From Sorex araneus (taxonomy: Eukaryota; Chordata; Mammalia; Eulipotyphla; Soricidae), in NCBI RefSeq assembly GCF_027595985.1, contig NC_073307.1, forward strand, positions 36,212,234 to 36,276,233: DNA of 64,000 nt, given 5' to 3'. The notes beneath the pieces were generated by a model. The model was given only the letters and a program-made list of their open reading frames with translations. It made no database searches and was not told where the DNA came from. Shown in pieces: positions 1 to 64,000 of this stretch (its first letter is position 1; every line of letters begins with the position of its first letter). Made by a program: the position numbers and the translations under genes.

Positions 1-420
1 AACCATGTCTTCAAACGTTGTAAAACTTCAAGCTGTTCATTAGCTCTGTCATATGCAGGAGGCTAAGAGAATATTGGTTTCATAATCAGGTTTCTAGCAA
101 CCAAAAGGCTACTTGACATTTCCGGTAGTCCCCGTGATCTGTACTAGATAAGATGAGCATCTAAACAGGAACATTAGTACTCTCTGAATTCCCAGGGTAG
201 TTCCTTGATGGTTTTTTTCTTCCCTTTAAAACTTATAAATACTTTATTATTACATCTTTGTTTTAGGTTAAAAGAAGTATCCTGATTTTTCTAGGCAGAA
301 CATTTTCTTTATTTTTTTAATGTAGGAGTACTGCTATTTATTCAGACATTGATTAAGCTGATTGAAGTGGGCATGAACTCCATACTACGTTTTAAAAAAT
401 TTTCTGTAATTGAATATTCA
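1..420. other. AT-rich intergenic sequence, nothing recognised
   Basis: I see no coding frame, RNA gene or recognisable repeat here before the L1-like 3' sequence begins near 425. Confidence 0.5.
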
Positions 421-424
421 TGAA

Positions 425-800
425 ATAGACCATTATAAAGCTGTTCATAATTTGGTTTCAGTCACACAATGATCCAGCACCCATCCCTCCACCATGTATA
501 TTTCCCACCATCAATGCCCCCTATTTCCCTCCCACCACCCCCAATACCCCACCCCCCCACCCTCAGCCTCCCTCTATGGGAGGCACTTTCCTTCTTGCTC
601 TCTCTTTTCTTTTCCTTTTGTGCATAACGGTTTGCAATTCAGGTACTAATAGGTTATGGTGTTTGTTTAGGGTATTCAGTATTTTTATCAGGACAGTAAG
701 GCTGGAATAGCTTTTAAACTCTGTGGCAGCTCTGGGGTGTGGATGTGACTGCTGAAGCTTCTGGAAGTACAGGAAGTGGGGGAAGGTAGCCCATCCCAAC
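425..800 (-). mobile_element. Old L1 3'-end fragment
   Basis: Reads in antisense like the 3' UTR of the L1s in this window. It has a CACAATGATCCAGCACCCAT block followed by a long CCCTCCCACC tract, which is the complement of the G-rich L1 3' UTR. It is more diverged than the copy at 975-1304 and no target duplication is visible. Confidence 0.6.
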
Positions 801-974
801 TCAGAGAAAGCCTGGAGATTTCAGTCACAAAAGCTGCATACACAATTTTTCAGCAGATTATATCTTGGTGATGTCTCTCCTGAGATGGTGGAGTAAAACT
901 GGGGATCTGGTGGTGATTTTGGATTGTGGAAGCAAGTAGCTTCTGGGGGTTCTGTGGGCAGAACATTTTTTTAA

Positions 975-1304
975 AAATTTTATTTTATTGAATTACCGTG
1001 AGATAGTTACAAGTTTTCATGTTTGGATTACAATCTCACAATGATTAAACACCCACCCCTCCACCAGTGCACATTCCCCACCACCAATATCCCGGGTGTA
1101 CCTCCCTTTCCCACCCTCCCCCTGCCTCCATGGCAGACAATATTCCCCATACTCTCTCTCTACTTTTGGGTATTATGGCTTGCAACACAGACACTGAGAG
1201 GTCATCATGTTTGTTCCATTATCTACTTTCGGCATGCATCTCCCATCTCAACTGGTTCCTTCAGCCATCATTTTCTTAGTGATCCCTTCTCTATTCCATC
1301 TTAA
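975..1304 (-). mobile_element. L1 3' end, 5'-truncated insertion
   Basis: Antisense L1 3' UTR: a T-rich tail complement at the left, a TTGAATTACCGTGAGATAGT block, then a C-rich tract. It is flanked by a near-perfect duplication, GCAGAACATTTTTTAA, at about 958-974 and 1305-1320, differing only in T-run length. The element is therefore a short, 5'-truncated L1 copy lying next to older L1 sequence. Confidence 0.7.
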
Positions 1305-1314
1305 GCAGAACATT

Positions 1315-1690
1315 TTTTAACTTAAAATTTTTATGGAGGTAACTGTGGTTCATAACACTACATAGATTTCAGGAATATAGCATTATAAATCAATGTCTTG
1401 GAGGAAATGGCAGTATGTTTACTACTAAACATTAACATCCATCTTTACCACACAGTTGAGTCCATCTATCCAATTTATGCACACACAAGTCCCCCCCTCT
1501 CCACACACACACACACACACTATTTTTCTTCTGGTAACCACTAATCTGGTTTTATAGTCCAAAAGTTTGTTTTCATTGTATTAAGTTCACTTATATTGTT
1601 TCTTTTTGTACCACTAAAGAATAAAATCATAGGATTATTACCTACCTCCACCTGACTTATTTCAGGAAGCATTATACTCTACAGGGAATG
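1315..1690 (-). mobile_element. Old L1 fragment
   Basis: Antisense, diverged L1-like 3' region. It contains a short (CA)n at about 1503-1520 and the CTGGTAACCACTAATCTG block typical of old mammalian L1 3' ends. Boundaries are approximate. Confidence 0.45.
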
Positions 1691-1699
1691 ATCATGACA

Positions 1700-2485
1700 G
1701 TGATGACTGGATGGTTGTAGTGGTTTTGAAAGTTTTTGCTTGACAATAGTCTTTCCCATCTGCACACATCAATTTGTGTGGCAGATTTCTTCTGATGCTC
1801 GTAAAGTAGGCAAGTGTCTTATAGTAAGCAAGGGTACCTCTCCTCAGATATCCATCCTTGATATCCAAGCTGCCTTGTTTCCAATAGCTTCACTCCCAGG
1901 CCAAACTGTGTTATCATATACTTAAATGCTACCAAGCTAGGGGCTGCTAGGAATCAGATATTATGGAATCTCTATGCAGAAACATTCTTGTAGATATTTT
2001 CATTTCACTACAGTTCAATAAAAATGTATTGTTTTATTGAAGTCCAATGGCAAATAGAATTCCAGAATCGAGTTATAATTCATACTTTGAAACATGTCCA
2101 TTTTCTATTAAATTTGATTTGGAGATAAAACAGGAAGCACCACCAGATGGGACATATAATTGGGACATGCTAGTAACTTTAATCACAAATTGCAAGGCAG
2201 TATGTTTACAGTGGAAAAGATTAGTGGCCAGAACAGTGGTTCCTAATCACCAATACCATAATTAGTAGAATATGAAGAAAGGAGTTGAGAGCTCACTTTC
2301 AGATTATAGTGTATAGTGTGTACAATCTCTAGTCAATGGTACCAAGGCTAAGATCATAGAAACAGAGGGTAGACACAGTTGTCCAAATACAATCCACCAG
2401 GAATGCCTATGAAATAGTTTGTCACGTTCCCTTATCATGAAAGTTTGAATATCCCCTAGTTTTATGCATATTTGTAGTGGGATTG
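1700..2485. other. Intergenic, no gene recognised
   Basis: No recognised repeat. An open frame of about 72 codons on + at 2047-2265 has a protein-like composition, but I cannot assign it to any family. It has no intron, promoter or downstream signal that would make it a gene. Confidence 0.4.
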
Positions 2486-2489
2486 CTTG

Positions 2490-2925
2490 GAGCACATAGA
2501 CTAGAGACTAGAGACCAGCGTGGGACAATGAACTTTGTATGACCTGCACTGGGGGCTTGGGAGAGTCCTGTGCAGAGGGCCTCTTGAAAGAGGGGCCTTG
2601 AAGGTAAAACCTACCAGCAAGATAAGCAGGACACATCCTGCACGTACATACTTCTCGTGCTCTAAGTAACCTTGGGAATAATCTGACTTGGTATTTTTAA
2701 TGAGAACATCTTGAGACAAACACAAAATATGTCTAACCCATGAGAACATCTTTGGACTTGGCTACGTGCCTGGGCCAAGGTATGCAAATAATATAAAACT
2801 GCTTGCTTGAGAATAAACGGGGCCTTCAGCCTCGAGGCCTTCAGCCTCGATAGCTGCTGGTCAACACATCATCTCTGAGTCGGCTAGCCATCATGCCGGA
2901 GCTGGACTCCGGCACATATTAGTTT
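2490..2925 (+). mobile_element. Probable solitary ERV LTR
   Basis: The stretch has LTR-like order: a U3-like part, a TATA-like ATATAAAA at 2791-2798, an AATAAA at 2812-2817, a tandemly duplicated GGCCTTCAGCCTCGA (about 2822-2851), then a GC-rich stretch ending CTCCGGCACA. No gag/pol/env-like frame and no second LTR lies nearby, so a solo LTR is the simplest reading. Exact ends are unclear and I found no convincing flanking duplication. Family not assigned. Confidence 0.45.
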
Positions 2926-2929
2926 CCCT

Positions 2930-3905
2930 TTCAATCTGCCATTCTAGGTCATTTACCTAAAGAAAAATCCCTTTAGGTAACATTGATTTAATTGCTTATC
3001 TCAACTGAGTTATCACTAGAAAAACACTTTTAATAGTTAATAAAAGGAAGAAATTGAGTACTTCTAATATGGACTAGTTTAAGGAAGTAGATATATTTTG
3101 AGTTGTCTTACCAGCCATGTGTATAGTACAGACTTATAAGTGCTCACTAAGAGATCAGAGACAGGACTGAGTGATTAACTTAGGTTTCATCACCAAGGTT
3201 TCATCACCTGTGTGAAAGAAAAAGAAACAAAATAGAAGAAAAAGAAAGGAAAGAAAGGTGCTTATTTAAGGATGCCCTAAAAAAAAACATAGAAACATAT
3301 GGAAAGCTTTACTCTGTTTTAAAATCACATTTATTAAAAATAATAGAGGGATATAACTTGTCTGAAAGGAAGTACAAGAGAGACAATCTCCAATGGTGAT
3401 TCAAAGAAGGGTGTTGGATTTCATTGGCATCTTTGTGTCACCTAATAGGAGGAATCAGAGTCTTGATGATTCCTGTGTATCATAGGTCAAGAAAGCTGAC
3501 GAGGAGCTGTCCCTGTCCAGCGTTACAGGAGAGTGTTATACACAGTTTCTAGGATGCCTTACCCTGAAGGTGAAAATACAAAGCTGAACCAATGCAAATT
3601 AAGACTATCTGCGAATACAAAACTTGTGATAGCTTAATCTATAAATTAACCACAGGAAAATCTCAACAATAACAACAAAATAAAATGTAACAGTATACTG
3701 AATAACTACTGGGAATGTGGACTCTCTCAAAATAGTTCACTGCATGTAATGGTTTGGAACACTGTTGATTCTGAGCTATGAAAATCTTGGACGAATGAAC
3801 AGCAGGCAAGGGAAAACTAACATAAAAACCATAGAGTTTCATCAAGAAATAAATTAGTCCAAAATCAATAACCTTATAAATAGATATAATTACTATTATA
3901 TCTGG
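2930..3905. other. Intergenic, no gene recognised
   Basis: AT-rich sequence with a short purine-rich AAAGAAAGG tract near 3240 and no supported feature. Confidence 0.45.
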
Positions 3906-3910
3906 TTTTT

Positions 3911-4000
3911 ATTAGATGAGAAAACTGAGGCTCAGAGACATTAAATGGCTTGTTTAAGGTCACACAGACCCACTTAGACATCTGGACTCTCTATTTCTCA
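3911..4000 (-). repeat. MIR SINE core
   Basis: GATGAGAAAACTGAGGCTCA followed by GGTCACACAG is the classic conserved core of the ancient mammalian MIR SINE, here in reverse orientation. It indicates pre-eutherian-age sequence. Confidence 0.75.
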
Positions 4001-4344
4001 TCCCCTGCACTGTACTATTCTCCATATTCACCCCACAAGTCTGAGAACTGCCAGGCTATATACACGATTTTCTGTTTTATTTTAGGAACACACCTAGACC
4101 TTATAAACCTAAGATTACACTTCTTATACTACTAATTAGCATTGAATTACTTGTTGGTTAGATTTGAAAGGCAAATGACTATAATAGGATGGCTAACCAG
4201 TCTAAAAAGACATTAAAAGCATATTATTCCCTCATTTAACTACTATATTTAAGTATTTTAGTTTAGTTAAATCAGGGAAGCAAAACAAAAAACATGAAGA
4301 GGTTAGCTGGCATGCTTGGAGGGAATGGTCATAAATCTTAATGT

Positions 4345-4480
4345 AGGGGCATACCTGACTTTGCTCTGGATTTACACTAAGGGAGCACTCCTGGCAAGCT
4401 GGGGGACTATATGAGAAGGAAATCAAACCTGGGTCAGCTGTGTGCAAAGCAAGTGCCCTATCCACTGTACTATATCCTTG
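4345..4480 (-). mobile_element. Diverged SOR-type SINE
   Basis: Antisense SINE remnant. GCACTCCTGGCAAGC, GGGGGACTATATGAGAAGG and GCAAGTGCCCTATCCACTGT align with the body and the complement of the tRNA-like head of the young copies. No target duplication seen. Confidence 0.5.
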
Positions 4481-5110
4481 GACATATCTTTTTAAAAATC
4501 ATATTCATCTACATTTTCTCCAGAGGTATTCTAATAGATATTAATAAAGGAAAAGAAGGAAAAACAAAGAGAGAAATATGAAACCTTAAGAAATATTAAA
4601 ATAGTGCTGAAAATCACATGAAAGCTACCTTCAGAGAGAAAGGTAGCTTTCCCCTGTTTTAATTATTCTATGTGGGGGGGGGGTGGGAAAGTCTAAGCAT
4701 TCCAACTTGAAAATGGAATTTACATCTTATTAAAGAAGGGTCTGACTTGATCATTAAGAATGTTAGAGGTGTTTTGTACTGGTGTGTGTGTATATGTGTG
4801 TGTGTGAGTGAGTATTCTGGTTTTTGATGGTTTAACCAATTTTGAGTCAGTATCATGTGAACTACCCACCAACATTGTAAAGTGCGTGAGACTGCCCTTC
4901 AGACACAATGTGTTGTGCAGAAACCTCGACAACCTACTGGTTTGGCATCATTGACATTTTTATAGCCTCTGAGTAATAATCCTTAATTTCTTCCAGCAAC
5001 AGCCCCTCATAACCTCCATTGTAGATTCTGTGTCTGTGCGTGCACTGGATTATTTCTAACAACCTTCACAGTAAGAGGAATTAGGCAGTAAGAATCTCCT
5101 CCGCCCCCCC

Positions 5111-5286
5111 TTTTTTTTTTTTGCTTTTTTGGGTCACATCCGGGGATGCAGAGGTGTTACTCCTGGCTCATGCACTCAGGAATTACTTCTGCATGCTCAG
5201 GGGACCATATGGGATGCTGGTAATTGAACCCAGGTCGGCCACATGCAAGGCAAACACCCTACCTGCTATGCTATCACTCCAGCCCT
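5111..5286 (-). mobile_element. SOR-type SINE (A-tailed class)
   Basis: Complete antisense copy. It has a poly-T start (tail complement), GGGTCACATC and GGACCATATGGGATGCTGG blocks, and ends in the complement of the tRNA-like head, TATCACTCCAGCCC. The flanks share TAAGAATC, a probable short or decayed target duplication. Confidence 0.9.
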
Positions 5287-5587
5287 AAGAATCCTTTTTT
5301 AAACAGTCATATTTCACTTATCATAATGTCCTCCAGTTTTAGCCATATTGTCACAAATGGCAGGATTTCTCTCTTCTTTTTAATGCTAAATAATAGTCCA
5401 ATGTATGCACATGCTGTATAAATTTTTAGCTGGCACTAGATTATGAATATGGTGACTATAAAGTACAGAGTAGGTTTGCAATAGATTATGACCATTTAGT
5501 TTAATCTAATTACAGGTAGTGATGCTCACATAACAAAATAACCTAAAATACATTTCTAAGAATACGTCCTCTTGCTGTAAATTTTGT

Positions 5588-5775
5588 TTGGGGGGTGCTT
5601 GGGAGCCAGGCCTGACAAGTCAGGGCTTGGACCTGGCAATGCAATGCAGTGGTTCTGGGGACCACCAGAGCCATACCTGGGAAAGTTCAGGTGGGCATGT
5701 GGTGCTTGGGGCCAAACTTAGAGATTTGTGAATGCAAGGCAGGTGTTCGAGTCCCTTGAGCTATCCCCCAGGCTA
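5588..5775 (-). mobile_element. Ancient SINE-like remnant
   Basis: GGGGACCACCAGAGCC and a GCAAGGCAGGTGTTCGAG block followed by AGCTATCCCCCAGG keep the order of an antisense tRNA-derived SINE but are strongly diverged. Confidence 0.35.
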
Positions 5776-5906
5776 CCCCTTCACTTTTTCTAAATTGATT
5801 CATTGCTTGAAAGCAGTATGATACTCGTATAAAGACAGACACATAGAACAGGGGAACAGAACAAAGCCCAGAATCAAACCTACACATATAAGGTCAACTA
5901 TCTTTT

Positions 5907-6081
5907 TTTTTTTTTTTTGCTTTTCGGGTCACACCCAGTGATGCACAGGGGTCATTCCTGGCTCATGCACTCAGAATTACTCCTGGCGGTGCTGGGGGAC
6001 CATATGGGATGCTGGGAATTGAATCCGGGTCGGCCGCGTGCAAGGCAAACGCCCTCCCTGCTGTGCTATCACTCCAGCCCC
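5907..6081 (-). mobile_element. SOR-type SINE (A-tailed class)
   Basis: Complete antisense copy with a long T run and the CTATCACTCCAGCCCC head complement. A perfect 16-bp target duplication, AGGTCAACTATCTTTT, lies at 5891-5906 and 6082-6097. The duplication length and A-tail indicate L1-driven insertion. Confidence 0.95.
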
Positions 6082-6335
6082 AGGTCAACTATCTTTTAAG
6101 GGGCAATTTTTGGCCAAGACCCCCAGACAGGAATAATCCCTCCAACACCTGTATGTGTGATCCCCCCCTTTCCACTTATCCCATGGGAGAAATATCTTAC
6201 TCATAGGGAGAGGCAGAGTGAATTTCTATTTCTTTCTGCCTTCTAGTGAGAGGCAAAGAGGCATTCAGGCCCATCAAGGAGGACCTTTAATAGGATGTTG
6301 CAGTAAATTTGAGCCCTTGCTTGCAGAATCCAAAG

Positions 6336-6459
6336 CAACCAAAGAGATAGTGCAGTGGTAGGGTGCTTACCTGGTTTAATCCCTGGCATTCCATATGGCT
6401 CCTTGAGCATTGCCAAGAGCCAGGAGTAAGCCCTGAGCATTGTTGGGTGTGGTCCAAAA

Positions 6460-6460
<1 letters not shown>
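6336..6460 (+). mobile_element. Diverged SOR-type SINE ending in a CA microsatellite
   Basis: Sense copy with an AGAGATAGTGCAGTGGTAGG head, GCATTCCATATGGCTCC and GGTGTGGTCC blocks. Its A-rich tail has turned into the dinucleotide repeat that follows. Confidence 0.6.

Positions 6461-6507
<47 letters not shown>
6461..6507. repeat. (AC)n microsatellite
   Basis: About 23 uninterrupted AC units following the SINE tail. Likely length-polymorphic. Confidence 0.95.
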
Positions 6508-6510
<3 letters not shown>

Positions 6511-6600
6511 AAACCCAAATCATCCTGAACTCATTATTCAAAATTAGGTAAGATTAAAAAAGTATATTAAAAAAAGGAATGTCATATGACCAAAGTAGGA

Positions 6601-6735
6601 GTATGATTTTAAAAATCCCAATTTTTTGTACCTAGAGATAATCAGTATTATCACGTTGGATAATATACTTCTATATGCTTTATAAAATGAGGGTTATGCA
6701 ACATATGTTGTACTATAAATTTGGTTTTTAAAACT
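6601..6735. repeat. Dispersed repeat, copy 1 (partner at 15894-16030)
   Basis: Shares an extended direct match with 15894-16030, including TTCTATATGC, TTATAAAAT, CATATGTTGTACTATAAAT and TTTTAAAACTT, with scattered substitutions. Family not recognised; it resembles an old interspersed repeat rather than a recent local duplication. Confidence 0.6.
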
Positions 6736-6739
6736 TTGG

Positions 6740-8325
6740 GTTTCTTTTTATTCTCAAGCATTTGTCACTTGAGACAGGTGACACAGAAGGAATGAAATGT
6801 GCAGCCAATCAGCAATTCACCGACAGTCACCACAGTGAATCCCTGAAGAAAAAAAGGACAGAATCTTCATAACCAGTGAAAAACACAGATTTTCTAATTA
6901 TCTTTGGGAGGACAGAAGTTTAGGATTATTTGTCTGAATAAATGAAATGTCCTTAATTCTGGTTTAAAGTGCCTTAGAGATAAATACAGTCTTTCCATCT
7001 ACTAGGGGTGCTGGTTAAAGTGAAATTCTAATTTGCTAATGGTCCTCTAAAGACCTTTAAGCACTCATGGAAACTGCCTAATTTACGCCTGAGTCTACTA
7101 CTTCCCAAATGAATTTCTGTTGGAGTCTGGGTGGAAAGAGAATCAGGGTGGATCACTCCAGGGGCAATAGAGCATCTGCCCAGTGCCTCAGGGGGCAAGA
7201 TATTGAAAACCACGTCTGGCTGGGAGACATGTGGGCCCCCAGACTCCCTCTGCTACCCACCAGCTGTATTAGAAAAACCAGCCAAACTAACAGTGGCTCC
7301 CAACCAAGAAAAACATAGCGGTAGCACACAGGGCATGCTTCTGAACAAATGCAAAGACAGTATCATCATGGCAGAATGCACCCAGCTTCTCAGAGAACAT
7401 TTTGGACTGAGGTTGGGGGCTGGGGGCAGACAGAGGATTGTTTTTGTTTTTCCTGTGCTGTGGGACTCAGGAACCTGGAGTATTATTCCATGGAAGATGT
7501 TGAGAACCACAGAGCTAGAGAGTCTGTAAGGCATCTTGTGCACTATGGTTCCAGGATTCTTAATATATCGCTGAATGTTTATGTGGAAGGAGACAAAGCT
7601 GGCTCCAAGCCAGAATGAATTCTAGTTATCAAGCCAAAGCCTGCCCTTCAAAATAATGAGCTTTTGAAGAGGCTGAAACTGTTTTTATTCTTGCAGCAAG
7701 CAGCCTGCTGATAATAAAAGAAAAGCAGACTCCACGTTAGGAGTGTTCCATTGACTCCCAAATCTAATATCCACAGCGAATGAATCTGCCATAGACAATT
7801 ACAGTTGCAAAAATTAGAAATGATTATCATAATTTTCTCCTTCAAGTTTAACCATATGTGACAAGGAGTTTCTTCAAGGTTACCCACTGTATTTTAAAGA
7901 TCAACCACTTTCTTTACCTATGTTTAATACCCAAAGCTTTAAAAAAATTAAGTATGATAAACTGATCATTTTCTATATTTCACTGAGAAAAAGAGAGAAG
8001 GACTATTCCAATGAGCAAAAACAGACCATGGAAGACTTTCTTCTTTCAGGTAGTCTTGGATCTCCTAAAGAGATATTTGGTCTAGTACACCTGACCAGGG
8101 GGTGAGCAAACCTATCTTGTGGCGTTCCATAAACAAGTAACAGATATCAGAAAGAAAAAGGAAACGGTAGCTTCCATAGAAATAACAAAACAACAAACAT
8201 TTCACAGGCCTTTCGGACTTCCCATGATACAGGAGAGACTACAGTAGGGAGTTGTTTTGCAGGACAAAATGAAAATCAGAAAATGTTCTAAAGATATTTT
8301 CTTAATTTTCTGAAGAAGCTAGGAT
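6740..8325. other. Intergenic, no gene recognised
   Basis: No gene, RNA or clear repeat supported. Open frames near 7100-7620 overlap one another on both strands and lack protein-family features. Confidence 0.4.
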
Positions 8326-8329
8326 CGGG

Positions 8330-8460
8330 GCCAGAAAGAAAGTTGAGGCACTTGTCTTGCACAAGACCAGGCCAGGTACCTTTTATGGTCCCCTGAGCAC
8401 TGCCAGATGGAGTCCTGAACACAGAGCTGGTAGTAAACCCTGAGCACAGCTGGAGAAAGA
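8330..8460 (+). mobile_element. Diverged SOR-type SINE
   Basis: Sense remnant: GGGGCCAGAAAGAAAG head, CTTGTCTTGCA, ATGGTCCCCTGAGCACTGCC and AGAGCTGGTAGTAAACCC blocks. Confidence 0.6.
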
Positions 8461-8674
8461 GAGACAACAGAAACTAAATAATACTTATGAAAACTTGCAG
8501 TGTTAGAAATAATTAGAAATGCCAAAGGAGAAAAACTCAATATTTCAAAGGGCACATAAATTGACAAAATACATATATAATGGATACATAACATAATAAA
8601 ATGTGTGTGTGTAAAATCATAAAATATCAACAACTACTTTACTTCAATCACCTAGGCTGAGTAATATCTTTTGG

Positions 8675-8840
8675 GGATAGATATATCCACCAGTGTTTAT
8701 GGGCTATTCCTGGCTCTGTCATCAGGAGTGACTCCCGGCTGTGTTTGGGGGACCGAATATGGTATTAGGGACTGAACCAGGATCATTTGCTTGCAAGGCA
8801 ATCACTTTATACCCCAACCTCTACGCTAGCTCTCCAGCCC
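8675..8840 (-). mobile_element. Diverged SOR-type SINE
   Basis: Antisense remnant with GGGCTATTCCTGGCTCTG, GGGGGACCGAATATGG, and a TTGCTTGCAAGGCAA block ending AGCTCTCCAGCCC. Confidence 0.65.
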
Positions 8841-9254
8841 ATGAGTGATATGTCTTATCTAGCGCTAATGATATGAACTTGATGGGGAAGGATAAGATTT
8901 CTAGAGAAAGGTATTAACCTATTTAGTCATGTTTTAATAATTGAGAACTTTTGCATTTTGTACTGGGTGGGAAACCAGGAAGACTGCTGAGCACCCTTTG
9001 TTCTGCAAGCTCTAGAGAAGAGTTGCATAGCAAATAGTCTGGGAATCATCGAAAGTGCTGACCTTTGGAGCAAAGGGAAGGTTTATTCATAGCCTTGGCA
9101 GATAGGGATAGGGTCAGCGTCCGGAGGCACATTTAACACCTAACAAAGTTTACCCCTCCCCAGCAACAAGCAGACAGGTTTACAATTATAAAATTTGTTG
9201 AGGTCCATGAAAGAAAATAAAAGGAAAATAAATTAATTTGGTTTTGAAAAAAAT

Positions 9255-9560
9255 TGTTGAGGACCAGAGAGATAGTACTGGGATTAAGGTGCTTGCATGG
9301 CATATGGCTGACCCTAGTTCAACCCATGGCACTGCATAAGCTTCCATGAGCACCCAGACATCTCCCTCCTCCTCCAAATATTGTGATTTTTGTGGCTGGG
9401 GTTGTGGTTCAGTAATGGAGCACTTGCCTTGCATGTGTGAGGCTTTGGACTTAAATCCCTTGGGGGACCTAGTCCCCCAAGTGCTGCCAGAAGCAACCTT
9501 TGAGCACTAAATCATGAATAATCCCTAAGGACTGCTTGATGTGGTCCCCAAATCATAACC
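9255..9560 (+). mobile_element. Two adjacent diverged tRNA-derived SINE remnants
   Basis: A first SOR-like head at about 9262 (GACCAGAGAGATAGTACTGG) is followed at about 9393 by a second unit. The second head, GGTTGTGGTTCAGTAATGG plus GCACTTGCCTTGCATG, is closer to tRNA-Ala than to the SOR head. Boundaries between the two are uncertain. Confidence 0.45.
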
Positions 9561-9564
9561 CTAT

Positions 9565-10367
9565 CCTGAAAGATTGTGGTTCAAAGTTCCTTTGCTATAT
9601 CACAACACAGTATGGTTGGATTACAATTGAAACCTGGCCTTCTTTTTGTGGTCATGTGGGATTTGCAGTCCAGGGAACCAGCATAAAAATGCTGACACTC
9701 TGCTTATTGCTAACGCTGCCCTTCATCTCAGATCCAGGTGTCTCCTATGGTCTGCAAGTAGCCATGTAATTGCAACAGATAAACTTGTGAGTCTGGACAA
9801 GTAGTAGCTCACAAACTAAACAAAGGTAAAATTAGTAGATTAGAAGTAAAGTAGAAATAGAGTAGAAATAACAGTCTTATTTGACAATCCTTTTGTTGGT
9901 AATTACCTTGGAAACAACACTTATCTTAAGCTTGGTCTCTTCTCTGAGTTTTTCTAAGTTCATTTTCATTAAAGATACAACCTTTGCACCTTGACTGGAC
10001 TTTGTTCCCAAATCTTCTCTGGCACACATTGACAGAGAGTGACAGGACTAGTTTCACAAGTTCTACGTCTACACTCATATAGTTTTATGTTGTTTCGGCT
10101 TCATTTTAAACAGCTGAAATTAGCTGAATAGTCTGTGTTGTTGTCATATTCTGGTACCCAAAGGGAGGGCTTCTGGTGTTGGCATTATTGGCATTGCCTG
10201 GACTTGTGAGACTTAGAGTTTCTAGGGCTCCAATCCAGGATTTCTGGGCCCAAAATGCCAGAGAAGCACAGGCAACTGGTTTATTAATTGAGTCAGGTGA
10301 TTCTGATGCCTCAGAATGAGCCACTACATTGGTTAAATCACATTGGGTGATTAAATTTGAGGGTTGC
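9565..10367. other. Intergenic, no gene recognised
   Basis: I see no repeat or coding feature that I can name. Confidence 0.4.
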
Positions 10368-10379
10368 TACATCTATTTA

Positions 10380-10620
10380 GCACTGCCATCCTGTTGTTCA
10401 TCAATTTGCTTGAGCAGACACCTGTAAGGTCTCCATTGTGAGGCTTCTTGTTACTGGTTTTGGCATATGGAATACACCATGGGTAGCTTGCCAGGCTCTG
10501 CCGTGCAGGCAGGATATTCTCAGTAGCTTGCTGGTCTCTTCGAGAGGGACAGAGAAATCGAACCCGAGTTGGCCGCATGCAAGACAAACACCCTGCCTGG
10601 TGTGTTATTGCTCCAGCCCC
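10380..10620 (-). mobile_element. SINE, CAGTGA-tailed class, left half of a head-to-head pair
   Basis: Antisense copy. From the left: the tail-proximal GTTCATCAATTTGCTTGAG, then TAGCTTGCCAGGCTCTGCCG, then the tRNA-like head complement ending GCTCCAGCCCC. It abuts the inverted copy at 10621-10805. The pair together is flanked by TACATCTATTTA at 10368-10379 and 10806-10817. Confidence 0.9.
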
Positions 10621-10805
10621 ATTTCTGGGATAGCACAGCGGGTAGGGCATTTGTCTTGCATGCGGCCAACTCAGGTTTTATTCCTCCATCCCTCTCAGAG
10701 AGCCCGGCAAGCTACAGAGAGAGTGTCCCGCCCATATGGCAGAGCCTGGCAAGCTACCCATGGTGTATTCCATATGCCAAAAATAGTAACAAGTCTTGAA
10801 AAAGT
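10621..10805 (+). mobile_element. SINE, CAGTGA-tailed class, right half of a head-to-head pair, 3'-truncated
   Basis: Sense copy with an ATAGCACAGCGGGTAGGGC head, then CTCAGAGAGCCCGGCAAGC and ATATGCCAAAAATAGTAACA. It stops before the terminal repeats and runs straight into the right-hand TACATCTATTTA. Confidence 0.85.
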
Positions 10806-11007
10806 TACATCTATTTAAGAATATTAAATATAAATTTAATAAGTTGTCCATTGACTAGAGCTTGAAATATTTTGCTGTTTAACATCAGTATTAATTTTTA
10901 TTATCATTTAAGGAAGCTAGATGAAGACTTCCTGGTACCTCTCTGTATTAACTTTACAACATTCTCTGAGTCTACAATTATGTCAAAATACTACTTTTTG
11001 TTATTGT

Positions 11008-11085
11008 TTGTTTTGTGGTATTGGGGCTCAAACCCAGGACTTCACATGCACAAGGCATTATTGTTGAGGCACATCACCAGCCTAA
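11008..11085 (-). mobile_element. tRNA-Ala-like SINE head
   Basis: TGGTATTGGGGCTCAAACCC, then CACATGCACAAGGCA and GAGGCACATCACCAGCCT. This is the complement of a tRNA-Ala-like gene head rather than of the SOR head, with no SOR body attached. Confidence 0.5.
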
Positions 11086-11367
11086 CAATATATCTTTACA
11101 CTTGAAAATTGTGTTATTTTGCAACAACAAAAAAATTCACTCATATGGAAGAGTAAGCTGTTCTCACTGCACACTGATGAAAAATAATGCTTTCTAAGCA
11201 ACCTGTATTATATTAAAAGTTCTCTTACCTCTTTCTTTATATCAGTGAAATGAAAAGAACAGCTTAGTTCCAAAGTCACAATGTTTAGGTGATAACTGTA
11301 CGACAGGCCACAAACAGATTAACATGTGACAAATTTGAAGCAGCACACAGAATACGTAATTTTTTGG

Positions 11368-11505
11368 AGGTTGGGTGTTGGGCCACACCTGGAGCTATTC
11401 CTGATTCTGTGCTCAGAAGTGATCCCCAGCAGTACTCTGGTGGCCATACGTAGTTCATGCAAGGGAAGCACCTTACTTCCTGTACAATTTATTTCTCTGG
11501 CCCCT
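11368..11505 (-). mobile_element. Diverged SOR-type SINE
   Basis: Antisense remnant: GGGCCACACCTGGAGC, GTGCTCAGAAGTGATCC, CTGGTGGCCATACG and the TTTCTCTGGCCCC end. Confidence 0.6.
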
Positions 11506-11509
11506 GGAT

Positions 11510-12000
11510 ATGTGGTTATATTAACAAAAAGGTTTGCAATGTGTGGATATCCAAGTTAAATATCTAAAAAGCATGGGGGCGAGCATTTTAGATGTTTGCT
11601 GAGTGCTTATGCTGCAAAGAATAAAAAGGCCATGTATTCACTACTGGATGGTCTTAGTATTAAAACAGGTTCTGAGAAGTAGATGCCAAGACTGAGTTAG
11701 TCATACAGTAGACATGCAAGAAACTTATTAGGGGAAATTCTTGTAAAGGGAAATGAGGCGGAAGTAGGTGAAGGCAGGGATAGGCACTAACCACAGATGG
11801 TGGGGAGAAGAAGAAGGGAGTAGCCTTAGACAGTAGCACCAATTTAAATAATTTTGGCTATTCTGGGGTAGGGGAGAGTCCTTAAAGGAATATTGCCTCA
11901 TTGATGGTGAGCCTTGTCCAACAGCAAATAGGCCTGCATTAACAAGCCCTCTGGGATTAATCACGGACTAGGAGCAGGACTGGTGTAAATGTGACCTCAG
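11510..12000. other. Intergenic, no gene recognised
   Basis: No supported feature. Confidence 0.4.
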
Positions 12001-12002
12001 AG

Positions 12003-12145
12003 GGCTGGAGTGAAGTACAATGGGTGGCGTATTTGCCTTGCATATGTCTGACCTTGTTTTAATCCCCATATGCCAGATTCTAAGCGCAGATCCAGGAGTA
12101 AGCCCTGAGCATTACCAGGTGTGACCCCCCCAAAAAAACCAAAAG
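12003..12145 (+). mobile_element. SOR-type SINE, diverged
   Basis: Sense copy: GGGCTGGAGTGAAGTACAAT head, TTTGCCTTGCATATGTCTGA, CCAGGAGTAAGCCCTGAGCA and GGTGTGACCC before an A-rich tail. Confidence 0.8.
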
Positions 12146-12744
12146 AAATAGAAAAGAAATGTTACCTTCACTCAGACACTGAGGTGGATCTAAAGGGTTG
12201 GGCTGTCCAACAACTAAGTGCCCACAGCAAGTGATAGGAGCAGGGCATCTTTGTGTTCACTGGCATCTCAACCAAATGATTTCAAAAGTTTAGAAATTAT
12301 CCTTAAAGGAAAAGGATATCTTCTTCCTGTTCAAACCACATCATCATCAGAACACAGTGATGAGATCTTCTAAATCATCTTTGTCATACTGGAAAATCTC
12401 TGAAATAAATCAGTAAATAGTGACTATGATATGTCTGAAAAAAATGATGCTAAGATTTATGGAGCTTTGGTTTGTAACCATAATATTCTAAGTACTGTGT
12501 GGAAAAATTAGTAAATCATCTTATACAACACACTGTATGTTAGCACACAACCTAATTGTTTTACAACCTTGTTCCTGGGCTGGGCTATATGTTTCAGAAC
12601 TCTAAGCTGCATCTCTTGTCTGGTTGTGCCCATAGGAGCTCATCTAACCCTTGGAATACTTAGAGTTGGGTCCATATATTTGTGCAGCACTCATTAATAT
12701 CTTTTTAAAAAAATATATAGATGTTGATTTACAGGCCATGATCT

Positions 12745-13540
12745 AGAGACTCATAAGTAAATCTTAAAAGAGATCAATAAGTTGCAGGAATTCTTTCAGA
12801 CCCTGTGCAAGGCTGAGAGATTCTGGGCACCCCAGAGTTGGGCGAGTGAGCCCAGTGCCTGTCCAAATAGAACCTGGACAGTCAGAAACCTCCACACTCA
12901 ACAATTACTGCCATGCTTCCAGTTGGACTCCACTGCTTGGGACAAGCCTCATCCCGAAATCAATCTGTGAAACACTCAGGTATATAGGTTTTGTGACTGA
13001 AACCTCCAGGCTTTCATGAAGTTAGGGGTGGGCTACATGCCCCCATCTTCCTGTGCTTCTGGAACCCTGGCAGTCATACACAAGCCCCCAAGCTGCCACC
13101 CAGTTAAAAATTTAAATTCAGCTGTATCATCTTGCCCTGTTACAAATCTTGGATTTCCTGGAGTGACATCTCAAACTACACAACACTGATGAACTAGGAG
13201 TAGCACACCAGATTGGATGGCATGTAATGTAGAAGGCAACCACTCTCAATTAACAAAATATGACCACAGAGGCTTAAACTGTAATCTCTTATATAAGAGC
13301 TTAAGGGCTCCATGGTGAGATACAGCAATCTGCACTAACTTTCTTCTAAGGAAACAGTTTTTGATCATTATTTTAGCAAATTATTTGCAATAATCAATAT
13401 AAAATAAATTATGGAGACCTGCGACAGGGGCAGGCTCTAGGGGTTGTTGGGAAGATTGTAAATAATGGTGATGGGAAAGTGCAATAGCGTCAGAATATTG
13501 AATGTCTGTAATAAACCATCATGAACAACTTTATTTGTAT
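12745..13540 (+). mobile_element. ORF-less L1-like element, copy 1
   Basis: Starts with a block related to 18216 (AAAAGAGATCAA shared in context) and then a GC-rich part related to the ~378-bp unit at 18.4-19.0 kb; compare GGGCACCCCAGAG here with GGTGCCCCAGAG there. It ends at about 13490-13540 in an L1-style 3' tail: ATATTGAATGTCTGTAATAA then CATCATGAACAACTTT. No ORF2-like frame lies between. It is probably a non-autonomous or internally deleted L1 relative; the family name is unknown to me. Confidence 0.5.
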
Positions 13541-13695
13541 CACACGTGGTGGTGTGCAGGGCTTACTCCAGGATTTGTGCTCAAGGATCACACTGAGCAG
13601 TGCTCAGGGGACAATATGGGTTTCCAGTAATTAAACCCAGGTCAGCCAAATGCAAGGCAAGCACCCTACCTGCTGTACTATTGCTCCAACCCCTT
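13540..13695 (-). mobile_element. SOR-type SINE, diverged
   Basis: Antisense: GGTGGTGTGCAGGGCTTACT, GTGCTCAGGGGACAATATGG, AAATGCAAGGCAAGCACCC, ending ATTGCTCCAACCCC. Confidence 0.75.
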
Positions 13696-13794
13696 GTTGT
13701 TATGTTTTAGAGAAGTTTTGAATTTGCATAAAATCCAAATTAGATGAAGTCCAGAGTTTATAAGCTCTCATGACGCCCTGGCAACCACTGATTC

Positions 13795-13970
13795 TTTTTT
13801 TTTTTGGTTTTTGGGTCACACCCAGCGATGCACAGGGGTTACTCCTGGCTTATGCACTCAGGAATTACTCCTGGCGGTGCTCAGGGGACCATATGGGATG
13901 CTGGGATTCGAACCTGGGTCTGCCGCGTGCAAGGCAAACGCCCTACCCGCTGTGCTATCACTCCAGCCCC
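13795..13970 (-). mobile_element. SOR-type SINE (A-tailed class)
   Basis: Near-consensus antisense copy, GGGTCACACCCAGCGATGCA to CTATCACTCCAGCCCC. The flanks share CCACTGATT as a target duplication. Confidence 0.95.
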
Positions 13971-14159
13971 AGCCACTGATTATTTTTGACTGACTTCATG
14001 GTCTTGCTTTTTTCAGTGTCATGTAGTTTGCTTATACCTTATGCAGTCTTAGCCAGATTCTTCCCCTAATCTGCACTGAAGGGTATATTGTATCTTTTCA
14101 GGACTTGGAAGTTCTTTTCCTTTTTACTTTTGGTAAATCACAAACAGTTAATTCTTTTT

Positions 14160-14570
14160 ATTGGGTTCATCTCCAGATAAAATGCTGGGCCTAATAGTTC
14201 AGTGCTCAGATCTGGTGGTACTTAGAGACCACTAGATCTACAACTGGTGAAGGCCTAAAATGCTGACATTCAACTCCCAACCACATACATGCTAGACATG
14301 AGCTCTACCTCTCGAGCTGTATTTAAGTTTTTCCAATTACAAATAAGTTTGCAATAAACATTCATAGGGCAGCACTTAAAAAAAAAACAACTCATTTTGG
14401 ACTGAACAGCTAGTATAGAGGGTTAGTTGCTTGACTTGCTGATAATTGATTTTTCTATGATCCCAGCACTGCATGCAGTTCCCTGAAAACAGGGCCAGGA
14501 ATGATTGCTGAGCACAGAACCAGGAGTAAGACCTGAGCACAGCTGGGTGTGGCCCTGAAAATGGGGGAGA
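14160..14570. mobile_element. Two old SINE remnants in opposite orientation
   Basis: About 14180-14325 is antisense (GTGCTCAGATCTGGTGG to GAGCTCTACCTCTCGAGCT). About 14400-14560 is sense, with GCTGAGCACAGAACCAGGAG and GCTGGGTGTGGCCC. Both are strongly diverged. Confidence 0.45.
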
Positions 14571-14579
14571 GGAGGGGAG

Positions 14580-15585
14580 GGAATCCAAAATAACAAAAGC
14601 ATACCACAAACAGACAAAACCACCTCATTTGGGTCCATACCATTAAGTTTGAGTGTCTGACTCATCAGATAAATACCAAGGATCATTCTCTAAGAGGATG
14701 TTTAGTTTTATAAACAACTGATAAATTGCCTTCCAAAGTGTCTGCAGCACATTAATGAGTTTGGTTTTGTTTATAGGAGTGCTATAGTATGGCCCATTTA
14801 TTTACTTGTCTATTTAATTTATTTTTATGTATTTATTCACTTCTTTCCTATTGAGGAACATTGGCTTAAGACTATTTTAGGAATATAATTTCACACACAC
14901 ACATCACCGACCCCCGAACTACTTACCTATCATACTTTTGTAAAATCTCACTAATTTCCCTGTTCAGGACTCAAATGAGATTTTTTTTTCTCTCTTCACA
15001 AAGTAGAAAGAGATGATTAGAAGAGAGGACGTAGAGATTTTCTTAACTTCACTAAAAATAAGTCTCCACCTCCACCCCACTCCAAAACCTTTCTAGTACA
15101 AAGCAAAACTTTAATCCTAAAAAGGGATTTCTTAAAAGAACTTAGTGTTTATGGCTGTTTATGCCTCAGCCTGGGCTATTAATTAACACCCTTTTCAGCA
15201 GTAAACTTTTGAGACTCAAACTTGAGTCAAAGCTTATGTTCCTAAAGTGTGGTGGACAGTCTTGTGAGTAGTTCCTAAATATATGTTCACTGAAAATAAC
15301 AACAGAAGGTAATGCTGATGGAAAGAAAGGTATTAATTTTCTCCTAGCTTTTCAGCCCATGAGGATAGATTTTTTTTTTTAATCCTCTTCTATCCTCTTA
15401 AAAAAGTCTCTACAAAGAGAAACAGATGGGGGGACCACACCTACCACACCTGTTTTACAGGTTACTCTTAGATAAAGCTTCAGACACAAAAGATGCACTG
15501 GGATTTACTAAAAATACTGCATAATTATAATTTGTATGTTCCTCTGTGGTATCAAAGAAGTGAAGTTCCTTTCTTTTATTTTTTT
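14580..15585. other. Intergenic with weak L1-like traces
   Basis: Fragments such as TTGCCTTCCAAAGTG near 14725 echo antisense L1 ORF2 sequence, but nothing here can be delimited. No gene seen. Confidence 0.35.
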
Positions 15586-15589
15586 TATT

Positions 15590-15764
15590 ATTTTTTTTCT
15601 TTTTTGGGTCACACCTGGCGATGCACAGGGGTTACTCCTGGCTCATGCACTCAGGAATCACTCCTGGTGGTGCTCAGAGGACCATATGGGATGCTGGGAA
15701 TCGAACCCGGGTTTATTGCATGCAAGGCAAACGCCCTACCTGCTGTGCTATCGCTCCAGACCCC
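15590..15764 (-). mobile_element. SOR-type SINE (A-tailed class)
   Basis: Antisense copy with a long T-rich start, GGGTCACACCTGGCGATGCA and the CTATCGCTCCAGACCCC end. Confidence 0.92.
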
Positions 15765-15893
15765 TTTTATTTTTATTTTTTAAGGACAATGGTCCTTAAT
15801 AAAACGAGACTTGTTAAATAACAAGAGATCAACTACATTTTGTAAAAGTAAAGTATGTTCTCTATAATTATTTTAAGAAATGCAAAAAATTAT

Positions 15894-16030
15894 GAGTATG
15901 ATAAAAATTTTCCAATTTTTGAACCTTAGAGAAAATCAGTATTAACATTTTGGATAATATAATTCTATATGCCTTATAAAATTAGTGTAATACAGCATAT
16001 GTTGTACTATAAATCTGGCTTTTAAAACTT
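15894..16030. repeat. Dispersed repeat, copy 2 (partner at 6601-6735)
   Basis: Direct-orientation partner of the block near 6.6 kb, sharing TATGTTGTACTATAAAT and neighbouring blocks. Old interspersed repeat of unknown family. Confidence 0.6.
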
Positions 16031-16234
16031 CCTTATGTTCTAGTATCTTTTTTCTGAAATATGAGTGAAGTATTTAATTTTCCAACTGTTCATTGTTAAT
16101 ACATAAAAATTCAATGCCTTGGTATATTTAATTTTAGAAGTCTCTGCCACCAATGTCCCCACTTTTCTTCCCGCTCTGTTCTAGATCTCTTTTATTGTTT
16201 AATATGTCACCCTAATGCTTGCCATTAGTTTGAT

Positions 16235-16486
16235 GTATCACTGTATCACTGTCATCCCATTGCTCATCAATTTGCTCGAGCGGGCACCAGTAACATCTCC
16301 ATTGTGAGATTTGTTGTTACTGTTTTTGGTATATTGGATACACCACAGGTAGCTTGCCAGGCTCTGCCGTTTGGGTGAGATACTCTCAGTAGCTTGTGGG
16401 GCTCTCCAAGAGGGGTGGAGAAATCGAACCCAGGCTGGCCGAGTGCAAGGTGAATGCCCTACCCACTGTGCTATTGCTCCAGCCCC
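16235..16486 (-). mobile_element. SINE, CAGTGA-tailed class
   Basis: Full antisense copy. Tail complement TATCACTGTATCACTGTCAT, then GAGCGGGCACCAGTAAC, GCTTGCCAGGCTCTGCCG, and the tRNA-like head complement ending ATTGCTCCAGCCCC. The terminal repeat is CAGTGATA-like, not poly-A. Confidence 0.9.
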
Positions 16487-16499
16487 TCAATGGAACTAT

Positions 16500-16985
16500 T
16501 TTACTCAATACAAAACCAACAAAATTGTCATCTCAGTCTATAAGGAAAAACCAAGCTAGGGACACTTCACAGAATACCTGCTGGACACCGAGAATCTAAG
16601 AAATTACAACACACCAGGAAGCTAAAGGGCAACAGACTGTAACACGGCATCTGGAAAGGTTCCTGGAACTAATCAGGGCCTCAGTCACAAATAGCAAATC
16701 CAAAAAAGGGTGGCATTCGGCCTACAGAAATATGTCAGCATTACATTGTTCTTTAGGGGTGACATACACACCACAGCAATGTCGATGTCAGTGGGGACAG
16801 TGGAGAAGGATATATGAAATTTAAAATGTTGCACTGCCACGGCAACTTCTACGCAAGTCAGTTTGATGACTATGCCATATTCTTCTTTATGGTTAAACCA
16901 TAATTAATTTTGCAAATCCCACTGATACACAATTTGATTATTCTAATTTGTTGATTTGACATGCGAAGGTCACATACCTATAAGT
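16500..16985. other. Intergenic, no gene recognised
   Basis: No supported gene or repeat. Confidence 0.4.
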
Positions 16986-16989
16986 TATG

Positions 16990-17165
16990 CTTTTTGTTTT
17001 TTGAGAGGAGGATCATACCCAGCGGTGCTCAGGGCTTATTCTAGCTCTCCACACATGGATCACTTATGGCGTTATTGTTGGATCCCAAATGGGGGGGAGA
17101 AGGACAGAATCCATCAGATATATGCAAGGCTAGAACCTTACCCACTGTCTGTCTGGCCCCGATTC
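16990..17165 (-). mobile_element. Diverged SOR-type SINE
   Basis: Antisense: ATACCCAGCGGTGCTCAGGG, GATATATGCAAGGC, ending TGTCTGTCTGGCCCC. Confidence 0.6.
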
Positions 17166-17196
17166 TTGAGGACCTGATCTAAAAAATAGTTTGTTG

Positions 17197-17345
17197 GGCC
17201 AGAGCAATAATATAGTGGAAGGTGTTTGTCTGGCACACAGCTGATCTGGCTTTGATCCCTAGCACTCGTTATGGTCCCCCAAACACACCAGGAGTGTTCC
17301 CTGAGCAAATTCAGGAGTAGCTTTGAGCACTGCTGGGTGTGACCC
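17197..17345 (+). mobile_element. SOR-type SINE, diverged
   Basis: Sense: GGGCCAGAGCAATAATATAG head, GTTATGGTCCCCC, AGGAGTGTTCCCTGAGC and CACTGCTGGGTGTGACCC. Confidence 0.75.
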
Positions 17346-17365
17346 TTAAGGTTTTTTATATATAC

Positions 17366-17566
17366 TTTTTTTAAGGTTTTTTTTTTTTTTTTTTTTTTTG
17401 CTTTTTTGGGTCACACCCAGCGATGCACAGGGGTCACTCCTGGCTCGTGCACTCAGGAATTACTCCTGGCGGTGCTCAGGGGACCATATGGGATGCTGGG
17501 ATTCGAACCCGGGTCGGCCGCGTGCAAGGCAAACGCCCTACCCGCTGTGCTATCACTCCAGCCCCC
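17366..17566 (-). mobile_element. SOR-type SINE (A-tailed class), very young
   Basis: Near-consensus antisense copy with a T run of more than 20. A perfect 18-bp target duplication, AAGGTTTTTTATATATAC, lies at 17348-17365 and 17567-17584. It inserted next to an older SINE's tail. Confidence 0.95.
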
Positions 17567-17599
17567 AAGGTTTTTTATATATACTAAGGTTATATATAT

Positions 17600-17760
17600 A
17601 TTTTGCTTTTGGGTCACACCCAGCGATGTTCAGGGGTTACTCCTGGCTCTGCACTCAATTTTTCCTGACAGTACTTGAGCGACCATATAGGATTCTGGGG
17701 ATCAAAACTGAGTCAGCCTTGTACAAGGGAAATACTTTACCCACTGTACTATCACATCAA
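17600..17760 (-). mobile_element. SOR-type SINE, diverged
   Basis: Antisense: GGGTCACACCCAGCGATGTT, GAGCGACCATATAGGATTCT, ending ACTATCACATCAAC. Confidence 0.8.
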
Positions 17761-17949
17761 CTTTGGTTGTTATTTTTTTTAATTGTCCTCCAAAAGGTTT
17801 GTACCAATATAACTCTTGCCAACATTACAAAAGAATCCTTATTTTCTACCACTCACAATCTACAATCATAAACATAGTTTCAACATAATAAGTTAAAAAA
17901 ATTATTAAGAAGTGAAAAATTGTATCTCAAGATTGAATCTTACAGTTTA

Positions 17950-19090
17950 TTAAATCTGTAGCTAAAAATATTTTATTTGGGGGTGTGGTGCCGCCAGCAG
18001 GTCAACTTATACCTGTGGGGTGAGGACATCAGCAGGCTGATGGTGCCTTTAGACATCCAGGTAGCCCAAAATTGCTACTATGCCTTTGAACAAACACCAA
18101 CAACTTGGGGCCAAGTTACCAAGAAATTAAATGGTCAAAAGTTAGGTATGTGGGAGATACACCCACAAACCACCTCCTGCTCAGCTATATAAGCTTATTT
18201 ATTGGCCTTATTTCAGAGACCCATAAATCTCAAAAGAGATCAAAAGACACAGCTAGGGACTGTAGTGAAGAGGTAGTTGGGAACCTGTGACTGAGAGCTA
18301 CAGGCCCACTTGAATCGGGACTGGGCCTCCTCCCCGAAAGTCCCCAGTTTTCCAGTAGCTTGGCAGTCACACCCACAAATTGCCCCCAGCGCCACGTAAT
18401 CTCATCAACAGCAAAGACCCAGAGACTATAAAACTCCCAAAAGAGAGCGCCACAGAATGTCCTGACCCGGCGACAGGCTGTCTTCACCAGGGTGCCCCAG
18501 AGGGTGAGAGCCCTCGCCGACCCAAGGGACCCAGCTCCAGCGGCCAAAACCTTCACAAACCACCCACTGCCACGCTCAAGGCCACTGCCCATGCGCTCCA
18601 GCTGAGTCTCATGCATGAGTGAAGTTCTACGGAACCCAGGTAATGCGGGGCTTTGTGACCTTGGACTCTGGGCTCAATGGGACCAGGAGCAGAGATCCTC
18701 TGCCTGCTTTCTCCAGTGTCCAGCAACCCAGGGGTCACGCCCATAAGCCAGCACCAGATAATCTCGTCTTTGGCCACCATCCAGATCACATGGCTGCTTC
18801 TCCCAAAAGTGAGACCCCCATAACCATGCCACTGGACTCCACGCCAGGCTGTTTCACATGGGATGCCCCAGAGTGGTCCGTGTGAAAGCCCTCCCCGCCC
18901 CAAGGGACCCAGCTCTGGCAGCCAAAAACCTCCACAATTCAACCGCTGCCATGCTCAAGGCCTCTCCCCATGAGCTAATGTCGAGCCTCACATATGAGTG
19001 AACATATTCCTGGACACATCATAAAACTCTCCCTACCCATTCTTCATAACTACCACACCACATTTGATGGGGTTCAGATAGTAGGCAACA
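17950..19090 (+). repeat. Element with two ~378-bp GC-rich tandem units
   Basis: Two related units lie in tandem at about 18300-18625 and 18680-19000. Anchor CCCAGCTCC starts at 18530 and its partner CCCAGCTCTGG at 18908, a 378-bp offset. Both units end in a GCCA(C/T)GCTCAAGGCC block followed by ATGAGTGAA. They have no intact ORF and are GC-rich against an AT-rich background. Related single units occur near 12.8, 37.1-37.5 and perhaps 40.8 kb. Promoter-monomer arrays at L1 5' ends are one precedent; I cannot name the family. Confidence 0.6.
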
Positions 19091-19169
19091 AATAATAGAG
19101 GGATATATATATATGCATATATACATATTTTCAGACATATATACCAAAGCTCACATCACCCAAACTTTA

Positions 19170-19895
19170 TTATTATTTTTTAATTTTTAAATTTATTTAC
19201 TTTTAATTAGAGAATCACCGTGAGGGTACAGTTACAGATTTATACACTTTTGTGCTTATACTTCCCTCATACAAAGTTCGGGAACCCATCCCTTCACCAG
19301 TGCCCATTCTCCACCACCCGTAAACCCAGCGTCCCTCCCACCCTCCCCAATCCCATCTCCCCCCACCCCACCCTGCCACTGTGGCAAGGCATTCCCTTCT
19401 GTTCTCTCTCTCTAATTAGCTGTTGTGGTTTGCAATAAAGGTGTTGAGTGGCCGCTGTGCTCAGTCTCTAGCCCTCATTCAGCCCGCAACTCCCTTCCCC
19501 CACATGGCCTTCGACTACAATATAGTTGGTGATCGCTTCTCTGAGTTGCCCTTTCCCCGGAACGTGAGGCCAGCCTCGAAGCCATGGAGTCAACCTCCTG
19601 GTACTTATTTCTACAGTTCTTGGGTGTTAGTCTCCCACTCTGTTATTCTATATACCATAGATGAGTGCAATCTTTCTATGTCTGTCTCTCTCTTTCTGAC
19701 TCATTTCACTCAGCATGAAACTTTTCATGCCCATCCACTTAACTACAAAATTCTTGACCTCCTTTTTTCTAACAGCTGCATAGTATTCCATTGTATAGAT
19801 GTACCAAAGTTTCCTCAACCAGTCATCCGTTCTGGGGCATTCGGGTTTTTTCCAGATTCTGGCTATTGTAAACAGTGCTGCGATGAACATACATG
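19170..19895 (-). mobile_element. L1, 5'-truncated, with ORF2 C-terminus
   Basis: Antisense L1: T-rich tail complement, the 3' UTR with a C-rich tract, then the end of ORF2 at about 19648-19890. That frame carries a YTMEYYAAVRKKE-like motif, typical of the mammalian L1 ORF2 C-terminus. A perfect 18-bp target duplication, CACATCACCCAAACTTTA, lies at 19152-19169 and 19896-19913. A recent, dead-on-arrival insertion. Confidence 0.92.
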
Positions 19896-20049
19896 CACAT
19901 CACCCAAACTTTAACAACATGTTAGTGATGTCCTATAAAATGTCTTAATGGTTCCTGCCAAAATAGAACAATCTTCACACTGTCTTTTATATGAACACTT
20001 TTTTTAAGCATGTTCAGCAATTCTTCATAACAGACAATATGAAATATAT

Positions 20050-20200
20050 TATTTCAGTTGTTTTTGGGGACAGAGATTGGGGTTTGGGATGGAAACATCC
20101 CAAATTTGGTGGTAGGAAGGTATAGTGGTGGTGGGATTGGTGTTTGAATATTGAATGTAATCAAACATTGTGACCTAACATAAAATTAAAAAAAATTTTT
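20050..20200 (+). mobile_element. L1-like 3' tail fragment
   Basis: GGTGGTGGGATTGGTGTTTG then GAATATTGAATGTAATCAAA and an A-rich end match the 3'-tail pattern shared by old L1 copies here (compare about 33180 and 13480). Confidence 0.5.
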
Positions 20201-22291
20201 TTTAAGTAATGTGGAGTTAATGCCCGACTCAATCAGCTTAATCAATGGCTGAATAAATAGCAGTGCTCCTACACTATTAAAAAATTTTTTTAAAGAATAT
20301 TTTATTTGCCTATTGGGCATTTGTATTGCCCTTTGCTCATATTTTTATTAGGTTTTAATTTTTTATTGACTAAATATGTCACTAGATATTAACTAAGCAA
20401 AGTGGTAATTAATTTCTAAAGAAACTACTTTTTAAAAAAGTAAACACTCTAAATCACAATGCTATAATAAAATTTTATTAAAAATTTCCATTCTATTTTA
20501 AGAAAACTAACATTCATATTTGGAAATCTCAACGTATACATTTTATTCTTAAAAACAGAGAACATTCAGCAGCCGAGACTTCATCCAGCCCGTACTTACT
20601 GCCCATTGCTCCAGTGACTCACACCGCATCAGCCCACCCGGGATGATACCAGGCCAGCTTTGTGGGTGATGATGCCCCTCCATGCCATCTTCCCTTCCAT
20701 CCTGGGATGCCCCCAGTACCAGGGTGTGATGGTGGGCATGGCCACCAGGAGACCAGACTTAGAGTAAAGAGGGGCATCCTGCCTTTCAAGAACCCCATCT
20801 AACAAGGCAGCGTCACAAACTGGGACGACATGGAGAAGGTCTGGCACCACACCTTCTACACCAAGCTGTGCCCAAGGAGCACCCAGTGATGCTGACCAAG
20901 TCCCCCCTGAACCCCAAGACCAACCGTGAGAAGATGACCCGGGTTCATGTTGGAGGCCTTCAACACCCCGGCTCTGTATGTGGCCATCGAGGCAGTGCTG
21001 TCCCTGGCCCTGGCCGCACCGCAGGTATTGTGATGGACTCCGGAGGTGGGGTCATCCACACGGTGCCCATCTACGAGGGCTACGTGCTTCCCCACGCCAT
21101 CCTACACCTGAACCTGGCCACACAGATGCTCACAGTGGCTGCAGCTTCACCACCACAGCTGAGAGGGAGGTCATGCAGAACATCAAGGAGAAGCTGTGCT
21201 GTGTGATGATGGACTTCGAGCAAGAGATGGCCCTGGTGGCCTCCTCATCCTCCCTGGAGAAGAACTACCAGCTGTCCGATGGCCAGGTGATCACCACTGG
21301 CAGTGAGTGCTTCTGCTGCCCCGAGGGCGCTGTCCCAGCCCACTTTCTTGGGCATGAAGCCCTGTGGCATCCACGAAACAACCTTCAGTTCCACCCTGCA
21401 GTATGACATAGATAACCGGAAGGACCTGTATGCCAATACCGTGCCGTCCGGCGGCACCACACTGGACCTGGCCTCCCTGACCCAATGCAGAAGCAGATCA
21501 CCGCTCCGGCCCCCAGCACCGTGAAGATCAGGATCCACGCCTCGGAAGTGCAGGTACTTGGTGTGGATGGGGGCTCCTTCCTGGCCTCGTGTCCACCTTC
21601 TAACGGATGGGGATCAACAAGCAGGAGTATGATGAGTCTGGCCTGTCCATCATCCACTGCAAATACTTCCAGGCAGACTGTGACACCGGTGTGTCACGCC
21701 TCTTCTTGACAAAACCTAACTCGCACAGAAAACGAGATGGGATTGGCATGGCTTTATTTGTTATTGCTTGGGTTTTTTTTTTCTTTTTCCCTTTTCTGTT
21801 TTGGTGTTGACTTAGGGTTTAAAAGCTGAACAGTGACAGTGACAATCATTGGAGCATCCCCAGGTTCTGCAGTGTAGCCAGGACCTGATTGTACACCGTT
21901 TTTGTTTTTTAAACATCATTCCAGAAGCCCTTGATACATTGTCACAGCAAGTCCCTTGCCTTTCCCACGGCTTCCCCAGAGTCCCTAAGAAGGGCCAGTC
22001 CCCACCCCAGACCAAACAGGGGCCAGAGAGCATGGCTGTTATGTAAATTATGTGATCAAACTTTTTAAAAAAAATCTTCACCTTCAAGTATAGTATATTC
22101 ACGGTGTTGTAAAATTAGTACAAAGCAATAGAAAGAACACGGCTACAAATATAAAAAAATTTAGTATACCTTATTCTCATCAAATAGGAATTCATTTAAA
22201 CTTAAAAAAATAAACCAACCCTAATAAAATCTAATGTCTCAAAAAAGATTTAAATATGTAATGTATTTTTTTTTAAAAAAAAGCAAGCAAA

Positions 22292-22474
22292 GAGGCTGGC
22301 GCAATAGCACAGCGGGTAGGGCGTTTGCCTTGCACGTGGCCGACCCGGGTTTGATTCCCAGTATCCCATATGGTCCCCTGAGCACTGCCGGGGTAATTCC
22401 TGAGTGCAGAGCCAGGAGTAATCCCTGTGCAATGCCAGGTGTGACCCAAAAAGAAAAAAAAAAAAAAAAAAAAA
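22292..22474 (+). mobile_element. SOR-type SINE (A-tailed class), nested
   Basis: Sense copy: GAGGCTGGCGCAATAGCACA head, GGGTTTGATTCCC B box, CAGGTGTGACCC, then a long A-rich tail. Flanked by AAAAAGCAAGCAAA on both sides, so it inserted into the composite insert later. Confidence 0.95.
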
Positions 22475-22662
22475 AGCAAGCAAAAAAGAGAAAAGAACAG
22501 AACTTTGGGGATGGTGAGCTGAGAGTGAAGCTTTAATATAACTAATGTAATTTCTGAGATGCCAGTAGAAATAGTGTGAGAACTTTATACAAATAAAGCT
22601 TTAAAAAATAAGTCATAGTTTCATTTCAGTACAATGTTATTTTCATTGAAATGTGGTTTACA

Positions 22663-22686
22663 ACACTTGATCTTAGCCAAAAGGCC
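22663..22686 (-). ncRNA. U2 snRNA 5'-end fragment (antisense, non-functional)
   Basis: These 24 bases match the complement of the highly conserved U2 snRNA 5' region; the core TGATCTTAGCCAAAAGGCC is diagnostic. It is far too short to be a gene. It is joined directly to a SINE body at a point where both sequences share a GAGAG-like microhomology. Confidence 0.8.
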
Positions 22687-22851
22687 AGAGAGCCCAGCAA
22701 GCTACTGAGAGTATCTCGCCCACACGCAGAGCCTGGCAAGCTACCCGTGGTGTATTCGATATGCCAAAAACAGTAACAAGTCTCACAATGGAGATGTTAC
22801 TGGTGCCCGCTCAAGCAAATTGATAAGCAACGGGATAACAGTGATACAGTG
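22687..22851 (+). mobile_element. SINE, CAGTGA-tailed class, headless
   Basis: Starts inside the body (AGAGAGCCCAGCAAGCTACT), continues through GCCTGGCAAGCTACCCGTGG and ATATGCCAAAAACAGTAACA, and ends GATACAGTGAT at the target duplication. The tRNA-like head is replaced by the U2 fragment. Confidence 0.9.
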
Positions 22852-23049
22852 ATCTTCACCTTAATACTTGTTCTTTTGTTTCGTTTTATTTGGGGTGGTC
22901 AGCACTACAGTCCCTTTTTTGTTCCCCTACTTTTATGAAGGCTTTGGTTCCCCTGAGGGCATGGTACAGGAGGGCAATCAGGGCTCCCTGTACACTACCA
23001 AGACAAGTTCAACAAAGTGCACCCAAGTTCAATAAAGTGCACCTGAAGA

Positions 23050-24160
23050 ACTGCAAAAACAAACAAGCAAACAAACAACACAGAAAAATTACAAGACTTC
23101 TGCTAAGAAAAATTACTCCATTGCCAGAACAAAATTATTTAAAAGGCTTTCTTTTCTACTCTCAGAAGGGAGTTAAAATGAGAGTTGTGAAGAGTTTCTA
23201 ACTGGAATTACCTGATAAATTCAGCTATCCCCTAGCTGTGAAAATCAGGTCAACTCAAGGAACAACAAAAGCAAAAAAAAACAAAAAACCAAAAACCCAA
23301 CATTTTAAATTTGTCTACAAATTGCTTTCAGTTGACAGTCTCTGAGAATTCTTTTGCACTCTGCCATGTAGTACATTTGTCTCTTCTTTGTCTTTCCAGA
23401 AAAGAATGGGAACTCAAGGAGTAAATGAGCACAACAGCACACCGGCTTTATGGTAAAGGACATATCTTCCTGCATCCCCAGTTAGGCTTTAATTAGAAAC
23501 TCTACACTTTTGTGGGAAGAGAAAGACACCCTAAATTAATGTTTTCCCATTGTTCCCTGACAAATGTGGTAAATCCAGACACCTCTTCAACTAAGTCTCC
23601 AGGTTTTGCATTACTCCCAGGCCTCTAAAGAATGTGATGCAAGAGTAGCTAGAAGTTTTTCTTATTCTCTGTGTCTAGAAAACAGATGCCAAGCTCCTAA
23701 GTTTGTAAATAGTCAAAAGGTAGAAAAATTAGAAATAGAACATGTAGGTTTTTATTGACATTGTATAGATTTGTGGGTTGTATAGAACTTCAGTTTGACT
23801 TATTTCCATTACACAGGGTTTTAGTTTTCTTTGGTTATTTTTTTTACTCATCAAGGATGCAATAGAATTTATGTAGATTTTGCATTAATGGAACTATAAG
23901 AAAAGACTTAGGCTTAAATTCTTTGTCATCAAAACATCTAACATGGAATATCTTTGTTAACTGTAAACAAAGCATTGTGAAGGAAGAAGGATCTTATTTA
24001 ATCTGACTCACCTTTCAGCTCCTTCCAATGAAAGGAATGATCTCTTTCCATAACGTGTATGCTCTTAAAAAGCATAGGACCTGGTCAAAGCACAAGCAAT
24101 GACAGATGAAAAAGAAAAGGGCAAAGTTTTTCGTTTGAATTAGTTAGCTGTTTTTTGTTC
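23050..24160. other. Intergenic, no gene recognised
   Basis: About 1.1 kb without a supported feature. Confidence 0.4.
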
Positions 24161-24164
24161 ATTT

Positions 24165-24330
24165 TTGCTTGGGGGACACACACATCAGTTCTCAGGACTT
24201 AGTCCTGTTCAGAGATCATTCCTGACAGGGCATTTGGGGGACTATATGGATTACCAGGGATCGAACTATCAACCCTGTTGATAGTGTGCAAGGCAGGGGC
24301 ATATATTGCTGCACTATTTCTCTGGCCCCT
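24165..24330 (-). mobile_element. Diverged SOR-type SINE
   Basis: Antisense: GTTCTCAGGACTTAGTCCTG, GGGGGACTATATGGATTACC, GTGCAAGGCAGGGGC and the ATTTCTCTGGCCCC end. Confidence 0.65.
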
Positions 24331-24631
24331 CAACTCAGTTCTGGGAAGGGGCCTCCAAAGCAGTGCTCAGACAGCGCAAGAAGAACTCCCAGTGAGAACT
24401 CAGCAACTAGACCCAACCGGAGAATGCACAGCTGGTTGGGCTCTGAGGTTCTGGAAGTACAGGCCATTCTAGTCACCTCCACCAGTACTCTGGAAATCAT
24501 GCAATGCTGGGGATTGAACCAGGGCCCTGTCTGTACACCCCACACCCCAGCACTATCTCCTGGGACCAAATATTTACAATTTTATGATATAACTTATTCC
24601 CAATAGGGCCTTTAAGATGATTTATTAATTT

Positions 24632-24804
24632 GGGGCTGGGGTGATAGCACAGCGGGTAGGGCATTTGCCTTGCACGCGGCCGACCCGGGTTCGATTCCCA
24701 GCATCCCATATGGTCCCCTGAGCACCGCCAGGGGTAATTCCTGAGTGCAGAGCCAGGACTGACCCCTGTGCATCGTCAGGTGTGACCCAAAAAATTTAAA
24801 AAAC
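24632..24804 (+). mobile_element. SOR-type SINE (A-tailed class), near consensus
   Basis: Sense copy with GATAGCACAGCGGGTAGGG, GGGTTCGATTCCC and GGTGTGACCC before an A-rich tail. A perfect 17-bp duplication, AGATGATTTATTAATTT, lies at 24615-24631 and 24805-24821. Confidence 0.97.
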
Positions 24805-24934
24805 AGATGATTTATTAATTTTATTAAGGAATTCTGCAAGGCAGAAACTCTGAAAATAATAGAAACAAACTTTGTAGTTTTCATAGTCAAGTGAGTCTTC
24901 ACTGAAATCAGACCAATGCATATTGTGCATAAAC

Positions 24935-24966
<32 letters not shown>

Positions 24967-24970
24967 CGCG
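24935..24970. repeat. (TG)n/(CG)n microsatellite
   Basis: About 12 TG units grading into alternating CG and TGCGCG. This purine-pyrimidine alternation could in principle adopt Z-DNA. Confidence 0.9.
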
Positions 24971-25047
24971 AGCGTGCACGCTTGAGCACATGCATGAGTG
25001 TGTGTGAGTAGGGGTGTGAGTGGGTGGGTGAGTGCATTCCCTATGTT

Positions 25048-25205
25048 GTAGGAGCCAGAGAGATGGTATAGTGGGTAGGGCACTTGCCCTCCATATCGCT
25101 GGCCTAGAATCAATTCCTGGCACACTATATGGTCCCCAAGACACTCTAGGAGTGACCCTTGAGCACAGAGCCAAGAGTGAACTCTAAGCAACACTGGATA
25201 TAGCC
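25048..25205 (+). mobile_element. SOR-type SINE, diverged
   Basis: Sense: GGAGCCAGAGAGATGGTATA head, GGCACTTGCCCTCCATATCG, ACTATATGGTCCCC and AGCACAGAGCCAAGAGTGA. Confidence 0.75.
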
Positions 25206-25372
25206 AAAAAATTAAAAGGAAAAATTAAAAAATGGGTGCAGTCCCTATCAAAATATTTAACCCAAAAAAGGAGAAATGTGACAATAAAATAGGTTTCCCA
25301 TAAACAGAAGAATATAGAATTAAACTTATACAAAAGATAAATTAATTAAATTGGAATTAAGAAAAGAAACAA

Positions 25373-25542
25373 GGGGCTGGAGCCATAGCACAGCGGGTAG
25401 GGCGTCTGCCTTGCACGCGGTCAACCCGGGTTCGATTCCCAGCATCCCATATGGTCCCCTGAGCACCGCCAGGGGTAATTCCTGAGTGCAGAGCCAGGAG
25501 TGACCCCTGTGCATTGCCAGGTGTGACCCAAAAAGAAAAAAA
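25373..25542 (+). mobile_element. SOR-type SINE (A-tailed class), near consensus
   Basis: Sense copy immediately left of the tandem array. A 14-bp duplication, AAGAAAAGAAACAA, lies at 25359-25372 and 25543-25556. Confidence 0.95.
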
Positions 25543-25579
25543 AAGAAAAGAAACAAAATAGATTGTAGATAATGAAATA

Positions 25580-27640
25580 TGTATTTAAAAATTAGGGATT
25601 AGGTTTGGGTAAATGTCCAATCTTGAAAATGAAAGTCAGGTATAGAGCTATTGTTAAAATTGGGCTAACTGGAAAAAAAAATTGGGCTAACTGGTAGGTT
25701 TAGGTTAGAATAAGGTTAGTATAGGGTTATTATCATTAGGGGTGTAGATCAGTTTTATAATAGGATCAGGGTTTAGTTTTGACTATATTCAAAGTTAAAA
25801 ATAAATGTTATGTAGAGTGAGATTGTTATAGGTAGACTAATTGGGCATAGTTGTTTTATGCGCAGGGTAGGTAAGGTTAATGTAGGGTTAGGGTTAGTGT
25901 TACTGTAAGATTTAGGGTTAGGATTAGGGATAGTGGTGAGTTAAGGTTTAGATTTTATTTACTTAAATTTGAACATGAAATTTAGGTATAGGAGGATTGT
26001 TCCGTTTCATTGCTAAGTTATGCCTATTCGTAGGCAAGAATTAGTGTAAGAGTTTGGCTAGAACTAGGGTTTGTTTTAGAGTTATTATATGGCTTTTACT
26101 ACGTATAAAATTGAAATTTAAAGTTATTTATAGGGGAAGTGTGAAATTTAGCTTGTTTGGTAGGCTTAGGCCTAGGCTAGGGTAAGGTTGGTAAAAGTAA
26201 GGATTGAGGTTAGAGTTAGGTTAAGGGGTAGGGTTAGGGTTAGGGTTCATGTTAGGATTCAGGATTAGGTTCAGCTATATCTGAAGTAGAACATTGAAGT
26301 TAGATAAGGGCAACTATTAACTTTAAGCTAATTTCCAGGTAGGGTAAGATTGGTATAAGGTTAGTGCTAAAGTTATGTTTAGGGTTAGGGTTACAGATAG
26401 TATCAGGTTTAGGGATTAAGTTTCATTATGTTCATTCTTTAAAATGAAAGTATAGAGTCTAACATTTGGGATAACTATGTTTATTTATTTATTTTTGGCT
26501 TTGGGGGGTGGAGAAGTGATACCTGGTGATACTCATGAGTAACTGCTGGCTCTGCACTCAGGAATTACTTTTGGCAGTACTCAGGGCAACATATAGGATG
26601 CTGAGGGTCAAACCCAGGTCAGCCACATGTAAGGCAAATGCCCTACCCATTGTACTATTGCTCAGGTCCCAGGATAGCTGTAGGTTTAGGTGAGAGTTAG
26701 GGTATATAGGATTTTGACTAATGAGAATTAGTACCAGGTTTAGGATTAGAGTTAGATTTTCTTGATAGGATTAGGATTTAGGTTTGGTGATGTTCAAAGT
26801 TAAAAATCAATGTTACATATATTTATATACATATATACACCTATTAGCCTATGTAACATTATTATATCTATGCAAGTTTAATACAAAGTCACTTTTTAAT
26901 ATAAGACCTGGACTTAACCTGGGTTTAGACTTAGGTAAGTTTAATATTCGATTTAGGATAGGTTTAGCATTGGGGTTAGGTTTTGCAATAAGATTAGGGC
27001 TTAAATTTGGCTATGTCCAAGGCTAAAATTAAATATTATGTATAGGGCAATTGTTCAATTTAAACTAATTGATAGGTTTAGAACTAGACAGGGGTAATTA
27101 GCCCTAATCCTAATGCTAACAGGATTAGCATTAGGATTAGGGTTAAGTTTTGAAATAGGATGAGTATTTAGGTTTGGCTATATTCAAAATTAAAAATTGG
27201 TGTTAAATATAGGGTGATTGTTAAATTTAAGCCAAATGGTTGGTTTATGCCTCAGCTAGGATAAGGTTAGAACAGGGTTAGGGTTAGCATAAGCATAAGG
27301 GTAAGGGATAGAGTTACAGAGTGTTCGAATTAGCATTTAGATCTGGCTATGTTTAAAATTAAAAGTGAAAGTTAGGTATGGGGAACTTTTCTATTTCAGC
27401 TAATTATAAAGGTTTTTTTTTTTTGCTTATTCTTACTTAGGCTTAGTATAAGGGTTCAGGTAAGATTAGGGCTAGAGTAAGGATTAGGGTTAGTATTGGA
27501 GTTTGGATATATTTTTGGCTATGTTGAAAGTTGAAAGTAACAGGTATAAGGCAATTGTTACATTAGGTTGAGTGGCAGGTTTAGGACTAGACTAGAGTAA
27601 GGTTGGTAATGGATTTTGGTTAGGTTAGGGTCTCACTGAT
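25580..27640 (+). repeat. Tandem array of ~170-bp monomers rich in TTAGGG-like motifs
   Basis: About eleven degenerate units. Each has an AT-rich block built on GGCTATGTTCAAAATTAAAA. This is followed by a GGTTTAGG / TTAGGGTTAGGG-like G-rich block. The AT block recurs near 25607, 25782, 25955, 26095, 26274, 26428, 26787, 27010, 27178, 27344 and 27517. Steps are mostly 154-180 bp, one is 140, and the larger gaps are explained by a SINE (26490-26672) and an AT expansion. Three exact TTAGGG repeats occur at about 26229-26247. All G-rich motifs lie on the + strand. No coding capacity. This is a satellite-like or degenerate telomere-related array. Confidence 0.85.
26490..26672 (-). mobile_element. 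SOR-type SINE inserted in the tandem array
   Basis: Antisense, moderately diverged: TACCTGGTGATACTCATGAG, ACATATAGGATGCTGAGGGT, GTAAGGCAAATGCCCTACCC, then ACTATTGCTCAGGTCCC. It shows that the array is older than this SINE. Confidence 0.8.
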
Positions 27641-27689
27641 GCCCAGAGGTATATACTTCAAGGGCAGGAATGACCAAAGGCTTCTTTGA

Positions 27690-27870
27690 GCCTGAGAGCT
27701 AGTACTGGGGTAAGGCACATGCCTAGCATGTGTTCAATCCCAGATTAGCCACATGGCACCACCTGGCCCCCAGATCACATCAGGTACAGCATGGGAGGCC
27801 CTGAAACACTTTTGTGTGTGTGTGTGATCCTTGAGGACCCTAGGCACAGTTGGGGTGGCCTTGGTAATCC
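27690..27870 (+). mobile_element. Old SINE remnant
   Basis: Sense: GAGAGCTAGTACTGGGGTAA head, GCACATGCCTAGCATGTG and TTCAATCCCAG B-box-like sequence, closer to tRNA-Ala-type heads. Diverged. Confidence 0.45.
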
Positions 27871-27899
27871 CTGGCACCACAGATCAAAATAGCATTTCA

Positions 27900-28799
27900 T
27901 CCTTGCACCCGAATATTGAGCCACCAGCCTGGCTGGCTGAGAATGGCCAGGACTGCTTGCCAGGGTCACCAAGCACCATTAAGGAGCTTCCCCAAACAGA
28001 CAAACTGAAAATCAGCTTCTTAAACTTTTCCCACTTACAAGCCCCCTAGTCTTCCAAGAATATAATACCATCAGAAGCACCGTGATTCATTACATGTTGG
28101 ATCTTGTGTTACTTTTTGATCATTGTACATTCAGAAATCTTTACTATTGCCAAAGCTTTCATGCCCCCTAACCCGCCTTCAGTTTCATGATCCCATATGG
28201 AGGTGACTAAGATTTTAGAGTAGTGGCCAGCTTCTGAGACCTGTCTGCCTTCTCTGTCATCTCCCTGTGTTTACACGTCAGCGTGCACATGTTTGTGTGA
28301 GTTTACAGGTGTTCATTTTTCTCCTTTTGTAAGAATAGTAGTCAGGTTGGAGGGCAACCCAGACTAATGGGCACATTTTAACTTAATCACCTCTGTAAAG
28401 GCCCTCTCTCCAAACAGTCATATTCTGAGGTGCTAAGGGATTAGGCTGTAACATGAATTGGTGAGAGTGGGTAAAGATTAGTGTGTGAGTGTGTTTGTGT
28501 GTGGGTTTGACACATAGTACAGTACAACTCTTAGTAGAGAGCAGCTCCTGTCCATTCTATGAGAGTCTAGTTAAGATTCATGCTAACCTCTCAACTTTTG
28601 ATAGCTCCTAAAATTCCGGATGGGAAAACACTAGGTCTCCTCCCACCCCCCTCAGAGAACAGTCTCCCCAAGAGCAGTGTTGGCTGGAGAGGGGTATGCA
28701 CCCTTGGACAGGATTCGAGGTGATATAAATAACACGGCATCACAGTGAATATGATTCAATTCCCTGGAAGTTACGAGGAAATCCTTGGAGTATGCTGGT
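27900..28799. other. Intergenic, no gene recognised
   Basis: No supported gene or repeat beyond scattered short TG tracts near 28490. Confidence 0.4.
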
Positions 28800-28810
28800 A
28801 ATGCTTTTAA

Positions 28811-30307
28811 AAAAGAAATTTAGTCATCATGAAATTACAAAGTTATTCATGACTGGGTTTCAGGCATACGATGTTTCAGTACTGATCTGTTCCCCAGTCT
28901 CCCCTCCTCTCCCAGCTCTTCTAATCTCATTTGCCTCCTACACACAGTTTTGATTTTATGAGAGGGTTTTATTTTTCAAATAAGTTATTTTGCATTGGTT
29001 TACAGTACTGTAAACTGTTGCTGATAGGTTTTCATACATAGTACTTGACCAATTTTCAACACCACCTCCTCCTTCGGATTGATCTTTCATCCACCATGGA
29101 TGTTGCTTCCTTCCCCCACCCCACCCTGTTCTATCCCCCAGACCCCTGAAGTGGCATGTTTCCTATTGAACACCAGTTCTCGTGCTCTTTTTTTTTCATT
29201 GCTTTAGGTATTCGTTATTTCACCATTATGTATCTTTATGTAGCGCATGTGAGAGAGATCATTCTGTGTTTCCCTCTAAGTTCACTCAACATGATATTTT
29301 CCAGGTCCCTCCATATTGCAGCAAAGTTTATGACTTTCATTGTATCACTGTCATCCCGTTGCTCATCGATTTGCTCGAGTGGGCACCAGTAGCATCTCCA
29401 TTGTGAGACTTGCTGTTACTGTTTTATGGCATATTGAATATGCCACGGGTAGCTTGCCAGGCTCTGCCAGGCGGGTGAGATACTCTTGGTAGCTTGCCAG
29501 GCTCTCCGAGAGGGATAGAGGAATCAAGCCCTGGTCTGCCACGTGCAAGGCAAACGCCCTACCCCCCTACTCGCTCCAGTCCTATCCATTCTTACATAAT
29601 GGATGATAATATTCCATTATGCATATGTACCATAGTTTCTTTATCCAGTCACCTATTCTTGGACACTTGTGTTGTTTACAGATTTGGGCTATTGTGGATA
29701 CTGCTACAATGTCCTTTCTCCTTTTTGTTTTAGGGCCCTCGGGTCTAGTCCAGGAAGTGGAGTTGCTGGGTCAAATGGAAGCTCAATTCCTAGATTTTTT
29801 TTTTAGGACTGTCCATATTGTTTTCCAGAAAGGCTGCACCAGTTGACATTCCCACTAGCAGTGAATGAGAGTTTCTTTCTCCCCATATCCACACCACCAC
29901 GGGTTGTTCTTATTCTTTTTCAAGTGTGCCAGTCTCTGTGGAATGAAAGGATATTTGGCTTTTGTTTTGATTTGCGTATCCCCAATGATTAGTGATACTG
30001 AGCATTTTTTCACATGCCTCTTGGCCATTTGACTTTCTTCCACTAAAGTCATCTTCAAGGATGAAATACCCTGACCAAGCAGTGGAAACAAAGATAAACA
30101 AATGGAACTACATTAGATAAAGAAGCTTCAGCACCTCAAAAGAAATTATCATCTGGATAGAATGACAGTCGGAAGAACAGAAGAAATTGTTTACCCAACA
30201 TTCATCTGACATCAAACGGTTTAACATCAAAGATATATATGGGCACTGATAGGACTTTACAAGAAGTAAACATCCAACTTCATCAAATAATGGGGAAAAG
30301 AGTTGGG
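28811..30307 (-). mobile_element. L1 with inverted 5' part (copy 1)
   Basis: An antisense L1 3' region and ORF2 C-terminal part runs from about 28820 to 30065. It is followed by an ORF2 segment in sense orientation (about 30070-30303, with a KWNYIRLKKLQ-like motif). In a normal L1 this segment lies just upstream of the piece it now faces, which is the signature of twin priming. AATGCTTTTAA at 28800-28810 and 30308-30318 is a likely target duplication. A CAGTGA-tailed SINE is nested at 29341-29582. Frames are broken throughout. Confidence 0.75.
29341..29582 (-). mobile_element. SINE, CAGTGA-tailed class, nested in L1
   Basis: Full antisense copy, TATCACTGTCATCCCGTTGC to ACTCGCTCCAGTCC. The L1 reading continues on either side. 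No clear target duplication. Confidence 0.9.
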
Positions 30308-30319
30308 AATGCTTTTAAC

Positions 30320-31260
30320 ACTTGTTAATTTCTTCTGCCCCATCCTTCCCAACCTCTATTCCACCCTCTTTTTCCTTCTCAACAAGTGGAAATCGCCTCA
30401 AGCACATCAGCCTTTGGCAAGTATCAGCCACCAACCATCACTCTTCACCATTTCCATGGCCTGTTTATTTTCTCTGACCTCAGGAGATTACCTACCCATT
30501 TCTACTTGGGGTAAGAGAAACTGTTTTCCAACCCAGATATTGATTTTTTAAAGTGTAGTATTAGATTTTCTAAAAAATCTAATATGAGATTTAGTGTTAA
30601 GTTAATTTAGTATTAGATTATTTTAAAAGTGAGTTGGTTGAAAGAAATATTAGTAACGGCACAGGTGGCAGATGGGACAAAAATCACGAAGAAGGTGGAC
30701 AGGGGACTAAGGTCTTAGAAAAGTTGTCCCAATATATGAGTTACTGATCTTGGTGACAACTGAACGGTCCACTGTGCATGGTTCCTCAGTGCAATGGCTT
30801 TTGCAGCTGCCTCCTGAGCAGCCTTGTTCAGATCTATGGCCACCCCTGTTTCCAAAGGAACTTACTTGCCTGCTCCCCAGAGGCTGCTAGGAGACAGCAT
30901 GGGGCGGAGCTGTTTCCGGTGGTCTCCCCCTAACAGTCAGAAGTCAGACTCAAAACAAATCTCCACCCTCAGGGCAAGAGCTCCTTCCCCAGCTCCTTTC
31001 CTCTCCCTCCAGGGCCAACCCGGACAGCAGCAAAGCCCGTTTCTAATGCAGGAACTGCCCTCACTGGCAGTCTAATGCAGACATAAGACAAACGTTCTTG
31101 ACCTGGATCTGATCCTTGTACATTGTCTCATTCGTATTCTTTCTCATCTGTGGTCTCTCTCTTAGTCCCACTTTCGCTTTACAGTAGGGAAGGTGATGAT
31201 GCTGTGCTTTCTGTTGCATTTCTGCAAGGTTAACTTAGATTCTGCAAGAGTAAATTAGCT
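30320..31260. other. Intergenic, no gene recognised
   Basis: No supported gene or known repeat. Confidence 0.4.
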
Positions 31261-31264
31261 CCCA

Positions 31265-31375
31265 GGGCTGGCAAAATAGTATAGGGGTTAATGTGCTTGT
31301 CTTGCAAGTCTTGGATCCTGATTTAATCCCTGGCACCACAGGGACCTCAAATGATTGGGTGTGATCCTGAGCACC
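31265..31375 (+). mobile_element. Old SINE remnant
   Basis: Sense: GGGCTGGCAAAATAGTATAG head, GTGCTTGTCTTGCAAGTCTT and TTTAATCCCTGGCACCACA. Confidence 0.55.
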
Positions 31376-31674
31376 AGTGGATTGGTCTGGATTTCTGCAA
31401 TACTACAGAGCTGAGCAGCACCTAAACCCTTGGGATATCATGTTGATCTGCCTGCCAAGTTAATCAAGAATCACTGGGAGGAGCCCTGGAGCTTCCTGAG
31501 CACCACTTGGGAGATTCCCCTCTAAAAATACTCAGATCCACCTCTAGCTATATGTGTGATGGTTCAAACGTTTTGTTTTAATACACGAAGGAAAGCTCTT
31601 AATATATTACACAAGCCAAGCTGAAATATAATAGCATTTCTGGTGCAACCCCAGTTAAAAAAGCACTCTATATG

Positions 31675-31830
31675 TTTTTGTTTATTTGTGGGGACACATC
31701 TGGTAGTTCTCAGGGCTTGCACTCAGAGATCATTCCTGGCAGGCTCAGGGGACCATATGGGGTGTCGGGGATAAAACCCAGTTGGTTTATTCCAAGGTAA
31801 ATAGTACAATGTTGTACTATTGCTCTGACA
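31675..31830 (-). mobile_element. Diverged SOR-type SINE
   Basis: Antisense: GGGGACACATCTGGTAGTTC, GGGGACCATATGGGGTGTCG and a degraded head. Confidence 0.65.
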
Positions 31831-31899
31831 ATATTACATATGTTGTGTACAATATACATTGCCTACTATATGTCATGATTGAGTCATATATAATTGCAA

Positions 31900-32035
31900 T
31901 CACTATCACTGTCATCCTGTTGCTTATCGATTTGCTTGAGCGGGCACCAGTAACGTCTCCATTGTGAGACTTGTTGTTACTATTTTTGGCATATCGAATA
32001 TGCCACAGAGAGCTTGCCAGGCTCTGCCGTGCAAT
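31900..32035 (-). mobile_element. SINE, CAGTGA-tailed class, 5'-truncated
   Basis: Antisense: TATCACTGTCATCCTGTTGC to CTTGCCAGGCTCTGCCGTG, then stops before the head. TGCAAT flanks both sides. Confidence 0.85.
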
Positions 32036-32429
32036 ACTGTTCCATATGATCTGTAGTTAGCTGGAGAGATTGAGAGTTGTTCATTTTATGCTTTCTACTT
32101 TTTTACATATGCTTAATTTTTCCCCATTTAATTGTTATTTTATTAAAAGTTTAGGAAAATATTAAATGCAAAATGGAGCCCAAATTTAAAAGTATTATCC
32201 TACTCAAATGTTCCCAAGATGATATCTACATCACCTAATACAGTGAACACCATTAGTTGGGGTCCTTTGATAAATAGGTAATTCTCTGCTAAGATGTGGT
32301 TAGTGATGCTAAAATCAGTCCTAAGTTATTCTTCACCAAGAAACAAGGTCTCAGATGAGCTGCAGATGGGAACAGGCCAGGCTGGGCTGATTTCCTTAGA
32401 ACCAGGCAAGGTGAAATCATTGTCCCCTT

Positions 32430-33250
32430 TTTGTACTCTCATCTACTGCTGGTGTGAATGTTGTCTGGTTCAACCTCTGTGGGAAAAAGTGAAGATAGAT
32501 CTCAGAAAACTTAGAATTGAGTTTCCATACATACCAGAACTTCCACTTTGGGGTTATCTACCCCCAGGACACGAAAACATTTACTTGAAAGGATGTATGC
32601 ACACTTATATTTATTGCAGTACTTAGTACAATATCTAAGATATTGAATCAGCTTTGGTATCCAATGATATGGATTATGATGATGTATACATACAAACACA
32701 CACACATTATGCAACTGCAAGGAAAGATGGAATCATAATTTGCTGCAACCCAGATGGAATTGGAAGACATCATGTCGAGTGAAGTGAGCCAGAAGAAGAA
32801 GGACAGACAATGGATAACCTCATGTACCTGTGGTATATAGAATAACAATGCAAAAATGCAAAGTAGTAAGGGGGGACGGGAACGATACCTAGGTCAAACT
32901 AGACCCCAGAGTATAGAGAGAAGAACAGAGAAGGGAAAACATCAAGGGGGGTGGGGGAAAGAAGAAGATGAGAAAGTGAAGTAATGAGGGAGAGGCAGGG
33001 GTCAGGGGCTTTGGGTACATTGGTAGTGTGGTATAGCTATATATTTGAACCACAGACTCAATAACATTGAAAACATGAGATCCAAACTACAATCCCCAAA
33101 CTTTTAAATGTACCTGGCAGTCAGTAAGCTTTGAGGGGAAGAAAGAGGGGTAAGAGAGAACTTGGAAACACTGGTGGTGAAATTGGTGCTAGAACATTAT
33201 ATGCCTAAAATTCAACCATCAATAACTTTTGTAAATCATGTTTTTAATTA
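32430..33250 (+). mobile_element. Old L1 3' portion
   Basis: Sense ORF2 C-terminal remnant (CTGGTGTGAATGTTGTCTGG; GATGGAATTGGAAGACATCA) followed by a 3' UTR. It ends TTCAACCATCAATAACTTTT and an A/T-rich tail into which the younger L1 at 33267 inserted. Frames are broken. Confidence 0.8.
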
Positions 33251-33266
33251 AAAATTTTTAAATACA

Positions 33267-34712
33267 TATACGTGCATATGTCACTTCGACTATACTTTTT
33301 GGCTTTTCTGGGATATATTCCCAGCAGTGGTATTGCTGGGTCAAATGGGAGCTCAACCTCTAGTTTTTTGAGAATCGTCCATACTGTTTTCCAAAAGGGC
33401 TGAACTAGCCGGCATTCCCACCAGCAGTGTAGAAGGGTCCCTTTCTCCCCACATCCTCTCCAACAGCGGTTGCTTTTGTTCTTTTGGATGTGTGCTAGTC
33501 TCTGTGGTGTGAGGTGGTATCTCATGGTTGTTTTGATCTGCATCTCTCTGACGACTAGTGATGTAGAGTACTTTTTCATGTGCCTTTTGGCCATTCGTAT
33601 CTCTTCCTTGGTAAAGTTTCTGTTCATTTCTTCGCCCCATTTTTTGATGGGGTTGGATGTTTTCTTCTTGTAGAGTTCAACCAGTGCTTTATATACCCTT
33701 GATATCAACCCCTTATCTGATGGGTATTGTGTAAATATCCTTTCCCATTCTGTAGATAGTCTTTGTATTCTGGTCACTGTATCTTTTGCGGTGCAGAAGC
33801 TTTTTAGTTTAATGTAGTCCCATTTGTTGATCTCTGTTTTTACTAGATTGCTTAGTTCCGTGTCATCTTTGAAGATACCTTTATCTTCAATATCCTGGAG
33901 AGTTTTGCCGACCTTGTCTTCAATGTACCTTATGGTTTGTGGTCTGATGTTGAGGTCTTTAATCCATTTTGATCTGACTTTTGTGCATGGTGTCAGGTCG
34001 AGTTCACCGCAGCACTGTTTACAATAGCCAGAATCTGGAAAAAACCCGAGTGCCCTAGAACAGATGACTGGTTGAAGAAACTCTGGTACATCTATACAAT
34101 GGAATACTATGCAGCTGTTAGAAAAAATGAGGTCATGACGTTTGCATATAAGTGGATCAACATGGAAAGTATCATGCTAAGTGAAATGAGTCAGAAAGAG
34201 AGAGACAGACATAGAAAGATTGCACTCATCTGTGGAATATAGAATAATAGACTATAAGACTAACGCCCAAGAATAGTAGAAATAAGTACCAGGAGAATGT
34301 TTCCATGGCTTGGAGGCTGGTCTCTCATTCTGGGTAACTCAGGGAAGGGACCACCAAGTAAAATGTGGTTGGAGGTCATGTGGGGGAAGGGTGAGGCGGG
34401 TGGAATACAGACTAGAGACTGAACACAATGGCCACTCAACACCTCTATTGCAAACCACAACACCTAATCAGAGAGAGAAAACAAAAGGGAATTCCCTGCC
34501 ATAGTGGCAGGGTGGGGTGGGGGGAGACGGGTCTGGGGAGGGGGGGAGGGATGTTGGGTTTACGGGTGGTGGAGAATGGGCACTGGTGAAGGGATGGGTT
34601 ATTGAACTTTGTATGGGGGAAGCATGAGCACAAAAATGTATGGATCTGTAACTGTACCCTCACGATGACTCTCTAATTAAAAATAAACTAATAAAAAAAA
34701 ATTAAAAAAAAT
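33267..34712 (+). mobile_element. L1 with inverted 5' part (copy 2), young
   Basis: 33267 to about 34007 is L1 ORF2 in antisense and still largely open (33244-33777 on -), with a typical [12 protein letters not shown]-like motif. From about 34008 to 34700 the element is in sense: the end of ORF2 (AALFTIARIW-equivalent at about 34012) and a 3' UTR with a G-rich tract and A-rich tail. The two segments are adjacent in a normal L1, so this is twin priming. TTTTTAAATACA at 33255-33266 and 34713-34724 is the target duplication. Confidence 0.9.
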
Positions 34713-34984
34713 TTTTTAAATACAAAGGAAGTAATTTCCCTTTTATCTTTCTTCAAAAATAATGACAGCCTTATAATTAACAATGTTGTAAATGCTGGCA
34801 CCTTAATAAGAACAATAAAATATTAAAACAAAACAAAAAATATTAACAACCTTTAGTACAGGATTTGTGAGAACAAAAGGTAGAGTGAAGAGATACTGAT
34901 GCTATAGCAAAATATCAATGACCAGACATATTCTATTCCTATACAGTCAATTTTTCTCCTCACATTATAAAACTCTAAGGACTA

Positions 34985-35145
34985 GAGAGAAAATAGAGAT
35001 ATTAGGCACTTGTCTTATTTGTGGTACACACAGGTTTGATCGTCAGCACACATATGGCCCCCTGAGAACTGTGAGGAGTGATCCCTGGCCACAGAACAGA
35101 GCCAGGAGTAAGTCAGCTAGGTATGACCCTCAAATGCCTCCCAAA
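34985..35145 (+). mobile_element. Diverged SOR-type SINE
   Basis: Sense: ACTAGAGAGAAAATAGAGAT head, ATATGGCCCCCTGAGAACTG and AGAGCCAGGAGTAAGTCAGC. Confidence 0.6.
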
Positions 35146-35249
35146 TTAAAATTAATGAGAAAACCCTCTAGAGCAATAGTTCTCTGTATTTTTTCATTTA
35201 TATGGATCCTCCTGGCACAACTCAGCTCTCTCTCACCCCGTTTTGAAGA

Positions 35250-35392
35250 ATGGCAATGAGGTTTCATCCAGAGGTGCTCAGGGGCTGCCAGGGCCACCAT
35301 ACCCGGTGGGCCTGGGGTTCTTGGAATTGAACCAGGATTGGGCGCATCCAAGGCAAGTGTCTGCCTTGCTGTATTATTTCTCTGGCCTCAAG
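35250..35392 (-). mobile_element. Diverged SOR-type SINE
   Basis: Antisense: CCAGAGGTGCTCAGGGGC, CTTGGAATTGAACCAGG, GCATCCAAGGCAAGTGTC, ending ATTTCTCTGGCC. Confidence 0.6.
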
Positions 35393-35534
35393 AAATCCTA
35401 AACTAAGATAGGGTTTAGAATTTCACATTATCAAATCCTAAGAGCAGCTCATTTTCTGTGGAACCAGAAAGAAATGTTTTTATAGGTACAAATCAGAATG
35501 GGAAGGAGGATTTTACTAGAATAAAAATACTTCT

Positions 35535-35610
35535 GGAGTCAATGGGTTCAGTAGTAGAGCACATGCTTTACATGTATGTGTTTGATCCCTGACACCACAA
35601 GACAAACAAG
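35535..35610 (+). mobile_element. tRNA-Ala-like SINE head
   Basis: GGTTCAGTAGTAGAGCACAT, GCTTTACATGTATG, then TTTGATCCCTGACACCACA. It keeps tRNA-Ala-type A and B box order. No body attached. Confidence 0.5.
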
Positions 35611-35619
35611 GACTCCTAA

Positions 35620-36420
35620 ATGCTTTAGATATTCTATCACCTTGATAATTACTCCTCTTTCACATTTTGTTCCCTCTTGTTGACTAATTAAAAAAACCCA
35701 CAGGTCACTATCTCTTTTCTTTAAGCGCCAAAATTATTTATGCTACTTGCCTTCATTTTCCATTCTCCCTTTCCAAACATACCCTAACTATTTTTCATCC
35801 CCAGCCGCAGAACAAGGTCAACAGCAGGACTCCTGCTTAAGAGTCCCACTTGGGACTGTCATCTGTGACATTCCCCTAGCCACAAGCTTGACTGGGAATG
35901 AGCAGGAGAGACCATGGGAGTCGAAGAGACTCAAGCTGCCCACCAAAGAATTTCTTTGCTGCTGAGAGAAAAATCACTGGAAGAGACATGTTCCTTTTCT
36001 TCAAGCAACTGTGTGTTACTGTGAAGACAGTGATTATAGCCTCTTCCCAATGAAGGATGCTGACTTGAGAAAGCAATGAGGGGGTGGGGGGGAATTGAGG
36101 GACCTACAGGTACTAAAATTCCCCTAATTTCTGTTTCTTAAGTTCCAAGTGCATCAAGTTCCTATTTTATAATTCAGCTGGGGTAAAGGTTTTCCATTCC
36201 TTGCAGCTGAAATAATACTGATATCCACAAAACATGGGTAATACAGAAGAATTGCTCAAAATATAGGTTTGTCTGATCACATCATAATTTTAGTGAGTTT
36301 CACTAAAATTGTAGTTGAAATGAATAAGGAGAAAGAAGTTGATTCATCTCTCTAACTACTGATTTAAATTAATCACCTTAAGTAGCATCTTAATTCTAAG
36401 TTTCCATTAAATACAGTATC
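35620..36420. other. Intergenic, no gene recognised
   Basis: No supported feature. Confidence 0.4.
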
Positions 36421-36423
36421 ATA

Positions 36424-36771
36424 ATAAATAATGAGTGAATTACTTGAAAAGGTGCCATTTTTTGAAAAACATTAGGATTATAAGAGATGAGAGCTTTTAG
36501 CAATCACAAAATGCCAAAGATCTTAAAGAGAATCTCAATAAAAGTATCTGTGCTTAAACTATATTTTACCTGTAATGTCCTTGAGATCCGTTTTTAAAAT
36601 ACCAATGCTGATAAGAAGTGATTAAAATACATTTCTCTGAATAATTTATATATCACATCATCAAGCAATAATTATATTGAAAAAAAGACTTCAATAACTA
36701 TTTATAGTGTCAAAAATAATCCTAATGTTTTTTAAAAAGTGGCACCTCTTCAAGTACTTCATTCATTACTT
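36424..36771. repeat. Long imperfect inverted repeat (MITE-like)
   Basis: Arm 1 (36424-36481) and arm 2 (36716-36771) are reverse complements over about 56 bp with some mismatches. Shared core: GGTGCCA(T/C)TTTTT followed by AACATTAGGATTAT. The spacer is 234 bp without coding content. An old DNA-transposon remnant is possible; I see no diagnostic target duplication. Confidence 0.7.
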
Positions 36772-36799
36772 TAAATTGATAAAACTGCTTTAAAAATAA

Positions 36800-37080
36800 A
36801 ACATCATCATCATCATCATCATAATCCTGTTGATCATCGAATTTCTCAATGGTCTCAGAAATGTCTCCAATAATCCTAGCCCTGAGATTTTAGAAGCCTC
36901 ACTTTACTTGTCCTTTCCATTGGAAAGTGCCCCATTAGAAGCTCTTTTAGGGTCAAGGGAATGAGACCCATCACTGTTACTGGTTTTGGCATATGAATAC
37001 GCCATGGGGAGTTTGTGAGGCTCTCCCATGTGGGTAGGAAACTCTCGGTTGCTTGCCAGGTTCTCCCAGAGGGAGAACTA
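36800..37080 (-). mobile_element. Variant SINE related to the CAGTGA-tailed class, with a CAT tail
   Basis: Begins with (CAT)n at about 36801-36823, then TCCTGTTGATCATCGAATTT and AATGTCTCCA. After about 110 bp of foreign-looking sequence the body resumes (CACTGTTACTGGTTTTGGCA, TTGCTTGCCAGGTTCTCCCA). The head is missing. Confidence 0.6.
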
Positions 37081-37465
37081 GGCTATAAGATGCCGCTTCC
37101 AGGAGCTTGGTTTTATAGTCTCTGGATGTTGGCCGTTGGTGGGATTACACGGTGAGGTGGGGCGGGGAGCGGTGGGGGGTGTCAGTCCCTGGGTGTGACA
37201 GCCTAGGTACTGGAAAATGGGGAATCTGGGTGGAAGAGGCCCAGTCTCAATATGAGCAGGCTTGGAGTTCTCAGCCCTGGGTCCCACACACCTGGGTTCC
37301 TCTTGCCCCCATGCCTGACTGTCTTCCCCAGGGTCCCTTGGAGGGGGTGGGCTTAAATTTCCCTCCACATCCTGAGCAGAGCTCTCAAGGCCAAAGACTT
37401 CCGGAGCCTAGCCACAGCCATGCTCAAGGCCCCTCTCTATATGTTCGACGAGCCTCACACATGAA
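37080..37465 (+). repeat. Single copy related to the ~378-bp GC-rich unit
   Basis: GC-rich block ending GCCATGCTCAAGGCCCCTCT, GACGAGCCTCACACATGAAG and an AAAATAAAACT tail. This parallels the ends of both tandem units near 18.6 and 19.0 kb. Confidence 0.55.
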
Positions 37466-37604
37466 GGAAAAATAAAACTAAGATTATAAAAAATAAAAAT
37501 AGGTCAGTTTTTAAAATAGGAAAATTCATTTATTTTCAATTTCGTGAAATTATTTCATTTTTTTCCTGTAACTTGCATGTCAAAATATCAGTATCTTGGA
37601 GCTA

Positions 37605-37750
37605 GAGAGATAGTAATGAGAGCAGGATGCTTGCCTTGCATAGGCCAACTGAGTCAATCCCTGAATCCCACAGGGTCCCTTAAGTTCACCACTCATCCAG
37701 GAGTGCAGAGCCAGGAGTAATCTCCAAGAACTTCTAGGTGTGACCAAAAA
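37605..37750 (+). mobile_element. Diverged SOR-type SINE
   Basis: Sense: GGAGCTAGAGAGATAGTAAT head, ATGCTTGCCTTGCATAGGCC, GCAGAGCCAGGAGTAATCTC and AGGTGTGACC. Confidence 0.75.
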
Positions 37751-37785
37751 CACAAAAAAGGAAAACTTAAAAATATATATATCTT

Positions 37786-37945
37786 GGGGCTGAAATGATA
37801 GCACAGCAGGTAGGGCGTTTGCCTTGCACGCGGACGACCCGGGTTCGAATCCCAGCATCCCATATGGTTTCCCGAGCACCACCAGGAGTAATTCGTGAGT
37901 GCATGTGCATGAGCCAGGAGTGACCCCTGTGCATCGCCAGGTGTG

Positions 37946-37950
<5 letters not shown>
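37786..37950 (+). mobile_element. SOR-type SINE (A-tailed class)
   Basis: Near-consensus sense copy with GGGTTCGAATCCC and CCAGGTGTGACCC. The tail has been replaced by (AT)n. The flanking ATATATATATCTT on both sides is the likely target duplication. Confidence 0.93.

Positions 37951-38000
<50 letters not shown>
37951..38000. repeat. (AT)n microsatellite
   Basis: About 24 AT units with one C interruption, grown from the SINE tail or its AT-rich target. Confidence 0.95.
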
Positions 38001-38004
38001 CTTA

Positions 38005-39300
38005 AAGGAATGGGGGAAAGTTGTATGGGATAAAAAACTAACATGAGGATGGTCATATGATAATTTCTTGGGGGAAATATAGTTGCATTGGAAATATATT
38101 TTTGAAAATGGCTTAGGTGCTAAAATAATTATGGAACACCTGTGTAACATTTTAACTGAAACATTTCTGCCTTTCAAAGATGCTTAGATGCTTAGTTGAG
38201 GATTTTCAATGCTTTCCATCATACTCAGCAATATATTTTTAGGCTACATAGTCACAAGAACTCTGCCTTCTATCCTCTATTATTCACTTATATTTAATTT
38301 TCTAGATTAATAGATTCCCACATATTATACTACCATGTGGATACAGAGAAATTAAAGTATTCGGGCTAGCTGAATATTGATCATCTAGATTTAAATGGAT
38401 TTTTATTTTGCTGACACAAGAAAGGAGAAAGAAACTGTAATGCCAAAACAGAAAGCTCTTAAACTCTTAAAGCTCTTAAACTAAGGTAAAATGTATTAAA
38501 TTAACTATTTTTATATGTGTATATAGAGGTTCATGTTTGAGATTTTAGAACAGAAAGTAGTATCTGAAAAGGTTTAAACATTAATATGAGCTGATCTTTA
38601 GGTTCTGTTCCCCACATTTATTTTCCAAAACTTTTGTTTTGTAAGAATGCTCAAAATGTCTCAATGGGTAAGTTTTGAATACTAAATATGATAAAGAACA
38701 TGATAGCATATCTTTGAACATAGTTATGGTTGATTGAGGGAATTGGGAGAAAAAATATATGGAATAATGTTGTCTCGTTACCAGGTATCAGATTAAAGTG
38801 TGTTGTTTGATTTTACTGGGTTCAAGATTAGTGAAAGCAAGGAATAGCTGTGAAGTCTACTTTTTTTTGTATCAAAATGATAACATTAGATACTCCTACT
38901 CATAGAATCAGGCTGAGTGGCAAGAAAGTAAATTGAAAAAAAAAAAAACAGACAAGAAACCTGACCGTATGTAAGATGAGCTCTCCTTGAGCTCCCCTCT
39001 GAGAAGCAGGGCAGGAGCTATTTGGATGGAAGAGTAACGGAATGTGTTGCAATGCACTTTCTGTACCACCTAAAAGTTTTAAATGGAAGCAAATTCAAGC
39101 TTTGGCATCTATTCTTAATTATCCTAAAATTCAGTATCTTACCACAATTTAAAAAAATCATCAGTGAACTTGACTGAACAAAGATCTACAATAAACTTAC
39201 TCAATTACTTTAAATTTAGAGGCGAAATTTCCAAGATAGGTGATGAATACAAATTTGGGGGTTTAAAATATGAAGAAACTCCTAGGATTCTTATGGTACT
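38005..39300. other. Intergenic, no gene recognised
   Basis: About 1.3 kb of AT-rich sequence without a supported feature. Confidence 0.45.
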
Positions 39301-39316
39301 GTCTGCTTCTGTTTTA

Positions 39317-40116
39317 TTTTATTTATTTATTTATTTATTTTTATTTATTTTATTGAATCACCATGAGAAAAAAAAACTACAAAGCTTTCAGGTGTAAGTC
39401 TCAGTCATACAATGATTGAACCCTCATCCCTTCACCAGTGCACATGTTCCACCACCAAGAACCCCAATATACCCCCCTCCCACCCAGCCCCCACCTAAGT
39501 AGCTAATGATCTTAATTTTATTCTCTATACTTTGAATACATTCATTATTTCAATAGAGAACTCACTATTATTGTTTGGAATTTTCCCCCAATAGTCAGGC
39601 CTGCTGAAAAGGCATCATTCAATAATTTCTTTTCATTGCTGAGAATGAAGATTTTATGAGCTCGTGGCTGCGCGGTTTGGGATTTTTGATATTTTAATTC
39701 AGTTCACAGTGTAGATGCAGGTTTGTAAGAAGCCGCTCTGGGTGCCAAAATGGGTTAGAAGACCTCTTGGATCATAGTCTGTACAAGCAGAGGGTCTGTT
39801 TCGAGAGCAGCAGCTCCAGATCTTTTCTGGGCTGAGGGCGTGCCGGTACTACCCCCATCCCATGATCGCGTATGAACCACAGCATTGCAAAGTTCCTACC
39901 TCTGGGTGGAAGTCTTAGGGGGTGGCTCTCGCCACGTGGATGATGCCGCTGCCGCCATTTTCCGAGCAGAAAAACAGGGTAGAAAGGGAAAATCCCTCCC
40001 CGGGCGGCACATAGTCGTAGTACAGCTCACAGTCTAGATGCATGTCTGTAAGAAGCCTCTCTGGGTGCCAAAATGAGTTAGAAGACCTCTTGGATCATAG
40101 TCTGTACGAGCAGAGG
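39317..40116 (-). mobile_element. 800-bp ORF-less L1-like element with duplicated 5' segment
   Basis: Bounded by a perfect 16-bp target duplication, GTCTGCTTCTGTTTTA, at 39301-39316 and 40117-40132. Read on -, it starts with a ~103-bp segment (complement of 40023-40116), then a GC-rich stretch with GAAAATGGCGGCAGCGGC. A second copy of the 103-bp segment follows (complement of about 39700-39802), then about 140 bp of AT-rich sequence. It ends in an L1 3' UTR and A-rich tail. No ORF1 or ORF2 sequence is present. The full-length appearance suggests a non-autonomous element mobilised by L1, not a truncated L1. Confidence 0.8.
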
Positions 40117-40204
40117 GTCTGCTTCTGTTTTAATTTGGTTTAAAAAATAGGAGATAATACAACAGAAGTATAAAACTTGATGAATGAGTAGAAAGTTAAG
40201 AGAC

Positions 40205-40250
40205 TGGAGAGATAATACAGGGGATAAGGCACCCACCCCTTAAAAACAAT
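40205..40250 (+). mobile_element. SINE head fragment
   Basis: GACTGGAGAGATAATACAGG then GATAAGGCACCCACCC resembles a SOR head only. Confidence 0.4.
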
Positions 40251-40739
40251 AGAAAGTTAACAGCTAAATTAAACAAAATAATAAAACTTTTAACTTCAAA
40301 TAAATGATAAGAAATTGTTCAAAAATTTGATGAATTTATTCTAGAGGACATTAGTTAAACTGATTAAATCAGGTTTGGTTTAGAGTCCATCAACAGATTA
40401 AAATCCAGGATAGTTCCATGATTTTTTTTCAACAAGTAATTATTAAATATCTGGTGAGTGGCAAGCACTATCCTAGACTTCAGGGATAGAGAGTTAAAAA
40501 AAAAGTTTGCTGAATCAGGGAACTTTAATTACTAGATTGTACTTCACTGGCATTTGTGATGTTGACATAATTGATGACTTGCTAATTTAAACAACTTTCT
40601 GGGATGCACTGTATCAAAACAGCGTTAAAATTCCCAACAATAAAATTACCAACAAACACTCCCACCTCCCACATCCCCAGTCATGTAAACTCATTGGCTC
40701 TGTCTTACAGATTCACAGCGAATCTTCAAAGAGCTGTAA

Positions 40740-41545
40740 GCCAAACAGCTAAAATTTGAGGGTACACAGTCTTGCATCTTGTGGTTGAAAACTGTGGGGT
40801 GCTCCGGGGAGGGGGGAGTTCAAGCCCCCGTCCTACCAAAGTGCCAGCAACCATACCCACACCCCACAGTCACCACCATGCCAGTGGCCCAACTTCACTG
40901 CTTCAAAACTAATTTCTGCAGAAAAGCCAAGTTGAAGAAAATTCCAGACATACCGGTTTTCAGGCTGAAAACTCCGATGTCTTCTGGAAGTGGGAGAGGG
41001 CAACCTCCCTCCCTCCCCATACTTCCGGATGCTTCAGCAGCCACACCCCACATCTCACAGCTGCTGTCATGTAAACTGATTGGCCTAGTTGTTTGGTTTT
41101 GAAGTTCCTGGAGCTTGTAGCCACATAGGCTGCCACCATAGGAAACCTCTGACACCTCCTACTGACAGCCCAGTAGGAGCACACCAAATCAGATGAAAAA
41201 GTAGCATAGAAGTCAGTTAAGCTCAGTAAACAAAAACAGTAACACAGAAAACTCAACTAACAACAGCTTAGTAAACCTTCAGAGAATGATTCATGACCCC
41301 ACTGTGAGATATGATTCTCACAAAAAGTTTTTTTTAACTGAAGTATTTTTTAATAATACCACTAGCCATTTAGTTGTAAAAAGCAGTGTAAAATAAATTA
41401 TTTTGTGCCTGCTAAGGGGGCAGGTGGAAAACTGGGGAGACTGGTGGAGATAAGGTCACACTGGTGTTGGCGTTAAAACACTGAATGCCCAAAACAACCA
41501 TATTATGAACAACTCTGTAAACTGTGGTATTTAAATAAAGTATAC
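40740..41545 (+). mobile_element. ORF-less L1-like element, copy 2
   Basis: GC-rich 5' part with repeated CCACCATGCCAG-type blocks, then GTAGGAGCACACCAAATCAG. This matches, in order, AGTAGCACACCAGATTGG of the 12.7-13.5 kb copy. It ends in an L1-style tail with GGTGTTGGCGTTAAAACACT and TATTATGAACAACTCTGTAA. No ORF2 in between. Confidence 0.5.
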
Positions 41546-41877
41546 AGAGTAAATAAGAAAATCACTAACAAAGAAGTGAAAAATATGTCTTTTTAACCAT
41601 AATCTGCTGAATAAACATAGTTTTGGTGCATTCATTCATATTCCTTGATAAAGACAACAGAAACAGGCTTGTTAGTAACATTGTATGCTGGTGAACAAGA
41701 TTTCAATAGCTTATGTCTTGAGACAGTCCAAATGTTACTTAAGTGAGAATTGCTAGAACTGGCAGGCAAACAAATACTTTAAAAAATATTTTTAAATGAC
41801 TCTCATTGCGTCTCTAAAGATTTATTTAAATTATACAGAGGCTAAAATATTTTTTTTCTTAAGAAATACTTTTTGGA

Positions 41878-42020
41878 GGGGCCACACCTGGCAGCAGTCA
41901 GTGATCACTCCCAGTAGAGTTTGGTGACCATATGTGATGCCTGGGATCATTATATGTCAGACTGGTTGCATACAAGGCAAGCTCTTTATCAGGTTATCAG
42001 GTGTACTCTCTCTCTAGCCC
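41878..42020 (-). mobile_element. Diverged SOR-type SINE
   Basis: Antisense: GGGCCACACCTGGCAGCAGT, GTGACCATATGTGATGCC, ACAAGGCAAGCTC and the CTCTCTAGCCC end. Confidence 0.6.
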
Positions 42021-42346
42021 TTATATTTTTTCTTTTAAATACTCTATACCATCTCTAATGGAATAACAATCTTCTTTGCTTCTCAAGCTTCTTACAGTAT
42101 GACCAAGGAGAACATTAATGAAATACAGAAATCTAATAGTATATTCTGTCTTCTTCCCACCCACCCCCATTCCTATTTGTATTTTCCAAGGTTAACCAAC
42201 TCATGCTCATCCCTGATTGCCTACAAAATCATCAGCTTATATCATTTCAACATTTGGGGAAGATCATCATACATCTTTTCTTTCTCTCCCAATTCAATAA
42301 ATTAATTTGCTTTTTTCTTTTAATTTCTGAAAAACTTATTTAAAAA

Positions 42347-42508
42347 CTTTTTTTTTGGTTTTGGTGATGCACCAGGTTTTACTCCTGGCTCTGTACTCAG
42401 GAATTACACCTGGTGGTGCTCTGAGGACCATATGGAATGCTAGAGATTGAACCCAAGTTGGCTGCGTGCAAGGCAAGCACCCTACCTGCTGTACTATCAT
42501 TCTGGCCC
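42347..42508 (-). mobile_element. SOR-type SINE, moderately diverged
   Basis: Antisense: TTACTCCTGGCTCTGTACTC, GGACCATATGGAATGC, GTGCAAGGCAAGCACCC, ending CTATCATTCTGGCCCC. Confidence 0.85.
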
Positions 42509-42534
42509 CTAAAAAGCTTTTAAAGAAGTTTCTG

Positions 42535-42690
42535 CTGAGAGAGTAGAGAGGGTCAAATACATGCCTTGCATAAAGCAGAGCCCAGTTTGATCCCCAGCAT
42601 TGCACAACAGTCTGAGCACAGAACAAGGAGTGGCCTCCACAGAAACAAGGGTTGTGATCCTCCCAGACCCCAAAATAAAAGTTTCTAAAG
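42535..42690 (+). mobile_element. Old SINE remnant
   Basis: Sense: GAGAGAGTAGAGAGGG head, CATGCCTTGCATAAAGCAGA, TTTGATCCCCAGCATTGCAC and GAGCACAGAACAAGGAG. Confidence 0.5.
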
Positions 42691-42699
42691 TCAAATAAA

Positions 42700-43150
42700 T
42701 AATGTTTCTTACTATATCAAAAAATGACTAGTGAAGTCTAAACTTCACTAGAAGACTCAGCCATATTTCCTGATCTGTACCCATTTGTGTGCCCCAGCCC
42801 TCTCCAATTGGAAGAATTATTATTGATCATCAAATGGGTCAGATCTACGTTTAACATTGCTATAAACTGCATTTTATTTGACAAAAATTTATAGACCCAT
42901 CAGTACAAATTGAATCAAGGCACTCTTTTGGGCTCTAGTAATATGACAGTGAACATAATGGAACTTGCACTTGCCGATTTTGGGGAGCTGGTAATTATGT
43001 ACATGTGGTCAATGTTAAGATAAGCCAACCAACGCCAATATGGCAGATTTTTCACCTGAACTAACTGCATTTACCTGGGATTCAACTCTTTTCTGGGACC
43101 TGCATCAGTTTTATGATTAAACGCAATTAACATTTGTAATAAATTACAGG
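42700..43150. other. Intergenic, no gene recognised
   Basis: No supported feature. Confidence 0.4.
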
Positions 43151-43151
43151 G

Positions 43152-44385
43152 CCCACGTCGTCTATAAGTTGTTCACTCGTGTCATCCTGAATAGAATAGG
43201 CAGAACACTAGAAAAGGACAACCATGCGAGCAAGCTGGGTTCCGGAAAAGATTCAGCACCATCGACTATATCCACACAGTGACCAAGCTCATTGAATTTT
43301 CGCGAGAGTTCAAGATGCCACTCTGTCTAACGTTCATTGATTTAAAGAAGGTCTTTGATTTTGTTGAGACTGAAGCAGTTATCGAAGCCCTAGGCAAACA
43401 GGGCATTTAAACTCAGTACATCAAGATTCTCCTTGAGCTGTATTACGGATTCACCACCAGGATCTACCATTCTACAAGGAAGTGATCATTGACATAAAGA
43501 GGGCTTTGGCAGGATGATACCATTTCACCAAAACTCTTCAGTGCCACCCTCAAGAACATCATGTGATGACTGGAATGGAAAAGAATGGGAGTGAAGATAG
43601 ACAGTCGGCAACTACACCACCTCCACTTCGTTAATGACATCGTTCTCATAACACCAAACATTAGTCAACAGCACAAATGCTGGCTGACTTCGACCGCGAG
43701 TGTGGAAACGTTTGACTGCAGCTGAATCTCAGCAAAACAGTGTTCATGAAAAACAAAGTAGTCCCTGACATTCCATTTGCTATCAATGGAACAAACATTT
43801 CTGAATGCAGCAGCCATATGTACCTGGGCCAAGAACTCAACATGAGGAATGACTTGGCGCTAGAACTGCCCAGGAGGAAGAGAGCAGCTTAGAACGCCTT
43901 CAAGAAGCATCGAAGAAGTGGTTAAGAGGACAAAGAACCTTTGGCTCCTGGCACATCTTTTTGACTCCACCATTCTTCCTGCACTAACATATGCCTCAGA
44001 GACCTGGGCCCTACAAAAACAGGATAAGAACGCTATTCGTGTATCCCAAAGAGGAACTGAAAGAGCTACGCTTGGAGTATCGTGTTTCACTCAAGTGAGA
44101 GAAGGAATCCGGAGTTCCAAACTCTGTCAACGATCAAGAATCAGGGATGCTGTCTTATCTGCCAAGGTGTCAAAAATCAGATGGTCCGGACACATAATGC
44201 GATTCAGAGATAAACGCCGGACTAGAGACTTTACCCACTGGAATTCCATGGGACGTCAAAAGACCACGTGGCTGCCCACCAACGAGATGGTCAGACTTGT
44301 TTGTCAAAACTCTGAACAGTGTAAGGCTCTTCCTGTTCCTGGAGCAAGCAGATATCATGCTAACGACAACTTTAGCATGTTATTA
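43152..44385 (+). mobile_element. RTE-clade LINE reverse-transcriptase fragment, inactivated
   Basis: Across shifting frames the translation gives a non-LTR reverse transcriptase of RTE type. Motifs in order: VVYKLFTRVILNRI near 43160; PLCLTFIDLKK (RT palm) near 43320-43350; HFVNDIVLITP (the catalytic box) near 43624-43655; LQLNLSKTVF near 43718; ALTYASETWALQKQ near 43980; and IRWSGHIMRF near 44177. The first catalytic Asp codon of the FxDD box is AAT (Asn). Internal stops and several frameshifts are present, and the endonuclease part is missing. The 3' end is lost near 44385. The longest open part is 43918-44394. Confidence 0.9.
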
Positions 44386-44429
44386 GGACAGTAACATCAA
44401 TCTCCTCATACTCCAAGGATTTTTTTCAT

Positions 44430-44690
44430 TTTCCTTTTTTGGAGGGGGGTTTCCCCAATCATGCTGGGTCCCCAGGTTCTTCTCTGTCAACCTATCTGGG
44501 TGTTTGGCGTTCTGATGCCAGTCTGAAGGATGCAGCACATCCTGTACTCTGCAGTATGGGGAGTGCTCCCCCAGCCGCTCAGGGACCTCCAAGGCTGCAT
44601 CCTGCCATGCTCCAGGAACCACGTGGTGCCAGGGATTGAGCCAGGGTCAATACTGTACTACCTCCACTGAATGTTCCTTGAAATTAGAAC
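44430..44690 (-). mobile_element. SINE-like remnant
   Basis: GGTTTCCCCAATCATGCTGG, GGAGTGCTCCCCCAGCCGCT and GGTGCCAGGGATTGAGCCAG are reminiscent of an old antisense SINE. Low certainty. Confidence 0.35.
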
Positions 44691-44699
44691 ACTGTCTCC

Positions 44700-45535
44700 T
44701 TGTGATCACCATTGAAACAGCGGGGGAAAGTGAATCTGGCTCAGGATTGAGGGGTCTCTTCTTAAAGAGCCTGTGTGTAGTGATCCCCAAACCTAAAACG
44801 AAGGACTGAAAGCGCAGAGTTGTCTTGGGTCAGGGTTCAGTTCCCTCCAGCACCTTTGCAGGGCCCGAGGGGGAGTGCCTTATGCTGAACCATCCAGTGG
44901 GACCCCTCCTCTGGCCTCCCCAGTCCCCACATAAATATAAATGAGATTTGAACCTGAGAGAAGGTTCATATGGAAGGGTTTGGGTGACATTTGAAGCTAG
45001 CTGTAGTCCCAAAGTAATGTCTTTAAAGTTCTGTGCCTGATCTTTAAACATGGCACAAAATATTTTAAGGCAATCGGCTTTGCGTTTACAGCCAGAAAAG
45101 CAACGTTCAGTTTCTTACCTGGTCCTCACCGTGCTGCTCTGTAGCCACAGGCAGGAGTTTGTGCTCACGGTTCCTGGCTCAGTGTCTGCCTCCAGGCCGC
45201 CTCACAGCTCGACCTAAGCACGCAAAAGACCTGAGTTCTGACCGTGCGTAAATTGTTTTCAGTGAATCAACTTCAACCCCAGTGGCCCTCTAAAGGGTGG
45301 CAGGGAAGATGAGAAGAGTCAATACATGCTCTCCCATCCCCTTAAATATCTAATTTATTCAACAGTCTGAACCTGGCTACATTTCTCTCCACATCACCAC
45401 CAATTACTGCTTTCAGCTGTGTTATTTTGCATCTCCTTCTATCCACCTAAAAAATTTGGTCAGATTTTGGTCAAAACCCCAACATTTGGTCAGATCCCAT
45501 GCTTTCTTATCACTTTCAGCCATAAAAATATCAGA
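44700..45535. other. Intergenic, no gene recognised
   Basis: No supported gene or repeat. Confidence 0.4.
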
Positions 45536-45539
45536 TCAG

Positions 45540-45700
45540 GGCCAGAGGGATAGTACAGCGTGTAGGGCGTTTGCCTTGCCTGCTGCCAATCTGGGTTTGA
45601 TTGGCTCAGTGGTCCCCTGAGCACTGTTAGGAGTAATTCCAGAATTCAGAGTCAGGAGTAACCCCTGAACATTGCAGGTCATGACCCAAATAGCAGCCTC
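45540..45700 (+). mobile_element. SOR-type SINE, diverged
   Basis: Sense: GGGCCAGAGGGATAGTACAG head, GGGCGTTTGCCTTGCCTGCT, GTGGTCCCCTGAGCACTG and GAGTCAGGAGTAACCCC. Confidence 0.8.
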
Positions 45701-45729
45701 CCCCACTCCCCAAACCAGAATCAGTTCAG

Positions 45730-45945
45730 GGCCAGAAGAGAGTGTGTTGGGCACTTGCAACCTACCCCAGTTCCTTCTCCAGAAATGCAAATGGTGCCCT
45801 GAGCACAGAATCAGGATTAAGCTGTAAGCAATTGTGGGCATGGATCCAAAACAGACAAAAACTGTACATTCTGGGGTCTGAGAGCACAATGGGTGAGTGC
45901 TTGCCGTGGACCCAGGGGACCCAGGTTCAACACCCAATTCTAGGA
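45730..45945 (+). mobile_element. Old SINE remnants
   Basis: GGGCCAGAAGAGAGTGTGTT and GTGCCCTGAGCACAGAATCA, then a second head-like GAGAGCACAATGGGTGAGTG with GACCCAGGTTCAACACCC. At least one, perhaps two, degraded copies. Confidence 0.5.
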
Positions 45946-46255
45946 GATTGCCTGCCTGGCACTTTTGTCATCTTCTGTTTAGCTGCCTCTGAAGTCAGAC
46001 CCATTACTAGCTCAGGTCTACACCTCACATCTCCATGCTGCTGTCTCCTCACCTGCTGGCCTGCGTCTCGGATACCAAGGCAGCTCAACAGCTCAATCCA
46101 AGTGGCTGCCACAATCTTTAGTTTTTGCAGTGCCAGGGATCAAACCTAGGGCCTTATCACTCACAGAGCCACATGCTAGGCCCTGCCACCATCATCTTTT
46201 TATCCACAGAGCCTAGACTCTCACAACAAAATGTAGATACAAGTGATAGTGCGCG

Positions 46256-46258
<3 letters not shown>

Positions 46259-46307
<49 letters not shown>

Positions 46308-46308
46308 A
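46259..46308. repeat. (TC)n(AC)n compound microsatellite
   Basis: About 16 TC units followed by about 9 AC units. Confidence 0.95.
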
Positions 46309-46359
46309 TTTTTGTTTTATTTTTCTTTGTTCCCTTTTTGTTTTTTGTTTGTTTATTTG

Positions 46360-46490
46360 CTTGTTTGGGGGCCACACCTGGCAGTGTTTGGGGGCTATTT
46401 CCTGGCTTGGTGTTTGGGTCCTGTAGGTCCTGAACCCCATGGCTTTCACATGCAAAGTTTCTGGCTTTTTAAGCTATCTTCATGGCCTTC
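46360..46490 (-). mobile_element. Diverged SOR-type SINE
   Basis: Antisense: GGGGGCCACACCTGGCAGTG, CTATTTCCTGGCTTGG, CACATGCAAAGTTTCTGG. Confidence 0.55.
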
Positions 46491-46519
46491 TTTTCTTTTT
46501 CATATTTCAAAACAATAAA

Positions 46520-47210
46520 ACTTTAAAGTGAGCATCCATCATCCTCCCTTAAACCCCCTCCACTCTTTCTCTCAACCCTACTCACTTCCCCTCTGGTAAC
46601 CTTGATTTTGTGGTTTGTATTCACTGGTATGAGATGAAAGAGAGCACAGTGGTAAGGTGTTTGCCTTGCACACGGCCGACCCGGGTTCAATTGCTCCACC
46701 CCTCTCGGAGGGCCCAGCAAGCTACCAAAAGTATCTCGCCCACACAGCAAAGCCTGGCAAGCTACCTGTGGCGTATTCGATATGCCAAAGACAGTTAACA
46801 ACAAGTCTCACAATGATGACATTACTGGTGCCTGCTCGAGTAAATCGATGAGCAACGGGAATGACAGTGACATTCACTGGTATATATTTTTTTCAAACTA
46901 CTCATCAGTTTTATTTCCTTATATTGCACATGTAGGTGAAATCATTCAACACTTTTTCCTTCTAACTTGTTTTACTTTATATAATCTTTTCAAGTTCTTC
47001 CATTACGCTTCAACTATAATCTTTTTTATATAGCTGGATTCTATCCTTGTGTATATATACAGCATCTTCCTTATCCAAACATCTATTGTTAGACACTCTT
47101 TTTTTCTGATTCTCAGTTATTGCAAATACTGCAGTTAACATTGACGGTAACTTTGCAACTCAATGATTTCATATTGTTGAGCTAAATACCCAGGAATGGA
47201 TAGGGAAGGA
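46520..47210 (-). mobile_element. Old L1 3' fragment, interrupted by a SINE
   Basis: Antisense L1-like: CTCTGGTAACCTTGATTTT on the left, then TTGCACATGTAGGTGAAATC, TTATCCAAACATCTATTGTT and GTTATTGCAAATACTGCAG on the right of the nested SINE. Confidence 0.65.
46631..46871 (+). mobile_element. SINE, CAGTGA-tailed class, complete
   Basis: Sense copy: GAGCACAGTGGTAAGGTGTT head, GACCCGGGTTCAATTG B box, CTCTCGGAGGGCCCAGCAAG body, and an AACGGGAATGACAGTGAC end. A perfect 12-bp duplication, ATTCACTGGTAT, lies at 46619-46630 and 46872-46883. There is no poly-A. Confidence 0.95.
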
Positions 47211-47344
47211 TCTATCATCTCTGGATTGAGGCCATATACTTAGAAATTTTCTCTGAACCCAAAGGAGGATTTTGGTTTTATCACTTCGCTGCGATTTTGT
47301 TGTTGTTTATTATAACATAGAGAGATAGAAGAAAGTTTTTATTT

Positions 47345-47625
47345 TGGGGGGGTAGAAGGGGAAAACACCCAGTAGTGCTCAGGGGTCATATGGTACCAGG
47401 GGTTGAACCCGTCTGCTACATGCAAAGCCATGTGCTCAGTTTGTTGAGTTCTTTTCCCAGCCCTCATAATTTTAGTTTTATTTTTAGATTAATTTTATTT
47501 GGGGACCCACACCTTGTTGTGCTCAGGGGATATTCCTGGCTTGGTGAACAGGGGTGCCAGGGATGGAACCCGGGCCACCTATGTTGCAAGTGTTGCTCAG
47601 CACACTGAGTTATCTCTTGGGTAGA
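47345..47625 (-). mobile_element. Two old SINE remnants
   Basis: 47345-47465: AACACCCAGTAGTGCTCAGG to TTCTTTTCCCAGCCC. 47500-47625: GGGGACCCACACCTTGTTGT, GTGCTCAGGGGATATTCCTG, ending AGTTATCTCTTGGG. Both antisense, diverged. Confidence 0.55.
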
Positions 47626-47629
47626 TGAG

Positions 47630-48680
47630 CGTTTTGTGCCCTTCAGGTATATTTGCCCTTCAGGAATAGAACCCTGTGCCAGGAGTATCTTATAGCAGCA
47701 AAGAGATCGGGTTCCTTTTTAGTGGGCTCAGTCTTCCATGGGCCAAAGCCCTCGCCCAGAAGCCTGGGGAATTTCTCCACCAGACAGCTGAGTAGGCTGG
47801 CACCAGAAATTCCTCCACTCTTGGCTTCAGAATCTTCAAAAGTAGCTTTTGAAAGGGGGAAAAAAAAATTGACGAGTACCAGGCACCAGCAACTTGCAAG
47901 TCCTGCAATGTCCTAGCAAGTTTTTCCGTGCCAGTGTATAGCAGAGGGCCTTCCTCACCTCCGGTCAGCTCTGTCCTTCACCCCGGAAAGGAAACCCTGT
48001 CCACATTCCTCTCCTGGAGGAAGTGGACATTGGGGTGGACTGGGGAGGGGTGCACTTCCCCAAGCGAGAAGGAGCCATGTTTTCCCAGCAGGTCCAGAAA
48101 TACTGCCCAGCTGACCTCAGTAAGTCATCTCCGCCCAGTCCCTGACAGGATGGCTCAAAGCTTGCTCCAGATATGTCACCCCAGGAAGCTGAGTCCACAA
48201 AGGAGAGAAGGCCAGACCAGAGGTGCTGTTTTTCTTTATATTCTCATGCTGGGGGGTGGGGGATGGGATTGGGGCATGTGGAGGGGGTGTTACCAGGAAA
48301 TAAATCTGATCCCTCATTGGTGGGCAGCTTGCTCCCCCAGACAGCAGTGTAGAGAGGGGTGCTGGCACCTGCAAACATTTGCAGAGGCCTGCAAAATGTT
48401 TGTCCTGACTGGCTGCTCATCCAGCACCCACCCCACACCCACCCGTCCATGGTGCCCTGAAGTCCTAGTGAGCTTGCTGGGGATGTGTCAAGTTAGGGGC
48501 ATCAGAACCTGAGTGCAGATGACAAATTGGGGTCTAAGGTTTGACTTTCCTTAGGGACCCCTGGGGCTTAATTTTTCTTTCTGTCCACAGCCAGGCAGTG
48601 GAATGTAGGTGCCCATCATATATTTCCCACTACCTCTCTTTTCCCCAGGTTTATTTGGCCTCTGATTTTACGCAGGGGTG
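47630..48680. other. Intergenic, no gene recognised
   Basis: Somewhat GC-richer with several overlapping open frames on both strands (47928-48512 on + is the longest). None shows a protein family, splice-site pattern or codon bias that I recognise, so none is called. Confidence 0.4.
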
Positions 48681-48689
48681 GGGGGAAAG

Positions 48690-48830
48690 GAGTCGCCCCT
48701 GTGATGCTCAGGGCTTACTCCTGGCTCTGAGCTCAGAGGTCACTCCTGGTAGTGCTGGGGACCATACGTGGGGCTGGGAATGAAATCCTGGTCAGCCTTA
48801 CTTGCTATAGCATCCTTCCAGCCCTCGGTA
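48690..48830 (-). mobile_element. SOR-type SINE, diverged
   Basis: Antisense: GTGATGCTCAGGGCTTACTC, GAGGTCACTCCTGGTAGTGC, ending ATCCTTCCAGCCC. Confidence 0.7.
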
Positions 48831-49110
48831 ATCTCTTCTCTCTTTTCTTTGCTTGGTGAGACACCAGTTATATAACCTTTTAATGAAGTTCAGTCCCAGG
48901 TGATGAACACTATTGTTGGCTAGAAGTTTTGGTTTCCACTCAAGCCGACTATTGTTTGTTTTTTTCACTGAATTTATACTGAATTTACCAGCATTTCAAA
49001 ATTGGATGCATTCCAACAAAAATCTGTAACTGGGGCTTTATGAGGAAATTTGCAACATCTGGCTTCTGTTGGCTGGCAAAAACCAGCAGGGATAGGGAGG
49101 GGTGATCGCT

Positions 49111-49280
49111 TTTTTTCTTTTTTGGGTCACACCCAGCGATGCACAGGGGTTACTCCTGGCTCTGCACTCAGGAATTACTCCTGGCGGTGCTCAGGGGACC
49201 ATATGGGATGCTGGGAATCCAACCCGGGTTGGTTGCATGCAAGGCAAATGCCCCACCCGTTGTGCTATCGCTCCAGCCCC
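49111..49280 (-). mobile_element. SOR-type SINE (A-tailed class)
   Basis: Near-consensus antisense copy, GGGTCACACCCAGCGATGCA to CTATCGCTCCAGCCCC. Confidence 0.93.
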
Positions 49281-49374
49281 TTTCTAAGTTTTCCCACGTG
49301 GACAACACTACTTGGTACTATCGGTGGGGACACTTTCTGCTTGTTTCCTTAAAGAAGGTAGAATATCTGAAGGG

Positions 49375-49530
49375 TGGAGAGATGGTGCAGCAGGTCGGGT
49401 TGTTGCTTGTGCATGCTGACATGGTCTGAGCCCAAGCACCACATGTGGTCTCCTGAGTCTTGCCAGGGTGATCCCTCTGAGCAGAGCCAGGAGTAAGGCT
49501 GACCACCGCTGGGTGTGGCCCCAAGACTAA
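49375..49530 (+). mobile_element. SOR-type SINE, diverged
   Basis: Sense: GGTGGAGAGATGGTGCAGCA head, AGAGCCAGGAGTAAGGCTGA and GCTGGGTGTGGCCCC. Confidence 0.75.
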
Positions 49531-50007
49531 AATATGAAGGCAGGTTCCCAAGGATCTCTGACTTGGATTGTCTGAAAAGGAGGCCATCGGTTGTTTAAGT
49601 TTGTTCAATCCTGCTCTGTTTCTCTTCAGAACATTAAGATCCACCACAAAGCCTCGGCAGATTCCTGACCCTAAGAAGAGTTGGATTTGGGGACACTCTG
49701 CTGCAGAGATTGTCACAAAAGTCAGGAGGAGTCACAAAACTTACTGTTTGTGCCTTCTTTGGAGGGATATTACCCCTACAACATACACCTGGGCTATAAA
49801 AAGGGAACATGGATGACCTGGTTGTTTTGGAAGAAACAGAAAAGGAACAAGCCTTAAAGTATCATAATGCCTCATCCCTCCATTTTACCAATAAAAATAG
49901 CAACTCTGTTAGGCAGAGTTTTAATTTTGCTACATTGGGAAACAAAACTATTTATTTAATTTACCTCTCCTAAAGCCTGTGTGAAGAAAGGATGATGGGG
50001 CCTCTTT

Positions 50008-50062
50008 TACAGAGGGGGAAACTGAGGCTTAGCAAACTGTAGCTTGGTCAAGTGAAAAAGCT
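50008..50062 (-). repeat. MIR SINE core
   Basis: TACAGAGGGGGAAACTGAGG then CTTGGTCAAGTG keeps the MIR core order in reverse orientation. Confidence 0.65.
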
Positions 50063-50362
50063 GTGGTGGTATGGAACTGGGCAGCACAGCCTTTCCTACC
50101 ATCCACACTTGTGGACCCTCTTTGTGAGATTAAAGGCACCCAAATCGCTAAGTTTGGTTATATCAGATGCTGGAGGAGAAGTTGAGTCATCCTGGCACTG
50201 GGAACTAATAACTACCCCACTCTCATACTATCTAGAGGAAGGCATTTTCCTGAGCACTTCTTGAGGACATGGTCTCTCTGGTTCTAAGCCTTTGCAGAAT
50301 GCATTTATGTAAGAGATGAGTTTGTTTTACAAGTCCTGGGAATGTGCCTGTGCCTTTATCTC

Positions 50363-50363
<1 letters not shown>

Positions 50364-50455
<92 letters not shown>

Positions 50456-50462
50456 GAGAGAG
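50364..50462. repeat. (TG)n(AG)n(ACAG)n compound microsatellite
   Basis: About 18 TG, then about 15 AG, about 6 ACAG units, and a further short AG tract. Imperfect TG continues to about 50505. Confidence 0.95.
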
Positions 50463-50684
50463 TCTGATGTGTGTGTGTGTTTGTGAGTGTGTGTATGTGT
50501 GTCCAGGAGGGAGGAGGAAGAGGAAAGAAGCCAAGGAAGGGGGAGGGGACACAGATTTTCTTTCCTCCTATGGTCAGTCACATAAATTAAAGAGATTAGA
50601 AACAAACACAGAGAGACAGACTACAAGTGTTTTTCCAAAATGTGAAGTAGCTGCAGAAAAGAAAGTCTGAAAATATGCCAAAAT

Positions 50685-50830
50685 GGGGCTGGAGAAGGGC
50701 TCACAGGTTTGAATTCAGGCTCATAGGTTCGACCCCCCAGCACTTCGAGGTCTCCTGAGCACTGCCAGGAGTGACCCTGAGAACAGAGCCAGGAGTAGCT
50801 CTGAGCACTACCAGATGTGCCTCCCCACCC
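50685..50830 (+). mobile_element. Diverged SOR-type SINE
   Basis: Sense: GGGGCTGGAGAAGGGCTCAC head, GGTTCGACCCCCCAGCAC and GAGCACTGCCAGGAGTGACC, before an A-rich CAAAACAAAACC tail. Confidence 0.7.
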
Positions 50831-51171
50831 GCGCAAAACAAAACCAAAACAAAATTAGTCAAAAAATTTTACTTGGGGGCCTAGGGCGACAGCTTGCATG
50901 ATATAACACATGCTTAGCTTGTGTGATGTAAGTCCCAGACACCTCCTTGTTCCCCAAGCATTGTGAGGGACATTCTGTGACCACACCAAAGAAGGAAGAT
51001 AGTTTGGACAGCCCCTATTTTAAAAAGTAAAAAAAATATCTTTGTTTCAGTCTCTTTCTCTTATTGTAAAATTACAGAAGTAGAGTGCTACCTAATATGA
51101 TAGGCTCCTAGGGGTGATAAACTAAGAAATTCAAAATCAAGCACAAAATAAAACTTGCCATTTTGTTTTCA

Positions 51172-51347
51172 TTTTTGTTTTTTGCTTTTTGGGTCACACC
51201 CAGCGATGCTCAGGGGTTACCCCTGGTTCTGCACTCAGGAATTACTCCTGGCAGTGCTGGGGGACCATGTGGGGATGCCGGGGATTGAACCCGAGTCAGC
51301 CGCGTGCAAGGCAAATGCCCTACCTGCTGTACTATCACTCTGGCCCC
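51172..51347 (-). mobile_element. SOR-type SINE (A-tailed class)
   Basis: Antisense copy, GGGTCACACCCAGCGATGCT to CTATCACTCTGGCCCC, lightly diverged. Confidence 0.93.
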
Positions 51348-51388
51348 AAAATTTGTCATTTTGAATTTACATGTTTGTAGTATAATGA

Positions 51389-51610
51389 GGGCTGGAGTGA
51401 TAGTCCAGCAGGCAGGGCGTTTGACCCGGGTTCTATTTCTCCACCCCTCTAGGAGAGAGGCTACTGAGACTATCCTGCCCCCATGGCAGGCCTGGCAAGC
51501 TACCCGTAGTGTATTCAATATGCCAAAAGCAGTAACATCAAGTCTCACAATGGAGACATTACTGGTGCCCGCTGGAGCAAATCGAAGAGCAACGGGATGA
51601 TAGTGATAGA
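51389..51610 (+). mobile_element. SINE, CAGTGA-tailed class, with internal deletion in the head
   Basis: Sense: GGGCTGGAGTGATAGTCCAG head, a shortened GGCGTTTGACCCGGGTTCTA, body, and CAACGGGATGATAGTGATAG end. A perfect 12-bp duplication, GTAGTATAATGA, lies at 51377-51388 and 51611-51622. Confidence 0.95.
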
Positions 51611-51624
51611 GTAGTATAATGAAC

Positions 51625-52780
51625 TTCACATTGTTTAATAGGCAAGGTTTATATTTTAACAGCATTTACTTATGGATTTCGAACAATAATTGGTATTTCA
51701 TAAAATATAACAAATTTTTTTTTCAGGAACTTAAACTAAAATATGGTGATTTATGCCAGAACAGAATTTACAACTGTTTCATATTGCATATAAAAGGAAA
51801 TTAGATTATAGAATCATAGATAAGGAGGCTATAGAGACTGATAGAATTATAATCTTATTTCTAAGGAGGATAGAAGGGAGATTTCATGGCATTTATTTTG
51901 TACAGTTATGAAAACACCACTGTCACTGTGCCAGTTGAACTGAGGACCTTCCAGTAGCTGTAATAATATGATTTTAGAAGTCCGAGTATTGTTGTTTGGG
52001 GGTGGGAGGTAGGGGGTATATCTAGACAAATAGGACTGAGTGAAAAAATTTCTGTGTGGAAGGTTTCTTAATTTTTATGATTTGTCATATTTTTTTTCTG
52101 GTATGAGAATAGCCCATGATTTTCATCGATAGTTTATAATGTAGGTGTTAAAATCTGTTGGAGATCTTAAGCATAACAACAAGGCTTTATTTTTCACATC
52201 ATATCTTTTTTACATCAAATAAATCTGGGTGATAGATCTCATAGCTATAAGTCTTAAGGGTTTGATGTTCTTTGTTCATATAAAAGATATAAAATAACAT
52301 TTAATATTGTTAAGCTCTGAACTAAGGAATCATACTACCGTATTTACCAAACTAAGGAAACATAAGGTATTTCACCACATAATTGTCAGAACTGTGTTTT
52401 TTTTTTCTCCAATAATATCATGAGAAAGCAAGCAAGCAGGTAAGCTAGGTAGCTTCAAATAATGGTTGCACACCACTTGAAAAACTATTTGGCATTAAGT
52501 CAGTCAGGATTATGCATGGAAATGTGGGTCTAAGTCTCAAAGAAAAAGTGATTTGCATAAGGCCACCTGGCATGTATATGTAGAGGTGGGTCACAAACTC
52601 TGCTCTCCAGGGGTTCAGTTCAATGAAACTATAAGTCTCCTTGTTTTAGGCCTCTTTTTTCCCCTACAGTTTAATGTTAAGGTAGATTGTTTTGATTTGT
52701 TTTTGTTTTAACCTGTTGATAACTTTGTGGCTTGCTTGTTGATTTCTTTTTAAAATTAAAAAAAGTACTTCAGCATTTGG
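51625..52780. other. Intergenic, no gene recognised
   Basis: AT-rich. A possible degraded MIR-like stretch lies at about 52545-52610 (TTGCATAAGGCCACCTGGCA). Nothing else supported. Confidence 0.4.
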
Positions 52781-52784
52781 CCCT

Positions 52785-53190
52785 TTTTTGAAGATCTTTC
52801 TGGTGATCCTGGGGAACCATATATGGTGCCAGGGATCAACTTGGATCAGACACAGGCAAGACCAGTGCCTTTCCCCCTGTACTATCTCTTGTGTCCTGAA
52901 AACTTCTTTTTTCAGGTGGGAAGAGTGGGGAAGGAGATAACCCAGGGGTTAGGGACTCATGCTTTTGTGTATCCCAGCCCACCAAAATTCCCGGCCCCAA
53001 CCCCCACCATCTCTGGTGTGCCTCTGGAGACCCTCAAGCATTGCTGTACTTAGATCTGGTGATCCAGCACTGCAGGGTCTGAGCGGCACCATATCCCTGG
53101 ACTCTCTCCTTGGACCACCAGTGGGCTGGGGGAACTCTGGGGGCACCTCGGAGACAGCTGAACAGTTTGGGAGCTATCCCCTCCAAAATA
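52785..53190. mobile_element. Old SINE remnants
   Basis: About 52790-52895 is antisense (GGGGAACCATATATGGTGCC, ACTATCTCTTGTGTCC). About 52920-53190 holds further degraded GCAAGCATT- and GAGCGGCACC-type blocks that I cannot orient securely. Confidence 0.4.
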
Positions 53191-53199
53191 AAACCATTT

Positions 53200-54055
53200 T
53201 ATCCTGTTCATATTGGAATTAATGAAGGACAAATTGTTAGGGGTTTATTTTGGAATACCCCTAAGATGTTTGAGTTTAGCTGATGATCAGTGAACAGCAC
53301 TCCTGCAAACACATACCATTCTTCTGTTCGCTTTTGAGTCTGACACTTTTCACAAAAGATTGTACTGTTTTATGATGAACCCAGAGTAGATCAGCGCTGT
53401 GACCTCATATTAATGCTCAATTCAAAAAGGCTTCTGAAGGCGTCTGAAGGACTTAGAAGTAAACCAGTTCAAGTGCAATTTCTATCTCCTCCTCCTCATC
53501 TTTTGGGCACAAAGCAAGGGTGTGTGGGGTGCTATTATTCTCTCCGCCTCCCTTTTCATACCCCTACAACTTGTCCGAATTCGGCCCCGTTCCAAACTAG
53601 GCGAAATATTTGCAATGTTCCTTAAAATAAAGATAGAAACTTAGAGGGGGAACAAATATCCCTTGGAAGAAGTTTTAGAAGTCTGGTTCAATTTTTGGTC
53701 TTGACGTTGCTAATTACTTTGCGGTAGGAGAATAAAAGAACCTTTGGTTTTCCTACCCACGTGACAATGTTTTTGTTTTCCGGCAACTTCTAATGTACAG
53801 GAACTTCCCAAAGAACGTCCCTGCCAACAGTTACAGTAATTACCGTATAGACGCTACTTTTTCAAAGCGTAGAAAAAGCGTAGAAACCCGAAGGGCCGTC
53901 AGAGAAAAAAATTAGAGATTTTAGAGCTCAAACTTGTTATTGTTTTTCTTTCACTCAATTTGAAGCAGTGTTGGCCCTGAGGGACCTGAACGGAGCTTGG
54001 CAGGTGTTTTTCTCTTTAATCCTTACTGATGGATTTCCCAGGCGGTGTCGGAGGC
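53200..54055. other. Sequence upstream of the CEP120 promoter
   Basis: No gene or clear repeat. An 11-bp local tandem, AAAGCGTAGAA, occurs twice at about 53864-53885. CpG density starts to rise toward 54060. Confidence 0.4.
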
Positions 54056-54098
54056 ATAAAGTCGAGCATATACTACACTCAGGCGCCCTAAAGGGGAA

Positions 54099-54108
54099 CT
54101 TCCGGAAG
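54099..54108. promoter_or_regulatory. ETS-type site
   Basis: CTTCCGGAAG is a perfect palindrome containing an ETS core on each strand, 16 bp upstream of the NRF1 motif. Confidence 0.7.
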
Positions 54109-54123
54109 CGTGCAAGGCGGTAG

Positions 54124-54135
54124 TGCGCCTGCGCA
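54124..54135. promoter_or_regulatory. NRF1-type site
   Basis: TGCGCCTGCGCA matches the palindromic NRF1 pattern, a common element in TATA-less CpG-island promoters. Confidence 0.75.
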
Positions 54136-54184
54136 TTGTTCGCATCAACTGCAGGGCCCGCGGAGCCCGCTTTCCCCCGTCCGG

Positions 54185-54200
54185 CTGGCAGGGGGCGCTG
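54185..54200. promoter_or_regulatory. CTCF-like site
   Basis: CTGGCAGGGGGCGCTG contains the CTCF core CAGGGGGCGC, with weaker agreement at the 5' bases. Possible promoter-bound CTCF site. Confidence 0.5.
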
Positions 54201-54704
54201 TGGGGCTTAGTGGCCTGGCTTTCCCTCTTAGGGCATTGGAACGTCGCGTTAAAGGGCAGGAAGCGTAGCGGAATAGGGACGTTCTATCTTCCACGGCCCT
54301 GCTCTCTATGTCCCTTTGTCCTCCAGCCTCCCCCGGGCGCTGGGCCTGCGGGCCTGGTTGCTAGGCGGAAGCTGGGCGCGGCGGTGTCCGCCGTGGCGCG
54401 GCTTGCCCGGGCGTTTGAAAAGCGGCGACGCGGGCGGCAAAAGGTCCTCGGGCGGCGGGCTCGCGTCCTGGACTGGCCGGGTGCCCCGTTGTCAGAGCGT
54501 CTTGGGCGGCGAATCGGGGCCGGGCTTGGGGCTTCGGGATGGCGGCGTCGGGCAGGGGAGTCGGACGCGCGGCCGGCGGGGCCGGGGCGCGGAGCCGGAG
54601 CCTGGTGTCGGGAGCCCCGGGCGGGCGCTGGGGACCCCGCCGGGAGCCCTGCAGGGGCTCGCGAGCCGCCCGCCGCTCACCCCCGCCCCTCTCCCCCCCT
54701 GCAG

Positions 54705-54733
54705 GCCGCGCCCGCGGGTCACCCGCCGCCACC
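54705..54733 (+). other. CEP120: CEP120 5' UTR end and probable splice acceptor
   Basis: A pyrimidine tract (about 54680-54700) followed by TGCAG ending at 54704 looks like a 3' splice site. If used, an upstream non-coding exon lies within the CpG island and this exon begins at 54705. The alternative is an unspliced 5' UTR. GCCGCCACCATGG at 54725-54737 is a near-optimal Kozak context, which fixes the start codon. Confidence 0.55.
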
Positions 54734-54782
54734 ATGGTCTCCAAGTCGGACCAGCTGCTCATCGTCGTGTCCATCCTGGAAG
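54734..54782 (+). CDS. CEP120: CEP120, first coding exon (residues 1-16 and the first base of codon 17)
   Basis: CEP120 is a centriole protein enriched on daughter centrioles. It works with CPAP (CENPJ) and SPICE1 in centriole elongation and maturation and is needed for cilium formation; human mutations cause skeletal ciliopathy and Joubert syndrome. This exon encodes MVSKSDQLLIVVSILE, the first strand region of the N-terminal C2 domain, and matches the family start. The ATG has an excellent Kozak context. The exon ends GAAG and the donor GTGAGC at 54783 is strong; the intron is phase 1. The full protein is about 986 residues in human, so only the N-terminus lies in this window. Confidence 0.95.
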
Positions 54783-55469
54783 GTGAGCGGCCGGGAACCG
54801 GCGCCTGCAGCGCTGGTCGCCGGGAGTGCGGCTGGGCGGCGCGGCGTCGAGGGGACGCCCGTGGTCCCGGTGGTGACAAGTTGGGCTGCCTGTTAGAGGA
54901 GACGCACGGTGCAGGGACGTGAGCAGAGCAGAGCAGAGCCCGGTTCTCCAGGTCGAGGTGGGGATGTGTGTCGGGTGAACACACAGAGTAACGTGGAGTA
55001 AATGACAAGCAGGCTGGGAAAGCGGGAAGGCTTCCTGGAGAAGGTGGCATGTATACCCTTGGTGCTCAGGGTGCTTTAGAGAGTTTGTCAGGCGACCAAA
55101 GCACGGCCAGGCCCGGCAGAGTTGGTGGTGGGCGGGGGACAGAGAGCACTTAAGGTCTGGAAAAGGCAGATACCTTCTCTGATCGCTGGAATTACTTGGG
55201 CAGCAGAGTGTGGGAAAGTGGAGGGGCTTGAGGCTCATAGGTAAATTAAAGACTGGGTGAATTACGGGGGGTGGGGGTGTCGCACTAAGTAGCCTCACCC
55301 CACGGCCTTTTCCACTCCCTTCTGGATGGTGTTCTGTGGAGACCTCACATTAGAGGCCTTGGGGGCCCACCAGACAGTAAAAAGACATTATCCACTTTGA
55401 GATTGACCCAGAGCCATAGTTCAGGACGTTTAACTATTAAGTTACCTGTTGAGTGTTTCAAGACTGGCT

Positions 55470-55610
55470 GGCCAGCTAATACAGCAGCTAAAGCACCTGC
55501 CTTGCATGTGGCTGAGCCGGGTTCAACTCCAAGCACAACATATGGATCGTGGAGCACCGCCAGGAGGAATCCCCGACCACAGCCATGTGTAGCCCCCAAA
55601 CAAAGTGTTT
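55470..55610 (+). mobile_element. SOR-type SINE, diverged
   Basis: Sense: GGCTGGCCAGCTAATACAGC head, GCCTTGCATGTGGCTGAGCC, GGGTTCAACTCC B box, GAGCACCGCCAGGAGGAATC. Confidence 0.75.
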
Positions 55611-56235
55611 AAAATCGTAGGATTGATGCTCCCTTACAATCAGGTTCACAAAAAGCTTTTAAACGTGCAGCGCAGCTTTGGGGGATCTTGATAGCCCTCA
55701 CAGCCTAGGTTCCTAAGGAGGACAGTTTGGTGGACAGTTTGGTAGCCAGCCGGTTGCCGGGGGAGGAGGGAGAAGCCAGGGCGGTAGTGGGGCCCTGCCA
55801 GTCACCTGTCCACAGCTGCCTTCTCTTCTCCTTCCACTCCGGGGCGGCTGCTGTGTGGGTTTGTGTGTGAACCCACCCTACTTTTGCCTTGACCTGGCCT
55901 GGTGTGAGGCCAGAGTGAGGTTCTCCCTTGTTCCCCAATTTCAGAAGGAGTCTTGGTTTTCTATTTTGTAGTCACTGTAGGTGCTCCATACAGACCATTT
56001 AAAGAATGGGTTTCCATCGGCAGGGCCCTGGTTTGGAGCCCTTGGTATCCATGTCATCTTTTGTAATATTTTTGCAGCTTGTTGTGTTCTCTGGAAAAAA
56101 GTATACTGTCCACATTAGTATCCCCAAGTAATCTTGCTGAAATACAAACCTCATTTTCCTTAGATGCCTTCAAGTCCGGAGGGAGCTGGATCCATCCTCC
56201 TGCATGTTCCCAACCACACTGTGCAACATTGCGTT

Positions 56236-56409
56236 CTTTTTTTTTTCTTTTTCTGTTTTTGGGCTTTTTGGTTACACCTGGTGATGCTCAGGGGTTACTC
56301 CTGGCTCCACATTCAGGAATCACTCCTAGCAGTGCTCGGGGGACCCTATGGAATGCTGGGGACCAAACCCTCATTAGGCCCTGCCCGCTATACTATTGCT
56401 CCAGCCCCC
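56236..56409 (-). mobile_element. SOR-type SINE, moderately diverged
   Basis: Antisense: T-rich start, GTTACACCTGGTGATGCTCA, GGGGGACCCTATGGAATGCT, ending ACTATTGCTCCAGCCCC. Part of the head complement is deleted. Confidence 0.85.
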
Positions 56410-57354
56410 CACATAGCTTTCTTTTCCACATTACTAGAAATACTCTTTCCTCAAAAGAAAGTGGTGGGCCTTCTACTTTGAGCTTTGGACTCCACACTAG
56501 TTTGTGCACAGGAATATGACAGGGCTCCATCTTTCCCCCAATATTTTCCAGTATTCATTTTTTTCCAAGGCACGCATGTCTTCGGGAAGAGACTGGCCAC
56601 CTGTTGTTCTCTTTCTGTCTTCTGTATGCAGGAAGCTATAGTTCTTTCTGGAGGTTATAGTTCTAAGAGTGGCTGGAAAGAGGCTTGCTTGCTTGCTTGC
56701 TTTCTGTTTTTCTTTTTTCTTTCTTTCTCTTCCTTTCTTTTTTTTTTGACATACATGAAAATCATTTGGGGAACCTCGTGCTCCTTTAGAGCTGCTAAAC
56801 GGGGTCCAGAGAGAGGCCTCGGTGAGTACTGGCACAATGGATCAGTGCACGGGTGCTAAGTCTAATAGGAAGATCTGAATGAGGCTCGGGTTGAAATTTG
56901 ATTTTCCAGCCAAGGGCCTTGTGAGCCACTGAATTCCTAACAAAGCAGCTAGTACCAAGTGCATAACAGCAGGACCGTCTTTAAAGGTTGTGAAAACACC
57001 TCTCACCACTTTCTTCCTCAGACCTTTAGATGAGCTTACTCAGTGTATTAAGTTTCTTTAACTTCCTCTGTCTTTTCCAGTTGGTTCTCAGTTCCTTGAG
57101 GCAAGTACTCTGTTTGACTTCTTTTCATCTCTGAAGATATATACACACATATGCCTAGCGAAGGAATAGGGCCAGACAAGACAAATGAAAAGTGATGTAT
57201 AGATAGAAATGTTGACATTTTTGCGTCATGCACACCATTGTCCTTGAGAATAGAACAATGGAAACACGTTTTATTCTCGTCTAGCAAACATTAGGGAAAA
57301 AAATCTTGTTTTAGGCATCATGTTTTACAAAATGTTATTAGTAAGGTTTGTTTC

Positions 57355-57495
57355 TTGTTTGTTTGCGGGCCCCATTTGGCTGTGCTCAAGGCTTCCTCTT
57401 GGCTTTGTCCTCAGGGAGAGCTCCTGCCGAGGCCAGGGACTGAACCCTGGTTGGCTGCGTGCAGGGTAAATGTCTCTGCTATTCTCCGGCCCTAG
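57355..57495 (-). mobile_element. Diverged SOR-type SINE
   Basis: Antisense: GGGCCCCATTTGGCTGTGCT, GGCTTCCTCTTGGC, GTTGGCTGCGTGCAGGG, ending TATTCTCCGGCCC. Confidence 0.6.
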
Positions 57496-57509
57496 TAAGA
57501 CATACGTGT

Positions 57510-57945
57510 AACATTGCAGCACCGCGCTGTCCACTGCTCTGTGGTGTTTGGCTGCTTCTCTACCACTATCCCACTGTTCCTCACCTCACTCCACTCCCCC
57601 ACTTCCCCCCTCGCTCTCCCACCCCCAGCTTCCTACTGAAGACCAGTTCTCATTTTCTGTTGCCTTTGGACATTTGTTATTCCCCTGTAATGATTCTTTG
57701 TATCCCATATATGAGAGATTATTCTGTGTCTGTCCCTCTTCTAATTTCACTTAATGTAATATTCTGCAGAGCTATGCATATCACAGCAGATTTTATAATT
57801 TCATTAGTTTCTTACAGCCTAGTAGTAATCCACTGTGTATAGGTACCATTGTTTCTTGATCCAGTTACTGGCTTTTGGACACTTGAGTTGTTTTCAGATT
57901 TTTGCTATTGTGACTAGTGCGGCAGTGAACCTAGGAGCAAACTTT
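57510..57945 (-). mobile_element. L1 3' fragment
   Basis: Antisense L1: a C-rich 3' UTR complement (CACTCCACTCCCCCACTTCC), GAAGACCAGTTCTCATTTTC, GATCCAGTTACTGGCTTTTG and GCTATTGTGACTAGTGCGGC. Confidence 0.75.
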
Positions 57946-58092
57946 TAAAACAGTTGAGTTCAGAGGGAAATGAACTTCGGGTTTCAAACCTTGAAAATTC
58001 ACTTAGTTCTGTATCAGGTTACTGGCCTACCAACATCTAAAATTGGTGTAATCATGTTCTTCCTATCTTTATTTTATTTTATTTTTTTTTTT

Positions 58093-58619
<527 letters not shown>

Positions 58620-58621
58620 GT

Positions 58622-58712
58622 TGTACTTATTTTTGTTGTACTGGGGATCAAATTCAGGGTTTTACACATGCAAAGTAAGTGCTCCACTGCTGAGCCACAT
58701 CCTTCACCCCCA
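58622..58712 (-). mobile_element. tRNA-Ala-like SINE head
   Basis: TGTACTGGGGATCAAATTCA, TTTTACACATGCAAAGTAAG and GAGCCACATCCTTCACCCC form the complement of a tRNA-Ala-like gene. It directly abuts the truncated 5' end of the RPSA retrocopy. Confidence 0.6.
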
Positions 58713-58937
58713 GCTTTCCTCTTGAAATGTTACTAAGATTGTTGCTATTCAGAGTGTGAACTGGAGACAAAAGCATTGCCTTGACTGTGGGATCTGCATG
58801 ACTTTTAGAAATGCAGACTCTTAGGTCCCCCCCCCCCACCTTAACGGAGTTTATAGTCTATATAAGTCAATTTAATACCTCTCTGTGAAAACATGCTTAT
58901 AAGCAGTCGTGTTTTTATTGTTCTGCACTTCTGATGA

Positions 58938-60671
<1,734 letters not shown>

Positions 60672-60786
60672 GCTCCAGCGTACCCCTATCAAACTCCAGT
60701 GTTTTGCCTTGGATTCTTCATCTTCTGCTAAAGAAACGATAGGCTACATTGTCCTAGACTTAAGAACTGCTCAAGAAATCAAGCAG
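60672..60786 (+). CDS. CEP120: CEP120, coding exon 3 (residues 69-107)
   Basis: Acceptor TTTTTATTAACAG ends at 60671. The exon completes Arg69 and encodes [14 protein letters not shown], then [17 protein letters not shown] and ends at KQ. The GYIVLDLR stretch is a typical late C2-domain strand. Length is 115 nt; phase is 2 in, 0 out. Donor CAG|GTACGG is good. The reading frame stays open well into the intron (to about 61014), which is chance read-through and not coding. A four-residue Ser-rich stretch follows FALD; whether it differs between species cannot be judged from one sequence. Confidence 0.95.
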
Positions 60787-62201
60787 GTACGGCTCTTTGA
60801 TGATTCCTTGCTGGTGGTCAGAGCACTGATGGCTTCAGTGGCTGCTCGACCACGGACAGGGCAGAAAACTAGCCGGGTGGGTCGTGGACTTCATATGCTT
60901 TCATTTATGAGTACGTGTGAGAAAGTACTAGTTTTGCTCTTTCTCGTGGTCTGTGTTCTAGATCAAAGAAACCTCTGTGCACTCATACCTGTGTTTAGGT
61001 TCCTGATTTGCGCTTAGCAGCCTCCCAGAACTTGGCCTTCAGAGGCGGTCCTCTGCCACCACTCCCTGCTTCAGGGAACTGTCACCACCTCTCCTTCCCC
61101 TTCAACAGGCTGAAATACACGTGCTTTGCTGAGTACCTCCCTTTCCTTGTCTCTGTCGGAACCTCTTTTTGGTGGTTATCTCCGCCTGTTCCACTTACTC
61201 TTCTGCATTTCACTTTTGCCGCTATTGTTACAGAACTGGACTCTGATCGGAGCCTTCTAGTTGTTCCTCTGTTCCCAGCAACTTGCTCCGCCCTACTTAC
61301 CAGTCAGGAAGTGCACTTACTGAAACACTTAGGAAAACAGACGCCCTCATACAACAGCCAGAGAGGATTCAAGATATTAGTCTTGTGTATTTTATTTTTG
61401 AAAATGTTTCTACTTAGGCCTTTTAAAATATTTCAACCTTTTTGTACCTTACTGACTTTAGAAATGCTGATTTGTATTTTCTGTATTTTATTTTGTCATA
61501 AATTTAGGAGACTTTGTATATCAGTTTACTTTTTTTAAAAAATTTTTTTGCTGGACCGGGGATTGAACTCAGGGCCTCATACATTCAAAGCCTGCAGTTT
61601 GAATCTCTTTTGTGGTTGTTTCTGGGTCACACCTGGTGGTGGTCGATACTTACGCCTGGTGTGGAGATTTCCAGCCTCTTATGGAATGAGGTGGGGTTTG
61701 GGCAACACATAGCATTGCTTAGGGATCAGTTTTGATGGCATTTGGGGGAGTAAATACAATTTTGGGGATCTGAGCCCAATGTATTAGTGAGTGCACAGCA
61801 TGCATTCTAGCCTTTTGAGTCATTTCTCTGGCCCCTGGTTTGAATCTAATATTAGCATTTTGAAAGAAAAATTCCCTTATCATTAATATTTTTTTGCTGC
61901 TAACAAGCAAATATATTTGAAAATGAACTATACATTTCTCAGTTGCCCAATTTTTCATAGAATCATTTAAAAGAAACTCAGGCTAGTTTTAGTCTTAAAA
62001 GAGGACTTGTTTTGTTCACCCATGGTTGCCGGTCAGGTCTTGTCCCTTAGTCCAGAAAAAGCTTTTCTTTAATTTTATAGCCTGAACCACAACCATGATC
62101 ATGCACAAGTACTGAAAAACTACAGAAAATATATGTGGAACCTTTAGAACATTTTCTACTACCGTTTATTTTCTACTAACCACTGTTTTATTATTCTCTA
62201 G
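60787..62201 (+). other. CEP120: CEP120 intron 3
   Basis: 1415 bp, phase 0. Contains degraded antisense SINE sequence at about 61545-61845. Nothing else recognised. Confidence 0.85.
61545..61845 (-). mobile_element. Old SINE remnants in intron 3
   Basis: GCTGGACCGGGGATTGAACT (tRNA-Ala-like complement) at 61550, then a SOR-like GGGTCACACCTGGTGGTGGT, GCACAGCATGCATTCTAGCC and the ATTTCTCTGGCCCC end. Confidence 0.6.
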
Positions 62202-62343
62202 GCACCAAAATGGTACCAGTTGCTGAGTAATAAATACACCAAGTTCAAGTCAGAAATACAGATTAGCATTGCTTTGGAAACAGATACAAAGGCACCAGTG
62301 GATAGTTTTAAAGCAAAGGGAGCCCCGCCCCGAGATGGAAAAG
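62202..62343 (+). CDS. CEP120: CEP120, coding exon 4 (residues 108-154 and the first base of codon 155)
   Basis: Acceptor TTATTCTCTAG ends at 62201. The exon encodes [29 protein letters not shown] and KGAPPRDGK, closing the first C2 domain and entering the linker toward the second. Length is 142 nt; phase is 0 in, 1 out. Donor AAAG|GTTTGT. The frame continuing past 62343 is intronic. The four exons together give an unbroken 463-nt coding sequence with no frameshift or stop, so the gene appears intact. The remaining exons lie beyond 64000. Confidence 0.95.
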
Positions 62344-62739
62344 GTTTGTGCACCCTCTCTGAGAACACTGAGAAGTCTCACCTCTGGACTGGGGCTTTTC
62401 AGAGGGAAGATAATAAAGGGAGAAGTTTCTAGAATTTTGCTTAGAGGAGAAGGAGTCTAAGCAAAATTTTGCTGTAGCACCCGAGACAAATATCTGACAT
62501 TGTTATTGTTGTACATGGTATAGTTGTACCACTTCACAAAACTTAGAAACACATTTTCTGTTCAAGATACATATATATATCTGAGCAAAAAAAAAAAAGG
62601 ATTATGTATTGCTTTTATAAATTGCTGCTCAAGAATTATTTTCTCCATAGGGTAAATGTAGGAAAACTTAAAATGCTATTTCCTATACACTTAGTTTTAC
62701 AAACCTTTCATAGTTCTTCAGTTGATAAACTTCATTTTA

Positions 62740-62932
62740 TTTATTTATTTATTTATTTATTTATTTTTGCTTTTTGGGTCACACCTGGCAATGCACAGGG
62801 GTTACTCCTGGATCTGCACTCAGGAATCACCCCTGGCGGTGCTCAGAGGACCATGTGGGATGCTGGGAATCGAACCCAGGTCGGCCACGTGCAAGGCAAA
62901 TGCCCTACCTGCTGTGCTGTCACTCCAGCCCC
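62740..62932 (-). mobile_element. SOR-type SINE (A-tailed class) in intron 4
   Basis: Near-consensus antisense copy with a (TTTA)n start, GGGTCACACCTGGCAATGCA to GTCACTCCAGCCCC. A perfect 16-bp duplication, GATAAACTTCATTTTA, lies at 62724-62739 and 62933-62948. Confidence 0.96.
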
Positions 62933-63309
62933 GATAAACTTCATTTTAAATTTAAATTGTTCCCCTCTTGCCTCTATTGGGTTGTGGTAATGACCGGGGC
63001 CTCCACACCTCCAGTTTTGTAGTCACGTATTTGGCTCCACGCTCTCTTGAGAGCTGCACATGTTCAGTTGCGGTGACTCGGACATACTCTGCCAGGGCCC
63101 CACCCTTCCGTCATTGTGCTCTTTCCTTGTGCATGCACACAGCTACCTGGCTGGGGTGTCACAACAGAGCTGGCAGGACTGTGGTGTTGGGGACTGAACT
63201 TACGGCCTTACCCTTGCAAGTTAGCACTTTAGCCACTGAACTTTTTCCCAGCTACCAGACTGTGATTGCAGTATTGTCTTCCAAATAGTTTCTGAAAGTT
63301 CTCTCTATT

Positions 63310-64000
63310 CTTGTTTATTCATCCATCCCCTCCCCCAGTTCTTGCCGTCCACTGATATTTATTTTTTGCTGTCTCTATAGTTTTGCCTTTCTTGGAATGT
63401 GATATAGTTGGAGTCCTATAGTGCAGAGCTTTTTAGTTTGGCTTCTTTCACTTAGTAATGTGTGTTTCAGATTCCTCCAAGTTTTTTTTTTCCCCCAGTG
63501 GCTTGAATCTTTTTAATACTGAGTAATATTCTATTGTCTGAGTATATCACAGTCTGTCTGCTCACTTACTGAAGGACTACTTGGTTGCTTCCAAGTTTTT
63601 GAAATTAGGAATAAAATATTGACATCTCTGTATAGAGCTTTGGTATGAACATAAAGTTTTATTTTACTTGGGTAAATACTGAAGAGCTTGACTCATGCAT
63701 TATATGGTAGCTATTTTGTTTCATACGCTGCCAAACTCTTTTCCAAAGTGGCTGTACCATTTTATTTACCTGCCAGCAATGAACGAGAGTTCCTGTTGCT
63801 CTTTATCATTGTCAACATTTGGTGCAGTCTGTGTTGGGTGTGGGCTGTTTGAATTGATGTGCAGTACTATCTCCTTATTGTTTTAATGTACAGTTTCCCG
63901 ATGAGATAGTGTTAAATTCCTCTCATGTGCTTACTTGGTGAGGTGCCTGCTCAGGCCTCTCGTCCACTTTTTCATCAGTTGTTTCGTTATTGTTGAGTTC
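63310..64000 (-). mobile_element. Old L1 fragment, runs off the window
   Basis: Antisense L1 ORF2/3' sequence: CTTTCACTTAGTAATGTGTG, GAGTAATATTCTATTGTCTG, CTTTTCCAAAGTGGCTGTAC and CCAGCAATGAACGAGAGTTC. Frames broken. Confidence 0.8.

Follow-up and report, generated by a model that had tools for sequence, protein, structure and literature searches.

Dispersed, decayed tandem arrays of a composite telomere-like and AT-rich unit in the genome of Sorex araneus

A tandem array in the 64-kb stretch of Sorex araneus DNA (the window; 36.21–36.28 Mb of contig C6, which measures 169 Mb, in an assembly of 2.406 Gb and 65 contigs) is best explained, with a probability of about 0.7, as one of at least 57 relics of an apparently extinct satellite that combined telomeric and AT-rich sequence in one unit, was seeded as short arrays and then decayed. 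The unit is composite, the copies are dispersed and their decay is star-like. The original unit of ~165 bases seems to have carried about eight copies of TTAGGG.

The array in the window

The array consists of eleven monomers arranged head to tail, with the G-rich strand as the + strand and boundaries good to about 10 bases. The features are listed below with the leave-one-out score of each unit; the first coordinate of a unit is its anchor, and the array ends near 27632.

25373..25542, + strand: SINE just beyond the 5' end of the array and not part of it (ends set by eye)
25585..27632, + strand: whole array, 11 head-to-tail monomers
25607..25779, + strand: unit 0, 173 nt, 51.8 bits
25780..25951, + strand: unit 1, 172 nt, 52.2 bits
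25952..26096, + strand: unit 2, 145 nt, 35.2 bits
26097..26271, + strand: unit 3, 175 nt, with TTAGGGTTAGGG at 26234, 64.5 bits
26272..26423, + strand: unit 4, 152 nt, with TTAGGGTTAGGG at 26379, 49.6 bits
26424..26784, + strand: unit 5, split by a nested SINE (161 nt without the SINE), 22.8 bits
26480..26671, − strand: nested SINE inside unit 5 (ends set by eye)
26785..27008, + strand: unit 6, 224 nt, with an AT-rich expansion in its first half, 24.3 bits
27009..27175, + strand: unit 7, with a fold-back palindrome at 27098–27146, 59.8 bits
27176..27344, + strand: unit 8, among the units nearest the family consensus (82% to the 132-nt consensus query), 74.1 bits
27345..27516, + strand: unit 9, 172 nt, 51.3 bits
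27517..27632, + strand: unit 10, telomeric part truncated, 39.1 bits

The sequence-only reading of this stretch had described about eleven tandem units of ~170 bp, and all 11 were recovered when each was scored with a model built from the other ten (22.8–74.1 bits), the maximum among dinucleotide-shuffled controls being 8.6 bits (200 per unit). Pairwise identity of the window units averaged ~61% (range 49–76%), and because the units are only this much alike, Tandem Repeats Finder, which had been proposed as a check, gave no period near 170 on the array. The period was seen in the recurrence of 7-mers, which peaked at 162–173 bases with a smoothed count of 15–23 against a mean of 3.0 (SD 3.3). 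Since telomere-like words were excluded from this autocorrelation and positions 26474–26673, containing the SINE, were cut out, the period is not due to the hexamers alone. The TTAGGG-like motifs also held up, with 17 exact copies of TTAGGG on the + strand of the array; 200 shuffles averaged 5.1 and never exceeded 11. Allowing up to two mismatches, 25 of the 28 + strand occurrences of TTAGGGTTAGGG in the whole 64 kb fell within the array, which is C-poor (9% C, 25% G), and no further units were found by the profile elsewhere in the window.

Two interruptions of the array noted in the sequence-only reading, a nested SINE and an AT expansion, were both located, the former on the minus strand in unit 5 and the latter in unit 6. 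The nested SINE, relatives of which were found genome-wide in a search with the whole array, has an approximate target-site duplication (GGATAACTATG at 26469 and GGATAGCTGTA at 26672, imperfect repeats matched by eye), and its position in unit 5 between these two repeats indicates that the array is the older of the two. The SINE on the 5' side has a duplication of its own, AAGAAAAGAAACAA, at 25359 and 25543. The statement that all units lie on one strand was correct for the array overall and incorrect for a small fold-back of 49 nt in unit 7 (27098–27146), in which a CCCTAATCCTAATGCTAA piece stands opposite its own copy. A similar reversed unit piece was observed at locus L031 (1599–1667 of the array-oriented sequence).

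The ancestral unit and its genomic family

A consensus was derived from the window and 12 of the 56 other loci, which were mostly picked for multiple matches, so that long arrays are over-represented in this sample. The profile hit the 13 loci 117 times, with 4 to 21 hits per locus, and 110 rows were aligned; within each locus the hits lie on one strand save for the short reversed piece in L031. Unit spacing had a median of 164 (IQR 155–170) over the 77 of 85 spacings that fell between 100 and 230. The 13-locus profile consensus of 169 nt has four parts: ~60 nt of AT-rich sequence, then variant hexamers (TAGGTT TAGGCC TAGGCT AGGGTAAGG), then a telomeric run and finally a variant tail. The run comprises eight hexamers, five of them exact TTAGGG and three off by one base, and alignment of the consensus with (TTAGGG)n scored 49, whereas none of 1000 shuffles exceeded 12. 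When the loci were split into disjoint sets of six and seven, the two consensus sequences were nearly identical, both having been started from the window's own profile. The number of changed hexamers within the run depended on the version of the consensus, with one in the 13-locus profile, two in the 13-locus plurality and in both half-set profiles, three in the six-locus plurality and none in the six-locus profile; the ancestral hexamer number is uncertain, as alignment slippage can occur within a telomeric tract. Telomeric sequence was an integral part of the ancestral unit, with about eight hexamers in the 13-locus consensus, in agreement with the earlier proposal of a nucleosome-length satellite containing telomeric sequence and situated near a gene.

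When the shrew's own 2.4-Gb genome was searched with the whole array, the nested SINE swamped the matches and the result was uninformative on the monomer, and SINE-free queries were used instead. The SINE-free window query gave at least 56 matches at no fewer than 34 loci including the window (40 of 57 candidates scored); among the matches listed, identity outside the window array was 66–85%, and several loci had more than one match across 0.3–2.8 kb. At least 61 matches came from a 132-nt consensus query that left out the main telomeric tract (40 of 192 candidates scored), and a 32-nt pattern with up to three mismatches gave 30 matches against none for a reversed-pattern control. After clustering at 20 kb, at least 45 loci were obtained from both DNA queries taken together and 26 from the pattern, with 14 in common and a union of at least 57, from which a two-sample estimate places the total at ~82, a lower bound if loci differ in detectability. 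The assembly search suggested earlier for the monomer has in this way returned at least 57 loci, with tandem copies at the 13 looked at closely. The sequence-only reading had named two outcomes that would count against it, the lack of a ~170-bp periodicity or a consensus representing a single interspersed repeat without tandem copies elsewhere; neither was found, because the telomeric part belongs to the unit and tandem copies exist at other loci. The AT block alone, used as a 70-nt query, gave at least 45 matches (40 of 77 candidates scored), and by hand count 43 of the 45 listed lay at known loci and two at new places, bringing the total to at least 59 loci and giving no sign of a separate life for the block as an independent element. 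A scan of viral contigs for the AT-block pattern returned no matches.

The set of at least 57 loci was spread over 10 of the 12 large contigs in proportion to contig size (chi-square p 0.50, n = 57), the other two, C9 and C10, having no loci where 1.6 were expected on each. The distance to the nearest contig end was uniform (KS p 0.44, n = 57), and no locus lay <5 Mb from a contig end, compared with 2.8 expected; this placement test covers contig ends and middles, and clustering at centromeres is compatible with its result. The subtelomeric origin and the link to Robertsonian change raised earlier are not borne out by this placement, nor by the arrays, which run head to tail and not head to head.

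Contig starts were represented by 20 stretches totalling 200 kb, nine of them partly or wholly N. Two carry a long intact telomere, and their matches to the unit model are confined to its telomere-like part, from position 73 on. Window array aside, five contig-start stretches match the model, and none of these matches begins before model position 72. Degenerate (CCCTAA)n tracts of 1.1–1.3 kb were observed on the small contigs C13 (L021, 5545–6824) and C20 (L028, 1782–2907) and match only the telomere-like part, so the genome also contains simple telomeric tracts that lack the AT block. At the start of contig C7, most of 10 kb (L015, 106–10000) is taken up by a GC-rich satellite with a 27-bp unit, TGGCCGCCACGCATGCGCAGTGCGCTC.

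Decay, dispersal and competing explanations

Units of the same locus were barely more similar to each other than to units of other loci. Mean identity came to 0.627 over 387 within-locus pairs and to 0.614 over 4153 between-locus pairs, using the 96 of 110 rows that remained after rows <100 letters were dropped. The gap is tiny, with only 1 of 2000 permutations as high (13 loci), and a six-locus version gave 0.621 within and 0.612 between loci, with 29 of 1000 permutations as high (54 of 61 rows). This slight within-locus excess suggests that a little local duplication or homogenisation occurred. There was no sign that the arrays are copies of one multi-unit block (colinearity r 0.028, 89 of 300 permutations as high). 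In columns 1–92, which precede the main telomeric run, divergence from the consensus was 24% (Jukes–Cantor, 0.29 substitutions per site), and mean identity per locus ranged from 0.73 to 0.83, the top value coming from the three units of L037. Assuming a substitution rate of 3–4 × 10^-9 per site and year, the age of the decay would be of the order of 70–100 million years, with a wide error.

No young copies were present among the matches listed, the best-scoring match of the 132-nt query showing 84% identity and the highest 86% over 69 nt. The top identity listed with the 70-nt query was 89%, and none of the 30 matches to the 32-nt pattern was perfect. Very common words are skipped by the DNA search, which is why the pattern search matters for young copies; had readable sequence contained a large homogeneous block, the pattern search should have shown it. 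No homogeneous block was found in the readable assembly; one may lie in withheld (N) or unassembled sequence.

The flanks of six loci had nothing in common except stretches read as SINE or L1. The arrays end at many unit positions, some of the ends being cut by the fetched stretch or covered by SINEs, a pattern not expected of a mobile element whose termini are fixed. The two array ends of L030 carry an 18-bp direct repeat (16/18), AAAAATATCTCACAATAA / AAAAACATCCCACAATAA, at 725–742 and 2265–2282 in array orientation (the reverse complement of the locus), with 3 of 2000 shuffles as good (2 of 60 in an earlier run). The left copy is preceded by GTT, giving a TT/AAAA-like site, and TT/AAAA is the cut-site rule of L1. 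This repeat suits retroposition or staggered-cut insertion rather than circle capture. No comparable direct repeat was found at the other nine of the ten loci, and among five loci retested with 2000 shuffles only L030 stood out.

A sequence of events that may account for these observations would begin with telomeric or telomere-boundary DNA joining an AT-rich stretch; slippage, unequal exchange or rolling circles would then have multiplied the composite in tandem. Many interior sites would have received short pieces, most likely where breaks captured extrachromosomal copies. The source block would have been lost, with local homogenisation remaining weak, and the copies would have decayed neutrally while SINEs and L1s inserted into them. 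For the dispersal, we infer that satellite DNA, extrachromosomal or broken, was captured at many sites, a route preferred because the flanks are unrelated, the ends are varied and the other nine loci have no direct repeat. No present function is proposed for the arrays. A more specific history is conceivable, although we lean against it: the ancestral monomer may have been a telomere boundary, in which canonical hexamers gave way to variant ones and these to AT-rich subtelomere, and in an ancestor of this shrew it may have broken free as recombining circles, turned satellite, seeded about a hundred interior sites in one episode and died out. If true, this telomere-boundary reading would provide a datable fossil record of telomere-derived DNA entering chromosome arms.

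The arrays could also have spread through RNA, a satellite transcript being reverse transcribed and inserted by the L1 machinery so that each relic is a retroposed piece. The end repeats of L030 at an L1-like cut site would be expected from such a process, which also fits arrays on one strand and varied end positions, but nine of the ten loci are without such a repeat (a weak test, as several ends are SINE-covered) and a poly-A tail is absent by eye from the 3' ends of the window array, L032 and L040, so that this route is considered improbable. A smaller chance still is given to the arrays being former chromosome ends or fusion relics, in which fusions (Robertsonian or tandem) and inversions shifted a subtelomeric satellite into the chromosome interior. 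Chromosome change is a known trait of this group of shrews, and the unit, with its telomeric tract beside variant hexamers, does resemble a telomere boundary. However, such an origin is at odds with 57 loci that are uniform along contigs, with 0 within 5 Mb of the ends and in a number far above plausible fusion points, and with arrays that run head to tail in 13 loci apart from one short reversed piece. The flanks of six loci are unrelated, and the two contig starts with an intact telomere match the unit only in its telomere-like part, from position 73 on. Least credible is that a G-rich, C-poor minisatellite converged on TTAGGG by chance; single units are very degenerate and the strand is C-poor overall, but about eight hexamers stand in register in the 13-locus consensus, and their score of 49 against at most 12 in 1000 shuffles makes such a convergence highly unlikely.

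Relation to known repeats and neighbouring genes

Head-to-tail units under one consensus and copies at several loci are marks of a satellite that are present here, and the long homogeneous arrays and concerted evolution of a typical satellite are absent (0.627 identity within against 0.614 between loci); for lack of long homogeneous arrays, the family is filed as a dispersed, decayed satellite variant. Among mammalian satellites with telomere-like motifs in the unit, the common heavy satellite of cetaceans carries GGGTTA-like motifs in a unit of ~31 bp and is abundant and terminal, whereas the shrew unit measures ~165 bp and is low-copy, interior and apparently extinct. Among the open-licence PMC papers listed, no title or abstract opening described a comparable satellite unit in shrews, and the main text of the Suncus etruscus genome paper contains no word beginning with satellite or telomer. 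The family may well already bear a repeat-library name.

The array contains an internal TTAGGG-like tract, the defining feature of interstitial telomeric sequences (ITSs). Two papers distinguish heterochromatic, short, subtelomeric and fusion classes of ITSs and describe subtelomeric ITSs as having degenerate units mixed with other repeats (PMC6410037, PMC7215372). Assignment to fusion ITSs was rejected because head-to-head tracts are lacking, the 13 loci being one-strand and the sole opposed piece in the window being the 49-nt fold-back. The subtelomeric class was rejected on position, since the window lies at 36.2 of 169 Mb and none of the 57 loci is closer than 5 Mb to a contig end, and the short class because the tract is embedded in a repeated ~165-nt unit with non-telomeric sequence. 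In comparison with heterochromatic ITSs, the array measures 2 kb and forms no large block. The shrew tract and ITSs are alike in having TTAGGG-like tracts at internal sites; the shrew tract differs in belonging to a larger monomer, which occurs in tandem and is dispersed, and in being neither terminal nor head-to-head nor a large block.

Short satellite arrays in euchromatin have been described for the Drosophila 1688 family and for TCAST1 of Tribolium, in passages of a paper that also names transposition or reinsertion from circular extrachromosomal DNA as means of satellite dissemination (PMC5615363). To the extent of these passages, the shrew family is similar in having satellite-length tandem units in short arrays at many euchromatic sites, and the capture proposed above is in line with the dissemination step given there. 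It differs from these systems in having no homogeneous block in the readable assembly, in lying ~24% from its consensus and in containing telomeric hexamers within the unit.

These observations indicate that a satellite monomer can incorporate telomeric repeats and then be found scattered along chromosome arms, and they caution that a telomere-like tract in a chromosome interior need not be the scar of a fusion. Tens of sites would each once have held TTAGGG tracts, and interstitial tracts of this kind are linked to breakage and can bind telomere proteins, according to passages of PMC6410037. The relics offer markers that are comparable across shrews, moles and hedgehogs and that could date the burst of telomere-derived DNA; cross-species comparison could also ask whether relic sites later became breakpoints.

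Downstream of the array, a peptide MVSKSDQLLIVVSILEG with its start near 54734 (hand count) is presumably the N-terminus of CEP120. The gene lies on the + strand, and the following exon matches CEP120 structures (E 2e-33). The array is located ~27.1 kb upstream of this start, matching the ~27 kb given in the sequence-only reading. A copy of the last 94 residues of ribosomal protein SA (uS2) was observed on the − strand at 58152–58436 (E 4e-54) and is probably a processed pseudogene between CEP120 exons. On the other side of the array, tRNA-Ala(TGC) was called at 22297–22369 and at 24637–24709; as the first of these forms the head of a SINE with an A-rich tail, both calls are probably SINEs rather than tRNA genes.
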